Positions 1 to 46,670 of a DNA stretch of 46,670 bases are shown here, in pieces. The stretch is from Enterococcus sp. (GTDB lineage: Bacteria > Bacillota > Bacilli > Lactobacillales > Enterococcaceae). The stretch covers positions 1 to 46,670 of the forward strand of contig NZ_JALAHI010000111.1 of NCBI RefSeq assembly GCF_022711995.1, given 5' to 3'. The position numbers were made by a program, and so were the translations under genes. The stretch's first letter is position 1. Each line of letters begins with the position of its first letter. The notes beneath the pieces were generated by a model. That model did not search any database and was not told where the DNA came from. It was given only the letters and a program-made list of their open reading frames with translations.

Positions 1-11
1 AGATTTCTCTA

Positions 12-17
12 TATAAT
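12..17 (+). promoter_or_regulatory. -10 element of the ndh2 promoter
   Basis: A perfect TATAAT lies about 56 bases before the ndh2 start. The matching -35 would lie before the window edge, so only half of the promoter is visible. A strong Shine-Dalgarno (AAGGAGAG, 58-65) follows, which gives a leader of roughly 50 bases. Confidence 0.6.
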
Positions 18-72
18 AGGAACGATTGTGTATTTATTATCATAGATTATTTTTTTTAAGGAGAGATTTGCA

Positions 73-2016
73 ATGGCAAAGAAAAGCATTGTCGTTGTCG
101 GTGCAGGGTATGCCGGTGTTTCAGCTACCAAGTATATGGCAAAAAAATTGAAAAAAGACAATGATGTTGAGATAACATTGATCGATCGTCACTCTTATCA
201 CACCATGATGACCGAACTGCACGAGGTGGCCGGAGGACGCGTTGAGCCGACAGCAATCCAATATGACTTGCAACGTTTGTTTTCACGTAAGAAAAATGTT
301 CGCTTAGTAACCGACACGGTAACTGCTATCGATAAAGAGAAGAAAGTCGTACAAACAAAACAAGGCAGCTATTCTTTTGATTACTTGATCTTAGGTATGG
401 GTGGCGAACCAAATGACTTTGGAACTCCAGGGGTGAAAGAAAATGGATTTACCCTATGGTCATTTGAAGATGCAGTTCGCATTCGTGAACACATCGAGAA
501 AACAGTTGCAAAAGCAGCTATCGAACCTGATGCAGCACTTCGTAAAGCAATGTTGACTTTCGTTGTCTGTGGTTCTGGGTTTACCGGGATTGAAATGATC
601 GGTGAACTAATCGACTGGAAAGATCGCTTAGCTGAAGACTACAAATTGGATCCAAGCGAAATCACTTTGAAAGTCGTCGAAGCAATGCCTACGATCTTAA
701 ACATGTTGGATCGTAACGATGCAGCCAAGGCTGAACGCTACTTGAAACAAAAAAATGTAGAGTTAGTCTTGAACGCACCAATCGTTGAAGTTGCTGAAGA
801 TCATATCAAATTAAAAGATGGTTCAACGATTCCAACTTATACACTGATTTGGACAGCCGGTGTAAAAGGTACAAGCGACGCTGCAGACTTTGGTCTAGAA
901 ACAGCTCGCGGCTTCCGTCTTGTTGCTAACGAATATATGGAAGCAAAAGGCTACGAAGACAAAAATATCTATATCATTGGTGACTTGGTCTTCTATGAAG
1001 AATTTCCAAATACACCAACACCACAAATCGTTCAAGCCGCTGAACAAACTGGTCATACAGCTGCATCGAATATCGTAGCAGCGATCAAGGGTGGCGAAAA
1101 ACACAAATTTAAAGGGAATTACCAAGGATTCATGGTATCGATTGGTGCCAAATGGGGTGTAGCCAACTTATTCAATAAGATTCACCTTAGCGGTTTCTTA
1201 GCAATCATTATGAAACATATCGTCAACTTGAAATACTTCTTTGACATTCGTTCTGGCTACTACATGTTCCAATACTTGATGCATGAAATTTTCCATATCA
1301 AAGATGATCGAACTGTAGCTCGTGGTCATACGTCTCGTTACGGAAATGTCCTTTGGAGTGTGCCACTGCGAATCTTCTACGGTCTTGTATGGTTCATTGA
1401 AGCCTTCAAGAAAATTTTAGGTACAAATGGTGAAGTCTTTAAGCCAGACACATGGTTTGGTGAAGGTTCTTGGTTCCAAGGAAACAGTGTTTTCCCTTGG
1501 ACTTGGGAATATCAAACTGTTGCTGATGCAGCAAGTGGTGCGAGTGAAGCAACCGACGCAGCAAGTGCTGCAAGTGGAGCAGGTGACGCTGCCGGCGCAG
1601 CAGCAACTCAAGCAGCTCACTTTGGTTTGAGTTATGCCTACGGCGAACAACCAATGGTCGTGATTGAAAAATCACCAGATTGGTTTACAAAAGTGATGCA
1701 ATTTATCATGCCTAACAACGATGTAGCAATGTTCTTCCAAAAATTCATGGTCTTCTTTGAAATTGCTTTAGCTTTAGCATTGATGGCTGGTTTGTTTACT
1801 TGGTTAGTAAATGCAACAACGATCGTTTTAATCTTGACATTCTGTATGTCAGGTATGTTCTATTGGGTTAACATCTGGTTCATCCCAGTAGCCTTTGCTT
1901 TGATGAACGGTTCTGGCCGTGCCGTTGGTTTGGATCGTTGGGTGATTCCATGGTTACAACGTACACTTGGTAAATGGTGGTACGGTACCCCGCGTTCTTT
2001 ATACGGAAAAAAATAA
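73..2016 (+). CDS. ndh2: Type II NADH dehydrogenase of the extracellular electron transfer type (Ndh2)
   Basis: A membrane flavoprotein predicted to oxidise NADH and pass electrons to a quinone; in Listeria this Ndh2 class feeds the demethylmenaquinone pool used for extracellular electron transfer. Visible: FAD motif GAGYAG at residues 10-15 and a second dinucleotide motif GSGFTG near 167. At 647 aa it is much longer than the roughly 400 aa of ordinary NDH-2. The extra C-terminal part holds an Ala/Ser-rich linker (about 484-516) and hydrophobic helices (about 557-615) resembling a DoxX-like membrane module. Start ATG has AAGGAGAG upstream. Neighbours eetA, eetB and dmkB appear in the Listeria order. 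A terminator follows, so it is probably transcribed separately from eetA. Confidence 0.88.
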   Translation: MAKKSIVVVGAGYAGVSATKYMAKKLKKDNDVEITLIDRHSYHTMMTELHEVAGGRVEPTAIQYDLQRLFSRKKNVRLVTDTVTAIDKEKKVVQTKQGSYSFDYLILGMGGEPNDFGTPGVKENGFTLWSFEDAVRIREHIEKTVAKAAIEPDAALRKAMLTFVVCGSGFTGIEMIGELIDWKDRLAEDYKLDPSEITLKVVEAMPTILNMLDRNDAAKAERYLKQKNVELVLNAPIVEVAEDHIKLKDGSTIPTYTLIWTAGVKGTSDAADFGLETARGFRLVANEYMEAKGYEDKNIYIIGDLVFYEEFPNTPTPQIVQAAEQTGHTAASNIVAAIKGGEKHKFKGNYQGFMVSIGAKWGVANLFNKIHLSGFLAIIMKHIVNLKYFFDIRSGYYMFQYLMHEIFHIKDDRTVARGHTSRYGNVLWSVPLRIFYGLVWFIEAFKKILGTNGEVFKPDTWFGEGSWFQGNSVFPWTWEYQTVADAASGASEATDAASAASGAGDAAGAAATQAAHFGLSYAYGEQPMVVIEKSPDWFTKVMQFIMPNNDVAMFFQKFMVFFEIALALALMAGLFTWLVNATTIVLILTFCMSGMFYWVNIWFIPVAFALMNGSGRAVGLDRWVIPWLQRTLGKWWYGTPRSLYGKK

Positions 2017-2029
2017 TCGCTTTTTAAAC

Positions 2030-2076
2030 GAGACTGAGGCAGACTGATCCTTTGATCAATGTCTCAGTCTCTTTCC
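2030..2076 (+). terminator. Rho-independent terminator after ndh2
   Basis: Perfect 9-bp arms GAGACTGAG (2030-2038) and CTCAGTCTC (2063-2071) enclose a second stem TGATC/GATCA (2045-2049, 2054-2058). A short T-rich tail follows. Confidence 0.75.
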
Positions 2077-2181
2077 AAGTTAAGCACTTTTTTATCTACT
2101 CGGAAAACCTTATCTTAAAAGTAGTAGAAAACCAGCGGATTATGCTAGAATGAGACACAGAACTTCAAAGGAGTCTTTCTG

Positions 2182-2598
2182 ATGAAAGTAAAAGAATTTA
2201 TCCATCATGCCCATTTGAAACCTTGGGACGGGGTCATCATTCTGGTACTGATACTTAGCTCGTTTTTACCAATTTTGATTTTTGGGCAAACACAAAGCAC
2301 GCCAACTGCTGCCAAGCAAGCCGTTCTGCGTGTAGATGGCAAAGAGATCAAAGAATTTGATTTGATCGAAGGACAAGAAAGTTATACGTATCGATACGAA
2401 GATCCCGATGGCGATTACAATCTGATTGAAATCGACGGTGACCGCATCCGCATCAAAGCGGCTGACTGCGGCGATCAGATTTGTGTCCGTCGTGGCTGGG
2501 CCTCAAAAAATGGTGAAACAATCGTTTGTTTGCCGCATAAATTAGTGATCGAAGTTCGTGCTACAGATGGGAGTGAGACAGACGATCTAATTTACTGA
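2182..2598 (+). CDS. eetA: EetA-like membrane protein with NusG domain II
   Basis: A 138-aa protein with one N-terminal membrane helix (about 16-37) followed by an extracytoplasmic NusG-domain-II-like fold (about 50-135). Cys96, Cys101 and Cys116 plus His119 form the pattern CGDQIC...CLPH, which could be a disulfide or a cofactor-handling site. In Listeria EetA is needed for extracellular electron transfer together with EetB, probably in flavin delivery; its biochemistry is unresolved. Start ATG has AAAGGAG upstream. A -10-like TAGAAT at 2146-2151 suggests its own promoter. eetB starts 11 bases after the stop. Confidence 0.82.
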   Translation: MKVKEFIHHAHLKPWDGVIILVLILSSFLPILIFGQTQSTPTAAKQAVLRVDGKEIKEFDLIEGQESYTYRYEDPDGDYNLIEIDGDRIRIKAADCGDQICVRRGWASKNGETIVCLPHKLVIEVRATDGSETDDLIY

Positions 2599-2609
2599 TC
2601 GTAATACTT

Positions 2610-3170
2610 ATGAGTCGTTTACAAAAAATCATTTTCATCTCATTATTAGTCGCTCAAGGTGTCGTCATCGGTTTGATTGAAAACATGATTCCGTATCCTT
2701 TTGCCTTTGCCCCGGGAGCTAAATTAGGTTTAGCCAATCTGATCACCATCATTGCTTTGTTTACCATGCCCAAACGAGACAGCTTTTTACTGATATGGCT
2801 ACGATTGATTTTAACGACACTCTTAGGTGGAACTGTTTCAACATTCTTATATAGTATGAGTGGTTCCCTTTTGAGTTATTTTGGTATGCTGCTGGTCAAA
2901 AAGCTAGGTCCTAAGCGTGTGAGTATTATCGGGATCAGTGCTGCCGGTGGTTTTTTGCACAACGTTGGTCAATTGGTCACCGCTTCTTGGATTGCTCAAT
3001 CCTGGAGTGTGATGCTCTATCTACCTGTTCTCGCATTTTTCGGTATTCTATCAGGTATCGCTATCGGGATCGCCGCCAACTATCTTTTGGAGAGAGTGGA
3101 CACATTACGGCGATTCCAACTTGATTATGAACGGCAAACCCATGTCAAGTGGCGTTCTGATTCAAAATAA
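2610..3170 (+). CDS. eetB: EetB-like Gx transporter family membrane protein
   Basis: A 186-aa multi-spanning membrane protein of the Gx-transporter family, historically mis-named heptaprenyl diphosphate synthase component I. It resembles an ECF S-component fold with hydrophobic helices along its length. In Listeria EetB partners EetA and is proposed to help export or position flavins for extracellular electron transfer. There is no clear Shine-Dalgarno before this ATG and the eetA stop is only 11 bases away, so translation is probably coupled to eetA. dmkB follows after 11 bases. Confidence 0.8.
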   Translation: MSRLQKIIFISLLVAQGVVIGLIENMIPYPFAFAPGAKLGLANLITIIALFTMPKRDSFLLIWLRLILTTLLGGTVSTFLYSMSGSLLSYFGMLLVKKLGPKRVSIIGISAAGGFLHNVGQLVTASWIAQSWSVMLYLPVLAFFGILSGIAIGIAANYLLERVDTLRRFQLDYERQTHVKWRSDSK

Positions 3171-3181
3171 AGGAGTCATTT

Positions 3182-4168
3182 ATGAAACTTCATCCAATGT
3201 GGCAAGCCTATCCTGCGTTGCAAAATGATTTATCTGAATCGTTGCAACTAATGGAACAGTCCTTGAAACTAAAAAATAAAGCTGTGGAACAAGCGATATT
3301 AGCTATGATCCACTCCGGCGGTAAGATGCTCCGTCCTGCCTATCAGTTACTATTCTCTGAATTTGGCGAAGAAAAAGATTCACAAAAAGCGGTAGCATTA
3401 TCCGCTTCGATCGAAATGCTTCATACTGCTTCATTGATTCATGATGATATTGTGGATCAAGCCGATACTCGGCGTAGTTTACCTACTATTCGGGCCCAAT
3501 TCGGCAATGATGTTGCTGTTTATGCTGGTGATTATCTCTTTGTCTGCTGTTTTAAATTAATGGCTGACTATGCCGGTTCATTAAAAAGTCTACAAATCAA
3601 TTCCCGCAGTATGGAAACAATTCTGGCAGGAGAATTAGGGCAAATGAGCAAGCGCTATGATCTGAATGTCACGATCGATGACTATCTGGAAAACATTTCT
3701 GGTAAAACAGCTGAATTATTTGCTTTAAGCTGTTTTATTGGGGCTTATGAAAGCGGCACTTCTCTCCGTTTAGCCAATCAGGCAAAAACGATTGGCCAAT
3801 CCATTGGTCTAGCTTTTCAAATCATGGATGATATCCTCGATTATAGTCAAAGCGAAAGTGCTTTAGGCAAACCTGTCCTTGAAGATGTTAAGCAAGGCGT
3901 ATACTCCCTGCCATTACTGCTTGCATTAAAAAAAGAACGGGCACTGTTGACGCCATTGCTAGAGAAAAAAACGGACATGACCGATCAAGAAGCACAGCAA
4001 GTCTTTCAAATCGTCCATGACAGCCACAGCATCGAAGACGCTCATCAGCTAGCCGCTCGTTACACCAAAAAAGCCCTGCAAGGAATCAAGAAATTACCTG
4101 ATCCTGGCAATAATGCAAAAGATTATTTGTATCAAATCACAAATCAAATCCTTGCTCGTACAAATTAA
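3182..4168 (+). CDS. dmkB: Polyprenyl diphosphate synthase for demethylmenaquinone (DmkB)
   Basis: A trans-polyprenyl synthetase that condenses isopentenyl diphosphate onto an allylic primer to make the quinone side chain. Both Asp-rich motifs are present: DDIVD at 88-92 and DDILD near 216-220. At 328 aa it has the normal family length. In Listeria the homologue at the same place makes the side chain of the demethylmenaquinone dedicated to extracellular electron transfer. RBS AAAGGAG is well spaced. It is the last gene of the eetA-eetB-dmkB unit. By sequence alone it could serve general menaquinone synthesis; the position supports the dedicated role. Confidence 0.87.
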   Translation: MKLHPMWQAYPALQNDLSESLQLMEQSLKLKNKAVEQAILAMIHSGGKMLRPAYQLLFSEFGEEKDSQKAVALSASIEMLHTASLIHDDIVDQADTRRSLPTIRAQFGNDVAVYAGDYLFVCCFKLMADYAGSLKSLQINSRSMETILAGELGQMSKRYDLNVTIDDYLENISGKTAELFALSCFIGAYESGTSLRLANQAKTIGQSIGLAFQIMDDILDYSQSESALGKPVLEDVKQGVYSLPLLLALKKERALLTPLLEKKTDMTDQEAQQVFQIVHDSHSIEDAHQLAARYTKKALQGIKKLPDPGNNAKDYLYQITNQILARTN

Positions 4169-4226
4169 CCGATTTTTTATAAATAACTTTATACGCAAAA
4201 TCGTTTAGCACAACCTCATGCTTAGA

Positions 4227-4289
4227 AAAAAGAACGATCTCAACTTGTCTGGATCATAGATCCAAACACAAACTGAGATCGTTCTTTTT
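4227..4289. terminator. Bidirectional terminator between dmkB and gor
   Basis: Perfect 16-bp arms (4227-4242 and 4274-4289) begin with AAAAA and end with TTTTT, so the hairpin works on both strands. An inner stem TGGATC/GATCCA (4250-4255, 4259-4264) stacks inside. It lies between the convergent genes dmkB and gor. Confidence 0.88.
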
Positions 4290-4311
4290 CTATAGTCCAT
4301 TCGCTCTTTAC

Positions 4312-5658
4312 TTATCGCATCGTAACGAACTCTTCTGCTCCAGTCGGATGGATCGCAACTGTGTTGTCAAAATCTGCCTTGGTTGCGCCCATTTTGATGG
4401 CAACAGCAAACCCTTGCAGCATTTCGTCAACCCCGATGCCGATACCATGCAAACCAATGATCTTCTCTTCTTTTCCTAAGCAAACAAGTTTCATTTCACA
4501 TTTTTGGCGATAGTCATTCAATGCAAAGTACATAGGTGTAAAGCGTGAACGATAGACTTTGATTTCTTCCTTACCATATTTGGCAATCGCAGCTTCTTCT
4601 GAAAGACCAATCGTTGCAATTGGCGGATGCGTGAAAATAACTGTCGGCACCAAATCATAATCTAAGTAGGCTTCGGTTTGGCCATTGAACAATCGTTCCG
4701 ATAAGCGGCGTCCTGCGGCAATCGCTACTGGCGTCAATTCCAGTTTACCGATTACATCTCCCACTGCAAAGATTGATTCCGCGGTAGTATTTTGATATTT
4801 ATCAACAATAATAAAGCCTTTTTCATCTAGCGAGACATCTGTATTTTCCAACCCAAGATGTTGCGTATTCGGCACTCGTCCTCCGGCAAATAACACACAG
4901 TCCCCCGTCAACGTTTGACCATTTTCAAAGAAAACCGTGTATTGTCCATCACGTTCTTCGATCCTTTCGGCCACATAGCCTGTATAAAGGTCTATCCCGG
5001 CTTCTTGATAAATCTCTACTAAATTGTCCGTCAGCATTTGATCAAAGGCTCGTAATGGCCGCTCTTTACGATACGCCCAAGAAACGTGACTGCCAAATTG
5101 CTGACTCATTCCGCTAAGTTCTGCAGCAATGTACCCTGCGCCTAGCACGATCATTTCTTTTGGTACTTCTTCTAAGGCAAAAAAGCCATTGGAATCAATC
5201 GCATACTCGCCTCCGGGAATCGACATGACACTTGGTTTTCCTCCGGTAGCAATCAGGATCTTTGGCGCGGTGTACTCTTCTCCATTGACCGTCACAGTAT
5301 AGTTATCCACAAACTGTGCATAACCGTGGATAACTTTTACTTGGTTGCTATCTAAGCCTTTTTGATACGCTGTGTGTAAAAATTCTATATATTTTTCTCG
5401 GTTATCCACAAGCTGCTTGAAATCAAATTTATCCACATGTGGATAAATTCCATAACTTGTGGCATCTCGCTTGATCATTTCCAACATTTCACTTGCTTGC
5501 CACATCACTTTTTTTGGTACGCAGCCTACATTGACGCAAGTACCTCCCAGCGCATTGCCTTCAATCAATAAAACTTTAGCTCCGTGCATACCTGCACGAT
5601 TTGCAGAAGCAATTCCGCCGCTGCCGCCACCAATCACTATGTAATCATATTGTTGCAT
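4312..5658 (-). CDS. gor: Glutathione-disulfide reductase
   Basis: A 448-aa pyridine-nucleotide disulfide oxidoreductase that reduces GSSG with NADPH. Visible: N-terminal FAD motif GGGSGG, redox pair Cys41 and Cys46 in GGTCVNVGC, a central NAD(P) motif GAGYIAAE, and the C-terminal dimer-interface HPTGAEE carrying the catalytic His. The [10 protein letters not shown] context fits glutathione reductase better than lipoamide dehydrogenase. Start ATG has AAGGAGG upstream. Odd feature: the segment coding for about residues 72-118 contains several TTATNCACA boxes on both strands (see findings). It is probably monocistronic. Confidence 0.9.
5303..5446. promoter_or_regulatory. Cluster of DnaA boxes inside gor
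   Basis: Perfect matches to TTATNCACA: 5303-5311 (+), 5315-5323 (-, TTATGCACA), 5402-5410 (+), 5429-5437 (+) and 5438-5446 (-). Near matches (8/9): 5325-5333 (-) and 5371-5379 (-). The last two perfect boxes form a palindrome. An AT-rich stretch (about 5376-5398) lies between the two groups. The sequence is seen directly; DnaA binding is inferred. Confidence 0.65.
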
Positions 5659-5786
5659 TATTGGCTTCCTCCTTGGGGATAACTTGATTTTGGTGTCTAT
5701 CGAACGAGTACCTGTGCAAAAAAAAGAACCTGACAGAAAAGTACCGAATGACCGATAAATGTGGAGAACCGCAGCTCTTACAAACG

Positions 5787-5832
5787 GAGCGTTGTTTTAG
5801 TACAGGTGCTTCACAAAACAACGCTCATTTTT
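5787..5832 (+). terminator. Hairpin with plus-strand T tract
   Basis: Perfect 12-bp arms GAGCGTTGTTTT (5787-5798) and AAAACAACGCTC (5815-5826), followed by ATTTTTA on the plus strand. Both flanking genes are on the minus strand, where the tail after the stem is poor (CGTTTG). It may still end trhP2 transcription. Apart from this hairpin and gor promoter DNA, I see nothing in 5659-5861. Confidence 0.5.
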
Positions 5833-5861
5833 ATCTATCTTCAATACTTCTGTCACAGCTC

Positions 5862-7103
5862 TTATTTTTTCTTACGGATCATGTCACCAACCTGAACAGG
5901 TTCAGCAACCGGCATCGTTAGAAGCATCATCGGATTTGGTGCGCGATCGATCGATTCACCGTCTTCATTATACATGACTTCCACCCTTTGATGGAAATGA
6001 TGGAATCCTGGGCCGTAAAACTCGATCTCGTCACCGACTGAAAATACATTTCGTTGCCGAATCGTAGCGATCTTTGTTGTGTCGTCATAAGCCATGACCT
6101 CACCGATAAATTTATACTGTGGAATTTTACGCCGAGGACCAAATAATTGTTCATTTTCACTCGGTGTGTTGTAGTAAAAACCAGTAGCTAATTCTCTTTG
6201 AGCGACTTTCCACAATTCATCGATCCATTCTTGTTTGCAGACATAGTTCTCTGGATCTTCCATATAACTGTCCACTGCTGCTTTGTACACATTTGCAACC
6301 GTTGAAACATAGTGGATCGATTTCATCCGTCCTTCGATTTTAAAACTATCCACACCATTTTGGATCAAATCAGGAATATGCTCGATCATCGACATATCGA
6401 CTGCGCTCATTGAAAACTCTTCTTCAACGGTACCATTCTTTGTCAGACTCTTTTTTTCTTGCGCAAAAGGCATATCAAAAAGATCGTACTTCCAACGACA
6501 GGATTGTGAGCAACCTCCCCGATTGGCATCTCGCATCGACATGTGATTGGACAATGTGCAGCGTCCAGAATAGGAGATACACATCGCGCCATGAATAAAT
6601 GCTTCAATTTCTACACTCGTATTTTTACGGATTTCAGCGACTTCTTCCATGGAGACTTCCCGAGCCAATACCACTCGTTCAAGACCTTCTTCTCGCCAAA
6701 ATTCTAAGGTTTCGTAATTCGTTGCGGAAGCTTGCGTCGAAAGATGGATCGGCAATCCCGGTGCTTCTGTCGCACAGATTTCAATCAACGCAGGATCAGA
6801 TACGATCACCGCCGAGATTCCTACATCCCGTAATTCTCGGAAAAATTCCCCCGCCCCTTCTTGATTGCCTTCATGGGTAACCATATTTGCTGCTACATAT
6901 ACTTTGGCGTTATGGGCTTGTGCAAAAGCGACTCCTTCAGCCATTTCTTCATACGTGAAGTTTCCCGCACGACTGCGTAAGCCATAGGCATTACCACCTA
7001 TATAAACAGCATCCGCCCCATAGTGGATCGCTGTTTTTAATTTTTCTAATGTACCTGCCGGTGCCAATACTTCTGGCCGTTTCAATTTTTGTTTGACTGT
7101 CAT
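5862..7103 (-). CDS. trhP2: U32 peptidase-family tRNA hydroxylation protein TrhP2 (YrrO-like)
   Basis: Member of the U32 family. In Bacillus subtilis the paired proteins YrrN/YrrO (TrhP1/TrhP2) are required for prephenate-dependent formation of 5-hydroxyuridine at tRNA wobble position 34. Visible: the U32 signature with HGAMCISYSGRC and a downstream GGCSQSC, cysteines that probably bind an iron-sulfur cluster, and a C-terminal small beta domain. I place the start at 7103 rather than 7109 because AAGGAG is only 2 bases from the first ATG but 8 from the second. It follows trhP1 closely, so the two form an operon. The older 'protease' naming is probably wrong. Confidence 0.85.
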   Translation of the reverse strand: MTVKQKLKRPEVLAPAGTLEKLKTAIHYGADAVYIGGNAYGLRSRAGNFTYEEMAEGVAFAQAHNAKVYVAANMVTHEGNQEGAGEFFRELRDVGISAVIVSDPALIEICATEAPGLPIHLSTQASATNYETLEFWREEGLERVVLAREVSMEEVAEIRKNTSVEIEAFIHGAMCISYSGRCTLSNHMSMRDANRGGCSQSCRWKYDLFDMPFAQEKKSLTKNGTVEEEFSMSAVDMSMIEHIPDLIQNGVDSFKIEGRMKSIHYVSTVANVYKAAVDSYMEDPENYVCKQEWIDELWKVAQRELATGFYYNTPSENEQLFGPRRKIPQYKFIGEVMAYDDTTKIATIRQRNVFSVGDEIEFYGPGFHHFHQRVEVMYNEDGESIDRAPNPMMLLTMPVAEPVQVGDMIRKKK

Positions 7104-7115
7104 TTCCATTGCTCC

Positions 7116-8036
7116 TTATTTGATATCCTCTGGATTGATCGCATAAAAACCAGTATCTAATCCCCGTTGGGCTGGATGCAACTGGCGAACTTGTTCACTC
7201 AATTTAGCTGCTTGTTCAGCGGTCCATTTGCCTTCTGTGAGTAATTGCTTCGCCTGTGCAAAACATGCTGCGATCGATACAAACGCAGCTCCTGGAGTAA
7301 ATAAACCGTCTAATTTCCAAGTCTGATACCCCGTTTCAAAAAGCGACTGCAATTCATTCATCAAATTGATGTCATTATTGGCGAAAATATGAGTGCCGTG
7401 ACTGTCTTCATAAATCGAATAGTGGGTATCCTCCTTCTTCGGCTCTGATAAAAATAAACCTCGCTCGCGAGACTTTCCATCTTTTTGCTGTGTGTAATTA
7501 TAATAATTTTGAAGTAATGGGCGCTTCGACTGATGGATGCAGGTTGCCCCATAGACAAGCACTTCCGCAGGAATCGTTAACTGTGGTGCTAAAACGGTCA
7601 TCTCTCCAAAGGGAACTTCTCTTGCTAAAACCGCACCGATTGCCCCTTTTTGCCCCCAAAAATTGATTTGTCTGGCACTGGTAACTAAGGTTTCTCCATC
7701 ATATACAAACGGCAATGCCACTTCTGGATTCTTTTTCATACGGTAAATGATTCCCGGATCGCCGATAGAAATTTTGTCAACATGGTTGGCCTTTAAAAAA
7801 GCCAAGTATTCCGGAACCAGCGTCATTTTTTGCGGATGCATGATGCCGTTGACTGCTGCCATCGCCTTTTTTCCTTCTGCTTGCGCTAAGCGGATCAATT
7901 CACTTTGTTCCTCTCGTGAAAAAGATGTCGGCAAACGTAGCCCGAAAGTTTCTTCACCGAAAAAAATAGTATCTACATAAGGTAAGAGCTGTTTCGCTTG
8001 TTCGATCGACTCCACCGTGGCGATAATCTCAACCAT
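7116..8036 (-). CDS. trhP1: U32 peptidase-family tRNA hydroxylation protein TrhP1 (YrrN-like)
   Basis: A 306-aa U32-family partner of the downstream TrhP2; the pair acts in tRNA wobble-uridine hydroxylation in B. subtilis. It has the shorter U32 architecture without the C-terminal extension, and retains a single Cys in the VYGATCIHQSKRPLLQNY region. Start ATG is preceded by AAAGGAGG. First gene of a two-gene operon with a good promoter (-35 TTGGAA, 17-bp spacer, -10 TACTAT). Confidence 0.83.
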   Translation of the reverse strand: MVEIIATVESIEQAKQLLPYVDTIFFGEETFGLRLPTSFSREEQSELIRLAQAEGKKAMAAVNGIMHPQKMTLVPEYLAFLKANHVDKISIGDPGIIYRMKKNPEVALPFVYDGETLVTSARQINFWGQKGAIGAVLAREVPFGEMTVLAPQLTIPAEVLVYGATCIHQSKRPLLQNYYNYTQQKDGKSRERGLFLSEPKKEDTHYSIYEDSHGTHIFANNDINLMNELQSLFETGYQTWKLDGLFTPGAAFVSIAACFAQAKQLLTEGKWTAEQAAKLSEQVRQLHPAQRGLDTGFYAINPEDIK

Positions 8037-8061
8037 GATATTCCTCCTTTATAACTCACTA

Positions 8062-8090
8062 ATAGTATCACAGGCCACCCGGCTTTCCAA
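8062..8090 (-). promoter_or_regulatory. Promoter of trhP1-trhP2
   Basis: On the minus strand TTGGAA (8085-8090), a 17-base spacer and TACTAT (8062-8067), followed by the AAAGGAGG ribosome site. The rest of 8091-8240 is AT-rich and without a recognisable gene or repeat. Confidence 0.65.
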
Positions 8091-8236
8091 GACTTCCTTC
8101 TGAACTTTTTTCACGAAAAACATTGTTACATCTGATAAATATCTGTTAAAACAACTTTATTACTCAATTGAATTTGTGAACATTATCGGATTGCTGCAAG
8201 TTTTCCCTTGTTCACCAACCAACAAAAAGGCGGCCC

Positions 8237-8315
8237 CGCAAAAAAAACTATCCAAACAGCAAAGGAGCAGCCAGCATTGCTGAAATTGCTACTCATTTGG
8301 CGTTCAGATAGTCTT
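8237..8315 (-). terminator. Terminator of the ctsR-clpC operon
   Basis: On the minus strand a 14-bp stem (8302-8315 with 8244-8257) including three G-U pairs is followed by eight T. The roughly 44-base loop carries smaller stems. Its outer arms (ACTATC/GATAGT) resemble those of the prkC terminator at 11423-11517. Confidence 0.82.
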
Positions 8316-8344
8316 GCTTTTGTCTTTAAGTCAGTGTTTTAGAT

Positions 8345-10819
8345 TTACACTTGTTGCAGGATCCGGGCTTGGCCTTCTTTGACATTCAATGTAATCGATC
8401 CTTTTGATGCACCAATGGTCACACGATCGCCTAAATGAATCTGTCCAGACAAGAGTGCCTCACTCAAACGATCTTCCACTTCTTTTTGTAATGCTCTGCG
8501 AATAGGACGAGCGCCATATTCTGGATCAAATCCTGCTTTACCAATCACATCAATCGCGGCAGAAGTGATTTTCAATTGAATATCTTGCTCACCTAAACGT
8601 TTGATGATTGCTTTACTCATGATTTTAACAATCTCATGAATCTCACCTTCACCTAACGAACGGAAGACAACTGTTTCATCCACCCGATTCAAAAACTCAG
8701 GGCGAAAGGCTTTCTTCAGCTCTTCTAATATCCGTTTTTGCATCGCTTGATGGTCTTTACTAAGATCCACGACATTAAAGCCTACATTTTTTTCTTCACG
8801 GATCTGTTGCGCACCGATATTTGAAGTCATGATCAGAATCGTATTACGGAAATCGACTTTCCGCCCTTTGGCATCTGTCAAATGACCATCATCTAAGACT
8901 TGCAAAAGAATATTAAAGACATCTGGATGGGCCTTTTCTACTTCATCCAATAAAATCACTGAATATGGTTTTGAACGAATCTTTTCAGTTAGCTGGCCAC
9001 CTTCATCATAACCAACATAGCCAGGAGGAGAGCCAATCAAACGGCTTGTACTATATTTCTCCATAAACTCAGACATATCCACACGAACGAGGGAATCTTC
9101 ACTGCCGAACATTGCTTCTGCCAATGCTTTTGCCAGTTCCGTTTTTCCGACACCTGTAGGACCTAAGAACATGAAGGAACCAATTGGCCGATTCGGATCT
9201 TTTAGACCACTCCGGGCCCGACGAATCGAACGTGCGACTGCTTTGACAGCTTCTTCTTGTCCAACGACACGTTGATGCAAGATTTTTTCTAAATCAAGGA
9301 GACGTTCACTCTCTTTTTTCTCCATCTGTTGTAAAGGAACACCCGTCCATTGCGACACGACTGCCGCAACATCTTCACCAGTGACACTATCCGCATAGCC
9401 GGAAGCTTCCTTCACTTCCATAAACGCAATTTCAGTTAACTGTTGGGTTAATTTCTTCTCTTTGATACGTAAACGAGCAGCGGCTTCAAAATCTTGCTGA
9501 CGAATTGCTGCTTCTTTTTCTTCAATCAAATTGGCGATTTCATTTTGCAAATCTGCTAATTCAGAGCTTTCATCTGTTTTATCCAAGCGGACTTTTGCTG
9601 CTGATTCATCCATCAAGTCAATGGCTTTGTCCGGTAACTGTCGAGAATTGATGTAACGTACGGACAATTGAACCGCTGCATGCAACGCATCATCCGAAAT
9701 CTCTACGCCGTGATGCTCTTCATAACGGGGACGTAATCCTCGTAAAATTTCTTCGGCTTCCTCTGGTGTCGGCTCATCTACTTGAACACGAGCAAAACGT
9801 CTTTCCAGTGCAGAATCTTTTTCAATATATTTTTGGTACTCATCTAACGTTGTCGCACCAATCGTCTGCAATTCTCCGCGGGCTAACGCAGGTTTCAAAA
9901 TATTCGAGGCATCAATCGCCCCTTCTGCGCCACCGGCACCGATCAATGTATGCAGCTCATCGATAAATAAAATAATCTGCCCATCTTGATAGATTTCATC
10001 GATGATTTTCTTCATGCGATCTTCAAACTCACCACGATATTTCGTACCGGCGACTAATGCGCCCATATCCAGCATCATCAAGCGTTTGTTTTGCATATCT
10101 TCTGGTACTTCGCCATGAACGATTTTTTGAGCTAATCCTTCAGCAATCGCTGTTTTACCGACCCCAGGTTCTCCTACTAAAACAGGATTGTTTTTCGTCC
10201 GGCGGCTCAAGATTTGAATCAATCGTTTTACTTCTTTGGCACGGCCTACAACAGGATCTAAGCGCTTATCTCTGGCTAATTTTGTTAAATCCCGTGCTAG
10301 AGAATCCAATGTTGGCGTTCCTTGGGCTTTTCCTTGAGGTCGACGACGTCCCGTACCACTTGGATTCTTTGAATCATTGATTCCCATTTTTTTCTTTAAA
10401 AGCTGACGCATTTTTGCCAAGCTTAAGCCTAAATTCAACATGATCCTTGAAGCTAAAATATCTTCGTCTCGCAATAGTCCTAGCAAGAGATGTTCGGTAC
10501 CAATTTGAAGAGCACCTAAACGTTTCGCTTCATCTCCCGCGTAAGCAAAGGTCTGTTTTGCTCGAGGAGAATAGGCAAGGTAGGCATTCTCTGGGTATTG
10601 ACGAACGGTACCATAGCCCGTTAGATGTTCGATTTCTTCGCGAATATCGTTTTCGGTGATATTCATTTCCCGTAATGTTTTGCCGGCGATGCCATTTTGT
10701 TCAATGACTAAGGCAAGCAAGATGTGTTCTGAACCTACGGATTGATGTTTAAAGTACTTTGCTTCTTCCTGTGCAATCGTCAGCACAGCTTTCGCTCTTT
10801 GTGTAAATAGTTCATCCAT
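8345..10819 (-). CDS. clpC: ATP-dependent Clp protease ATPase subunit ClpC
   Basis: Hsp100/AAA+ unfoldase that feeds substrates to ClpP. Order of domains: N-domain double repeat (about 1-145), AAA-1 with Walker A GEPGVGKT near 216, a UVR-containing middle domain, and AAA-2 with GPTGVGKT near 549. I prefer the ATG at 10819 over the GTG at 10828, because the GTG touches the AGGAAG ribosome site while the ATG is about 8 bases away and gives the usual MDELF beginning. It follows ctsR by 5 bases. In this lineage the McsA/McsB adaptor genes are absent between the two. Regulated by CtsR at the shared promoter. Confidence 0.95.
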
Positions 10820-10824
10820 CTCAT

Positions 10825-11292
10825 TCACTTCCTGTCTTCATAACTTAAGCGTTCTAAAATTGCATGGAGCAAGTCTGCTCGTGTTCGGTTTTCATAAGGA
10901 GAACCTCCTAATACTGATTTCGCAATGACCGTCAATAATAAATTGCCTTCACGCTTAGACAGGATTCCTTCCTCATAAAGCTTTTGGATTATTGCATAAG
11001 CATCTTTTTCCGAGATGGTCTCATCGAATAATTGATTCATTTCTTCAAGGTAGTGATGGCTATCCGTAATCTTCACTTTTTCAATCCGGATATAGCCACC
11101 GCCTCCACGTTTGCTTTCAACAGTATACCCTCTTTGAATAGTGAATCGGGTATTGATCACATAGTTTATTTGTGAAGGCACACAATTGAATAAATTCGCC
11201 ATTTCAGCTCGGCGAATCTCAATTGTTTCGCTGTCTTCAAGAATTTTCTTCAAATATGCCTCAATCAAATCGGAAGTGTTATGATGATTCAA
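10825..11292 (-). CDS. ctsR: Class III heat-shock repressor CtsR
   Basis: A 155-aa DNA-binding repressor of clp genes. Visible: winged helix-turn-helix in the first 75 residues, with the Gly-rich wing RGGGGY that senses heat in CtsR, and a C-terminal helical dimer domain. The start is a TTG with GGGAGGG six bases upstream; the nearby ATG is out of frame. It is the first gene of ctsR-clpC and almost certainly autoregulated through the CtsR box just before its start. Without McsB, inactivation should be by temperature alone or by Clp ATPases. Confidence 0.93.
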   Translation of the reverse strand: MNHHNTSDLIEAYLKKILEDSETIEIRRAEMANLFNCVPSQINYVINTRFTIQRGYTVESKRGGGGYIRIEKVKITDSHHYLEEMNQLFDETISEKDAYAIIQKLYEEGILSKREGNLLLTVIAKSVLGGSPYENRTRADLLHAILERLSYEDRK

Positions 11293-11304
11293 TTCATTCC
11301 CTCC

Positions 11305-11353
11305 CTTGACTAATTCTGACCTTCATTATACCCAATTTTTGAAAGCTTGAAAA
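11305..11353 (-). promoter_or_regulatory. ctsR promoter with CtsR operator
   Basis: On the minus strand: -35-like TTTTCA (11348-11353), 17-base spacer, perfect -10 TATAAT (11325-11330), then GGTCAGAATTAGTCAAG (11305-11321). The latter matches the CtsR heptad repeat RGTCAAANANRGTCAAA with three mismatches and sits at the transcription start, where binding would block RNA polymerase. Confidence 0.75.
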
Positions 11354-11422
11354 GCTGTACGCCTAGAGAAGTGAAATTGATAAAAGAAACTTAAACAGCT
11401 AGCTCTTTTTTGGCATAACAAA

Positions 11423-11517
11423 AAAACTATCCGCAGCTTCAAGAAATCACTTCTACAGGTCTGGCCTCTTAAGGCGACTTGTAGAACACATAACTAGAGA
11501 GTCATTCGGATAGTTTT
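11423..11517 (-). terminator. Multi-stem terminator after prkC
   Basis: Perfect 11-bp outer arms (11507-11517 with 11423-11433) are followed on the minus strand by a T run. Inside are nested stems TTCTACA/TGTAGAA (11451-11457, 11480-11486) and GCCT/AGGC (11464-11467, 11472-11475). The rest of 11354-11530 holds nothing else I recognise. Confidence 0.82.
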
Positions 11518-11530
11518 GGTTTATACTTGG

Positions 11531-13519
11531 TTAATCTTCAGAACTAGTTGAACTAGTAGTTGTTGATTCACTACTAGTGGAAGATTCACTCGTAGAGGAC
11601 TCTGGTTTTGGTCCTTTAGAAATAGTAACATTTACTGAAGAACCGACAGCTACCGAGGTTCCTTCACCTGGTGAAACATCTGTGACTTCTCCGGCAGGAA
11701 CGGAATCATTGTAACCTGATTCTTCTTTGATCGAATACTTCAATCCAGCTTCGTTCAAAGCCGCGATCGCATCATTACGACTCTGTCCGATGATGCGTGG
11801 CACATTGACCATTTCTTGTCCACTGCTGACAGTCAATGTGATGGCTGTTTGAGAGGTAATAACGGTCCCCCCCACTCCTGGCGCTTGGTTAATCACAGTA
11901 CCCACTGGTTCATTGCTTGATGCTGATTGTTCATAAATATTTGCGGCTGGCACACCTTTTGAGGTCAATGCCGCTCGAACATCTTCGATCCGCTGACCAT
12001 AATAATCTTCCATAGCAAACGTTTCAGGGCCGGTGCTGACAACAAAAGAAATTTCATCCTCTTTCGGAGACACTTTCTCGCCAGCATCTGGTAGTTGGCT
12101 AATGATCAATCCTTCATCAATGGTATCACTAGACTTTGTCTCTACCTTGATTTGATCTTCTGAAAAACCTAACTTGATCAACTCTGCTTTTACATCGTCA
12201 AAATTTTTCTCTTGATAGTTTTTTAAAGTGATTTTACTTGCACCTGTGCTGATATATAAAGTAATTTCACTGTTCTTTTTGACTTCTGTTCCTTCTTGCG
12301 GATCGGTTTTGACGACTTTCCCTTCTTCAATCTCATCATCAGCGATCTCTTCGGTTTGATCAGCCACTTTTAAGCCAGCAGATTCCAGCTTTTCTCGCGC
12401 CACGATCTCTGTATCCCCGCTGACTTTAGGAATCTCAATATCTCCGCGGCCGCCACCAAAGACAAAGTAGCTGCCGATGCCAATCAACGCTAAAACAACC
12501 AATACCGGTAGAATCATCCACCATTTTTTACGTTTCTTCTTTGGATTCTCTGGCTTCTCTTCTTCCGTTGCTTCAGCTTCCGGTATAACGGTTGTCGCTT
12601 CCGGCTCTTCGGCTATCATTTCATCGGTGATAGGACTCAGCACTTGAGTTTCATCGTTTAACGCATGGGGCTCCCACCTTGGTTCATTCAAACGTTCCGG
12701 TGACAGGGCCGTTGCAAGATCTTCTCGCATTTCATCGGCGGTCTTATAACGATCGGCTTGTTCTTTGGCTGTGGCCTTCAAAACGACATTTTCTAATGAC
12801 TGAGGAACATTTTTATCATAGATACGGATAGATGGAATTTCATCTTGAAAATGTTTTAAAGCAATCGTAACCGCTGACTCACCATCGAAAGGAACTTTTC
12901 CAGTCAACATTTCATAAAGAATGATTCCAATCGCATAAATATCTGATTGATTGGTAGCCATACTGCCCCGAGCTTGCTCCGGCGACAAGTAATGCACCGA
13001 GCCGAGCATTGAGTTGGTTTGAGTGATCGATGTTTCCGACAAAGCAATCGCGATCCCGAAATCGGTGATCTTAACGACCCCTTCTTCATTGATTAAAATA
13101 TTTTGCGGCTTTAAGTCCCGATGAATGATTCGATGTTGATGGGCCAATGCCACTGCTGACAAAATTTGTTGCACGATATCGACGATCTGCAAATAAGGAA
13201 TCGGATAACGGGTTTGAATGTAACGCTTCAGATCCATACCCTTGACATATTCCATCACCAAAAATTGCATGCCATCCTCTTCACCTACATCATAGACGGT
13301 CACAATATTAGGATGAACCAATTCTGTAGCAGCCAGTGCTTCTCGCTGAAAACGACGAATCGCATTTTTATCATTTTGGAAATCAAAGCGCAACACTTTC
13401 ACGGCAACTTCCCGATCAAGAATCAAGTCATGAGCCAAAAATACATTTGCCATGCCGCCACTACCAATATTGCCGATGATTTTATAGCGGCCATTTAACT
13501 TTTTCCCTATTTCAATCAT
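11531..13519 (-). CDS. prkC: PASTA-domain Ser/Thr protein kinase PrkC (enterococcal IreK)
   Basis: Membrane kinase that senses cell-wall fragments or lipid II outside and phosphorylates envelope and division proteins inside; in E. faecalis IreK drives cephalosporin resistance. Order: kinase domain (about 8-270) with GSGGMANV, catalytic HRDLKPQN and DFGIA; a charged linker; one membrane helix (about 331-353); four PASTA repeats (about 360-640); and a Ser/Thr-rich tail of about 25 residues. E. faecalis IreK is usually described with five PASTA repeats, so this is one shorter. Start ATG at 13519 overlaps the prpC stop by 8 bases and has GGAGG at good spacing; an upstream in-frame TTG would sit on that site. 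Confidence 0.93.
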
Positions 13520-14255
13520 GGGCAGTTCCTCCAACTTTAATCAGTAAAACCGTGATATTATCAACTCCGCCTTGCTGATTAGCCACATCAATCAACTGTT
13601 GAACTGCCTCTTTAAGGGTTGCAGCTCCCTCAATGATTTCAGCGATCCTTTCGTCTGTCAGCATATTTGTCAATCCATCTGAACAAAGAAGCAAGTAATC
13701 ACTAGAGGCAAAATAATGAATGGCGACATCTACTTCAACTGTGTTAGGCATCCCCACAGAGCGAGTCAACACATTTTTACGTGGATGGTTGACGGCCATC
13801 TCGGCAGTGATTTGGCCAGATTTTACCAATTCATTGACAAGAGAATGGTCTTCAGTAATTTGTATCAGATCATGATCTCGTAAAATATACGCGCGGCTGT
13901 CGCCCACGTTAGCGATCGTAAATTGATCCTCAAAGAGTGCCACGGCAATGATCGTTGTTCCCATCCCATTCAATGCTTCATCTTCAATCCCTTTTTTATA
14001 GATTGAAACACTTTCTGTCTGGATTTTTTGGATCAGCCATTGCGCGGTCTTTTCACTATCCGTCAAATCTGTTTTTTCCCAAGCGGTTCCCAAACCACTT
14101 ACGGCTTGACGACTTGCAACATCGCCTGCTCGATGTCCCCCCATCCCATCAGCTAAAATCGCCAATGTGATATTTTTTTTGTTGACATACACAGCGGCAA
14201 AGTCCTGGTTTGTATTCCGTCGTTTACCAACATCTGTCTGAAAATGAATCTCCAA
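13512..14255 (-). CDS. prpC: PP2C-type Ser/Thr phosphatase PrpC (IreP)
   Basis: Metal-dependent phosphatase that reverses PrkC/IreK phosphorylation. Visible PP2C motifs: N-terminal RRNTNQD, DGMGGH metal-binding motif, [15 protein letters not shown] and the C-terminal DNITVLL. 247 aa is typical. The start is a TTG preceded by GAGGTGA at 8 bases. Its stop overlaps the prkC start, so the two are translationally coupled and made in fixed proportion. Confidence 0.93.
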
Positions 14256-14274
14256 CTTCTTTTCACCTCATTAC

Positions 14275-15633
14275 TTACTTTTTGCGAAGGCAGCTTATGA
14301 AAAAGCCATCTGTCATAAAATCTTGCGGATAAATCGTTAGCATTTGATCACTGATTTTCGTAGCAGTTTGTTCATTTACCGTCACATCAATCTGTTCAAA
14401 TTCGGGATGAGCCGCTAAAAAGGCAGCTACCACTGCCTGATTTTCTTCTACCATTATGGTACATGTACTGTAAATCATTATACCCGAATTTTTTAGCGTT
14501 GGGGCGACACTTTCTAAAATCGCAAGCTGAATTTCGGGTAGCCGCTGTAAATCGGCAGCCTGCTTATTGTATTTGATATCTGGTTTTCGTCGCATCAATC
14601 CCAATCCAGAACATGGAGCATCCACTAAAATCCGATCGAACTGCTGTGCTTCAAAATGTTGTGCCACTTCCCGTGCATCCATTACTTCCGTTTGGACCAC
14701 CTCTGAAACTGCAAGTCGTTGCGCATTCTCAGTGATCAAGTTTACTTTATGAGGATGAATATCTAACGCAGTAACTTTCCCGCCAGCTTCTGCAGACAGG
14801 AATGACGCGATATGAGTCGTTTTTCCTCCTGGAGCTGCACAAGCATCTAATACTTGGTGCTCAGGTGCAATGTGCAATGCTGGAGCAACCAACATCGAGC
14901 TTTCATCTTGAATTGTCAACAGACCCTCTCGGTACAAAGATGAACCAGCCAAAAAGCCTTTATCAGCCACAATCCCATAGGGAGATAGTTGGCTTTCTCG
15001 CGCTTCGATCCCTTCTTCCTGTAGTTGAAGGATTGCTTCGTTGCGAGTAATTCTTTGTAAATCAAGCCGACCACTAGCATGACTAGGCTCTAGCAAAGAC
15101 AACCCTAATTCCCGGGTTTTCTCACTGCCGATCTGTGCCACAAATTTTTCTGTCAACCATACTGGCATACTGATTTCTGTAGCTAGTCGTTCCAAAGGAT
15201 CCTTAATCTGATCAAGTGCTGGTACACCCTCTCTTTGAATCGTACGCAACACGCCATTAACAAATTTTCCGATTCCCGGGTTTCCTTTCGCTTTCGCGAT
15301 TTCCACGGCTTCATTCAAAATAGCGTGGTTGGGCACTTTGTCTAGGTACAACATTTGATAAAGAGACAGTCGCAGTAATGCTTTGACCCACGGATCAACC
15401 TTTTTGGCTTTTTTGATAAAGGTTGCTAAATAATAATCCAATAATAGCTGGCGGCTAATGGTTCCATAGACCATTTCTGTCAATAGTCGACCGTCTTTTT
15501 CATTCAATCGACCTTGATTCATTAGCTCTCTTAATAATAAGTTCGAATACGCGCCGCCTTTTTCAATACGAAGCAATGCTTCTAGTGCAACAAAACGAAC
15601 CGTATACTGGATTTTCCCTATTTTATGCTTCAT
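14275..15633 (-). CDS. rsmB: 16S rRNA (cytosine-967-C5)-methyltransferase RsmB
   Basis: SAM-dependent RNA methyltransferase with an N-terminal NusB-like RNA-binding domain (about 1-140) and a C-terminal Rossmann domain. Visible: SAM motif DACAAPGGKT, motif IV DAPCSG with its Cys, and the second catalytic Cys in YSTCTI. Overlaps the fmt stop. The ATG at 15633 and an in-frame TTG at 15642 are both possible; the AGGAG site is 6 bases from the TTG, so the longer form cannot be excluded. Between fmt and prpC in a conserved operon. Confidence 0.92.
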   Translation of the reverse strand: MKHKIGKIQYTVRFVALEALLRIEKGGAYSNLLLRELMNQGRLNEKDGRLLTEMVYGTISRQLLLDYYLATFIKKAKKVDPWVKALLRLSLYQMLYLDKVPNHAILNEAVEIAKAKGNPGIGKFVNGVLRTIQREGVPALDQIKDPLERLATEISMPVWLTEKFVAQIGSEKTRELGLSLLEPSHASGRLDLQRITRNEAILQLQEEGIEARESQLSPYGIVADKGFLAGSSLYREGLLTIQDESSMLVAPALHIAPEHQVLDACAAPGGKTTHIASFLSAEAGGKVTALDIHPHKVNLITENAQRLAVSEVVQTEVMDAREVAQHFEAQQFDRILVDAPCSGLGLMRRKPDIKYNKQAADLQRLPEIQLAILESVAPTLKNSGIMIYSTCTIMVEENQAVVAAFLAAHPEFEQIDVTVNEQTATKISDQMLTIYPQDFMTDGFFISCLRKK

Positions 15634-16576
15634 GGGTACCAACCTTATCTCCTAGTTGAACCTGTTGACCCGCACCATTTAAAAAGGCTGTGATAGCTTG
15701 ACGGCTTTTTCCAGCCGGTTGCAACTCTTCTAATGCTAAGACAGTCTGCTGCCCACATGCGATCCACAATGCTTTTTTCGTGCGCTGGATGATGGTTCCT
15801 GGTGCAGCATCTGTTGATTCATTGATGACTGCCACTGACCAGATTTTCCAACGACTTCCTTGATAAGTCGTGAAAGCGATTGGCCAAGGACGCATCCCAC
15901 GAACTTGATTGTCAATCGCCTGTGCAGTCTTTGTCCAATCGATGGCTTCTTGTTCTTGCGTGATGTTCGGTGAGAATGTAACCAGCTCTTCTGCTTGAGG
16001 TGTTGGTTTCAATTCTCCTGATAAAATTTTAGGCAATGTTTCCAGCAATAATTCTTTGCCCAACACACTTAGCTTCTCAAACATGGTCCCTACATCGTCT
16101 TGACTAGTGATTGGCAGCTTAGCTTGAGAAAAAATCCCCCCCGCATCCATTTTTTTGATCATTTCCATGATAGTGACACCAGTTTCTTGCTCACCTTCGA
16201 TGATGGCATAGTGAACAGGGGCGCCACCGCGATATTTGGGTAATAACGAGGCATGCACATTGATGGCACCAAATTTTGGCACTTGCAACAGCTTTTCAGG
16301 TAAAAATTGGCCAAAAGCTGCAGTAATCAAAATATCTGGTGCTAATTCTTTGATCGTTTCCATTTCAGGTGAACCACTGATTTTTTCTGGTTGTAAAACC
16401 AATAAACCGTGTTTCAATGCTGCTTCTTTAACAGGCGTCGGGGTGATCACTCGTTTACGACCAACTGGTCGATCTGGTTGAGTCACTACTGCTGCGACTT
16501 CATAGCCTTCTGCTAACAGCCCTTCTAAGATTGGTACGGAAAACGCTGGGGTTCCCATAAAGACAACTTTAGTCAT
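15623..16576 (-). CDS. fmt: Methionyl-tRNA formyltransferase
   Basis: Transfers a formyl group from 10-formyl-THF to initiator Met-tRNA. Visible: N-terminal VFMGTPAFSVPIL, the folate-binding/catalytic region INVHASLLPKYRGGAPVHYA with Asn and His, the downstream Asp in KMDAGGIF, and a C-terminal OB-like tRNA-binding domain. 317 aa is normal. Start ATG has GGAGG upstream and overlaps the def stop by 8 bases; rsmB overlaps its end. Functionally paired with def, which removes the formyl group. Confidence 0.96.
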   Translation of the reverse strand: MTKVVFMGTPAFSVPILEGLLAEGYEVAAVVTQPDRPVGRKRVITPTPVKEAALKHGLLVLQPEKISGSPEMETIKELAPDILITAAFGQFLPEKLLQVPKFGAINVHASLLPKYRGGAPVHYAIIEGEQETGVTIMEMIKKMDAGGIFSQAKLPITSQDDVGTMFEKLSVLGKELLLETLPKILSGELKPTPQAEELVTFSPNITQEQEAIDWTKTAQAIDNQVRGMRPWPIAFTTYQGSRWKIWSVAVINESTDAAPGTIIQRTKKALWIACGQQTVLALEELQPAGKSRQAITAFLNGAGQQVQLGDKVGTHEA

Positions 16577-17060
16577 TTTCGTGTTCCTCCATATACTGTT
16601 CTAATTCAGATTCTGGGATCTTATCGATCATTTTATCAATAAATAAAATACCATTCAGGTGATCGATCTCATGTTGGATAGCCCGGGCTAAGTAACCAAA
16701 AGCCTGTACTTCCATCTCTTCCCCTTCGCGGTCAAAGTAGCGAACCGTAATCTCTTCTGCTCGCTTGACCGTACCATAAGTATGAGGGATACTCAAGCAC
16801 CCTTCTACATCAATAGATTCTCCTGATGAATCGATGATCTCCGGGTTAATTAACTCAAAGCGATCCTCTTCATCTACTTCAACGATTGCCACTTGCAGGT
16901 TTTTGCCAATCTGAGGGGCAGCAATACCCACACCGTCATGCGCCACCATTGTTTCGTACATATCTTCAAGTAATTGCACCAATTCATCTGTAATCACAGA
17001 TATCGGCTCTGGTTTTCGACGAAGCCTGTCGTCGGGATGGATAATAATCGGATAGCGCAT
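16569..17060 (-). CDS. def: Peptide deformylase
   Basis: Metalloenzyme that removes the N-formyl group from new proteins. All three family motifs are present: GVGIAAPQIG, EGCLSIP (metal Cys) and HEIDHLNG (two metal His and the catalytic Glu). At 163 aa it is of the short type, unlike the roughly 185-aa enzymes typical of Firmicutes, so a second def gene elsewhere is likely. RBS AAAGGAG. Lies 10 bases after priA and overlaps fmt. Confidence 0.94.
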   Translation of the reverse strand: MRYPIIIHPDDRLRRKPEPISVITDELVQLLEDMYETMVAHDGVGIAAPQIGKNLQVAIVEVDEEDRFELINPEIIDSSGESIDVEGCLSIPHTYGTVKRAEEITVRYFDREGEEMEVQAFGYLARAIQHEIDHLNGILFIDKMIDKIPESELEQYMEEHEND

Positions 17061-17070
17061 AATATCTCCT

Positions 17071-19473
17071 TTAAATAAAATTCAACGGTTCTTGGTCAAT
17101 AGAAACATAGAGTCCTTTTCGTTGATCAATTTGACTTTGTTCCAATAACCGGGTCAACAGTTCCGGCAAATGCGGTTCATTTTTGTATTTAATGATTAGT
17201 TGGTAGTAATAGCGATTTTTGACACGCATGATTGCACTCGGTGCCGGTCCCAACAAAATACTTTGATCCGACAACTCTTTTTTCACCTCTTGATAAATGG
17301 CAAACATCTTTTGCGCAGCAGCTTGTTCTTCTAAGTGGCTACAGGTGATTTTTACCGTGTAGTAATAGGGCGGATATCCACTTTGGTGACGGACCCACAT
17401 TTCTTGCTGATAAAAAGCTTCATAATTTTGCGTTTGTGCCAGCTGAATCGCATAGTGTTCCGGGTTAAATGTCTGAATGATTACTTCGCCAGCTTTTTCT
17501 GCCCGTCCTGCCCGTCCGCTTACCTGTGTCAATAATTGGAATGTTCGCTCACTAGAACGAAAATCTGGCAGATTCAATGCGGTATCTGCATTTAAGACCC
17601 CTACCAAAGTGATATCCGGAAAGTCTAATCCTTTAGCAATCATTTGTGTTCCAAGTAAGATATCGGCTTTCTTTTCGCCAAATAAAGTCAAGATCTTTTC
17701 ATGTGCCCCTTTTTTACGGGTCGTGTCCACATCCATCCGCAACACCCGAGCTTCTGGAAATCGAGCGATTAATTCTTCTTCAACTTTTTGGGTACCTGTT
17801 CCATAGTAACGGATCTTATCTGCGTTACAACTAGGACAGCGGTGAGGAATTTTTTCTTCGTGTCCGCAGTAATGGCAACGCATCGTCTTAGTATCCATAT
17901 GAAGCGTCAAAGAGATATCACAGTTTGGACAAGGCAGAACATAACCGCAATCACGACACATGACAAAAGAAGAATAGCCTCGTCTATTCAATAACAAAAC
18001 GATCTGTTCTTGCTTGTCTAAGCGATCCTGAATCTTTTCTTGCAATTGGCGGGAAAACGTTTGGTAGTTTTTATTGGCAAATTCTTCTCGCATATCTACT
18101 ACATGGATCTGCGGCAAACGGGCACTGAATTTTGCTCGTTGGTTCAAGCGCAATAAGTGATAAACGCCTTTTTGCGCACGAGCCCTTGACTCGAGCGAAG
18201 GCGTGGCACTGCCCAAAACAACGGGACAATGGTGGTACCCGCCACGCCAAATGGCTAAATCACGCGCATGATACCTGGGTGCTTCCTCTTGCTTGTAACT
18301 TGCTTCATGTTCCTCATCAACGATAATAACGCCAATGTTTTTTAAAGGAGCAAAAATTGCTGAACGTGCCCCCACCACTACTTGAGCTTCTCCCCGTTCA
18401 ATTTTTCGCCACTCATCATATTTTTCCCCTTGTGACAAACCACTGTGAAGCACAGCCACCGCATTTCCTAAGCGGCTCTTGAATCGTTCCACCATTTGTG
18501 GCGTCAAAGCGATCTCCGGCACAAGCATAATGGCCGTCTTCTTTTGCTTCAATAGCTCCGCGATCGTTTGCAGATAGACTTCTGTCTTCCCACTGCCAGT
18601 GATGCCTTCTAAAAGAAAAGTTTTTGCCTCTTGCCTTTTTGCTGCTGACAAAATTTCTGAAACAGCAGCAGTTTGTTCTTCGTTCAGTGCTAATGCTGTC
18701 GTTTGAGGAAATGATCGATCTTTAAATGGATCTCGATACGTCTCAACCTCATGAAATTCAAGCCAGCCCAATGCCTGTCCTTGATTCAAAACCGTTGTCG
18801 AAATTCCCGCTTCTGCAAAAAAGGAAACAGGAAGCTGCTCAGATTCTTGTAAGACTGCCAATAATTGTTGTTGTCGTTTTGCCCCTTTTCTGATTTGCTT
18901 CATTGCTTCTGGAATCGCTTCTGGCGAAATCAGTCGTTTCACTATGCGGATCTTCTTGGCTTTATTTTTATTTTTGACCACGTATTGCACTTCAACAATG
19001 GCTTCACTACGTAAAGCCTTCAATTGTGCCAATAATCCTGCTTCTTCAGCAGCTTGCCAACTAAGACTATTCGTCTCAGGGAAATACGCTTTAATTGGAT
19101 GGGTTTCATCCAATAAAAGAATATTTTTCTGGTATTCTGCTTTCATCACACTTGGCAACATCGTCTGTAAACACGTAATTTTAAAAGCAAATGTCGTTTT
19201 TTTCATATAATCAGCTAGCTGTAATAATTCTTCATTTACAACAGGAGAAAGATCCAGTAAGCGAATAATCGGTTTCAACGGCTGCTCAGTCAATGGCGCA
19301 TCGGTCAATCCTACGATAAAGCCTTGGATATGCCGATCTCCATTACCAAATGGCACTTCAACTCGCATACCCGTCTCAGCTATAGGACGCAAATATTCAG
19401 GTATTTCATATGTAAAAGGTTGATCTGTTTGCATGGTGGGAACATCCACGATCACTTCTGCTGTATAGGTCAT
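17071..19473 (-). CDS. priA: Primosomal protein N' (replication restart helicase PriA)
   Basis: 3'-5' DNA helicase that reloads the replisome at stalled forks. Order: N-terminal 3' DNA-binding domain (about 1-110), helicase core with Walker A GITGSGKTE and Walker B DEEH, an inserted zinc-binding region with CRDCGYVLPCPNC and CHYCG...CPSC (eight Cys), and a C-terminal domain. 800 aa is normal. RBS GGAGGAGA. A terminator lies between rpoZ and priA, so priA-def-fmt-rsmB-prpC-prkC probably also has its own promoter in 19474-19560. Confidence 0.96.
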   Translation of the reverse strand: MTYTAEVIVDVPTMQTDQPFTYEIPEYLRPIAETGMRVEVPFGNGDRHIQGFIVGLTDAPLTEQPLKPIIRLLDLSPVVNEELLQLADYMKKTTFAFKITCLQTMLPSVMKAEYQKNILLLDETHPIKAYFPETNSLSWQAAEEAGLLAQLKALRSEAIVEVQYVVKNKNKAKKIRIVKRLISPEAIPEAMKQIRKGAKRQQQLLAVLQESEQLPVSFFAEAGISTTVLNQGQALGWLEFHEVETYRDPFKDRSFPQTTALALNEEQTAAVSEILSAAKRQEAKTFLLEGITGSGKTEVYLQTIAELLKQKKTAIMLVPEIALTPQMVERFKSRLGNAVAVLHSGLSQGEKYDEWRKIERGEAQVVVGARSAIFAPLKNIGVIIVDEEHEASYKQEEAPRYHARDLAIWRGGYHHCPVVLGSATPSLESRARAQKGVYHLLRLNQRAKFSARLPQIHVVDMREEFANKNYQTFSRQLQEKIQDRLDKQEQIVLLLNRRGYSSFVMCRDCGYVLPCPNCDISLTLHMDTKTMRCHYCGHEEKIPHRCPSCNADKIRYYGTGTQKVEEELIARFPEARVLRMDVDTTRKKGAHEKILTLFGEKKADILLGTQMIAKGLDFPDITLVGVLNADTALNLPDFRSSERTFQLLTQVSGRAGRAEKAGEVIIQTFNPEHYAIQLAQTQNYEAFYQQEMWVRHQSGYPPYYYTVKITCSHLEEQAAAQKMFAIYQEVKKELSDQSILLGPAPSAIMRVKNRYYYQLIIKYKNEPHLPELLTRLLEQSQIDQRKGLYVSIDQEPLNFI

Positions 19474-19558
19474 CTTCTCTCCTCCAGGCTTTATTTTACT
19501 AAAATGACAGCCATTTGTCTGTAAACCTTATGAAAATTTAACGGCTATCTTATTCAAA

Positions 19559-19596
19559 AGAAAAAGCCAGAACACGCATTGTGCTCTAGCTTTTTT
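19559..19596 (-). terminator. Terminator after rpoZ
   Basis: On the minus strand a 10-bp stem with two G-U pairs (GCTAGAGCAC with GTGTTCTGGC) and a short loop is followed by TTTTTCTTTT. It begins just after the rpoZ stop and separates gmk-rpoZ from the priA group. Confidence 0.8.
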
Positions 19597-19602
19597 AATT
19601 GT

Positions 19603-19908
19603 CTACAGATTCTGTTCGTCACGAATCCGTGCTTCCAGTTCCTTTTGCTCTTGGTCTTTTTGAGCTTTGCGTTCTTCTTGCTCCATTTTTAAGCGCGCAC
19701 GCTTAATTTCTGGATGCGGATCATTTACAACAAGCTCTGCTTCGATTTCTTCTAATGCTTGTCCTACGCTTTTTACTGAGTCAAATTGTTCCAACATTGC
19801 TTGCGCACCGGCATCTAATTCATGCGCACGTTTGCTGGCTAAAATCACTAAGGAATACTTTGAGTTCACACGATCCAATAATGAATCGATTGAAGGTTTT
19901 AACATCAT
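19603..19908 (-). CDS. rpoZ: RNA polymerase omega subunit
   Basis: A 101-aa subunit that helps assemble the polymerase by holding beta-prime. Visible: conserved N-terminal [10 protein letters not shown] and [14 protein letters not shown]; the C-terminal third is highly charged and variable, as in other Lactobacillales. It starts 5 bases after the gmk stop, with GAGGAG inside the end of gmk, so the two genes are coupled. Confidence 0.95.
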
Positions 19909-19913
19909 TATTT

Positions 19914-20540
<627 letters not shown>

Positions 20541-20563
20541 TCACTGACTTTTGCTTAACGTCT

Positions 20564-20592
20564 ATTTTGCACTTTTTTTCAGCAACTTTCAA
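20564..20592 (-). promoter_or_regulatory. Promoter of gmk-rpoZ
   Basis: Minus strand TTGAAA (20587-20592), 17-base spacer, CAAAAT (20564-20569). A second -10-like TATAAT occurs further upstream near 20600 without a good -35. Confidence 0.5.
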
Positions 20593-20649
20593 GAGCTACT
20601 TTATTATAATGGGAAATTCATGAAATTACTACTCATCTTCCCTTTTACT

Positions 20650-20931
20650 TTAAAAGCCCATATTACTTAGCGTATTGATCACACCTGCTAATTCGTCTTT
20701 TGTCGTAATTGCTTTCTCCGTAGGATCTTCTACCTCTTGACAATCGATGCGAACAATATAACGTCTGTTCAACGATACTGCATTTCCGTCAACTAGAATT
20801 TGTAAAAACTCTTGATCAATCGCAACACAAGCATCTTGCCAGGCATCAAAATTTTCTTTATCTGATGGAACATTTCGTTTGATAACATTTTTTCCACTTA
20901 ATTCATGAAAAGTAATATCATAGTATTTCAT
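20650..20931 (-). CDS. Small conserved hypothetical protein
   Basis: A 93-aa soluble, acidic protein that I do not recognise. It has no membrane segment or signal peptide and only two Cys. The alternation of strands and helices suggests a small alpha/beta fold. It starts 12 bases after the yicC stop and lies before gmk, so it is probably co-transcribed with yicC. The position in a core operon suggests a real housekeeping gene; no function is proposed. Confidence 0.75.
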   Translation of the reverse strand: MKYYDITFHELSGKNVIKRNVPSDKENFDAWQDACVAIDQEFLQILVDGNAVSLNRRYIVRIDCQEVEDPTEKAITTKDELAGVINTLSNMGF

Positions 20932-20943
20932 TATTAGTCGCCC

Positions 20944-21828
20944 CTATTCGATATTTTGTACTTGCTCTCTTATTTTTTCAATAATCGTCTTCATCTGTAC
21001 TACAATGTTCTTGATTTCAATTGGACTGGACTTGGAACCGATAGTATTTACTTCACGATTCATTTCTTGAATCAAAAAGTCTAGTTCTCGTCCAATCGGC
21101 GCTTTTGCCTCCAGCAATGTGGTCATGGAATCTAAATGGATCATCATTCGATCCAGCTCTTCATGAATATCTCCCCGTTCCAACAAAATCGCCATCTCTG
21201 TCAGCAGTCGCTCTTGATCGATTTGCTCACCTAAGTATTCCGTCAATTTTTTCTCAAAACGCTGACGGTGATCGACTTCATAAACGGCAACAAACTCCTG
21301 TAATTCCATGATTTTGCCAAGTAATTGCTGTTGATTTTCTTTTAGCACTTGGTAAATTCCTTGTCCTTCAACTTCACGGCTTTGATCAATCGCGGTTAGG
21401 GCCCGAGACAACGCAGCCAACACACCTTGCGCCAACTGATCATCCTCCTGTTGTTTTTCTCGGATATCAAGAAACGCTTCGTGGAGAATAAATTTTTCCA
21501 AAAGATTTTTCTTCGATAGCTCGTTTACATTTAGTCTCTGCGCAGCTTCTTCTTCAACCTGATTCAAAAAAGGAACCAATAAATCCCATTGGACGACCAC
21601 TTCTTTATGCGCCGCATTCTTTTCGTTCAATGTCAGATAAAGCTCTACCCGACCACGTTGCAATACTTTTTTGACTTCTTGTCGAATCGTTGCTTCCAAA
21701 TCATTCAATTGTTTGGGCATGCGCAGCTGCAAATCCATAAATCGCTGATTGACACTTTTAATCTCAATCTCTATTTGATAATCAGCTGTTTCGCCATTCC
21801 CTTTACCAAATCCTGTCATGCTTTTCAT
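20944..21828 (-). CDS. yicC: YicC/YloC family endoribonuclease
   Basis: Conserved protein usually found beside gmk; E. coli YicC is reported to be an endoribonuclease. Visible: N-terminal MKSMTGFGKG signature (about 1-155, YicC-like domain) and the C-terminal DUF1732 region with RELDFLIQEMNREVNTIGSKS near 255-275. 294 aa is normal. It follows the PC4-like gene by 13 bases and may share a transcript with it. Confidence 0.92.
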   Translation of the reverse strand: MKSMTGFGKGNGETADYQIEIEIKSVNQRFMDLQLRMPKQLNDLEATIRQEVKKVLQRGRVELYLTLNEKNAAHKEVVVQWDLLVPFLNQVEEEAAQRLNVNELSKKNLLEKFILHEAFLDIREKQQEDDQLAQGVLAALSRALTAIDQSREVEGQGIYQVLKENQQQLLGKIMELQEFVAVYEVDHRQRFEKKLTEYLGEQIDQERLLTEMAILLERGDIHEELDRMMIHLDSMTTLLEAKAPIGRELDFLIQEMNREVNTIGSKSSPIEIKNIVVQMKTIIEKIREQVQNIE

Positions 21829-21841
21829 TCGTTTCTTCCTT

Positions 21842-22057
21842 TCACATAGAAAGCAGTGCTTTTTTTAATTCGGTGAATTCTTCATTTGATAACGTCAACC
21901 CTTTGCCCATCTTCTCATGTCCTGGACTCCAGTCTCGCAAGTCAAATTTAGGCGGCCGGCCATTCCAACTGACCAAGTTTAACTCTTTTCGCCAGCCTTT
22001 GGGGTTTTCCGAAAGAACAGCGATTTCCTCTACAATCTCGTAAGAAAAATTATCCAT
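21842..22057 (-). CDS. YdbC family PC4-like single-stranded nucleic acid-binding protein
   Basis: A 71-aa protein with the PC4/YdbC pattern of curved beta strands and a C-terminal helix: an EEIAVLSE start, KGWRKELNLVSWNGRPPKFDLRDW in the middle and GKGLTLSNEEFTELKKAL at the end. Lactococcal YdbC of this family binds ssDNA and RNA. The start overlaps the last 8 bases of the patatin gene, indicating translational coupling. Its cellular role is unproven; a part in transcription or DNA repair is possible. Confidence 0.82.
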   Translation of the reverse strand: MDNFSYEIVEEIAVLSENPKGWRKELNLVSWNGRPPKFDLRDWSPGHEKMGKGLTLSNEEFTELKKALLSM

Positions 22058-23708
22058 TGTTTTCCTCTCCTTTAAAAAAATAAGCCAGATAGGCTGCCAA
22101 TACAGCTAATTCTGGATACCGCGAACGAATCTGCTGAAATGCCGGTGTTTCAATTTGTTGGGTTCGGTAAAAGAACAAAAAACGCTTTTGATCAGATAAC
22201 AAAAAGAATTGCTCGCGATAGTAATACAACCATTCTGACACTGACCATACGTCTGTTTCTTTCGTTGGTTCGGCAGTGATTTTCTCGCGTATCTCGTGCA
22301 AAAAAGAATCCCTGGTATAAACGACGGTCGGTGACAGATGTAACAATCTGCCTATACACTCCAAAAAGACCCGATCACAAACTTCTAAAGATACCTCCTG
22401 CTGATATAACTTACGCACTTTCTTCCAAAATTCCTTTTTTTTCATCAATGCGTACAATCGCGGTGCATCTTGTCGAAGCAGATGAACGAATGGCTTCCAC
22501 GAATCGTTGAAGACCTCTTCATCAAAAGTATACCAATAGCCACTGAACTTGCCAAAATATTTCATCGTTTCTAAATACCCAAGAGTCATATTTTCTAAAG
22601 AACGTTTGGCATCAAAAATCAAAAAACTACCGAGAGTCCAAGGTGAAGCAATCTGAATCTGTGCAATGGATTCTGACACTTGAACCTTCTTGTTGATCCC
22701 AGGGCCTTGCACATCAACGGCAATGACTTCTGTAGCTCCTCGATCAATTGCTACATCAATCGGCAAGTTGTTGCGATACCCGCCATCTATATAATAGACG
22801 TCATCAATCAACTGTGCCTGCATTGCTGGATAAAAAGATGCGGATGCCAGCAACCATTGCAAAGCGCGATCAATTTCAGTTGGATCAAATTGATAAACAA
22901 TCTCTTTGAAATCCGGCAGACGAGTCGTACAAAGCAGTAGCTGACTTTTGCTGGCATTAAATTTGTCTGCATCAAAAGTCGCTGCTAACAGCTGAGCTAA
23001 TGGTTTTGTACTTGCGCCATTGTCTTTTAGTGCTGTCTTTACAAGAGAACGTAATTGTTCGATCATATCTAACAATGTTTCTGTTTTAGCAGCAGCTTTG
23101 GGGTATTGTAAAACTTGGTCACTAGAAATATTCGTCCATAATTTCTCTGCAGCTTCAATATCATCCATCAAAATTAATGCACCATTCAGCGCCCCAACTG
23201 ATGTTCCAGCTACCCATTCAAATGTGACTCTCTGTTTTTTTAGCGCTTGCCACACACCAATTTGATAAGCGCCATGAGCGCCACCACCACCTAAAACAAA
23301 AGCTGTATGATAAGGTAGTTGTTTGTCATATCCCTGCTTCCTGCGCCTGTATCCCCGTCCTGCAAACCACTGATCTAAGATGGGGTTTCTTGTCATTTCC
23401 CAAACTATCCTGTCTACGAAACGGCTTCTAGCAAAACTCTCAGTCATTGCAACCAGTGACTTCCAAGTAAATGCATCACTTGGTATCTGTAACAGATTCT
23501 GAATGGTCAAAATCGTCCCTTCGTGGACACAGGACAAATACACTGTTCCTCGTTGATTTGTCAACCGCCATCCTTGCTCATTGACCACTGATTGAAAAGC
23601 CGCTCGTGCCTGTGAATGACTAGCGAAAAAAGGGAAAACTAGTTGGCTTTGTTGAAACGCCTCTTGGGATAAATACAAATCAGAAAAATAAATTTTTGCA
23701 GTCTTCAT
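22050..23708 (-). CDS. Patatin-like phospholipase (intracellular RssA/NTE-like)
   Basis: A 552-aa predicted lipid acyl hydrolase. The Ser-Asp dyad parts are all present: oxyanion GGGGAHGAYQIG near 140-150, nucleophile elbow GTSVG near 165-170, and the Asp in DGGYRNNLP. The N-terminal 130 and C-terminal 200 residues are outside the patatin core and not recognised. There is no signal peptide, so it probably acts in the cytoplasm or on the inner membrane face. Start at 23708: GAGGAGGAG is well placed, and the longer frame would start inside the sortase terminator. Substrate unknown. Confidence 0.85.
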   Translation of the reverse strand: MKTAKIYFSDLYLSQEAFQQSQLVFPFFASHSQARAAFQSVVNEQGWRLTNQRGTVYLSCVHEGTILTIQNLLQIPSDAFTWKSLVAMTESFARSRFVDRIVWEMTRNPILDQWFAGRGYRRRKQGYDKQLPYHTAFVLGGGGAHGAYQIGVWQALKKQRVTFEWVAGTSVGALNGALILMDDIEAAEKLWTNISSDQVLQYPKAAAKTETLLDMIEQLRSLVKTALKDNGASTKPLAQLLAATFDADKFNASKSQLLLCTTRLPDFKEIVYQFDPTEIDRALQWLLASASFYPAMQAQLIDDVYYIDGGYRNNLPIDVAIDRGATEVIAVDVQGPGINKKVQVSESIAQIQIASPWTLGSFLIFDAKRSLENMTLGYLETMKYFGKFSGYWYTFDEEVFNDSWKPFVHLLRQDAPRLYALMKKKEFWKKVRKLYQQEVSLEVCDRVFLECIGRLLHLSPTVVYTRDSFLHEIREKITAEPTKETDVWSVSEWLYYYREQFFLLSDQKRFLFFYRTQQIETPAFQQIRSRYPELAVLAAYLAYFFKGEENNG

Positions 23709-23732
23709 CCGACTCCTCCTCGAAGCAAAAAA

Positions 23733-23782
23733 GAAACCACGGATGATCACTGAAATTTTCTGACATCATTCGTGGTATTCTT
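23733..23782 (-). terminator. Terminator of the sortase gene
   Basis: Minus-strand stem of about 14 bp (ACCACGAATGAT with ATCATCCGTGGT, one mismatch) followed by TTTCTTTTTT. Lies between the sortase stop and the patatin start. Confidence 0.8.
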
Positions 23783-23787
23783 ATCAT

Positions 23788-24501
23788 TTAAAAAGTCCGC
23801 TGTTCCATATTGAATGCAGCCTTCATATCTTTTGTCGCATCAGCTACTGGCGTAACCGATTCTAGATCGCCTTGAACCACGCGCCTGGTTACTCCGCCCA
23901 TTTCACCACAGGTAATCAACGTGATCATTTTTCTCCCTGCTACTTCATCTAATAAGTAAACATCTGTGGGCTGAACCCGAACGGTTGACGTTGCTTTATA
24001 CGTATAAATATTTTCTAAATCTGTAATATAAATCGTTGCACCTATAGCAACATCATCTAAAGGTGTAAACAAAAGGTCTGGTGACTGAGCACGATGGCTT
24101 GCTAACGCATAGTTTCCTTCGCCCATTTTTTGTGTTGGACTAAGGGTACCCGCCCCATACAACAATGCTTCATTCGATAATCCTTTAAATATCGGCAAAT
24201 TAATCGCCACACTCGGTATCGCTACACCACCGATCACCGGTAATACGCTATGACTTAGTTGCGCTTTAAGAACTGCTTCTGAGCTGGCCGGTTCGACGGC
24301 ATCGAAATCAAAAGTAGTATCTGCTTTCATATTCTTTTCAACATCGGCTCTAGATATCTCGGAAACTGCGTAAGCATCTCCATTTTGTTTGATCAAAAAA
24401 TTTTTAATTTGATTATTAAAAATCAAAGCAAGTCCAATCAATAACAGAAGCACCAAGAATAGATTAGTGAGCCAATGGAATAAAGTCCGTTTCTTTTTCA
24501 T
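23788..24501 (-). CDS. srtA: Class A sortase (SrtA)
   Basis: Membrane transpeptidase that cleaves LPXTG proteins and anchors them to peptidoglycan. Visible: N-terminal membrane anchor (about 8-30), catalytic His in LASHRAQ, catalytic Cys in TLITC, and Arg in TRRVVQ shortly after. There is no C-terminal membrane segment, as expected for class A. I use the ATG at 24501 (MKKKRTLFHW), with GGAG about 11 bases upstream, instead of the first ATG at 24537. Apparently a single-gene unit. Confidence 0.9.
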   Translation of the reverse strand: MKKKRTLFHWLTNLFLVLLLLIGLALIFNNQIKNFLIKQNGDAYAVSEISRADVEKNMKADTTFDFDAVEPASSEAVLKAQLSHSVLPVIGGVAIPSVAINLPIFKGLSNEALLYGAGTLSPTQKMGEGNYALASHRAQSPDLLFTPLDDVAIGATIYITDLENIYTYKATSTVRVQPTDVYLLDEVAGRKMITLITCGEMGGVTRRVVQGDLESVTPVADATKDMKAAFNMEQRTF

Positions 24502-24626
24502 TATTTTTTCGTCTCCATTTTTTATTACCCTTATCATAAAAAAATCAGATCATCCGCGCCAATTTTGAATTTTTTTAATAAAAAAGCAATGTTTTTTGTC
24601 TAAAAAAAAAACAAGTCTTAAAAATT

Positions 24627-24654
24627 GTTTTTTCCGTTATTTTGTAATATAACT
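24627..24654 (+). promoter_or_regulatory. Likely promoter of the 24729 gene
   Basis: TTGTTT, a 17-base spacer and TATAAC on the plus strand, in the AT-rich divergent region between the sortase gene and the 24729 gene. A later TAGAAT near 24696 is an alternative -10. Confidence 0.4.
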
Positions 24655-24728
24655 TTAAACGAAAAGATACAAGCAATTTGATACACTTTATTGTAGAATG
24701 GACTTATTATAGGGAGGGATCAACGGGC

Positions 24729-25511
24729 ATGTCGAACATGATTTACGTACATATTGATACAACAAGCAATGCCATCTCGACTCGTGGACTGGATGTTCAA
24801 GATTTCAATAAGAGCATTATTCACCAACCAAAAAATCTATTGTTACTTGATCCCTCTAGTGAATTTGGTGAATTTGAATCACATACGGGACTAAAGATTA
24901 TCCGGGGCATTGAAGATGTCCAGCTTTTCTTTCAACAGCTTAATCGCGGTCGGGTCAGTGAAGAAATCAAATGGATCGATTTTAATGATGTAGAAATGGT
25001 CAAAGAATTAACTCCTTTGGAAATTTCAGAATTGTTATATTTTGGACATATGAAAACACATCTTCATTCTCCGTTTTTCTATAAACTGCAAAACAACTTT
25101 GTTTATTTCGACCTCAAAGATCAGCGCTCCCGTGTCTATTACCGCTACCTTGATGAATATTATCGGATTTTGGCTGACAAAATCACTCACATCGTTCTAG
25201 AAAAAATAAATGATCGTCGCTCTTTTTTCAAGAAACCCACTTCGGTCTCTAAGCTTGATTTAAATCTACTAAAAGACTTACGAGGCGTGATGCAGGAAGG
25301 AATCATTTTTTGTTTTCGCCAAGAGCAATTAGTAGATAAGACTTACACAATCCCGATTTATTTGGTCGAAGAATCTGGGCTTAAAAATAGTCACCTTTCC
25401 CTAAAGGAAGACTATCAAGTAGCAACCCTTAGCTATTATGCAAATAAAAAAGAATGGCAACTAGAGTTAGATCAAGACGATCTGGCTTTTGGCTTTATTG
25501 ATAAAAAATGA
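24729..25511 (+). CDS. Conserved hypothetical protein, function unknown
   Basis: A 260-aa soluble protein without signal peptide, membrane segment or motif that I recognise. It contains an aromatic-rich central part (HLHSPFFYKLQNNFVYFDL then RVYYRYLDEYYRI) and acidic ends. Start at 24729 rather than 24678: GGGAGG lies about 9 bases before this ATG, while the upstream ATG has no ribosome site and would sit at the likely transcription start. Flanked by the sortase and thiT genes on the opposite strand, so it is its own unit. Confidence 0.75.
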   Translation: MSNMIYVHIDTTSNAISTRGLDVQDFNKSIIHQPKNLLLLDPSSEFGEFESHTGLKIIRGIEDVQLFFQQLNRGRVSEEIKWIDFNDVEMVKELTPLEISELLYFGHMKTHLHSPFFYKLQNNFVYFDLKDQRSRVYYRYLDEYYRILADKITHIVLEKINDRRSFFKKPTSVSKLDLNLLKDLRGVMQEGIIFCFRQEQLVDKTYTIPIYLVEESGLKNSHLSLKEDYQVATLSYYANKKEWQLELDQDDLAFGFIDKK

Positions 25512-25550
25512 CTTGCTCTCCTGTTTGATTTGGAGAACAAGTCTTTTTTT
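25511..25550 (+). terminator. Terminator after the 24729 gene
   Basis: Arms ACTTGCTCTCC (25511-25521) and GGAGAACAAGT (25532-25542) with one mismatch, followed by seven T. It overlaps the stop codon. It may also serve thiT from the other side. Confidence 0.82.
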
Positions 25551-26130
25551 AAGCTGTCCGATTTAAATAGTCATCTTTCGGTACAAATACCTCTGGGGAT
25601 GTTCGATAAGCAATTAGTAAGACAATTGCCGTAACGATTGCTGTAGCAAGTCCACTGGCGGTATTCATTACCAGAGAGAAAAGCCATGGTTTCATTCCCC
25701 ATAGAGCGTATGCCCCCCAATAAACCCAGCCGGCAAGAAAGTGCCAAAAATAGCGAGCAAAAGCGCCTGTGAAGGTTGCTTGTACAAGTAGTCGTTGCAC
25801 GCTACCCTTTGAACCATTTCTAATTGCCAAATGAATGTTGTTTGCATAAAGTCCGGCAAAACCCACAAATGTAAAAGCAAATGGATACTCAATCAACACT
25901 TGCAGCACACTCAAAAACCACACTTTGCCTAATGGAAAGTGCAACAACCCCCACACCAGTCCTGCCATTAACCCTGGTTTCCATCCTCTACGAATAGCAA
26001 ATATTGTTAACGGAATTTGCCCTAAAGAAATTGAGAAACTACTTCCAAAGTCCAGTGGAATCAGCGACAGTACCATCGCCAGTGCAGCCATAATCGTTCC
26101 TTCTATCCAAATTTTTGTACCATTTCCCAC
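25549..26130 (-). CDS. thiT: Thiamine ECF transporter S component ThiT
   Basis: A 193-aa membrane protein with about six helices that binds thiamine outside and works with the shared ECF energising module (EcfAA'T, encoded elsewhere). The family's aromatic thiamine-binding segment is visible as FWHFLAGWVYWGAYALWG. The start is a GTG at 26130 with AAAGGAGGAG seven bases upstream. Expression is controlled by the TPP riboswitch directly upstream, which independently supports the substrate. Confidence 0.92.
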   Translation of the reverse strand: MGNGTKIWIEGTIMAALAMVLSLIPLDFGSSFSISLGQIPLTIFAIRRGWKPGLMAGLVWGLLHFPLGKVWFLSVLQVLIEYPFAFTFVGFAGLYANNIHLAIRNGSKGSVQRLLVQATFTGAFARYFWHFLAGWVYWGAYALWGMKPWLFSLVMNTASGLATAIVTAIVLLIAYRTSPEVFVPKDDYLNRTA

Positions 26131-26137
26131 AAAAAAA

Positions 26138-26172
26138 CTCCTCCTTTAGAATCATCACAATTCACAAAGGAG
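26138..26172 (-). promoter_or_regulatory. Expression platform of the TPP riboswitch: Shine-Dalgarno and anti-Shine-Dalgarno
   Basis: The thiT ribosome site AAAGGAGGAG (26138-26147) is complementary to CTCCTTT (26166-26172). The same CTCCTTTGTG (26163-26172) can pair instead with CACAAAGGGGAG at the 5' edge of the aptamer. A further 7-bp hairpin (GAAGTGT/ACACTTC) lies at 26172-26188. No T run follows, so control of translation is more likely than termination. Confidence 0.65.
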
Positions 26173-26194
26173 AAGTGTTAGACACTTCAACTCG

Positions 26195-26281
26195 TCACAA
26201 TTCCTACGTTCGCATGATCGAAACAGGTACGAAGGGTTTAGAGTACTCTCATTCTCAGCCTTTTCAGACTCCCCTTTGTGA
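26195..26281 (-). ncRNA. TPP (THI-box) riboswitch aptamer upstream of thiT
   Basis: The conserved blocks appear in order on the minus strand: GGGGAGTC, CTGAGA (in AAGGCTGAGAATGAG), ACCCTT, ACCTG, and GCGAACGTAGGAA. The closing stem P1 is TCACAA (26276-26281) with TTGTGA (26195-26200). It sits about 70 bases before thiT. Confidence 0.92.
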
Positions 26282-26390
26282 TTAGATTCTATTTTATTTT
26301 GCTCGCATTGCTGCAAGTCATCTTCAAGAATACCACAAAATAAAAAAAAGGAAAGAAAACTCGCTTTGATAAAAAAGAAGAGGTTGAGAC

Positions 26391-26482
26391 AGAAGTGTGA
26401 AGCTCCGAGAAATAAGGAGAAATACATGGAAATTGCTTTTCAAATTTTTGGGTATTTCGTCTTATTTCTCGAAGTTACTTCT
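26391..26482. repeat. Enterococcal-type intergenic inverted-repeat element, right end truncated
   Basis: Nested arms: AGAAGT/ACTTCT (26391-26396, 26477-26482), CGAGAAATAAG/CTTATTTCTCG (26406-26416, 26461-26471) and GAAATAC/GTATTTC (26419-26425, 26452-26458). The left flank AGAGGTTGAGAC has no complementary partner on the right, as if that end was lost. Non-coding; together with the riboswitch and the next hairpin it fills 26131-26565. Confidence 0.65.
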
Positions 26483-26507
26483 GATCCCGCCGTTTAGACG
26501 TGTTAAA

Positions 26508-26546
26508 AGCTTGGGACAAAAGTGTTTTTTACTTTTGTCCCAAGCT
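26508..26546. terminator. Terminator of prs (GGGACAAAAGT-type hairpin)
   Basis: Perfect 16-bp arms AGCTTGGGACAAAAGT (26508-26523) and ACTTTTGTCCCAAGCT (26531-26546) around a short T-rich loop, with T-rich tails on both sides. It follows the prs stop. Confidence 0.85.
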
Positions 26547-26565
26547 CTTAACTTTTTTATCATTT

Positions 26566-27540
26566 TTAAATCGATAATTTTGATTCAAACAGTGGGCTAA
26601 CAGGTTTATTCTCATGAATCCGCTTGATTGCTTCTCCCATCAATGCACTAACACTGATTTCGTCAATCTTTTCAGATTTACGATCTTCTGGTAAGAAGAT
26701 TGAATCAGTAACTACTAAATGCTCGATAGCAGAATCTTCGATCCGTTGCAAAGCAGGGCCTGATAAAACAGGATGTGTACAAGATGCGTAGACACTTTTG
26801 GCACCAGCTTGTTTTAATGCATTCGCTGCTAGAGTAATTGTTCCAGCTGTATCGATCATGTCATCGATCAAGACACACGTCTTACCTTCTACATGACCAA
26901 TGATATTCATTACTTCAGCAACATTTGCTTTTGGACGTCGTTTATCAATGATCGCGATTGGTGATTTTAAGAATTCCGCTAATTTACGCGCGCGAGTCAC
27001 TCCGCCGTGGTCTGGTGAAACGACTACAACGTCATCTCCTTGAATATCTCTTTCCAAGAAATAATTAGCAATCAACGGAGCACCCATTAAATGATCTACA
27101 GGAATATCAAAAAATCCTTGAATTTGTGAAGCATGTAGATCTAAGGTAACCATCCGATTTGCGCCAGCTTTTTCGATCATGTTCGCAACCAATTTGGCAG
27201 TAATTGGTTCCCGTGAACGAGCCTTACGATCTTGTCTCGCATAACCATAATAAGGCATTACTACGTTGATCGTTTTCGCACTTGCTCGTTTCAAGGCATC
27301 AATCATGATTAATAATTCCATTAGGTTATCGTTTACTGGACTGCTTGTGGATTGAATAACATAGACGTGTGAACCACGAATACTTTCTTCAATGTTGACT
27401 TGTATCTCGCCATCGCTAAATTGGTTCACTGAACACTTACCTAATTCCACACCTACTGCAGCTGCGATCTTTTCAGCTAACGGACGATTAGAATTCAGCG
27501 AAAAAATCTTCAATCTTGGATCAAAATAATGATTTGACAT
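26566..27540 (-). CDS. prs: Ribose-phosphate pyrophosphokinase
   Basis: Makes PRPP from ribose-5-phosphate and ATP for nucleotide, His and Trp synthesis. Visible: N-terminal regulatory-flap region [33 protein letters not shown], and the PRPP-binding signature [13 protein letters not shown]. 324 aa from the ATG at 27540, which has GGAGG six bases upstream; the in-frame ATG at 27567 lies in the terminator tail. Last gene of purR-glmU-prs, with an apparent own promoter. PurR uses PRPP as effector, linking the two ends of the cluster. Confidence 0.96.
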
Positions 27541-27572
27541 GAGAACCTCCACTTTCTTTGCGTTCATCTGGC

Positions 27573-27620
27573 AAAAAGACTACTATTTCACCAGAATCTT
27601 CTTCCTAGTAAATAGTAGTC
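27573..27620 (-). terminator. Hairpin between glmU and prs
   Basis: Perfect 11-bp arms (27610-27620 and 27578-27588 on the minus strand: GACTACTATTT, AAATAGTAGTC) followed by TTTTT at 27573-27577. It should end most glmU transcripts. Its 5' arm contains the prs -10 (TACTAT). Confidence 0.78.
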
Positions 27621-27640
27621 ATTTTTGTTAAATAAATCAA
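27612..27640 (-). promoter_or_regulatory. Promoter of prs, overlapping the glmU terminator
   Basis: Minus strand TTGATT (27635-27640), exactly 17 bases, TACTAT (27612-27617). The -35 begins just after the glmU stop. A transcript starting about 7 bases on would lack the 5' arm of the hairpin. Confidence 0.55.
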
Positions 27641-27641
27641 G

Positions 27642-29030
27642 TCATTTCGCAGTTTCTTCATTCAAATAAGGCAATTTTTTTGCATAACCCGCTTTGTTTT
27701 CTTGTCTTGCTCTAGCAATCGCCATGCTATGTTTAGGAATATCTTTGGTGATCGTAGATCCGGCAGCGATCATGGTTTCTTCCTCAATCTGCAATGGCGC
27801 CACTAAATTCGAACCAGAGCCGATAAAACAATTGTCTCCGACAACTGTTTTAAATTTATTTTTGCCATCATAATTTACAAAGACGACGCCGCAACCAACA
27901 TTGATATTTTTTCCTAGCGTTGCATCCCCGACGTAAGACAGATGCCCAACTTTTGTTCCCTCACCGATGGTTGCATTTTTTATTTCTACGAAATTACCAA
28001 TATGGGCTCTTTCTTTAATCTCTGCTTTTGGACGCAAGTGTGCATTGGGTCCGACATCTGCCCCATTATGGATCCGGCTTTCTTCTACGACAGATGCTTT
28101 GATTGTCACTCCATCACCGATTTGACTATCTACAATTTGAGAAGAAGCTGTCACCAGACAATCTTCACCAATTTTCGTTACTCCTTTGATGACGACCCCA
28201 GCTTCAATCAATGTATCTGCTCCGATTTCAACACCTTCATCAATATAAGTAGTATCAGGGTCAATCAATGTCACACCGTTTCTCATATGTTGCTGATTGA
28301 TACGTTTGCGCATCAAACGATTCGCTTCTGCCAATGCCAAGCGATCATTAACACCTAACGACTCATTGAAATCATCCGTTTGGTAAGCAGCTACGATCTT
28401 TCCTTCTTCTTTTAAAATCTCAATAATATCAGTTAAGTAATACTCTCCTTGTGCATTGTCAGTATCTAGTTTTGTCAATGCATCGAATAATAGTTCATTG
28501 TCAAAACAATACGTCCCCGTATTGATTTCTTGTATCATCGCCTCTTCCACAGAAGCATCTTTTTGCTCTACGATTTTTTCTACGATACCCACTTGATTGC
28601 GTACAATACGACCATATCCTGTCGGATCTTCAGCCTGCGCAGTTAAAATTGTTGCTGAGGCTTTTTGCTCTTGATGGTATTCAAAAAGATTGTTCAATGT
28701 CTCAGTCGTTAGCAATGGAGTATCGCCACTGATTACTAGTGTTGTGCCGCGTTTTCCTTTTAAAAAAGGTTCCGCTTGAACAACTGCATGGCCAGTACCT
28801 AACTGTTCTGCTTGCAAAGCGTACTCACTGCGGTCGCCTAATTGCTGTTTGACCCTATCAGCACCATGTCCGACAATTGTTACAATTGCATCAGGATCTG
28901 TCTCCTCTACGCGATTCATGATATGTTCTACCATCGGTTTCCCACAAACGGGATGCAAAACCTTGTATAACTTAGATTTCATTCTAGTACCTTTGCCTGC
29001 GGCAAGTATAATTGCAAAACGTGATTCCAC
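27642..29030 (-). CDS. glmU: Bifunctional UDP-GlcNAc pyrophosphorylase / glucosamine-1-P acetyltransferase GlmU
   Basis: Makes UDP-GlcNAc for peptidoglycan and teichoic acids. N-terminal nucleotidyltransferase with [11 protein letters not shown] (about 7-17) and SGDTPLL; C-terminal left-handed beta-helix with hexapeptide repeats (about 250-445) and the conserved [10 protein letters not shown]. 462 aa from a GTG at 29030, with AGGAG eight bases upstream; the upstream ATG would add eight unusual residues. Lies between purR and prs. Confidence 0.95.
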
Positions 29031-29155
29031 GTATTCCACTCCTATCGATTCCAACTCATTTATTTCTGTATATGTCCAGTTTAGCCCAACTGAGCATGGT
29101 TTTCAATATACAAGGACAAACACAACTAGACCAATTAAAAAAGACTGATTCAAAA

Positions 29156-29980
29156 TCAGTCTTTTACTTCAAAATAATTCCCAGGTACAACCGAGATGGT
29201 TTTCGTCTGAGTATCGACATCTTCCACAAATAGTAATGAGCTATAATCAGAGATGGCACGTTTCCCTTTAAATTTAGCTTCAGCAAAAACAGTGATGCCA
29301 ACGAGTTCTGCCTCAAATTCTTCAATCAAGCTCTTCATACCATTTACAGTGCCGCCGCCTTTCATAAAGTCATCTACGACTAAGACTTTGGAACCACGTT
29401 TTAAGCTACGCTTTGATAGCTCCATCTTCTCGATTCGTTCAGACGATCCAGAAACATAGTTCACACTGACTGTTGACCCTTCCGTGATTTTTGAATCCCG
29501 TCGCACGATCACAAAGGGGACATTTAAATAGTAAGATACCGCTTGTGCAATTGGCACTCCTTTAGTAGCAACTGTCATAACAGCGTCAATTTGTTTATCA
29601 AGATATTTCGAAGCTATGATACGTCCAACTTGCCGCAACAGTTCAGGTTCACCGAGTAAATCCGATAGGTAAACATAACCACCAGGTAACAAGCGATCTT
29701 GTTCAGATAATCGTTCCGCTAATCCTTCAATATAGGCATAGGCTTCTTCTTTTGATATCTCAGGAACAAAAAAAACACCACCAGCAGCGCCAGGGATCGT
29801 ATCAAGTGTTCCCGTACCACGTTCTTTGAAGGTCTTTTTGATAATCGCTAGATCTTCACTGATCGATGATTTAGCAGAAGCATAGCGCTTTGAAAAAAAT
29901 GACAATGAAATCAATTCATGCGGATGATTCAATAAATAATGTGTCATATCTATCAATCGTTCACTTCGACGAATTTTCAC
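29156..29980 (-). CDS. purR: Purine operon regulator PurR (Gram-positive type)
   Basis: A 274-aa transcription regulator with an N-terminal winged helix (about 1-75) and a phosphoribosyltransferase-like effector domain. Binds PurBoxes; PRPP modulates it. The PRPP-loop motif is visible in VLVVDDFMKGGGTVNG near 200-215. Start is a GTG at 29980 with AAAGGAG nine bases upstream; the longer frame starting at 30043 has no ribosome site. A PurBox-like site lies about 80 bases upstream, suggesting autoregulation. Confidence 0.93.
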   Translation of the reverse strand: MKIRRSERLIDMTHYLLNHPHELISLSFFSKRYASAKSSISEDLAIIKKTFKERGTGTLDTIPGAAGGVFFVPEISKEEAYAYIEGLAERLSEQDRLLPGGYVYLSDLLGEPELLRQVGRIIASKYLDKQIDAVMTVATKGVPIAQAVSYYLNVPFVIVRRDSKITEGSTVSVNYVSGSSERIEKMELSKRSLKRGSKVLVVDDFMKGGGTVNGMKSLIEEFEAELVGITVFAEAKFKGKRAISDYSSLLFVEDVDTQTKTISVVPGNYFEVKD

Positions 29981-30010
29981 ACATGCCCACTCCTTTAATT
30001 TATTCGTCTT

Positions 30011-30016
30011 ATTATA
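30011..30016 (-). promoter_or_regulatory. -10 element of purR
   Basis: Perfect TATAAT on the minus strand about 30 bases before the purR start. The -35 (TCGCAT region) is poor, as expected for a regulated promoter. Confidence 0.55.
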
Positions 30017-30057
30017 AGGCTTTTTACGCATAAATGCGAGCATTATCTTTAAAATCT

Positions 30058-30075
30058 AACGAATTGTTCGTTTTT
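30058..30075 (-). promoter_or_regulatory. Candidate PurBox pair upstream of purR
   Basis: Inverted repeat AACGAA-TTG-TTCGTT (30058-30072). On the minus strand AAAAACGAACAAT (30063-30075) matches the lactic-acid-bacterial PurBox AWWWCCGAACWWT at 12 of 13 positions. It lies about 45-60 bases upstream of the expected transcription start. Confidence 0.6.
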
Positions 30076-30085
30076 AATGCAATCA

Positions 30086-30117
30086 TGAAAAAAAGAAACG
30101 AAAAATTTTCGTTTCTT
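30086..30117 (-). terminator. Terminator of the adc operon
   Basis: Perfect 12-bp arms AAGAAACGAAAA / TTTTCGTTTCTT (30093-30104, 30106-30117) followed on the minus strand by a T run. It overlaps the adcB stop codon. Confidence 0.85.
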
Positions 30118-30949
30118 ATCGTTTTAATCGGTGTTTTCGTTGGATAAGGATCACTATACGTTTGATCAGATTGATCACTAGAAATAAACCAATAAATACT
30201 AATGTAATCGTAGCACCAGGCGGTGTATCGAGATAAAAAGAACTGGTTAATCCAGATAACATTCCCAATAAGCCAATTAACACACTAATCAAGATCACCA
30301 TGTTAAAACTCTTGCCTAGCCGCATACTGATAGCCGCAGGTAACACCATGATGGCAGAAATCAATAACGCACCAGCAATTGGAATCATCATCGCAATTGC
30401 GATTCCTGTCAAAACATTGAAAAGCATCGACATCACCCGCACAGGTAAACGATCCACATGAGCCGTATCCTCATCAAAGGTCAAGACATACATGGGACGC
30501 TTAAACAAAAAGAAGAGAACGAACACAGCTAAGAATAAAAAGCCTAGAAACCAAACTTGGTCTTGAGTAATCGTTACAATAGAACCAAAGAGATAGGACT
30601 GGATACTGGTCGCTGAATTTCCACCACTAAGGTTCATGAGGACCAATGCCAGTGCTAAACCACCTGACATCAAAATCGCAATCGAGATCTCTGAATAACT
30701 GCGATAAAGGGTCCGTAAGTATTCCAAGATGACAGCAGCGACGATCACGATCAATAACGTTGTAAGATCTGGATTCAAGTTAAGAAAAAAACCCAGCGCC
30801 ACACCGGCTAAAGAAACGTGAGAGAGAGTATCAGCCATCAATGACTGCCGCCTTATTACAAGAAACACACCAAGCATAGGTGCAATCCCAGCAATAAAAA
30901 TTGCCGCTAAAAAAGCTCGCCTCATGAATTCATATGAAAGCAACGCCAT
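30116..30949 (-). CDS. adcB: Zinc ABC transporter permease AdcB/ZnuB
   Basis: A 277-aa ABC-3 family permease with about eight membrane helices and the conserved GVALGFFLN and [16 protein letters not shown] segments. It forms the channel for zinc delivered by AdcA. Start at 30949 overlaps adcC by 28 bases and is chosen because AAGGAGG is 8 bases before this ATG; the ATG at 30925 lacks a ribosome site. Confidence 0.92.
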
Positions 30950-31602
30950 GGGGAATCCTCCTTCCGAACCAATCGAATTTGCCGATCCGCATATTCTTTG
31001 ATATCTTCATGATCGTGGGTAATCATCAAAATTGATTTTCCATGATCATGGGCATTGTGGCGCAGTAATTCATAGAATAAGTTTCGTGATTGCTCATCCA
31101 TACCTGTCGTTGGTTCATCCAAAATAAATAAATCTGGATCAGTCGCAAAGATACGTGCTAAACTGATTCGCTGTTTTTGCCCTCCGGACAGTTCACCAAT
31201 CCGTTTTTTGCGCATTTCCCACATACCAACTGCATCCAATGCTCGCCGAACATGTTCATGATCCCGCTTTGTCAGCTTCTTAAACCATCTGTCTTTTGGA
31301 TAACGGCCAGATTGGACCAATTCTAAGACTGTACTTGGAAAGCCTACATTGAACGAGGCAATTTGTTGTGGGATATAGCCTACACTTAGCTTTTGTCCTT
31401 CTCTGTTTTTGGTAGCCAGTGTTACTTCTCCTTTTGACGGCTTCAACAATCCTAACGTTGCTTTGATCAAGGTAGACTTTGCAGCCCCATTTTCTCCTGT
31501 TAAAATGACGAATTCCCCGTCTTCAACAAAATAAGAGATATCTTCTAACACAGGCTCATCATCATAATAAAACGTTAGCCCTTTTACATCGATATAACGC
31601 AC
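30922..31602 (-). CDS. adcC: Zinc ABC transporter ATP-binding protein AdcC/ZnuC
   Basis: A 226-aa ABC ATPase. Walker A appears as GENGAAKST (Ala where Gly is usual: consensus GxxGxGKST), signature LSGGQKQR, Walker [12 protein letters not shown], and switch His in ITHDHED. The Ala-for-Gly change in the P-loop has parallels in metal-ABC ATPases and probably does not abolish function. Lies 12 bases after adcA and overlaps adcB. Confidence 0.92.
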
Positions 31603-31614
31603 AGATGTGCCTCC

Positions 31615-32556
31615 TTACTTGATACTTTTTTGCAAAGCTTGCAGATTTTCCTTCATGACTGTGATATACGTTTCTCCATCACTGATTTGTTTTTCCGTCA
31701 AACTTTCTAAAGGATTCAAGACAGCCAATTCAACACCCGTCTCGCTAGCTAACGTTTCCGCAACTTTAGAAGAAGCATTTTCTTCAAAATAGATCACTTT
31801 GACTTGATGGTCCTCAACATATTCTTTTAGTTCAGCTAACCGACTAGGCGTTGGTTCTTGATCTGGCGATAATCCAGCAATCGATTCTTGGACTAGGTCA
31901 TATTGTTTTGCCAAATAGCCAAATGCTGCATGTTGCGTGACGAAGGTCCGATTGTCCGCATCTTTCAAAGCATCTGTATACTCTTGATCCAAGGCTTTCA
32001 ATTGCTCAATATAAGCCGCCGCATTCTTTTTAAATGTATTAGCCTTCGTTGGAAATTTCTCGCTTAACTGATCTCTTATGGTTTCAACTTCCTTGATAGC
32101 CATTACTGGATCCGTCCACACATGGGGATCTAATTCATGAGTATGTGCTTCTGATCCATGTTCTGCTTCCGTTTCTCCATGATCATCATCATTTTCAGCT
32201 AAATCAATCTCTTTGGCCGCTTCGATCACAGCCGTTTTATCCGTATCGATCGAATCTGTCATTGTTGGCACCCAAGTTTCTAATTCTGAGCTATTGTAGA
32301 CAAAAGCATCAGCATCCATGATTTTCGCCATATCTTTCGCACTAGGTTCATAATCGTGTGGTTCTGTGCCTGCAGATATTAGTAAGGATACTTTACCTGT
32401 ATCTCCAACAACTTCTTTTGTAAATTCATACATTGGATAAAAAGTCGTGATGACCTGTAAATCCTGACTTTCCTCGGGGGCTTGTTCGGATCCTTTTCCG
32501 CAAGCACCTAACAAAAAAGTGCTGGTAAGTAGAAACGCAGCTAGTAATTTTTTCAT
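31615..32556 (-). CDS. adcA: Zinc-binding lipoprotein AdcA/ZnuA
   Basis: A 313-aa substrate-binding lipoprotein of the cluster A-I metal family. Lipobox LLGAC near residues 16-20; His/Asp/Glu-rich loop DDDHGETEAEHGSEAHTH followed by HVWTDP typical of zinc rather than manganese proteins; further metal-site His in the THEPHDYEP-like region and QHAAFGY. It ends without a ZinT domain. First gene of adcACB, with a strong promoter flanked by Zur-like boxes. Confidence 0.93.
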   Translation of the reverse strand: MKKLLAAFLLTSTFLLGACGKGSEQAPEESQDLQVITTFYPMYEFTKEVVGDTGKVSLLISAGTEPHDYEPSAKDMAKIMDADAFVYNSSELETWVPTMTDSIDTDKTAVIEAAKEIDLAENDDDHGETEAEHGSEAHTHELDPHVWTDPVMAIKEVETIRDQLSEKFPTKANTFKKNAAAYIEQLKALDQEYTDALKDADNRTFVTQHAAFGYLAKQYDLVQESIAGLSPDQEPTPSRLAELKEYVEDHQVKVIYFEENASSKVAETLASETGVELAVLNPLESLTEKQISDGETYITVMKENLQALQKSIK

Positions 32557-32577
32557 TTTGATTCCTCTTTTCTTATT

Positions 32578-32598
32578 AAAACGGAACTAATCCGATTT
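32578..32598 (-). promoter_or_regulatory. Zur-like operator 2 (downstream of the adcA -10)
   Basis: Plus-strand arms AAAACG-N9-CGATTT, one mismatch from the AAATCG-N9-CGATTT geometry of the Bacillus Zur box. Lies about +7 to +27 relative to the expected start. Confidence 0.5.
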
Positions 32599-32611
32599 AT
32601 CAGCAAAAATT

Positions 32612-32640
32612 ACTCTACCAAAGGAACTCTCATTCGTCAA
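32612..32640 (-). promoter_or_regulatory. adcA promoter
   Basis: Minus strand TTGACG (32635-32640), exactly 17 bases, TAGAGT (32612-32617). The expected start is near 32605, giving a leader of about 50 bases. Confidence 0.7.
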
Positions 32641-32643
32641 GAC

Positions 32644-32664
32644 AAATCGTATGTTTTCCGATTT
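32644..32664 (-). promoter_or_regulatory. Zur-like operator 1 (adjacent to the adcA -35)
   Basis: Perfect AAATCG-N9-CGATTT arms with the 21-bp geometry of the Bacillus Zur box, ending 3 bases from the -35 element. It overlaps the left arm of a larger 14-bp inverted repeat (32652-32665 with 32683-32696). Confidence 0.6.
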
Positions 32665-32721
32665 AGAACGTTCCCCTGTTAGTAAATCGGAAAACACGGG
32701 AATGATGATTCATATATTACC

Positions 32722-32771
32722 AAAACAAAACAGATGCCACCTCTTCCGAAAGTGTGCATCTGTTTTGTTTT
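32722..32771 (-). terminator. Terminator of ispE
   Basis: Perfect 16-bp arms (32722-32737, 32756-32771; AAAACAAAACAGATGC and its complement). The T-rich end of the arm acts as tail. It starts 8 bases after the ispE stop. Confidence 0.8.
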
Positions 32772-32779
32772 ACGTCCGA

Positions 32780-33631
32780 TTATTTTAATGTACGAACCAG
32801 GTAAACCTCTTCACAAAATCCTTTTAAGGCATTATAGACTCGCTGCGCTCGCGAGTGTTTCTGACACAAAGCAAATACAGTCGGTCCACTTCCAGTCATC
32901 AGTGCAACATCCGCCCCATACTTCATCATGCGCTCTTTGATTTGTTGAACGACTGGATGTTTAGGAATCGTGATCGATTCTAAACTATTACCCATTGCAG
33001 CAATCATTCGTTGATAATCTTCAGCAAGAACTGCTGCAGAAAGTTCTTGCATATCTGGATGATGCAACTGATCTAAATCCACTTCTTGAAAAATTTTGCC
33101 GGTTGATACACTTAGTCGTGGTTTGACTAAAACTACCCAGCATTGTGGCATCGGACGCAATGGTGTGACTTTTTCTCCTTTGCCTGAGATAAACGCAGTC
33201 GTTCCATAAATACAATAAGGGACATCCGTGCCCACTTCCATTCCTATATCGATCAATTCCGGCATCGTCAAACCTAATTGCCACAAACGATCCATCCCTC
33301 TCAGTGCTGCTGCACAATCTGTACTACCACCGCCAAGACCTGCTGCTACAGGGATATTTTTCGTGATCCGAATCAAGATGCCTTTATTGATACCATAGCG
33401 TTTTTTGACAATACTGGCCGCTTGATATACATTATTACGTTTATCGATCGGTAGAAAAGCTTTATTCGTTTCGATAATGATCCTATCTTCTTCTAACTCT
33501 TCCATTATCAGACGGTCGGCTAGATCAACACTGGACATAACCATTTCCAATTCATGGTAACCGTCTGCTCGCTTCCCCAAAACATCAAGTCCTAGATTTA
33601 TCTTAGCAGGCGCTTTTTCAATAATTTCCAT
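32780..33631 (-). CDS. ispE: 4-diphosphocytidyl-2-C-methyl-D-erythritol kinase IspE
   Basis: GHMP kinase of the MEP isoprenoid pathway. Visible: N-terminal KAPAKINLGLDV, ATP-binding PVAAGLGGGSTDCAAALRG, and C-terminal MTGSGPTVFALC. 283 aa from the ATG at 33631; an in-frame GTG at 33640 overlaps the only (weak) ribosome-site candidate GGGTG. Several enterococci keep ispE although they make isoprenoids by the mevalonate pathway, so its actual role here is uncertain. Separate transcription unit, divergent from hsp20. Confidence 0.9.
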   Translation of the reverse strand: MEIIEKAPAKINLGLDVLGKRADGYHELEMVMSSVDLADRLIMEELEEDRIIIETNKAFLPIDKRNNVYQAASIVKKRYGINKGILIRITKNIPVAAGLGGGSTDCAAALRGMDRLWQLGLTMPELIDIGMEVGTDVPYCIYGTTAFISGKGEKVTPLRPMPQCWVVLVKPRLSVSTGKIFQEVDLDQLHHPDMQELSAAVLAEDYQRMIAAMGNSLESITIPKHPVVQQIKERMMKYGADVALMTGSGPTVFALCQKHSRAQRVYNALKGFCEEVYLVRTLK

Positions 33632-33734
33632 CTTATTCACCCAATCATCTGATAGTTAACTAATTCTATCATAGCAGATTCTGCGGAGATAGTTGAGTGA
33701 TTTCTCCTGTTTTTGATCTTTATCAGCTTTTGGG

Positions 33735-33763
33735 TTGCTCTTTGAATTCGTTCCTCGTAAAAT
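33735..33763 (+). promoter_or_regulatory. hsp20 promoter
   Basis: TTGCTC (33735-33740), 17 bases, TAAAAT (33758-33763). I see no CIRCE and no CtsR box, so it looks like a sigma-A promoter with another or no heat regulator. Confidence 0.6.
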
Positions 33764-33799
33764 AAGAGTAACAAATTGATCAAGAAGGCAGGGGAAATT

Positions 33800-34207
33800 A
33801 TGGCAAATCTGATACCTAGAGATCTACCTGGTGGAGAAGAACTATTAGGCAAATTGATGAACAGTTTTTGGCAAGAGCGACAAATGAATACGGATATTAA
33901 AGAATATGAAGATCATTATGTAGTCAAAGCTGATCTTCCCGGTATAAAAAAAGAGAACATTCGTGTCAGTTTCGTGAATGATACTCTGACAATTTCTGCT
34001 TCTCAAATGGATGAAAGCGAAGAGAAAGATGATCTTGGTCATTACTTGCGTAAAGAGCGTTCTAGCAGTGCCTATCAACGAGCGTTCACTATACCTGATA
34101 TTGACGAAGAAGCTATCAAAGCACGGTTTGAGGATGGTGTTCTTTCCTTGAATTTACCAAAGGCAAGTTACAAAGATGCGCCAGGCAAACATATTCCGAT
34201 CGAGTAA
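33800..34207 (+). CDS. Small heat-shock protein (Hsp20/alpha-crystallin family)
   Basis: A 135-aa ATP-independent chaperone. N-terminal arm (about 1-30), alpha-crystallin beta-sandwich (about 35-125) with YVVKADLPGIKKENIRV and the closing ARFEDGVLSLNLPK, and a short C-terminal tail HIPIE containing the IPI/IXI anchor. Start at 33800 rather than 33776, because AGGGGA lies just before this ATG. Monocistronic with its own promoter and terminator. Confidence 0.93.
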   Translation: MANLIPRDLPGGEELLGKLMNSFWQERQMNTDIKEYEDHYVVKADLPGIKKENIRVSFVNDTLTISASQMDESEEKDDLGHYLRKERSSSAYQRAFTIPDIDEEAIKARFEDGVLSLNLPKASYKDAPGKHIPIE

Positions 34208-34225
34208 CTAAAAGAACAAAAAAAA

Positions 34226-34259
34226 GGGCCTCAGAAATTGATATTTCTGAAGCCTTTTT
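34226..34259 (+). terminator. Terminator after hsp20
   Basis: Arms GGCCTCAGAAAT / ATTTCTGAAGCC with one mismatch, then six T. The A run on the left side makes it usable for the opposite strand too. Confidence 0.85.
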
Positions 34260-34267
34260 TCGTATTT

Positions 34268-35020
34268 CTATCTTACCTTTCCAGTTTGACGATACGCCTT
34301 TCTGGTTGTTACTGTGGACACTTCTTCTTTTTTGACGTAAAGCTTTAAACTATAAGGTTCATGATATTTTACATCGTTTTTAACAAAATCTCCGCCAGTA
34401 ATGAACAACCCAACTGGTTCCAAAGCTTTTTCGCCTTTCCAATGAATGTGACCAATTGTTGTTAAATCGCTATAGCTCGTGCCAATTTGCAACGAGTATT
34501 CAGAATCTGATCGTTGTTTGACAAAGTAATAGGGATAAAGGGTATTTTTAGGAATCACAAATCCCTGTGCGATAGCATTTGTTGCTAACTCATTTTTTGC
34601 AATTAGTTTTTGTAAGCAATCCGCTAAAACCAGTTGATAATCTTCTTCAAAATCAATAACCGCTTTCTCCGTTGATAACCGATCGATTTGTGTGGTACTA
34701 ATTTTTTCTCCTTCAATATTGAATACTTCATCTGGCAAATATTTTACAAAAAGCTGTGTGACATCTGCCTTCAGGTTTTTATCAAAAAAGTAATAAAAAA
34801 TATTTAGAACCCAGAAATAGAGAAACACACAGAATCCTATTCCATATAAAGCCATCTGTAAGTAATTTTGATTAAGATAGAGGCCATAAACAATACGCAA
34901 AATATAAACTGTTGGGATTACACTAAGTAATGTATAGGCACGATTTAGGTATTTAGGACTAATATCTAGATAGCCTAAGAACTTGTGCACGCCATTGATC
35001 ATATCTAATAAAAAAGTCAT
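34268..35020 (-). CDS. Membrane protein of unknown function
   Basis: A 250-aa protein with two membrane helices (about 28-50 and 55-80) followed by a soluble domain of about 165 residues, probably cytoplasmic. I do not recognise the family. RBS AGGTGA. It starts 8 bases after the stop of the upstream Ser/Thr-rich protein gene, so the two form an operon and may work together at the membrane. Confidence 0.75.
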   Translation of the reverse strand: MTFLLDMINGVHKFLGYLDISPKYLNRAYTLLSVIPTVYILRIVYGLYLNQNYLQMALYGIGFCVFLYFWVLNIFYYFFDKNLKADVTQLFVKYLPDEVFNIEGEKISTTQIDRLSTEKAVIDFEEDYQLVLADCLQKLIAKNELATNAIAQGFVIPKNTLYPYYFVKQRSDSEYSLQIGTSYSDLTTIGHIHWKGEKALEPVGLFITGGDFVKNDVKYHEPYSLKLYVKKEEVSTVTTRKAYRQTGKVR

Positions 35021-35028
35021 TTATTCAC

Positions 35029-35454
35029 CTACTCATTTTCTTGCTTCTCATTGATAACCGCTTCTTGGTCAGCCGTATCTTGGTCCTGACTTGACGGTGC
35101 CGTTTCATCACTTTGTCCATTATCTGAAGAAGGAACATCTGTAGCTGGTGGTGTAGAATTGTCCTCTATCGAAGATGAAGGAACCGTTCGCTGATTATTT
35201 GTTATGGAAGATGAAGCCCCTTCTTGGTCTTCAACAGTTGTTGAAGGAACTGTGTTTTCAGACACAGGTTGACTGTCCACCGATTGCGATTGATCAGGCT
35301 CACCTTTTTCTGTCGTTTCAGTAACTTCAGTCGAATGACTAGCTCGACTTGGCTGCCGATAACTACTGGAATTCACAACACCTGTTGCAGTAGCAATGAT
35401 GGTTGAAATAGTCAAGAGTGCAATTGGTTTCAAAATAGGAGGTACTTTTCGCAT
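35029..35454 (-). CDS. Secreted or membrane-anchored Ser/Thr/Gln/Glu-rich protein
   Basis: A 141-aa protein with an N-terminal hydrophobic segment (about 7-27, signal peptide or anchor) and then only low-complexity acidic sequence rich in Ser, Thr, Glu, Asp, Pro and Gln, including repeated 'PSSS' and 'SSSI' units. No LPXTG and no lipobox are seen. It looks like a flexible wall-spanning stalk. RBS AAGGATGG. Operon with the downstream membrane protein. Function unknown. Confidence 0.68.
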   Translation of the reverse strand: MRKVPPILKPIALLTISTIIATATGVVNSSSYRQPSRASHSTEVTETTEKGEPDQSQSVDSQPVSENTVPSTTVEDQEGASSSITNNQRTVPSSSIEDNSTPPATDVPSSDNGQSDETAPSSQDQDTADQEAVINEKQENE

Positions 35455-35590
35455 AATTTTCCATCCTTATCTTGGTTCTTATCATTATTGTATTTATTGA
35501 GTACTTACTTTCTTTATAGTTCTTTCCTTGGAAATGGTCAAGACTACGAAGGATTAACGGAACAGATTTAAAAAAAAGTAAAAATGTTTT

Positions 35591-35766
35591 CGGTTACAAC
35601 TAGGAACTGTGACATAAGTCATCATCCAACAAGTTAAACCGAATTATATGTTATTGCTATGATGGATTCCTCTGACTTTTGCGACGAGGAGTCCCTGCAC
35701 CGCAGGAGCAATACTAGTTACTGTTCGGATAGTGTTACTTGTCGGAGACTTATGGCATAGTCCCTA
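35591..35766. ncRNA. Candidate structured RNA or leader (rod-like fold), strand uncertain
   Basis: Nested helices: 35602-35620 with 35747-35765 (16 Watson-Crick pairs plus one G-U over 19 positions); ACAAGT/ACTTGT (35629-35634, 35737-35742); TATTGCT/AGCAATA (35652-35658, 35707-35713); GGATTCCTC/GAGGAGTCC (35664-35672, 35686-35694); and small CTGC/GCAG (35695-35705). A large internal bubble separates the second and third helices. G-U positions slightly favour the plus strand. On the minus strand it would be a leader for the 35454 gene, with a T-rich stretch (35569-35583) downstream. With AT-rich flanks this fills 35455-35763. Confidence 0.5.
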
Positions 35767-36315
35767 AATCAGAAATTCGTAAAATTTTTGTACAGAACGA
35801 TTTAATGCTGAGTGATAATCTACTATCAGCTCTTTTACTGAAATCGTTTCTTGTAGCTTAAAGGGCTCATTCAATTCTAAAGTAATCAGAGAACCATCGA
35901 TGAAATAGGCATAAGAAAGTTCATCGTCCGACAATTCGGCTAATTGATTGCTCCACTCCTCAAAGAATTTCTCCGCAAGAACATCTCCAACTTCTTCAAG
36001 AATAGGTTGCAGCGTTTCTTCTACTTGATAAAAAGGGTGTGACAAAATAGTTGTCGCTATCTTTGAATGCGTTGCATTTTGAAAATCCAAATAAAGTAAG
36101 TCAATGTAGTCTTCTTCTTCACCGGTTTCTTCTAGCCATAGGATGCCTTGTTTAACCAATGAAACACATGCAGTTTCTACCTCTTTCGACAATTCAGTGG
36201 AAGCCTCTTTGAACGCCTGATTTTTTTCGACTATTTGCTCTTCGCCCATAAATTGCAAGACAGCTTTTTCAAAAACGAGCGGCTCATCTGTAATAAATAA
36301 TTGAATTGTTGCCAT
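35764..36315 (-). CDS. Conserved hypothetical acidic protein
   Basis: A 183-aa soluble, strongly acidic protein with no signal peptide, membrane segment or known motif. Mostly helical, with a predicted beta-rich centre (SYAYFIDGSLITLEL). The weak ribosome site AAAGAGAG precedes the ATG. Its stop codon overlaps the last bases of the structured element at 35591-35766. Divergent from the DJ-1 gene. Function unknown. Confidence 0.7.
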   Translation of the reverse strand: MATIQLFITDEPLVFEKAVLQFMGEEQIVEKNQAFKEASTELSKEVETACVSLVKQGILWLEETGEEEDYIDLLYLDFQNATHSKIATTILSHPFYQVEETLQPILEEVGDVLAEKFFEEWSNQLAELSDDELSYAYFIDGSLITLELNEPFKLQETISVKELIVDYHSALNRSVQKFYEFLI

Positions 36316-36442
36316 TTTTTTCTCTCTTTCTTTTTTATCTAATTTATTTTTGCTCTAAACAGATTATTTGTCAGCGTTATAAATCTTCGTTAGCATAGAA
36401 ATTGAAGATGAATAAAAGCATAATTTTTAAGGAGGAGATTTG

Positions 36443-36964
36443 ATGAGTAAAATTGCCACTATCATTACCGATCTAGTTGAAGATATTGAAGTAACATCGC
36501 CAAAAGAAGCACTGGAAAATGCTGGACATGAAGTTGTCATTATCAGTAATGAAGGCGTGGACTCTGTCACAGGAAAAAAAGGAACCACTTTTGCAGTTGA
36601 CACGTCTATTGATACAATCAATTTATCCGATTTTGATGCTTTGTTGATTCCTGGTGGCTTTTCTCCAGACCAATTACGTACAGATGAACGCTATGTCACT
36701 TTGACCAAAGAATTTCTGACATCTGAAAAACCAGTTTTTGCTATCTGTCATGGCCCTCAACTCTTTATTCAAACCGGATTGACAAAAGAATTAACGTTGA
36801 CTGGCTATGAGTCCATTCGTCCAGATTTAGCATATGCAGGTGCTACTGTCAAAGATGAGCCTGTGGTGATTGACGACCAGTATCATTTGATCACTAGTCG
36901 TAACCCTGATGATTTAGATGCATTTAATCAGGCCATTACAGCAGCTCTCGAAAGCAATAAATAA
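36443..36964 (+). CDS. DJ-1/PfpI family protein (YraA/PfpI-type)
   Basis: A 173-aa flavodoxin-like protein of the PfpI branch. Conserved nucleophile elbow AICHGPQ with Cys near 103 and adjacent His; the Glu partner region SNEGVDSV and the DALLIPGG loop are also visible. Members act as general stress proteins and have been described as proteases, glyoxalases or deglycases; the exact reaction cannot be told from sequence. Start ATG at 36443 with AAGGAGG seven bases upstream; the TTG just before it is not needed. Own terminator follows. Confidence 0.87.
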   Translation: MSKIATIITDLVEDIEVTSPKEALENAGHEVVIISNEGVDSVTGKKGTTFAVDTSIDTINLSDFDALLIPGGFSPDQLRTDERYVTLTKEFLTSEKPVFAICHGPQLFIQTGLTKELTLTGYESIRPDLAYAGATVKDEPVVIDDQYHLITSRNPDDLDAFNQAITAALESNK

Positions 36965-36991
36965 AGCTTAAATCTAAACGAAGAACTCACA

Positions 36992-37025
36992 AATAGGGTG
37001 TACGGGTATCGTACTCCCTATTTTT
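36992..37025 (+). terminator. Terminator after the DJ-1/PfpI gene
   Basis: Arms AATAGGGTGTAC (36992-37003) and GTACTCCCTATT (37011-37022) with one mismatch, ending in TTTTT. Confidence 0.82.
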
Positions 37026-37083
37026 CTATCTTTTAGCGATTTTACCTGCTGTTTTTGTTCGCAAGTTCTTTTTATTAAGATTT

Positions 37084-37377
37084 CTATTCATCCATAGAAA
37101 TGTCAAAACCATCAAATGCCTCACCATCATAATATTTAAGCAATTCATCTAGTGATAGCAAAGAAGAAGTCATCTCCTCTTCTTCCGTTTGTTGGTGTTT
37201 TTCCCAATAGATCTGATAGGCTTCCGCCAATTGCCGATAGACATCTTTCCGTGAACCACCTTCTGCCTGCAGCATAGGCAATTCTCGAATAAACGCACTA
37301 TAACAAAGACGTCCCGCTTGCCAACTGATAGGTAATTCAATCACATGTAGTTGGGCTTCTTCAAACCATCTCTCCAT
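37084..37377 (-). CDS. Small hypothetical protein
   Basis: A 97-aa soluble acidic protein, no motif recognised. The C-terminal third is rich in Glu and Asp (EEEEMTSSLLSLDELLKYYDGEAFDGFD). A GAGGGATCGGG stretch precedes the ATG. It lies after the mtlD terminator and is probably its own unit. It may be lineage-specific. Confidence 0.6.
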   Translation of the reverse strand: MERWFEEAQLHVIELPISWQAGRLCYSAFIRELPMLQAEGGSRKDVYRQLAEAYQIYWEKHQQTEEEEMTSSLLSLDELLKYYDGEAFDGFDISMDE

Positions 37378-37449
37378 CCCGATCCCTCATTTCTCCCTTT
37401 ATTATCACGTGAATAATTCAGAAGGTCAAACTTCCTGCCAAAATAGACT

Positions 37450-37506
37450 AAAAACCACTGGCTGCCGATGGCTTATCCATGATTTGGAATAGCAATCAGC
37501 AGCCAG
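37450..37506 (-). terminator. Terminator of the mtlA-mtlF-mtlD operon
   Basis: Perfect 8-bp arms CTGGCTGC/GCAGCCAG (37458-37465, 37499-37506), roughly 33-base loop, followed on the minus strand by TGGTTTTTAG. Starts close to the mtlD stop. Confidence 0.72.
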
Positions 37507-37509
37507 CGA

Positions 37510-38658
37510 TCATGCAGCTACATAAGCATATTTTTCAATGTTTTGTTTGATCTTCTCAACAATTCTTTGATCCTCTACACCTGTGACTTCTGTGATCACT
37601 TGAGAAAGATTGGCTGCTTCCAGCAACTCTCTCAGTTGTTGACTTTGCTCGTCCTCAGGATCATGATAGTTGAAAATCATGCCAATCGTTTCATAGAGAT
37701 GAAACGGTTGCATATTTCTCATTTGTAATTCAAGGACAGGGCGGATGAATCGTTCTTGTGCCCCCAATTTTCGCAATGGGGTACGAGCTACTCGCGCAAT
37801 AGCATCTGAAATATAGTTATTTTTGAATCGTTGAATAATTTTTTCAATATACTGTTCATGCTCATCAGGATCAAAATCCCATTTGGCGACTAAAAGCTTA
37901 CCAGTTTCTTCTAGAACGGATTTCAGCTGGATCACAACTAAATGATCGCGCATAGCTTCGTCGATGGTCTCATAGCCTTGCAGAGCCCCTGTGTAAGCTA
38001 CTGTAGCATGACCTGTGTTCACACTAAACAATTTACGCTCGATATAAGGTTTCAAATCTGGGACGTACTGCACACCTTGGAGACGAAGTGTTGATTTCAT
38101 TGCTGCTTCTTGAACTACCCACTCACAAAATGGTTCAACTTGAACCAACAAAGGATCATCATGTTGTTGCATCGGAACAATGCGATCCACTGCTGCATCT
38201 GGGAAACCAACATAATTCTTTAAATAAGTAAGTTGTTGGCTATACTTTTCTACTTCCTCTTTAAGAAAAGTGGAGCCACCAATCATATTTTCACAAGCGA
38301 TGACATCAATCGCTTGCTCATTCTTATTAATTGCTCGCTGATCCAGCCCTTTTGCAATCAGCGGTGCAATGCGAGGCAATACTGCAGGACCAATGGCAGT
38401 GGTTAAAATATCGGCTTCGACAATTGCTTGAACAACCGCATTCGGCTCTTTTGCGTTATTGATTCCTGTCACGTGTTCAATAAAAATCTGTTCGCGGTCT
38501 TCATCTGCTAATTCAATTGTATAGGATTTGCGTTGCTGAAGCGCGTCAATAATCGTTTCATTCACATCTACAAAGGTTATCTCAAACCCATTTGCTGCCA
38601 AAATCTCTCCGATAAACCCTCGACCAATATTCCCTGCACCAAAATGAACTGCTCTCAT
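37510..38658 (-). CDS. mtlD: Mannitol-1-phosphate 5-dehydrogenase
   Basis: Oxidises mannitol-1-phosphate to fructose-6-phosphate with NAD. N-terminal Rossmann motif [13 protein letters not shown] (about 5-17) and the polyol-dehydrogenase signature around [14 protein letters not shown] near 205-220 with the catalytic Lys. 382 aa is the normal length. RBS AGGAGGGG. Third gene of mtlA-mtlF-mtlD; expression should follow MtlR activation and catabolite control at the mtlA promoter. Confidence 0.96.
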
Positions 38659-38670
38659 CTTTTTCCCCTC

Positions 38671-39108
38671 CTATGCCACTGTTAGATTAGCGGCGACTTC
38701 TTCTTTACTCAAAGCATCCGCTAATTCGACCACATTATCGATATCGCTACAGAAGAGAGCGATTTGTTGTACCAACTGCAAATGATCTTCACCTATTCCA
38801 GCAATGCCAAATAATACCGTAACGATTTTTTCATCCTCATCTGTCCCGAAATTTACGCCCTCAGGCACTTGAACAATGCAGATACCAGATTTTTTGACAT
38901 ATTTCTTTGCTTCATCTGTCCCGTGTGGTATAGCTATAAAGTTTCCCATATAGACAGATAACAGTGCATCTCGTTCGATCATAGCGTTGACGTATTCCGG
39001 ATCAACATAGCCGGCCTCAACAAGTTTTTTCCCACAATAGCGAATCGCTTCTTCTTTGTTTGCAAACTGTTGATTTAGCACAATCATTTCTTTTTCTAAT
39101 AGTTCCAT
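38671..39108 (-). CDS. mtlF: Mannitol PTS EIIA component (MtlF)
   Basis: Accepts phosphate from HPr and passes it to the EIIB domain of MtlA. 145 aa; phosphorylation-site His in [15 protein letters not shown] near 66, and the partner [18 protein letters not shown] region. RBS GGAGGAAG. Lies between mtlA and mtlD with short gaps. Confidence 0.95.
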
Positions 39109-39120
39109 TTTTCTTCCTCC

Positions 39121-40884
39121 TTAAAGAGCTTCTTTAAGTGTTGTGATGACTCGTTGATAGTTTGACGTTCGCATCAAATTGCTGACAGATAAATGGATTG
39201 CCTCTGGTGCTAGCGACCGTGCTTGTTGAGTCAATTCTTCTTTGGTAATCACCAATGATGAAGCATCCGCTTTTAGATCATCGATATGAACCTTTTTAAG
39301 TGATAGAGAAAGAGATTCTTTCGCTAATAAGTCTTGAAAAACCTTTCTGGCCATGGTCGCTGAGCCTTCACGGTCGTCATGGGCAAGAATAATTTCATGA
39401 ATGTCCTTTAATTCTTCTAGAGGGAGCGGCTTGTGATTTACTGGTTTCAATTTTTTCTCTCCCTCAACTCCTGAGCCCAGCAATGTAGCCACAATCTCAT
39501 CATATTTAGGAGAGTTCAAAAAATTTTCTACAGCAACAAATATTGCATTTGGCGCTTTTAATTTGGCCCGCTCTTGTAATTCTTTTTGTGTCACAATCAA
39601 TGTATGCGCATCATCTGTCAGATTATTGATTGCTTGATTGGTGACTTGTTGTACCAAACCAGCATCTTTAACTTTCTTCCGCAAAATGGAAGCCCCCATT
39701 GCACTTGAACCCATACCAGCATCGCAGGCGAAAATAATCTTCTGAATGCCTGTTAACGATTCTAGAGCCATTCCTTTTGAACGTTGTTTTGCTTGCTGTA
39801 TTTCCTGTACCTTCTCATCAAAATTATCTACAGTATCTTTGGCATCGGCTTTTAGAATTGCTGCCGCCACAAGAAATGATATGGTTGCTCCAACAGCAAT
39901 CCCTGCTAAAACAGAAACAACACTCATGACTGAATTCAATGGCGTCATAGCTAGAATGGCAATGATCGAACCTGGAGAAGCTGGTGCCCTTAAACCTGCC
40001 CCTAATAATTGAAAAGTGAAACTCCCCGAAACACCACCTGCAATAACTGCTAAAAACATTAATGGCTTCATCATCACATATGGAAAATAGATTTCATGAA
40101 TACCACCTATGAAGTGGATAATGATTGCTCCTGGAGCAGATGATTTTGCCGCGCCTTTGCCAAAGAAAGTGAATGCCAATAAAACGCCTAATCCAGGCCC
40201 TGGGTTCGCTTCTAATAAATAAAGAATTGATTTACCAAACTCACTTACTTGTTCCGTACCTAATGGTGTCAAAATTCCGTGATTGATAGCATTATTCAAA
40301 AATAGGATTTTGGCAGGTTCAATAAAAATATTTGCTAATGGAATTAGGTGTGCATTTACAATTACTGCAACACCTGCTGCCATTGCTTCTGTCAATGCGT
40401 TTACAACGGGTCCAATGACAACAAAGCCAAGGAGAGCCAAAGCAAAACCTAGAAGACCCGCAGAAAAGTTATTGACCAGCATCTCAAAGCCTGCTCGAAC
40501 TTTGTCTTGAAAAAATCCATCGAACTTTTTGATTGTATATCCACCTAATGGCCCCATAATCATGGCTCCTAAAAGCATCGGGATGTCGGTTCCCACAATG
40601 ACCCCCATTGTAGCGATCGCCCCAACAACTGCACCCCGATCTCCAGCGATGACTTTCCCACCTGTGTATCCAATCAGTATCGGAATTAGATACGTCAGCA
40701 TTGGACTGACCATTGAAGCAAAGGATTCATTTGGCAGGTAACCATCTGGGATAAAGAGAGCTGTTAACACACCCCATGCAATCAATGCACCAATATTGGG
40801 CATCACCATACTCGATAATGTACTGCCTAGTTTTTGGACCCTCGACTTTAAAGACGCCTTCTTATCTACTTGTACTTGTTCCAT
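39121..40884 (-). CDS. mtlA: Mannitol PTS EIICB component (MtlA)
   Basis: Membrane permease that phosphorylates mannitol during uptake. EIIC domain (about 1-340) with several helices and the substrate motif FIGGIHEIYFPYV; then an EIIB domain with active Cys in IIFACDAGMGSSAMGASIL near 390; and a further C-terminal domain of about 100 residues. Start at 40884 instead of 40890, since GGAGGAG is 7 bases from the second ATG and too close to the first. Preceded by an MtlR-box/cre promoter. Confidence 0.95.
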   Translation of the reverse strand: MEQVQVDKKASLKSRVQKLGSTLSSMVMPNIGALIAWGVLTALFIPDGYLPNESFASMVSPMLTYLIPILIGYTGGKVIAGDRGAVVGAIATMGVIVGTDIPMLLGAMIMGPLGGYTIKKFDGFFQDKVRAGFEMLVNNFSAGLLGFALALLGFVVIGPVVNALTEAMAAGVAVIVNAHLIPLANIFIEPAKILFLNNAINHGILTPLGTEQVSEFGKSILYLLEANPGPGLGVLLAFTFFGKGAAKSSAPGAIIIHFIGGIHEIYFPYVMMKPLMFLAVIAGGVSGSFTFQLLGAGLRAPASPGSIIAILAMTPLNSVMSVVSVLAGIAVGATISFLVAAAILKADAKDTVDNFDEKVQEIQQAKQRSKGMALESLTGIQKIIFACDAGMGSSAMGASILRKKVKDAGLVQQVTNQAINNLTDDAHTLIVTQKELQERAKLKAPNAIFVAVENFLNSPKYDEIVATLLGSGVEGEKKLKPVNHKPLPLEELKDIHEIILAHDDREGSATMARKVFQDLLAKESLSLSLKKVHIDDLKADASSLVITKEELTQQARSLAPEAIHLSVSNLMRTSNYQRVITTLKEAL

Positions 40885-40918
40885 CTTCATTCTCCTCCCA
40901 ACTTGTTTTTACATCTCG

Positions 40919-40947
40919 ATTGTAGGCGCTTTCCGAAAGCTTCGAAA
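40919..40947 (-). promoter_or_regulatory. mtlA promoter core
   Basis: Minus strand -10 TACAAT (40919-40924) with a poor -35 TTTCGA (40942-40947) at 17 bases, which fits a promoter needing an activator. Confidence 0.6.
40920..40934. promoter_or_regulatory. Catabolite-responsive element (cre) over the mtlA -10
   Basis: TTGTAGGCGCTTTCC matches WTGNAANCGNWNNCW with two mismatches. It overlaps the -10, where CcpA binding would repress in the presence of preferred sugars. Confidence 0.6.
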
Positions 40948-40955
40948 GTCGTACT

Positions 40956-40977
40956 TTGTCACAGAAAACCGTGCCAA
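40956..40977. promoter_or_regulatory. MtlR binding site upstream of mtlA
   Basis: Half sites TTGTCAC (40956-40962) and GTGCCAA (40971-40977) match both arms of the Geobacillus/Bacillus MtlR box TTGNCACA-N4-TGTGNCAA, but with two more bases between them. Located about -46 to -66, right for an activator. Confidence 0.65.
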
Positions 40978-40993
40978 AATTTGTTTCTTATCT

Positions 40994-41022
40994 AAAAAAA
41001 AGCCATGCACAATGTGCATGAC
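40994..41022 (-). terminator. Terminator after the second mannitol EIIA gene
   Basis: Minus-strand palindromic stem CATGCACA/TGTGCATG followed by GCTTTTTTTT. It separates the upstream mtlA2-mtlR-mtlF2 unit from mtlA-mtlF-mtlD. Confidence 0.85.
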
Positions 41023-41039
41023 TAATCCATAATTTTTTT

Positions 41040-41474
41040 CTACTCTTCTAGCAACAGTATTTTTTGTACTTCCTCTATTGTAGCGGCGTCGCTTAGCAGT
41101 TTCACATTTTGGATATCTGAACAAAAAAAAGCAATTTCTTGCAAGTATGACAACTGCCTTTCTTTGAGAACAACCACAAACAGTACGGTAGCGACCTTTG
41201 ATTCTGTGGTATCACCAAAATCGACACCGTCTGGTACTTGAACAAGACAAATCCCTTCTTCAATGATCCATTTGTCTGCATCCTCTTCTCCATGAGGCAA
41301 TGCCACAAAGTTTCCAATATAGACACCATATTTTTTGTGTCGCTGAATTAAACTGTTTATATACTGAGGGTGGACCATTTTTTGTTCTACTAGGAATACA
41401 CCTATCTCATGCAATGCTTCTTCCGCATTTTGGAATCGCTGATCTAACAATATATGTTCTGCTGGAATATCCAC
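41040..41474 (-). CDS. mtlF: Second mannitol-type PTS EIIA component
   Basis: A 144-aa paralogue of MtlF (38671-39108) with the site His in FVALPHGEEDADKW and the VDFGDTTESKVATVLFVV segment. The start is a GTG at 41474 preceded by GGGAGGAG at 7-8 bases; this gives the usual MtlF length, while the longer frame would include the ribosome site. It follows mtlR by 16 bases and is ended by its own terminator. Probably serves the EIICB encoded at 43508-45178. Confidence 0.9.
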   Translation of the reverse strand: MDIPAEHILLDQRFQNAEEALHEIGVFLVEQKMVHPQYINSLIQRHKKYGVYIGNFVALPHGEEDADKWIIEEGICLVQVPDGVDFGDTTESKVATVLFVVVLKERQLSYLQEIAFFCSDIQNVKLLSDAATIEEVQKILLLEE

Positions 41475-41490
41475 TATTTTCTCCTCCCAA

Positions 41491-43521
41491 TTATTGTTTG
41501 ACTTCTTCAATCAAAAGCGTAGAAAGCAATTGATAAATGATTGAAAAATTTCCTGAGTTAAATATTTCTGTATTTAAATCATTCATAATGATGGAACCGC
41601 TGATCTTCCCTAAGATTTTACTGCTTTGTTCATCGATTGGATAAGGAGCGAGCATAACTAACAAGCGAGTCACATTGATTTCTTGTTTATCCATCGCATA
41701 AAGTGATAGTTCTTGCGATAGATCAAAGATTTTAAAAACTGGTTGCAAAATTTCTACACTTGATGCATGAAAAAGGGCAAAGTGAGTCTTCGGTATTCCA
41801 ACAGGTGCTTGTAAATAGCGCTTCACTAGTTTATCAGCTACTTTTTTCCTGTCTTGCACTAATGTTTTGGAAAAATGTTTCATCACTTCAGATAATGTTT
41901 CTTCTAAATTGGGACTATTGTCAATTGTTTGGAGAGTAAACAATTCTAATAAGTGATTAATCTCCTCAATAAATGCTAGAACATCTTCATATGTATCTTC
42001 CCTACTAGAAACTGGCGTAGGTACAACATGAGAAAGTGACTTGTTCTGACTAAGCAGCCGAAATTCTTCTTTTAGTTCCTGAATATCTTCTTCCAATAAA
42101 ATAGGAGAAACTAGCTTGTACTTTCCTCGATACCCTGGCAACAAAGATGTAGAAATCACTAAATCATAGTTGTCTTCAATTTTATCCTGCTCAATATCAC
42201 CTACACGGAAAAAAGTAATTTTATTGATAAATGGAAATTGTTTTCTTAGTTGCATCTCTAACAAACTAATTGAAGCCAGTCCGCTTGGTGATACACCTGC
42301 AATATTGACTTCCATTACTTTAGGATTCTTTTCTAATGAGTTTGCGAAGTGCAATACCATATAGGCAATTTCTTCTGTTGAAAACTGCTGTTGCGGGAAA
42401 ACAAGCGGTAAACTTATACGGATTGCTTCTGCAATTTCCTTATATTGTTTCATTATTTTTTCTAAAATTGGATTGTTTAGCTGGTTCTCTTCCAAAATTG
42501 CTCGGGTCATTACACCAGAAATATGTGTTAGTAACATTTTATATAAAACTTCATCTTCAAAAAAAACAACCTCTGTCTGTTGACTGATCAGTTCAATCAA
42601 CCGTTTTACCTGATACGCCAAAGTCGTATCAAAGTTCTCTTCAAAAAAATCACGGTCAAAGGAATTAGAAAAATCCCCTAACAAAATCGCAAAAAAAACT
42701 ATTTCATTGACCGAATACAACCGCTTCGTTTGTTCAGCAACTCGAGCAAAAATCTGTTTTGCTACCTTCAGCAAATCTTTGTTGATTTGACTTGGATAAC
42801 TTTCTTCCTCTACTGAAAAGCCTGTTGCTACGCGCTCCATTGCTAAAGCAAGCATAATACCAATAAAAGCCAGCTTGCGGTCACTTAGCTCAGGATATTT
42901 AGTTTCAACCACTTCTCTTATAAGATCTTGCGCTAAAATCAAGTACTGTTTTTCAATAAACTCGAATAAAAATTGAGCCGTTTGTTCTGCATCAGGAAAA
43001 TGAAAAAACTGGTACTCATTTATTTCCATCATCAATGTGTTTGCTGCTACTAAACGTCGATGCTTTTCTGGTCCTCTGAGCTCATATCCTTGATTACGGA
43101 CAATTGTCAACGGAAGGCGAGACAAACTTTCTTCCAATTGTTTTATATCAGAAAAGAAAGTGGTATTACTGATTTGATAAAGTTCTAAAAAATGGTGGCT
43201 ACTAATCGGCTTAGAAGCAGTTGCCAATTGTAGTAAAATCCGATGTTGTCGTTCTGTGGACGCAAACTCTTGTGATGAATCAGACGTCATTGCTTCTTGC
43301 AGCTGAGTGATACTATTCCCGACAATGATCCGAAAATGACTGCGACCCTCTTTTTCTAAGGATGCCCCTACAGTACGCAATGAATTCTCTAAATTGGCTA
43401 GTTCGCGGTAGACCGTCCTCTTACTTACTTTCAACAGCTGCATCATTCGATCCATTGAAACTGGACCATCACTATTCATCAGCTCAGTCAACAAAATAGT
43501 TTCACGCTTAGTCAAGAACAT
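41491..43521 (-). CDS. mtlR: PRD-containing transcriptional activator MtlR
   Basis: A 676-aa BglG/MtlR-type activator. Order: N-terminal HTH domains (about 1-170), PRD1 and PRD2 (about 190-400) with regulatory His in LLTHIS and MVLHFA, an EIIB-Gat-like domain (about 400-500), and an EIIA-Mtl-like C-terminal domain with IPKTHFALFHA. The EIIB position that carries the regulatory Cys in Bacillus MtlR appears as Ser411 (AGVSPSGLAS, 408-417). The ATG overlaps the mtlA2 stop by 14 bases. Expected to act at the MtlR box before mtlA. Confidence 0.9.
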   Translation of the reverse strand: MFLTKRETILLTELMNSDGPVSMDRMMQLLKVSKRTVYRELANLENSLRTVGASLEKEGRSHFRIIVGNSITQLQEAMTSDSSQEFASTERQHRILLQLATASKPISSHHFLELYQISNTTFFSDIKQLEESLSRLPLTIVRNQGYELRGPEKHRRLVAANTLMMEINEYQFFHFPDAEQTAQFLFEFIEKQYLILAQDLIREVVETKYPELSDRKLAFIGIMLALAMERVATGFSVEEESYPSQINKDLLKVAKQIFARVAEQTKRLYSVNEIVFFAILLGDFSNSFDRDFFEENFDTTLAYQVKRLIELISQQTEVVFFEDEVLYKMLLTHISGVMTRAILEENQLNNPILEKIMKQYKEIAEAIRISLPLVFPQQQFSTEEIAYMVLHFANSLEKNPKVMEVNIAGVSPSGLASISLLEMQLRKQFPFINKITFFRVGDIEQDKIEDNYDLVISTSLLPGYRGKYKLVSPILLEEDIQELKEEFRLLSQNKSLSHVVPTPVSSREDTYEDVLAFIEEINHLLELFTLQTIDNSPNLEETLSEVMKHFSKTLVQDRKKVADKLVKRYLQAPVGIPKTHFALFHASSVEILQPVFKIFDLSQELSLYAMDKQEINVTRLLVMLAPYPIDEQSSKILGKISGSIIMNDLNTEIFNSGNFSIIYQLLSTLLIEEVKQ

Positions 43522-45178
43522 AGGCGACTCCTTCTGTCAACAATTGACGGTATTTGGAAGTTGTCACTAAATCATCGACAACCAAGTGAGGAACATCTGT
43601 TAATGAAGCCATCTGCTGAAAATCTTTTTGAACGATATATAACGCTTCTGGATTAAGCTGTGTTGACTCAATATCTTCTTTTTTTGCCTCAACAGGTATT
43701 GCTAATTCATTAGCAATTTTACAAACAATTGAAACAGCCATCGTTTGAGCCCCTCTTTTCTTGCCTTCATACAAAAAAATCAAGGCTGGAATTTTTTCTC
43801 CTGCTTTAGAAGAAACGTTTGCTACCGTTTCTTGCTTTTGCTCTAAATGCTTAACTAGAGTTTCATACTCTGAGTCCGATAAAAAATTATTTAGAAAATA
43901 GTGTTGTGCTTGCGGCGTTTTAGTTTGAGCTAAAACACCAAGTTCTGTTTGGGTAATAACTAAAAGATCTTCTCCATCCTCCAACTGATAAATTGATTTA
44001 TAATCGACAGGTATCGAAAGAGCAGCTTCTTCTAAATGTTTAGTTAATAAGCTTGCACCAATTGCGCTAGATCCCATCCCCGCGTCACAAGCAACGATAA
44101 TTCTCTTTATTTTGTCCATATATATTGTTCCTCCCATACTTTTTTCATTCACTGAGCGATACGTCAAAATAAAATAGGCGACAAAAAAAGAAACAAGCGT
44201 GCTTACTAATACGCCAGCTAATACACCAGCCCACATGTGATTTGGCGCATTTGTTAAGATTGCCAAGATCGAACCTGGTGAAGCAGGTGCCCGTAAGCCG
44301 ACTTTACTCATTTGAAAAATAAATGTACCAACAGCCCCACCTAAAATCGGTGCAACAATCAATAATGGATTCATTAAGATAAATGGGAAATATACTTCAT
44401 GAATGCCTCCTATTGCTTGCACAAGTGCAGCAGCAGACGCGCCATTTCTTGCTTTTTGAGAACCATACCTCATACATGCAAACAAGACGCCTAACCCAGG
44501 ACCAGGATTGGCTTCAAGCAAAAATAAAATCGACGTTCCATGGATACTAGCGTCTTCAACACCCAGCGGGGTAAATAAACCATGATTAATAATATTATTA
44601 AAAAAAAGAACCTTTAGTGGCTCCAGAAAGAGATGAATAGCAGGAAATAAATTCTGTTTGAGAAAAAAATCAACTAAATGATAGCTTTGTTGACTAAGCT
44701 GATCGAGCAAAGGGCCAGCTACAAAAAAGTTACATAAAAATAGAAGTCCTCCAATTAAGCCTGCAGAAAAATTACGAAAGAGCATCTCATAGCCAGTCTT
44801 TACTTTTCGAGAAAATATATGATCAAAGAATCGAAGCATGCTACCTGTTAACGGACCGATAATCATTGCACCAAAAACTTGCGGAAATTTAGAGGTCAAA
44901 ATCATTCCTAAAATTGCAATGGCTCCTGAAACTCCCCCTCTTGTGGGCTCAACCATTTTCCCTCCTGTATAAGCAAGCAATATTGGTAAGAGAAAATGCA
45001 AAATAGCTTCTTCTGACTTGATTAAAATTTCCTGATCCGCATGTAGTATCGGTACGACAAATGCAATGACTGCCCACGCAATAAAGATACTTACATTTGG
45101 CATCATCATATCAGAAAAATAATGAGCATAGAGTTTTAAAAAATGAAGTGTTTGCCCTCTATCTTTTATTCCTTTCAT
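43508..45178 (-). CDS. mtlA: Second mannitol-type PTS EIICB component
   Basis: A paralogue of the downstream MtlA: EIIC membrane domain with AIGGIHEVYFPFI, then EIIB with active Cys in IIVACDAGMGSSAIGASLL, then a diverged C-terminal region. All catalytic residues are intact. Differences along the EIIC suggest another polyol or an altered affinity. Start at the ATG 45178 rather than the GTG at 45187, which overlaps the ribosome site. A -10 TATACT (45199-45204) lies just upstream; I see neither an MtlR box nor a cre there. Overlaps mtlR. Confidence 0.9.
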   Translation of the reverse strand: MKGIKDRGQTLHFLKLYAHYFSDMMMPNVSIFIAWAVIAFVVPILHADQEILIKSEEAILHFLLPILLAYTGGKMVEPTRGGVSGAIAILGMILTSKFPQVFGAMIIGPLTGSMLRFFDHIFSRKVKTGYEMLFRNFSAGLIGGLLFLCNFFVAGPLLDQLSQQSYHLVDFFLKQNLFPAIHLFLEPLKVLFFNNIINHGLFTPLGVEDASIHGTSILFLLEANPGPGLGVLFACMRYGSQKARNGASAAALVQAIGGIHEVYFPFILMNPLLIVAPILGGAVGTFIFQMSKVGLRAPASPGSILAILTNAPNHMWAGVLAGVLVSTLVSFFVAYFILTYRSVNEKSMGGTIYMDKIKRIIVACDAGMGSSAIGASLLTKHLEEAALSIPVDYKSIYQLEDGEDLLVITQTELGVLAQTKTPQAQHYFLNNFLSDSEYETLVKHLEQKQETVANVSSKAGEKIPALIFLYEGKKRGAQTMAVSIVCKIANELAIPVEAKKEDIESTQLNPEALYIVQKDFQQMASLTDVPHLVVDDLVTTSKYRQLLTEGVAYVLD

Positions 45179-45198
45179 CTTCCTCACCTACCAACTCT

Positions 45199-45204
45199 AG
45201 TATA
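45199..45204 (-). promoter_or_regulatory. -10 element of the mtlA2-mtlR-mtlF2 unit
   Basis: TATACT on the minus strand, giving a leader of only about 14 bases before the ATG at 45178. The -35 at 17 bases is weak (TTTCTT). Confidence 0.45.
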
Positions 45205-45265
45205 GTTTGGTTTGCTACAAAAAGAAATAACCTTAGATTATGCTTATTCTTTATGAATGTATTAA

Positions 45266-45293
45266 AAAAGCTGACGGAAACCGTCAGCTTAAA
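45266..45293 (-). terminator. Terminator of the NlpC/P60 gene
   Basis: Minus-strand stem AAGCTGACGG/CCGTCAGCTT around TTT, followed by TTTTAA. Lies after the stop of the SagA-like gene. Confidence 0.85.
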
Positions 45294-45320
45294 GCATTGT
45301 ATTATTTCAATCGTTTTTAA

Positions 45321-46625
45321 TTAATTTACACGCACAGCAAAACTTGGTGAGTAATAAGAGTAGCTACTTACTGAAACGCTTTGTCCAGGAGTAGGTGCAT
45401 GGATATATTGTCCGCCACCAAGTGCAATGGCTACGTGGTGCGTACTTCCACGTGAACCCCAGAATAACAGGTCACCCGCTTTTGCTTCATTGATTGAAAT
45501 GACCGTACCAGAGTATTCTTGTTCATAGGTCACTCGAGGTAATGAAATTCCTACTTTTGCAAATACATATTGAGTAAAACCGGAACAATCAAACCCGTTC
45601 GGCGTGGTTCCACCCCATACATATGGTGTGCCAAGATATTTCATTGCTTCTGAAACAATGGCTGATCCATTTACAGATTGTGAAGGAACATTTGTATTAT
45701 TTTTAGGTTCATCCACGTCTGTATCTTGCTTAGGCGTTTCTTTTTCTACTGAATTGTTTGTTTCAGAATTATTGTCAGTGTTAGATGTTCCAGTTGTTGT
45801 ACTTGACTCACTTGAATTCGATTCATTTGAGGTATTCGCTTTGTTTGCTTCTGTTGTATTGCTTGTACTTGACTCAGTTTTCGCTGCTTCTTCACGTTCT
45901 CTAGCTAATTTTGCTGCCTCTTCTGCAGCAGCAATTCGTGCTTGTTCAGCTTGATAGCTTTCTTTTTGTTTTTCTAAGTCTGCTTTTTCATCTTCTTTTG
46001 ATGATTGTTGTAAAGCAAGATCTGCTTTTAAAACATTTAAATCTGCTTGTTTCGATTGAAGAGTGCCTACTTGTTTCTCAAGCTCAAGTTTATTTTCTTC
46101 AATTTCTTTTAGTTTTTTATCATTTTCATTTTTTTTCGTTTTAACTGCTTCTTGATCTGCTTTTTGTTGTTGAACCAGTTCATTGTTAGCATTAACAATC
46201 GTTGTCATAGCTTGCACGCGACCAATAGCATCCGTTAATGAATCTGCTTCAAGAACAGCATCAATAAAATTGGTGCTTTGTCCATTCACTTGGACGTCTC
46301 TTGCTTGCTTTTGAATCGCTTCTTCTCGTTTCTCAATCCGAACATTTAAGTCATCGATTTCTTTTTGCAATTTTGCTGAATCAGCATTTAGAGTAGATTG
46401 TTGCTCTAATAATGCTTCTGCTTTTTCATTGATAGCTGCAACATCATTTTCTAATGCTTCAATTTGCGCTTGAGCATCAGCTTGTTGATTTTTTAGATTA
46501 TTGATTTCTTGATCTTTTTGTTCAATTTTGCTATCAAAGTCGTCTGCTACTACAAGTGTTGGTGTTACAATTGAAGTAAGCGCAATGGAACTCACTAACA
46601 ATACTGATAAAATACGTTTTTTCAC
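45321..46625 (-). CDS. sagA: Secreted SagA-like NlpC/P60 peptidoglycan hydrolase
   Basis: A 434-aa secreted endopeptidase resembling enterococcal SagA. Signal peptide (about 1-27, ending VVA before DD); long coiled coil (about 30-245) as in regulators and hydrolases of division; Ser/Thr/Asn-rich linker (about 246-320); NlpC/P60 domain (about 325-434) with catalytic Cys in NGFDCSGFTQY, His in STHHVAIALG and a final His in YIHAPTPG. The start is GTG with GGAGG eight bases upstream. In E. faecium SagA cuts muropeptides and affects daughter-cell separation and host NOD2 signalling; the same activity is inferred here. Confidence 0.92.
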   Translation of the reverse strand: MKKRILSVLLVSSIALTSIVTPTLVVADDFDSKIEQKDQEINNLKNQQADAQAQIEALENDVAAINEKAEALLEQQSTLNADSAKLQKEIDDLNVRIEKREEAIQKQARDVQVNGQSTNFIDAVLEADSLTDAIGRVQAMTTIVNANNELVQQQKADQEAVKTKKNENDKKLKEIEENKLELEKQVGTLQSKQADLNVLKADLALQQSSKEDEKADLEKQKESYQAEQARIAAAEEAAKLAREREEAAKTESSTSNTTEANKANTSNESNSSESSTTTGTSNTDNNSETNNSVEKETPKQDTDVDEPKNNTNVPSQSVNGSAIVSEAMKYLGTPYVWGGTTPNGFDCSGFTQYVFAKVGISLPRVTYEQEYSGTVISINEAKAGDLLFWGSRGSTHHVAIALGGGQYIHAPTPGQSVSVSSYSYYSPSFAVRVN

Positions 46626-46670
46626 CCTTCATTCCTCCGCCTAACTTTTCCTTGATGTTTAAATTAATAT

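Follow-up and report, generated by a model that had tools for sequence, protein, structure and literature searches.

Here, we show that five perfect DnaA boxes are clustered inside gor, the glutathione-disulfide reductase gene of an Enterococcus genome, and that selection on the DNA itself, for some DnaA-box function, very probably keeps them there. Judged from the sequence, the segment is best read as a lineage-specific, oriC-proximal candidate DnaA-box cluster that lies wholly inside a coding gene. The window, by which we mean the whole stretch of 46,670 nucleotides that was analysed, is contig C118 of a 3.49-Mb assembly in 169 contigs (genome label G000).

Results

A pattern scan of the 46.7-kb window places all of its perfect TTATNCACA boxes within 5303–5446, on both strands (Table 1). 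The original prediction of five perfect boxes inside a glutathione reductase gene, forming the single cluster of the window, is thus borne out, and the gene is gor, which matches TIGR01421 with 710.6 bits against a cut-off of 556.15. With five perfect boxes in 144 bp, the segment has the dense, high-match boxes of a Bacillus subtilis-type DnaA-box cluster outside oriC. Dinucleotide shuffles of the whole window contain 2.04 TTATNCACA on average, and five or more across the 46.7 kb are seen in 7 of 100. Matches with one mismatch (8/9) within the cluster number three rather than the two counted earlier, at 5325(-) and, overlapping each other, at 5371(-) and 5373(-). The cluster spans codons 71–119, within the first third of the gor reading frame (gor nucleotide p corresponds to window position 5659 - p). 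The boxes at gor nt 213 and 222 abut and form the palindrome that had been predicted, 18 bp long at window positions 5429–5446, and those at nt 336 and 348 are convergent with 3 bp between them (5303–5323).

Table 1. The gor gene and its DnaA boxes in the window.
Feature	Window position	Strand	Basis or occurrence
gor, glutathione-disulfide reductase, 448 aa, host of the cluster	4312..5658	-	ORF and TIGR01421 above cut-off
DnaA box TTATCCACA, gor nt 213-221	5438..5446	-	14/18 carrier genomes
DnaA box TTATCCACA, gor nt 222-230	5429..5437	+	8/18 carriers
DnaA box TTATCCACA, gor nt 249-257	5402..5410	+	12/18 carriers
DnaA box TTATGCACA, gor nt 336-344, in the convergent pair	5315..5323	-	18/18 carriers
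DnaA box TTATCCACA, gor nt 348-356, in the convergent pair	5303..5311	+	18/18 carriers
8/9 box TTATCCACG, 1 bp off the 5315 box	5325..5333	-	one-mismatch scan
Two overlapping 8/9 boxes between the two box groups	5371..5381	-	one-mismatch scan

We matched and read gor in 99 of 105 family genomes, the other six being without gor at E 1e-150. Five genera (g1, six genomes; g6, four; g7, two; g8, three; g10, three) have three to six perfect boxes in gor in each of their 18 genomes, referred to here as carriers. Among the 81 non-carriers, 78 have zero boxes in gor, and G068, G069 and G071 have one each. The pair at gor nt 336/348 is kept in 18/18 carriers, and additional carrier boxes are found at gor nt 369 (five genomes), 792 (four), 852 (four) and 625 (one). 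A plasmid search returned distant gor relatives only. One genome, G041, has two equal-score gor matches 3 kb apart (C5:256849-261364), likely a duplication, of which one was read for the box count.

Are the boxes maintained as DNA, or are they by-products of coding? The strongest evidence for selection on the DNA itself is the wobble test within the genus of the window, which uses the boxes of the window only and is therefore free of post hoc choice of carriers. All six genus genomes examined, the window's included, contain gor, and among the relatives compared G002 is the closest by this gene (96% identity). In G002, G001, G003, G004 and G005, respectively, the boxes depart from the window at 0, 0, 0, 0 and 1 of 15 wobble positions, whereas the rest of gor does so at 123, 224, 217, 217 and 231 of 433 (28–53%). 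In the same order, 19/19, 19/19, 19/19, 18/18 and 16/16 box-region codons for shared residues are identical to those of the window, and codon identity for shared residues outside the boxes is 70, 46, 47, 51 and 46%. The Fisher values of this test treat codons as independent. Applied to five carriers of other genera, the same comparison with the window finds 15/15, 17/17, 16/18, 14/14 and 13/14 box codons identical; four non-carriers show no excess (G028 4/10, G031 3/10, G061 4/8 and G069 6/9, against 42–48% outside).

The family-wide data agree with this picture. Across the 18 carriers, 84 boxes are observed against 13.9 expected from synonymous within-gene shuffles, and across the 81 non-carriers 3 are observed against 5.1 expected. 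In 17 of the 18 carriers the observed number is reached by at most 8 of 1000 shuffles, and in G053, which has three boxes, by 78 of 1000. Between carrier genera, 86.5% of the pairs of codons for shared residues are identical in the boxes, against 46.6% outside. These figures, like the shuffle counts, are biased in that carriers were defined post hoc, by whole genera and after the boxes had been seen; the value outside is close to the saturation expectation of 42.0%. Synonymous identity is 0.746 for codons 71–77, 0.677 for 78–82, 0.852 for 83–86 and 0.925 for 112–119, compared with 0.547 for the stretch between boxes at 87–111, 0.435 for 120–140 and 0.488 for 30–70; stretches between boxes are thus also slightly over background. 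The convergent pair stands out further: among 90 four-fold columns with an invariant residue, the codon is invariant only at Gly112, Ala114 and Val117, all of them in the pair, and two (Tyr113, Asp118) of the nine invariant columns among 56 two-fold ones lie there too. Codon 117 is GTG in 18/18 carriers, against 2 of the 35 non-carriers with Val. At the protein level, Gln115 is found in 18/18 carriers and 7/81 others, and residue 119 is Asn or Lys in every carrier and mostly another residue elsewhere. Since box codons and wobble sites are conserved while the rest of gor drifts, amino-acid coding is insufficient as an explanation and selection at the DNA level is indicated; shuffles, codon identity and wobble test agree that the boxes are maintained as DNA rather than as coding by-products. 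The original prediction had named as its own refutation a conservation no greater than the amino-acid sequence forces, and it withstands this comparison both within the genus and between genera.

How unusual is such a cluster in the genome? The assembly contains 110 TTATNCACA sites in 3,485,919 bases (the positions of 100 are among the matches listed), against 78 for the reversed control pattern; this is one per 32 kb, close to the one per 33 kb expected beforehand. For TTATCCACA there are 36 sites, all with known positions, against 19 for the reversed pattern, and among all 36 there are two groups of at least four, namely gor and C87:59871-60309 (L061:9872-10310). A comparison of clusters across the genome thus yields one other group, which consists of six TTATCCACA between prmC (TIGR03534) and the threonylcarbamoyl-AMP synthase gene (TIGR00057), which we take to be ywlC by its B. 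subtilis name. The cluster extends into ywlC, with two of the six sites inside the ORF.

Related genomes have the same landmarks. Considering all places listed, G001, G002 and G003 have groups of at least four TTATCCACA at dnaA, ywlC and gor, and G002 has in addition three TTATCCACA within 1.2 kb at C7:136700. The three places stand out likewise in G005, where gor has three TTATCCACA and one TTATGCACA; for G004, 13 of 49 TTATCCACA sites are among those listed. We surveyed the ywlC region (-260 to +420 of the start) in 49 of 103 ywlC-bearing genomes: 31 have at least three perfect boxes, 15 have one or two, and G006, G059 and G071 have zero. The boxes in the ywlC ORF recur at the same codons, at +215 in 24/49 and at +330 in 32/49 genomes, and in-gene boxes are therefore not limited to gor. 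The ywlC match of G003 (L218, C7:116116-117126) has two TGA inside, which may reflect a broken gene or a fault in the assembly.

Of the 105 family genomes, 47 have a convergent pair with a 3-bp gap, against none for the reversed control pattern; gor provides the pair in 18. By pattern, 18 of 22 genomes of g13 have such a pair, and at L100 and L102-L105 (g13), L076 (G006) and L077 (G028) the flanks are alike and the site lies away from ywlC where checked (G083, G006). The g13 locus is probably another conserved cluster, in non-carriers. In the non-carrier G038, three TTATCCACA lie in 105 bp (L261:1797-1901), ~37 kb from gor and flanked by ORFs that by eye resemble rpoC and msrA, possibly a different cluster. 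On contig C1 of G005, the 24-bp perfect palindrome TTATACACATCTAGATGTGTATAA is present in 19 copies on one chromosome, the first at 211447-211470; G049 has a single copy of a longer-spaced relative, and the repeat is perhaps the end of a mobile element.

Where does gor lie relative to the origin? In the 7 of 18 carriers with both genes on one contig (the window's genome is among the remaining 11), gor lies ~79 (G005), 96 (G056), 110 (G054), 90 (G052), 75 (G058), 98 (G060) and 65 kb (G062) from dnaA, where the G005 and G056 values presuppose a large contig that is circular and closed; on the G005 contig, dnaA with its boxes lies at 31–33 kb and gor at 3152 kb. The cluster is near oriC in all seven, and a distance of 65–110 kb from dnaA speaks against its being oriC or a second origin. 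In the window's own assembly, rated 99.99% complete, we obtained no DnaA domain match, which probably reflects a gap at oriC. In non-carriers the distance is ~71 (G006), 41 (G013), 30 (G030), 33 (G038), 72 (G049), 58 (G045), 55 (G050), 55 (G047), 97 (G083), 80 (G096), 83 (G099) and 85 kb (G101), where the values for G006, G013, G030 and G038 assume a closed circular contig. With gor near dnaA in 12/12 non-carriers measured (30–97 kb), proximity to oriC was dropped as a sign of selection. Because gor of non-carriers is near dnaA too, its position permits a titration role but is not specific to carriers.

The history of the cluster was followed in two trees, one of gor without the box columns (50 of 99 genomes) and one of gor and DnaA together (39 genomes). 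The combined tree omits G000, whose assembly gave no dnaA, and G101, as well as G042, G067 and G095, which are without gor; it has long branches for G063, for which one of two DnaA matches was used, and for four non-carriers. Tetragenococcus (g17), which is without the gor cluster, is nested among the carriers in both trees. A clade of carriers alone is rejected in the combined tree (p-AU 1.7e-6) because g17 sits among them; carriers plus g17 are split from the rest by a single, weakly supported branch (70/26). In the gor-only tree, g1 sits apart from the other carriers without a resolved position; this tree calls for four changes, one of them forced by the starred branches. A single gain followed by loss in Tetragenococcus is the simplest history, and the identical box positions would favour a single origin; one gain with one loss, and several gains, are both compatible with the trees.

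Discussion

What might the gor cluster do? By analogy with B. subtilis, we lean towards titration of DnaA as its main role. DnaA would bind the cluster with the invariant convergent pair (5303–5323) as a putative anchor, and the remaining boxes would add binding capacity. Because gor is near oriC, its sites would be doubled early after initiation, lowering free DnaA, and the doubled sites could keep DnaA off the origin and so delay the next initiation, as the B. subtilis clusters do jointly. The motif GGKDHTTV, presumably the box-binding signature of DnaA, is present in 42/42 DnaA proteins read, and thus there is no hint of altered box preference in carriers.

When the six B. subtilis clusters are removed, initiation occurs earlier, strongly only with all six gone, and restoring one cluster partly recovers timing (PMC5295017). 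A ten-fold excess of DnaA without over-initiation in B. subtilis (PMC13220808), however, calls for caution on titration. A 2025 study makes the case that, in E. coli, DnaA is titrated by boxes concentrated near the origin (PMC12371093).

The gor cluster is a new place and a new setting, wholly in an ORF and with measured codon selection, for a known kind of element. It resembles the B. subtilis clusters outside oriC (Okumura et al, 2012; via PMC5295017, PMC13220808, PMC11019786 and PMC4447404) in its dense TTATNCACA outside oriC and near the origin, and the genome shares the ywlC cluster place, upstream of which B. subtilis DnaA binds strongly in vitro (PMC4447404). The likeness to these clusters that had been proposed is helped by this second cluster in the same genome. 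In contrast to gor, the eight strongest B. subtilis regions lie up- or downstream of genes (PMC4447404, Table 1); gor is absent from the genes of that table, and the gor cluster is confined to five genera and known from sequence. Closer in setting are the in vitro regions within B. subtilis coding sequences (codV, rplB and others), which have 2–5 predicted boxes and an apparent Kd of at least 1.1 uM for ATP-DnaA (PMC4447404); the available part of that paper describes no codon selection for them, whereas it is measured for gor. As in the double DnaA boxes of E. coli, two boxes 3 bp apart are the key unit, but those of E. coli are tandem (PMC11317965) and the gor pair is convergent with both boxes perfect. 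Like datA, DARS1, DARS2 and the origin-near boxes of E. coli, from whose massing titration is argued, the gor cluster lies outside oriC; datA and DARS, however, are non-coding and require helper proteins (PMC12371093). A term search of open-licence PubMed Central found no earlier report of DnaA boxes in gor.

Could the boxes regulate the gene rather than titrate DnaA? DnaA bound in gor might impede RNA polymerase and so couple the supply of glutathione reductase to the replication state. B. subtilis DnaA represses ywlC and other genes (PMC4447404), and a location within the first third of the gene would suit such a role. However, the boxes are probably not at a promoter, a weak scan finds no sigma-70-like match inside the cluster, the DnaA regulation cited in PMC4447404 acts at promoters, and there is no known reason for redox supply to track DnaA in these genera alone, so that we consider this explanation unlikely. 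The cluster might instead bind DnaA to alter its nucleotide state, like datA or DARS, or to organise origin-near DNA. Its dense boxes, closely spaced pair and position near the origin are compatible with this, as is the preference of E. coli DnaA for pairs 2 or 3 bp apart, one of them at DARS2 (PMC11317965). Given that the pair is convergent in gor and tandem in E. coli, and that B. subtilis is without IHF and without Hda and DiaA homologues (PMC13220808), such a role is quite unlikely.

It is very improbable that an RNA structure, or a protein other than DnaA, is what maintains the sites. The boxes are inverted repeats and could fold in the mRNA, but the 336/348 pair keeps a central G-G mismatch in 18/18 carriers and box 249 has no partner, which argues for N-tolerant nine-mers rather than a stem; from the conserved mismatch at the pair centre we infer that a hairpin is disfavoured. 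Against another protein stand the canonical DnaA-box motif and the presence of GGKDHTTV in every DnaA protein read. Chance, finally, can for practical purposes be dismissed. The original prediction had raised Val-Asp-Asn/Lys residues and codon bias as a source of boxes; several do fall on Val-Asp-Asn or Val-Asp-Lys, and codon shuffles expect 0.79 boxes in this gor. However, five boxes arise in 1 of 1000 shuffles of this gene, codon 117 is GTG throughout the carriers and rarely so in non-carriers with Val, and the wobble sites of the boxes show no drift. The codon alternative fails on the excess over synonymous shuffles in the carriers, and shuffles, between-genus codon identity and wobble test refute a coincidence of codons and amino acids.

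Against our reading of gor as a candidate DnaA-box cluster, 81 of 99 family genomes and the nested Tetragenococcus do without it. Box 222 is present in just 8/18 carriers, and the three boxes of G053 are unexceptional among its shuffles. In B. subtilis, DnaA binds most strongly in vitro to regions outside genes and more weakly to those within them.

A more far-reaching view, which we put forward tentatively and with rather less than even confidence, is that a replication-control element is dual-coded in the gene of a metabolic enzyme. DnaA binding would then have fixed codons and some glutathione reductase residues (Gln115, Asn/Lys119) as five genera evolved, Tetragenococcus would have lost the element, and such clusters would be traded between chromosomal places among lineages of the family.

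Control sites for replication timing have mostly been sought between genes, and in gor the selection signal is readable in synonymous codons. Because the signal lies there, a wobble test inside versus outside the nine-mers can reveal hidden DnaA sites in the genes of other clades. Within one family, genomes with and without the gor cluster provide a natural contrast for the weight that clusters outside oriC have in the initiation timing of Gram-positive bacteria.
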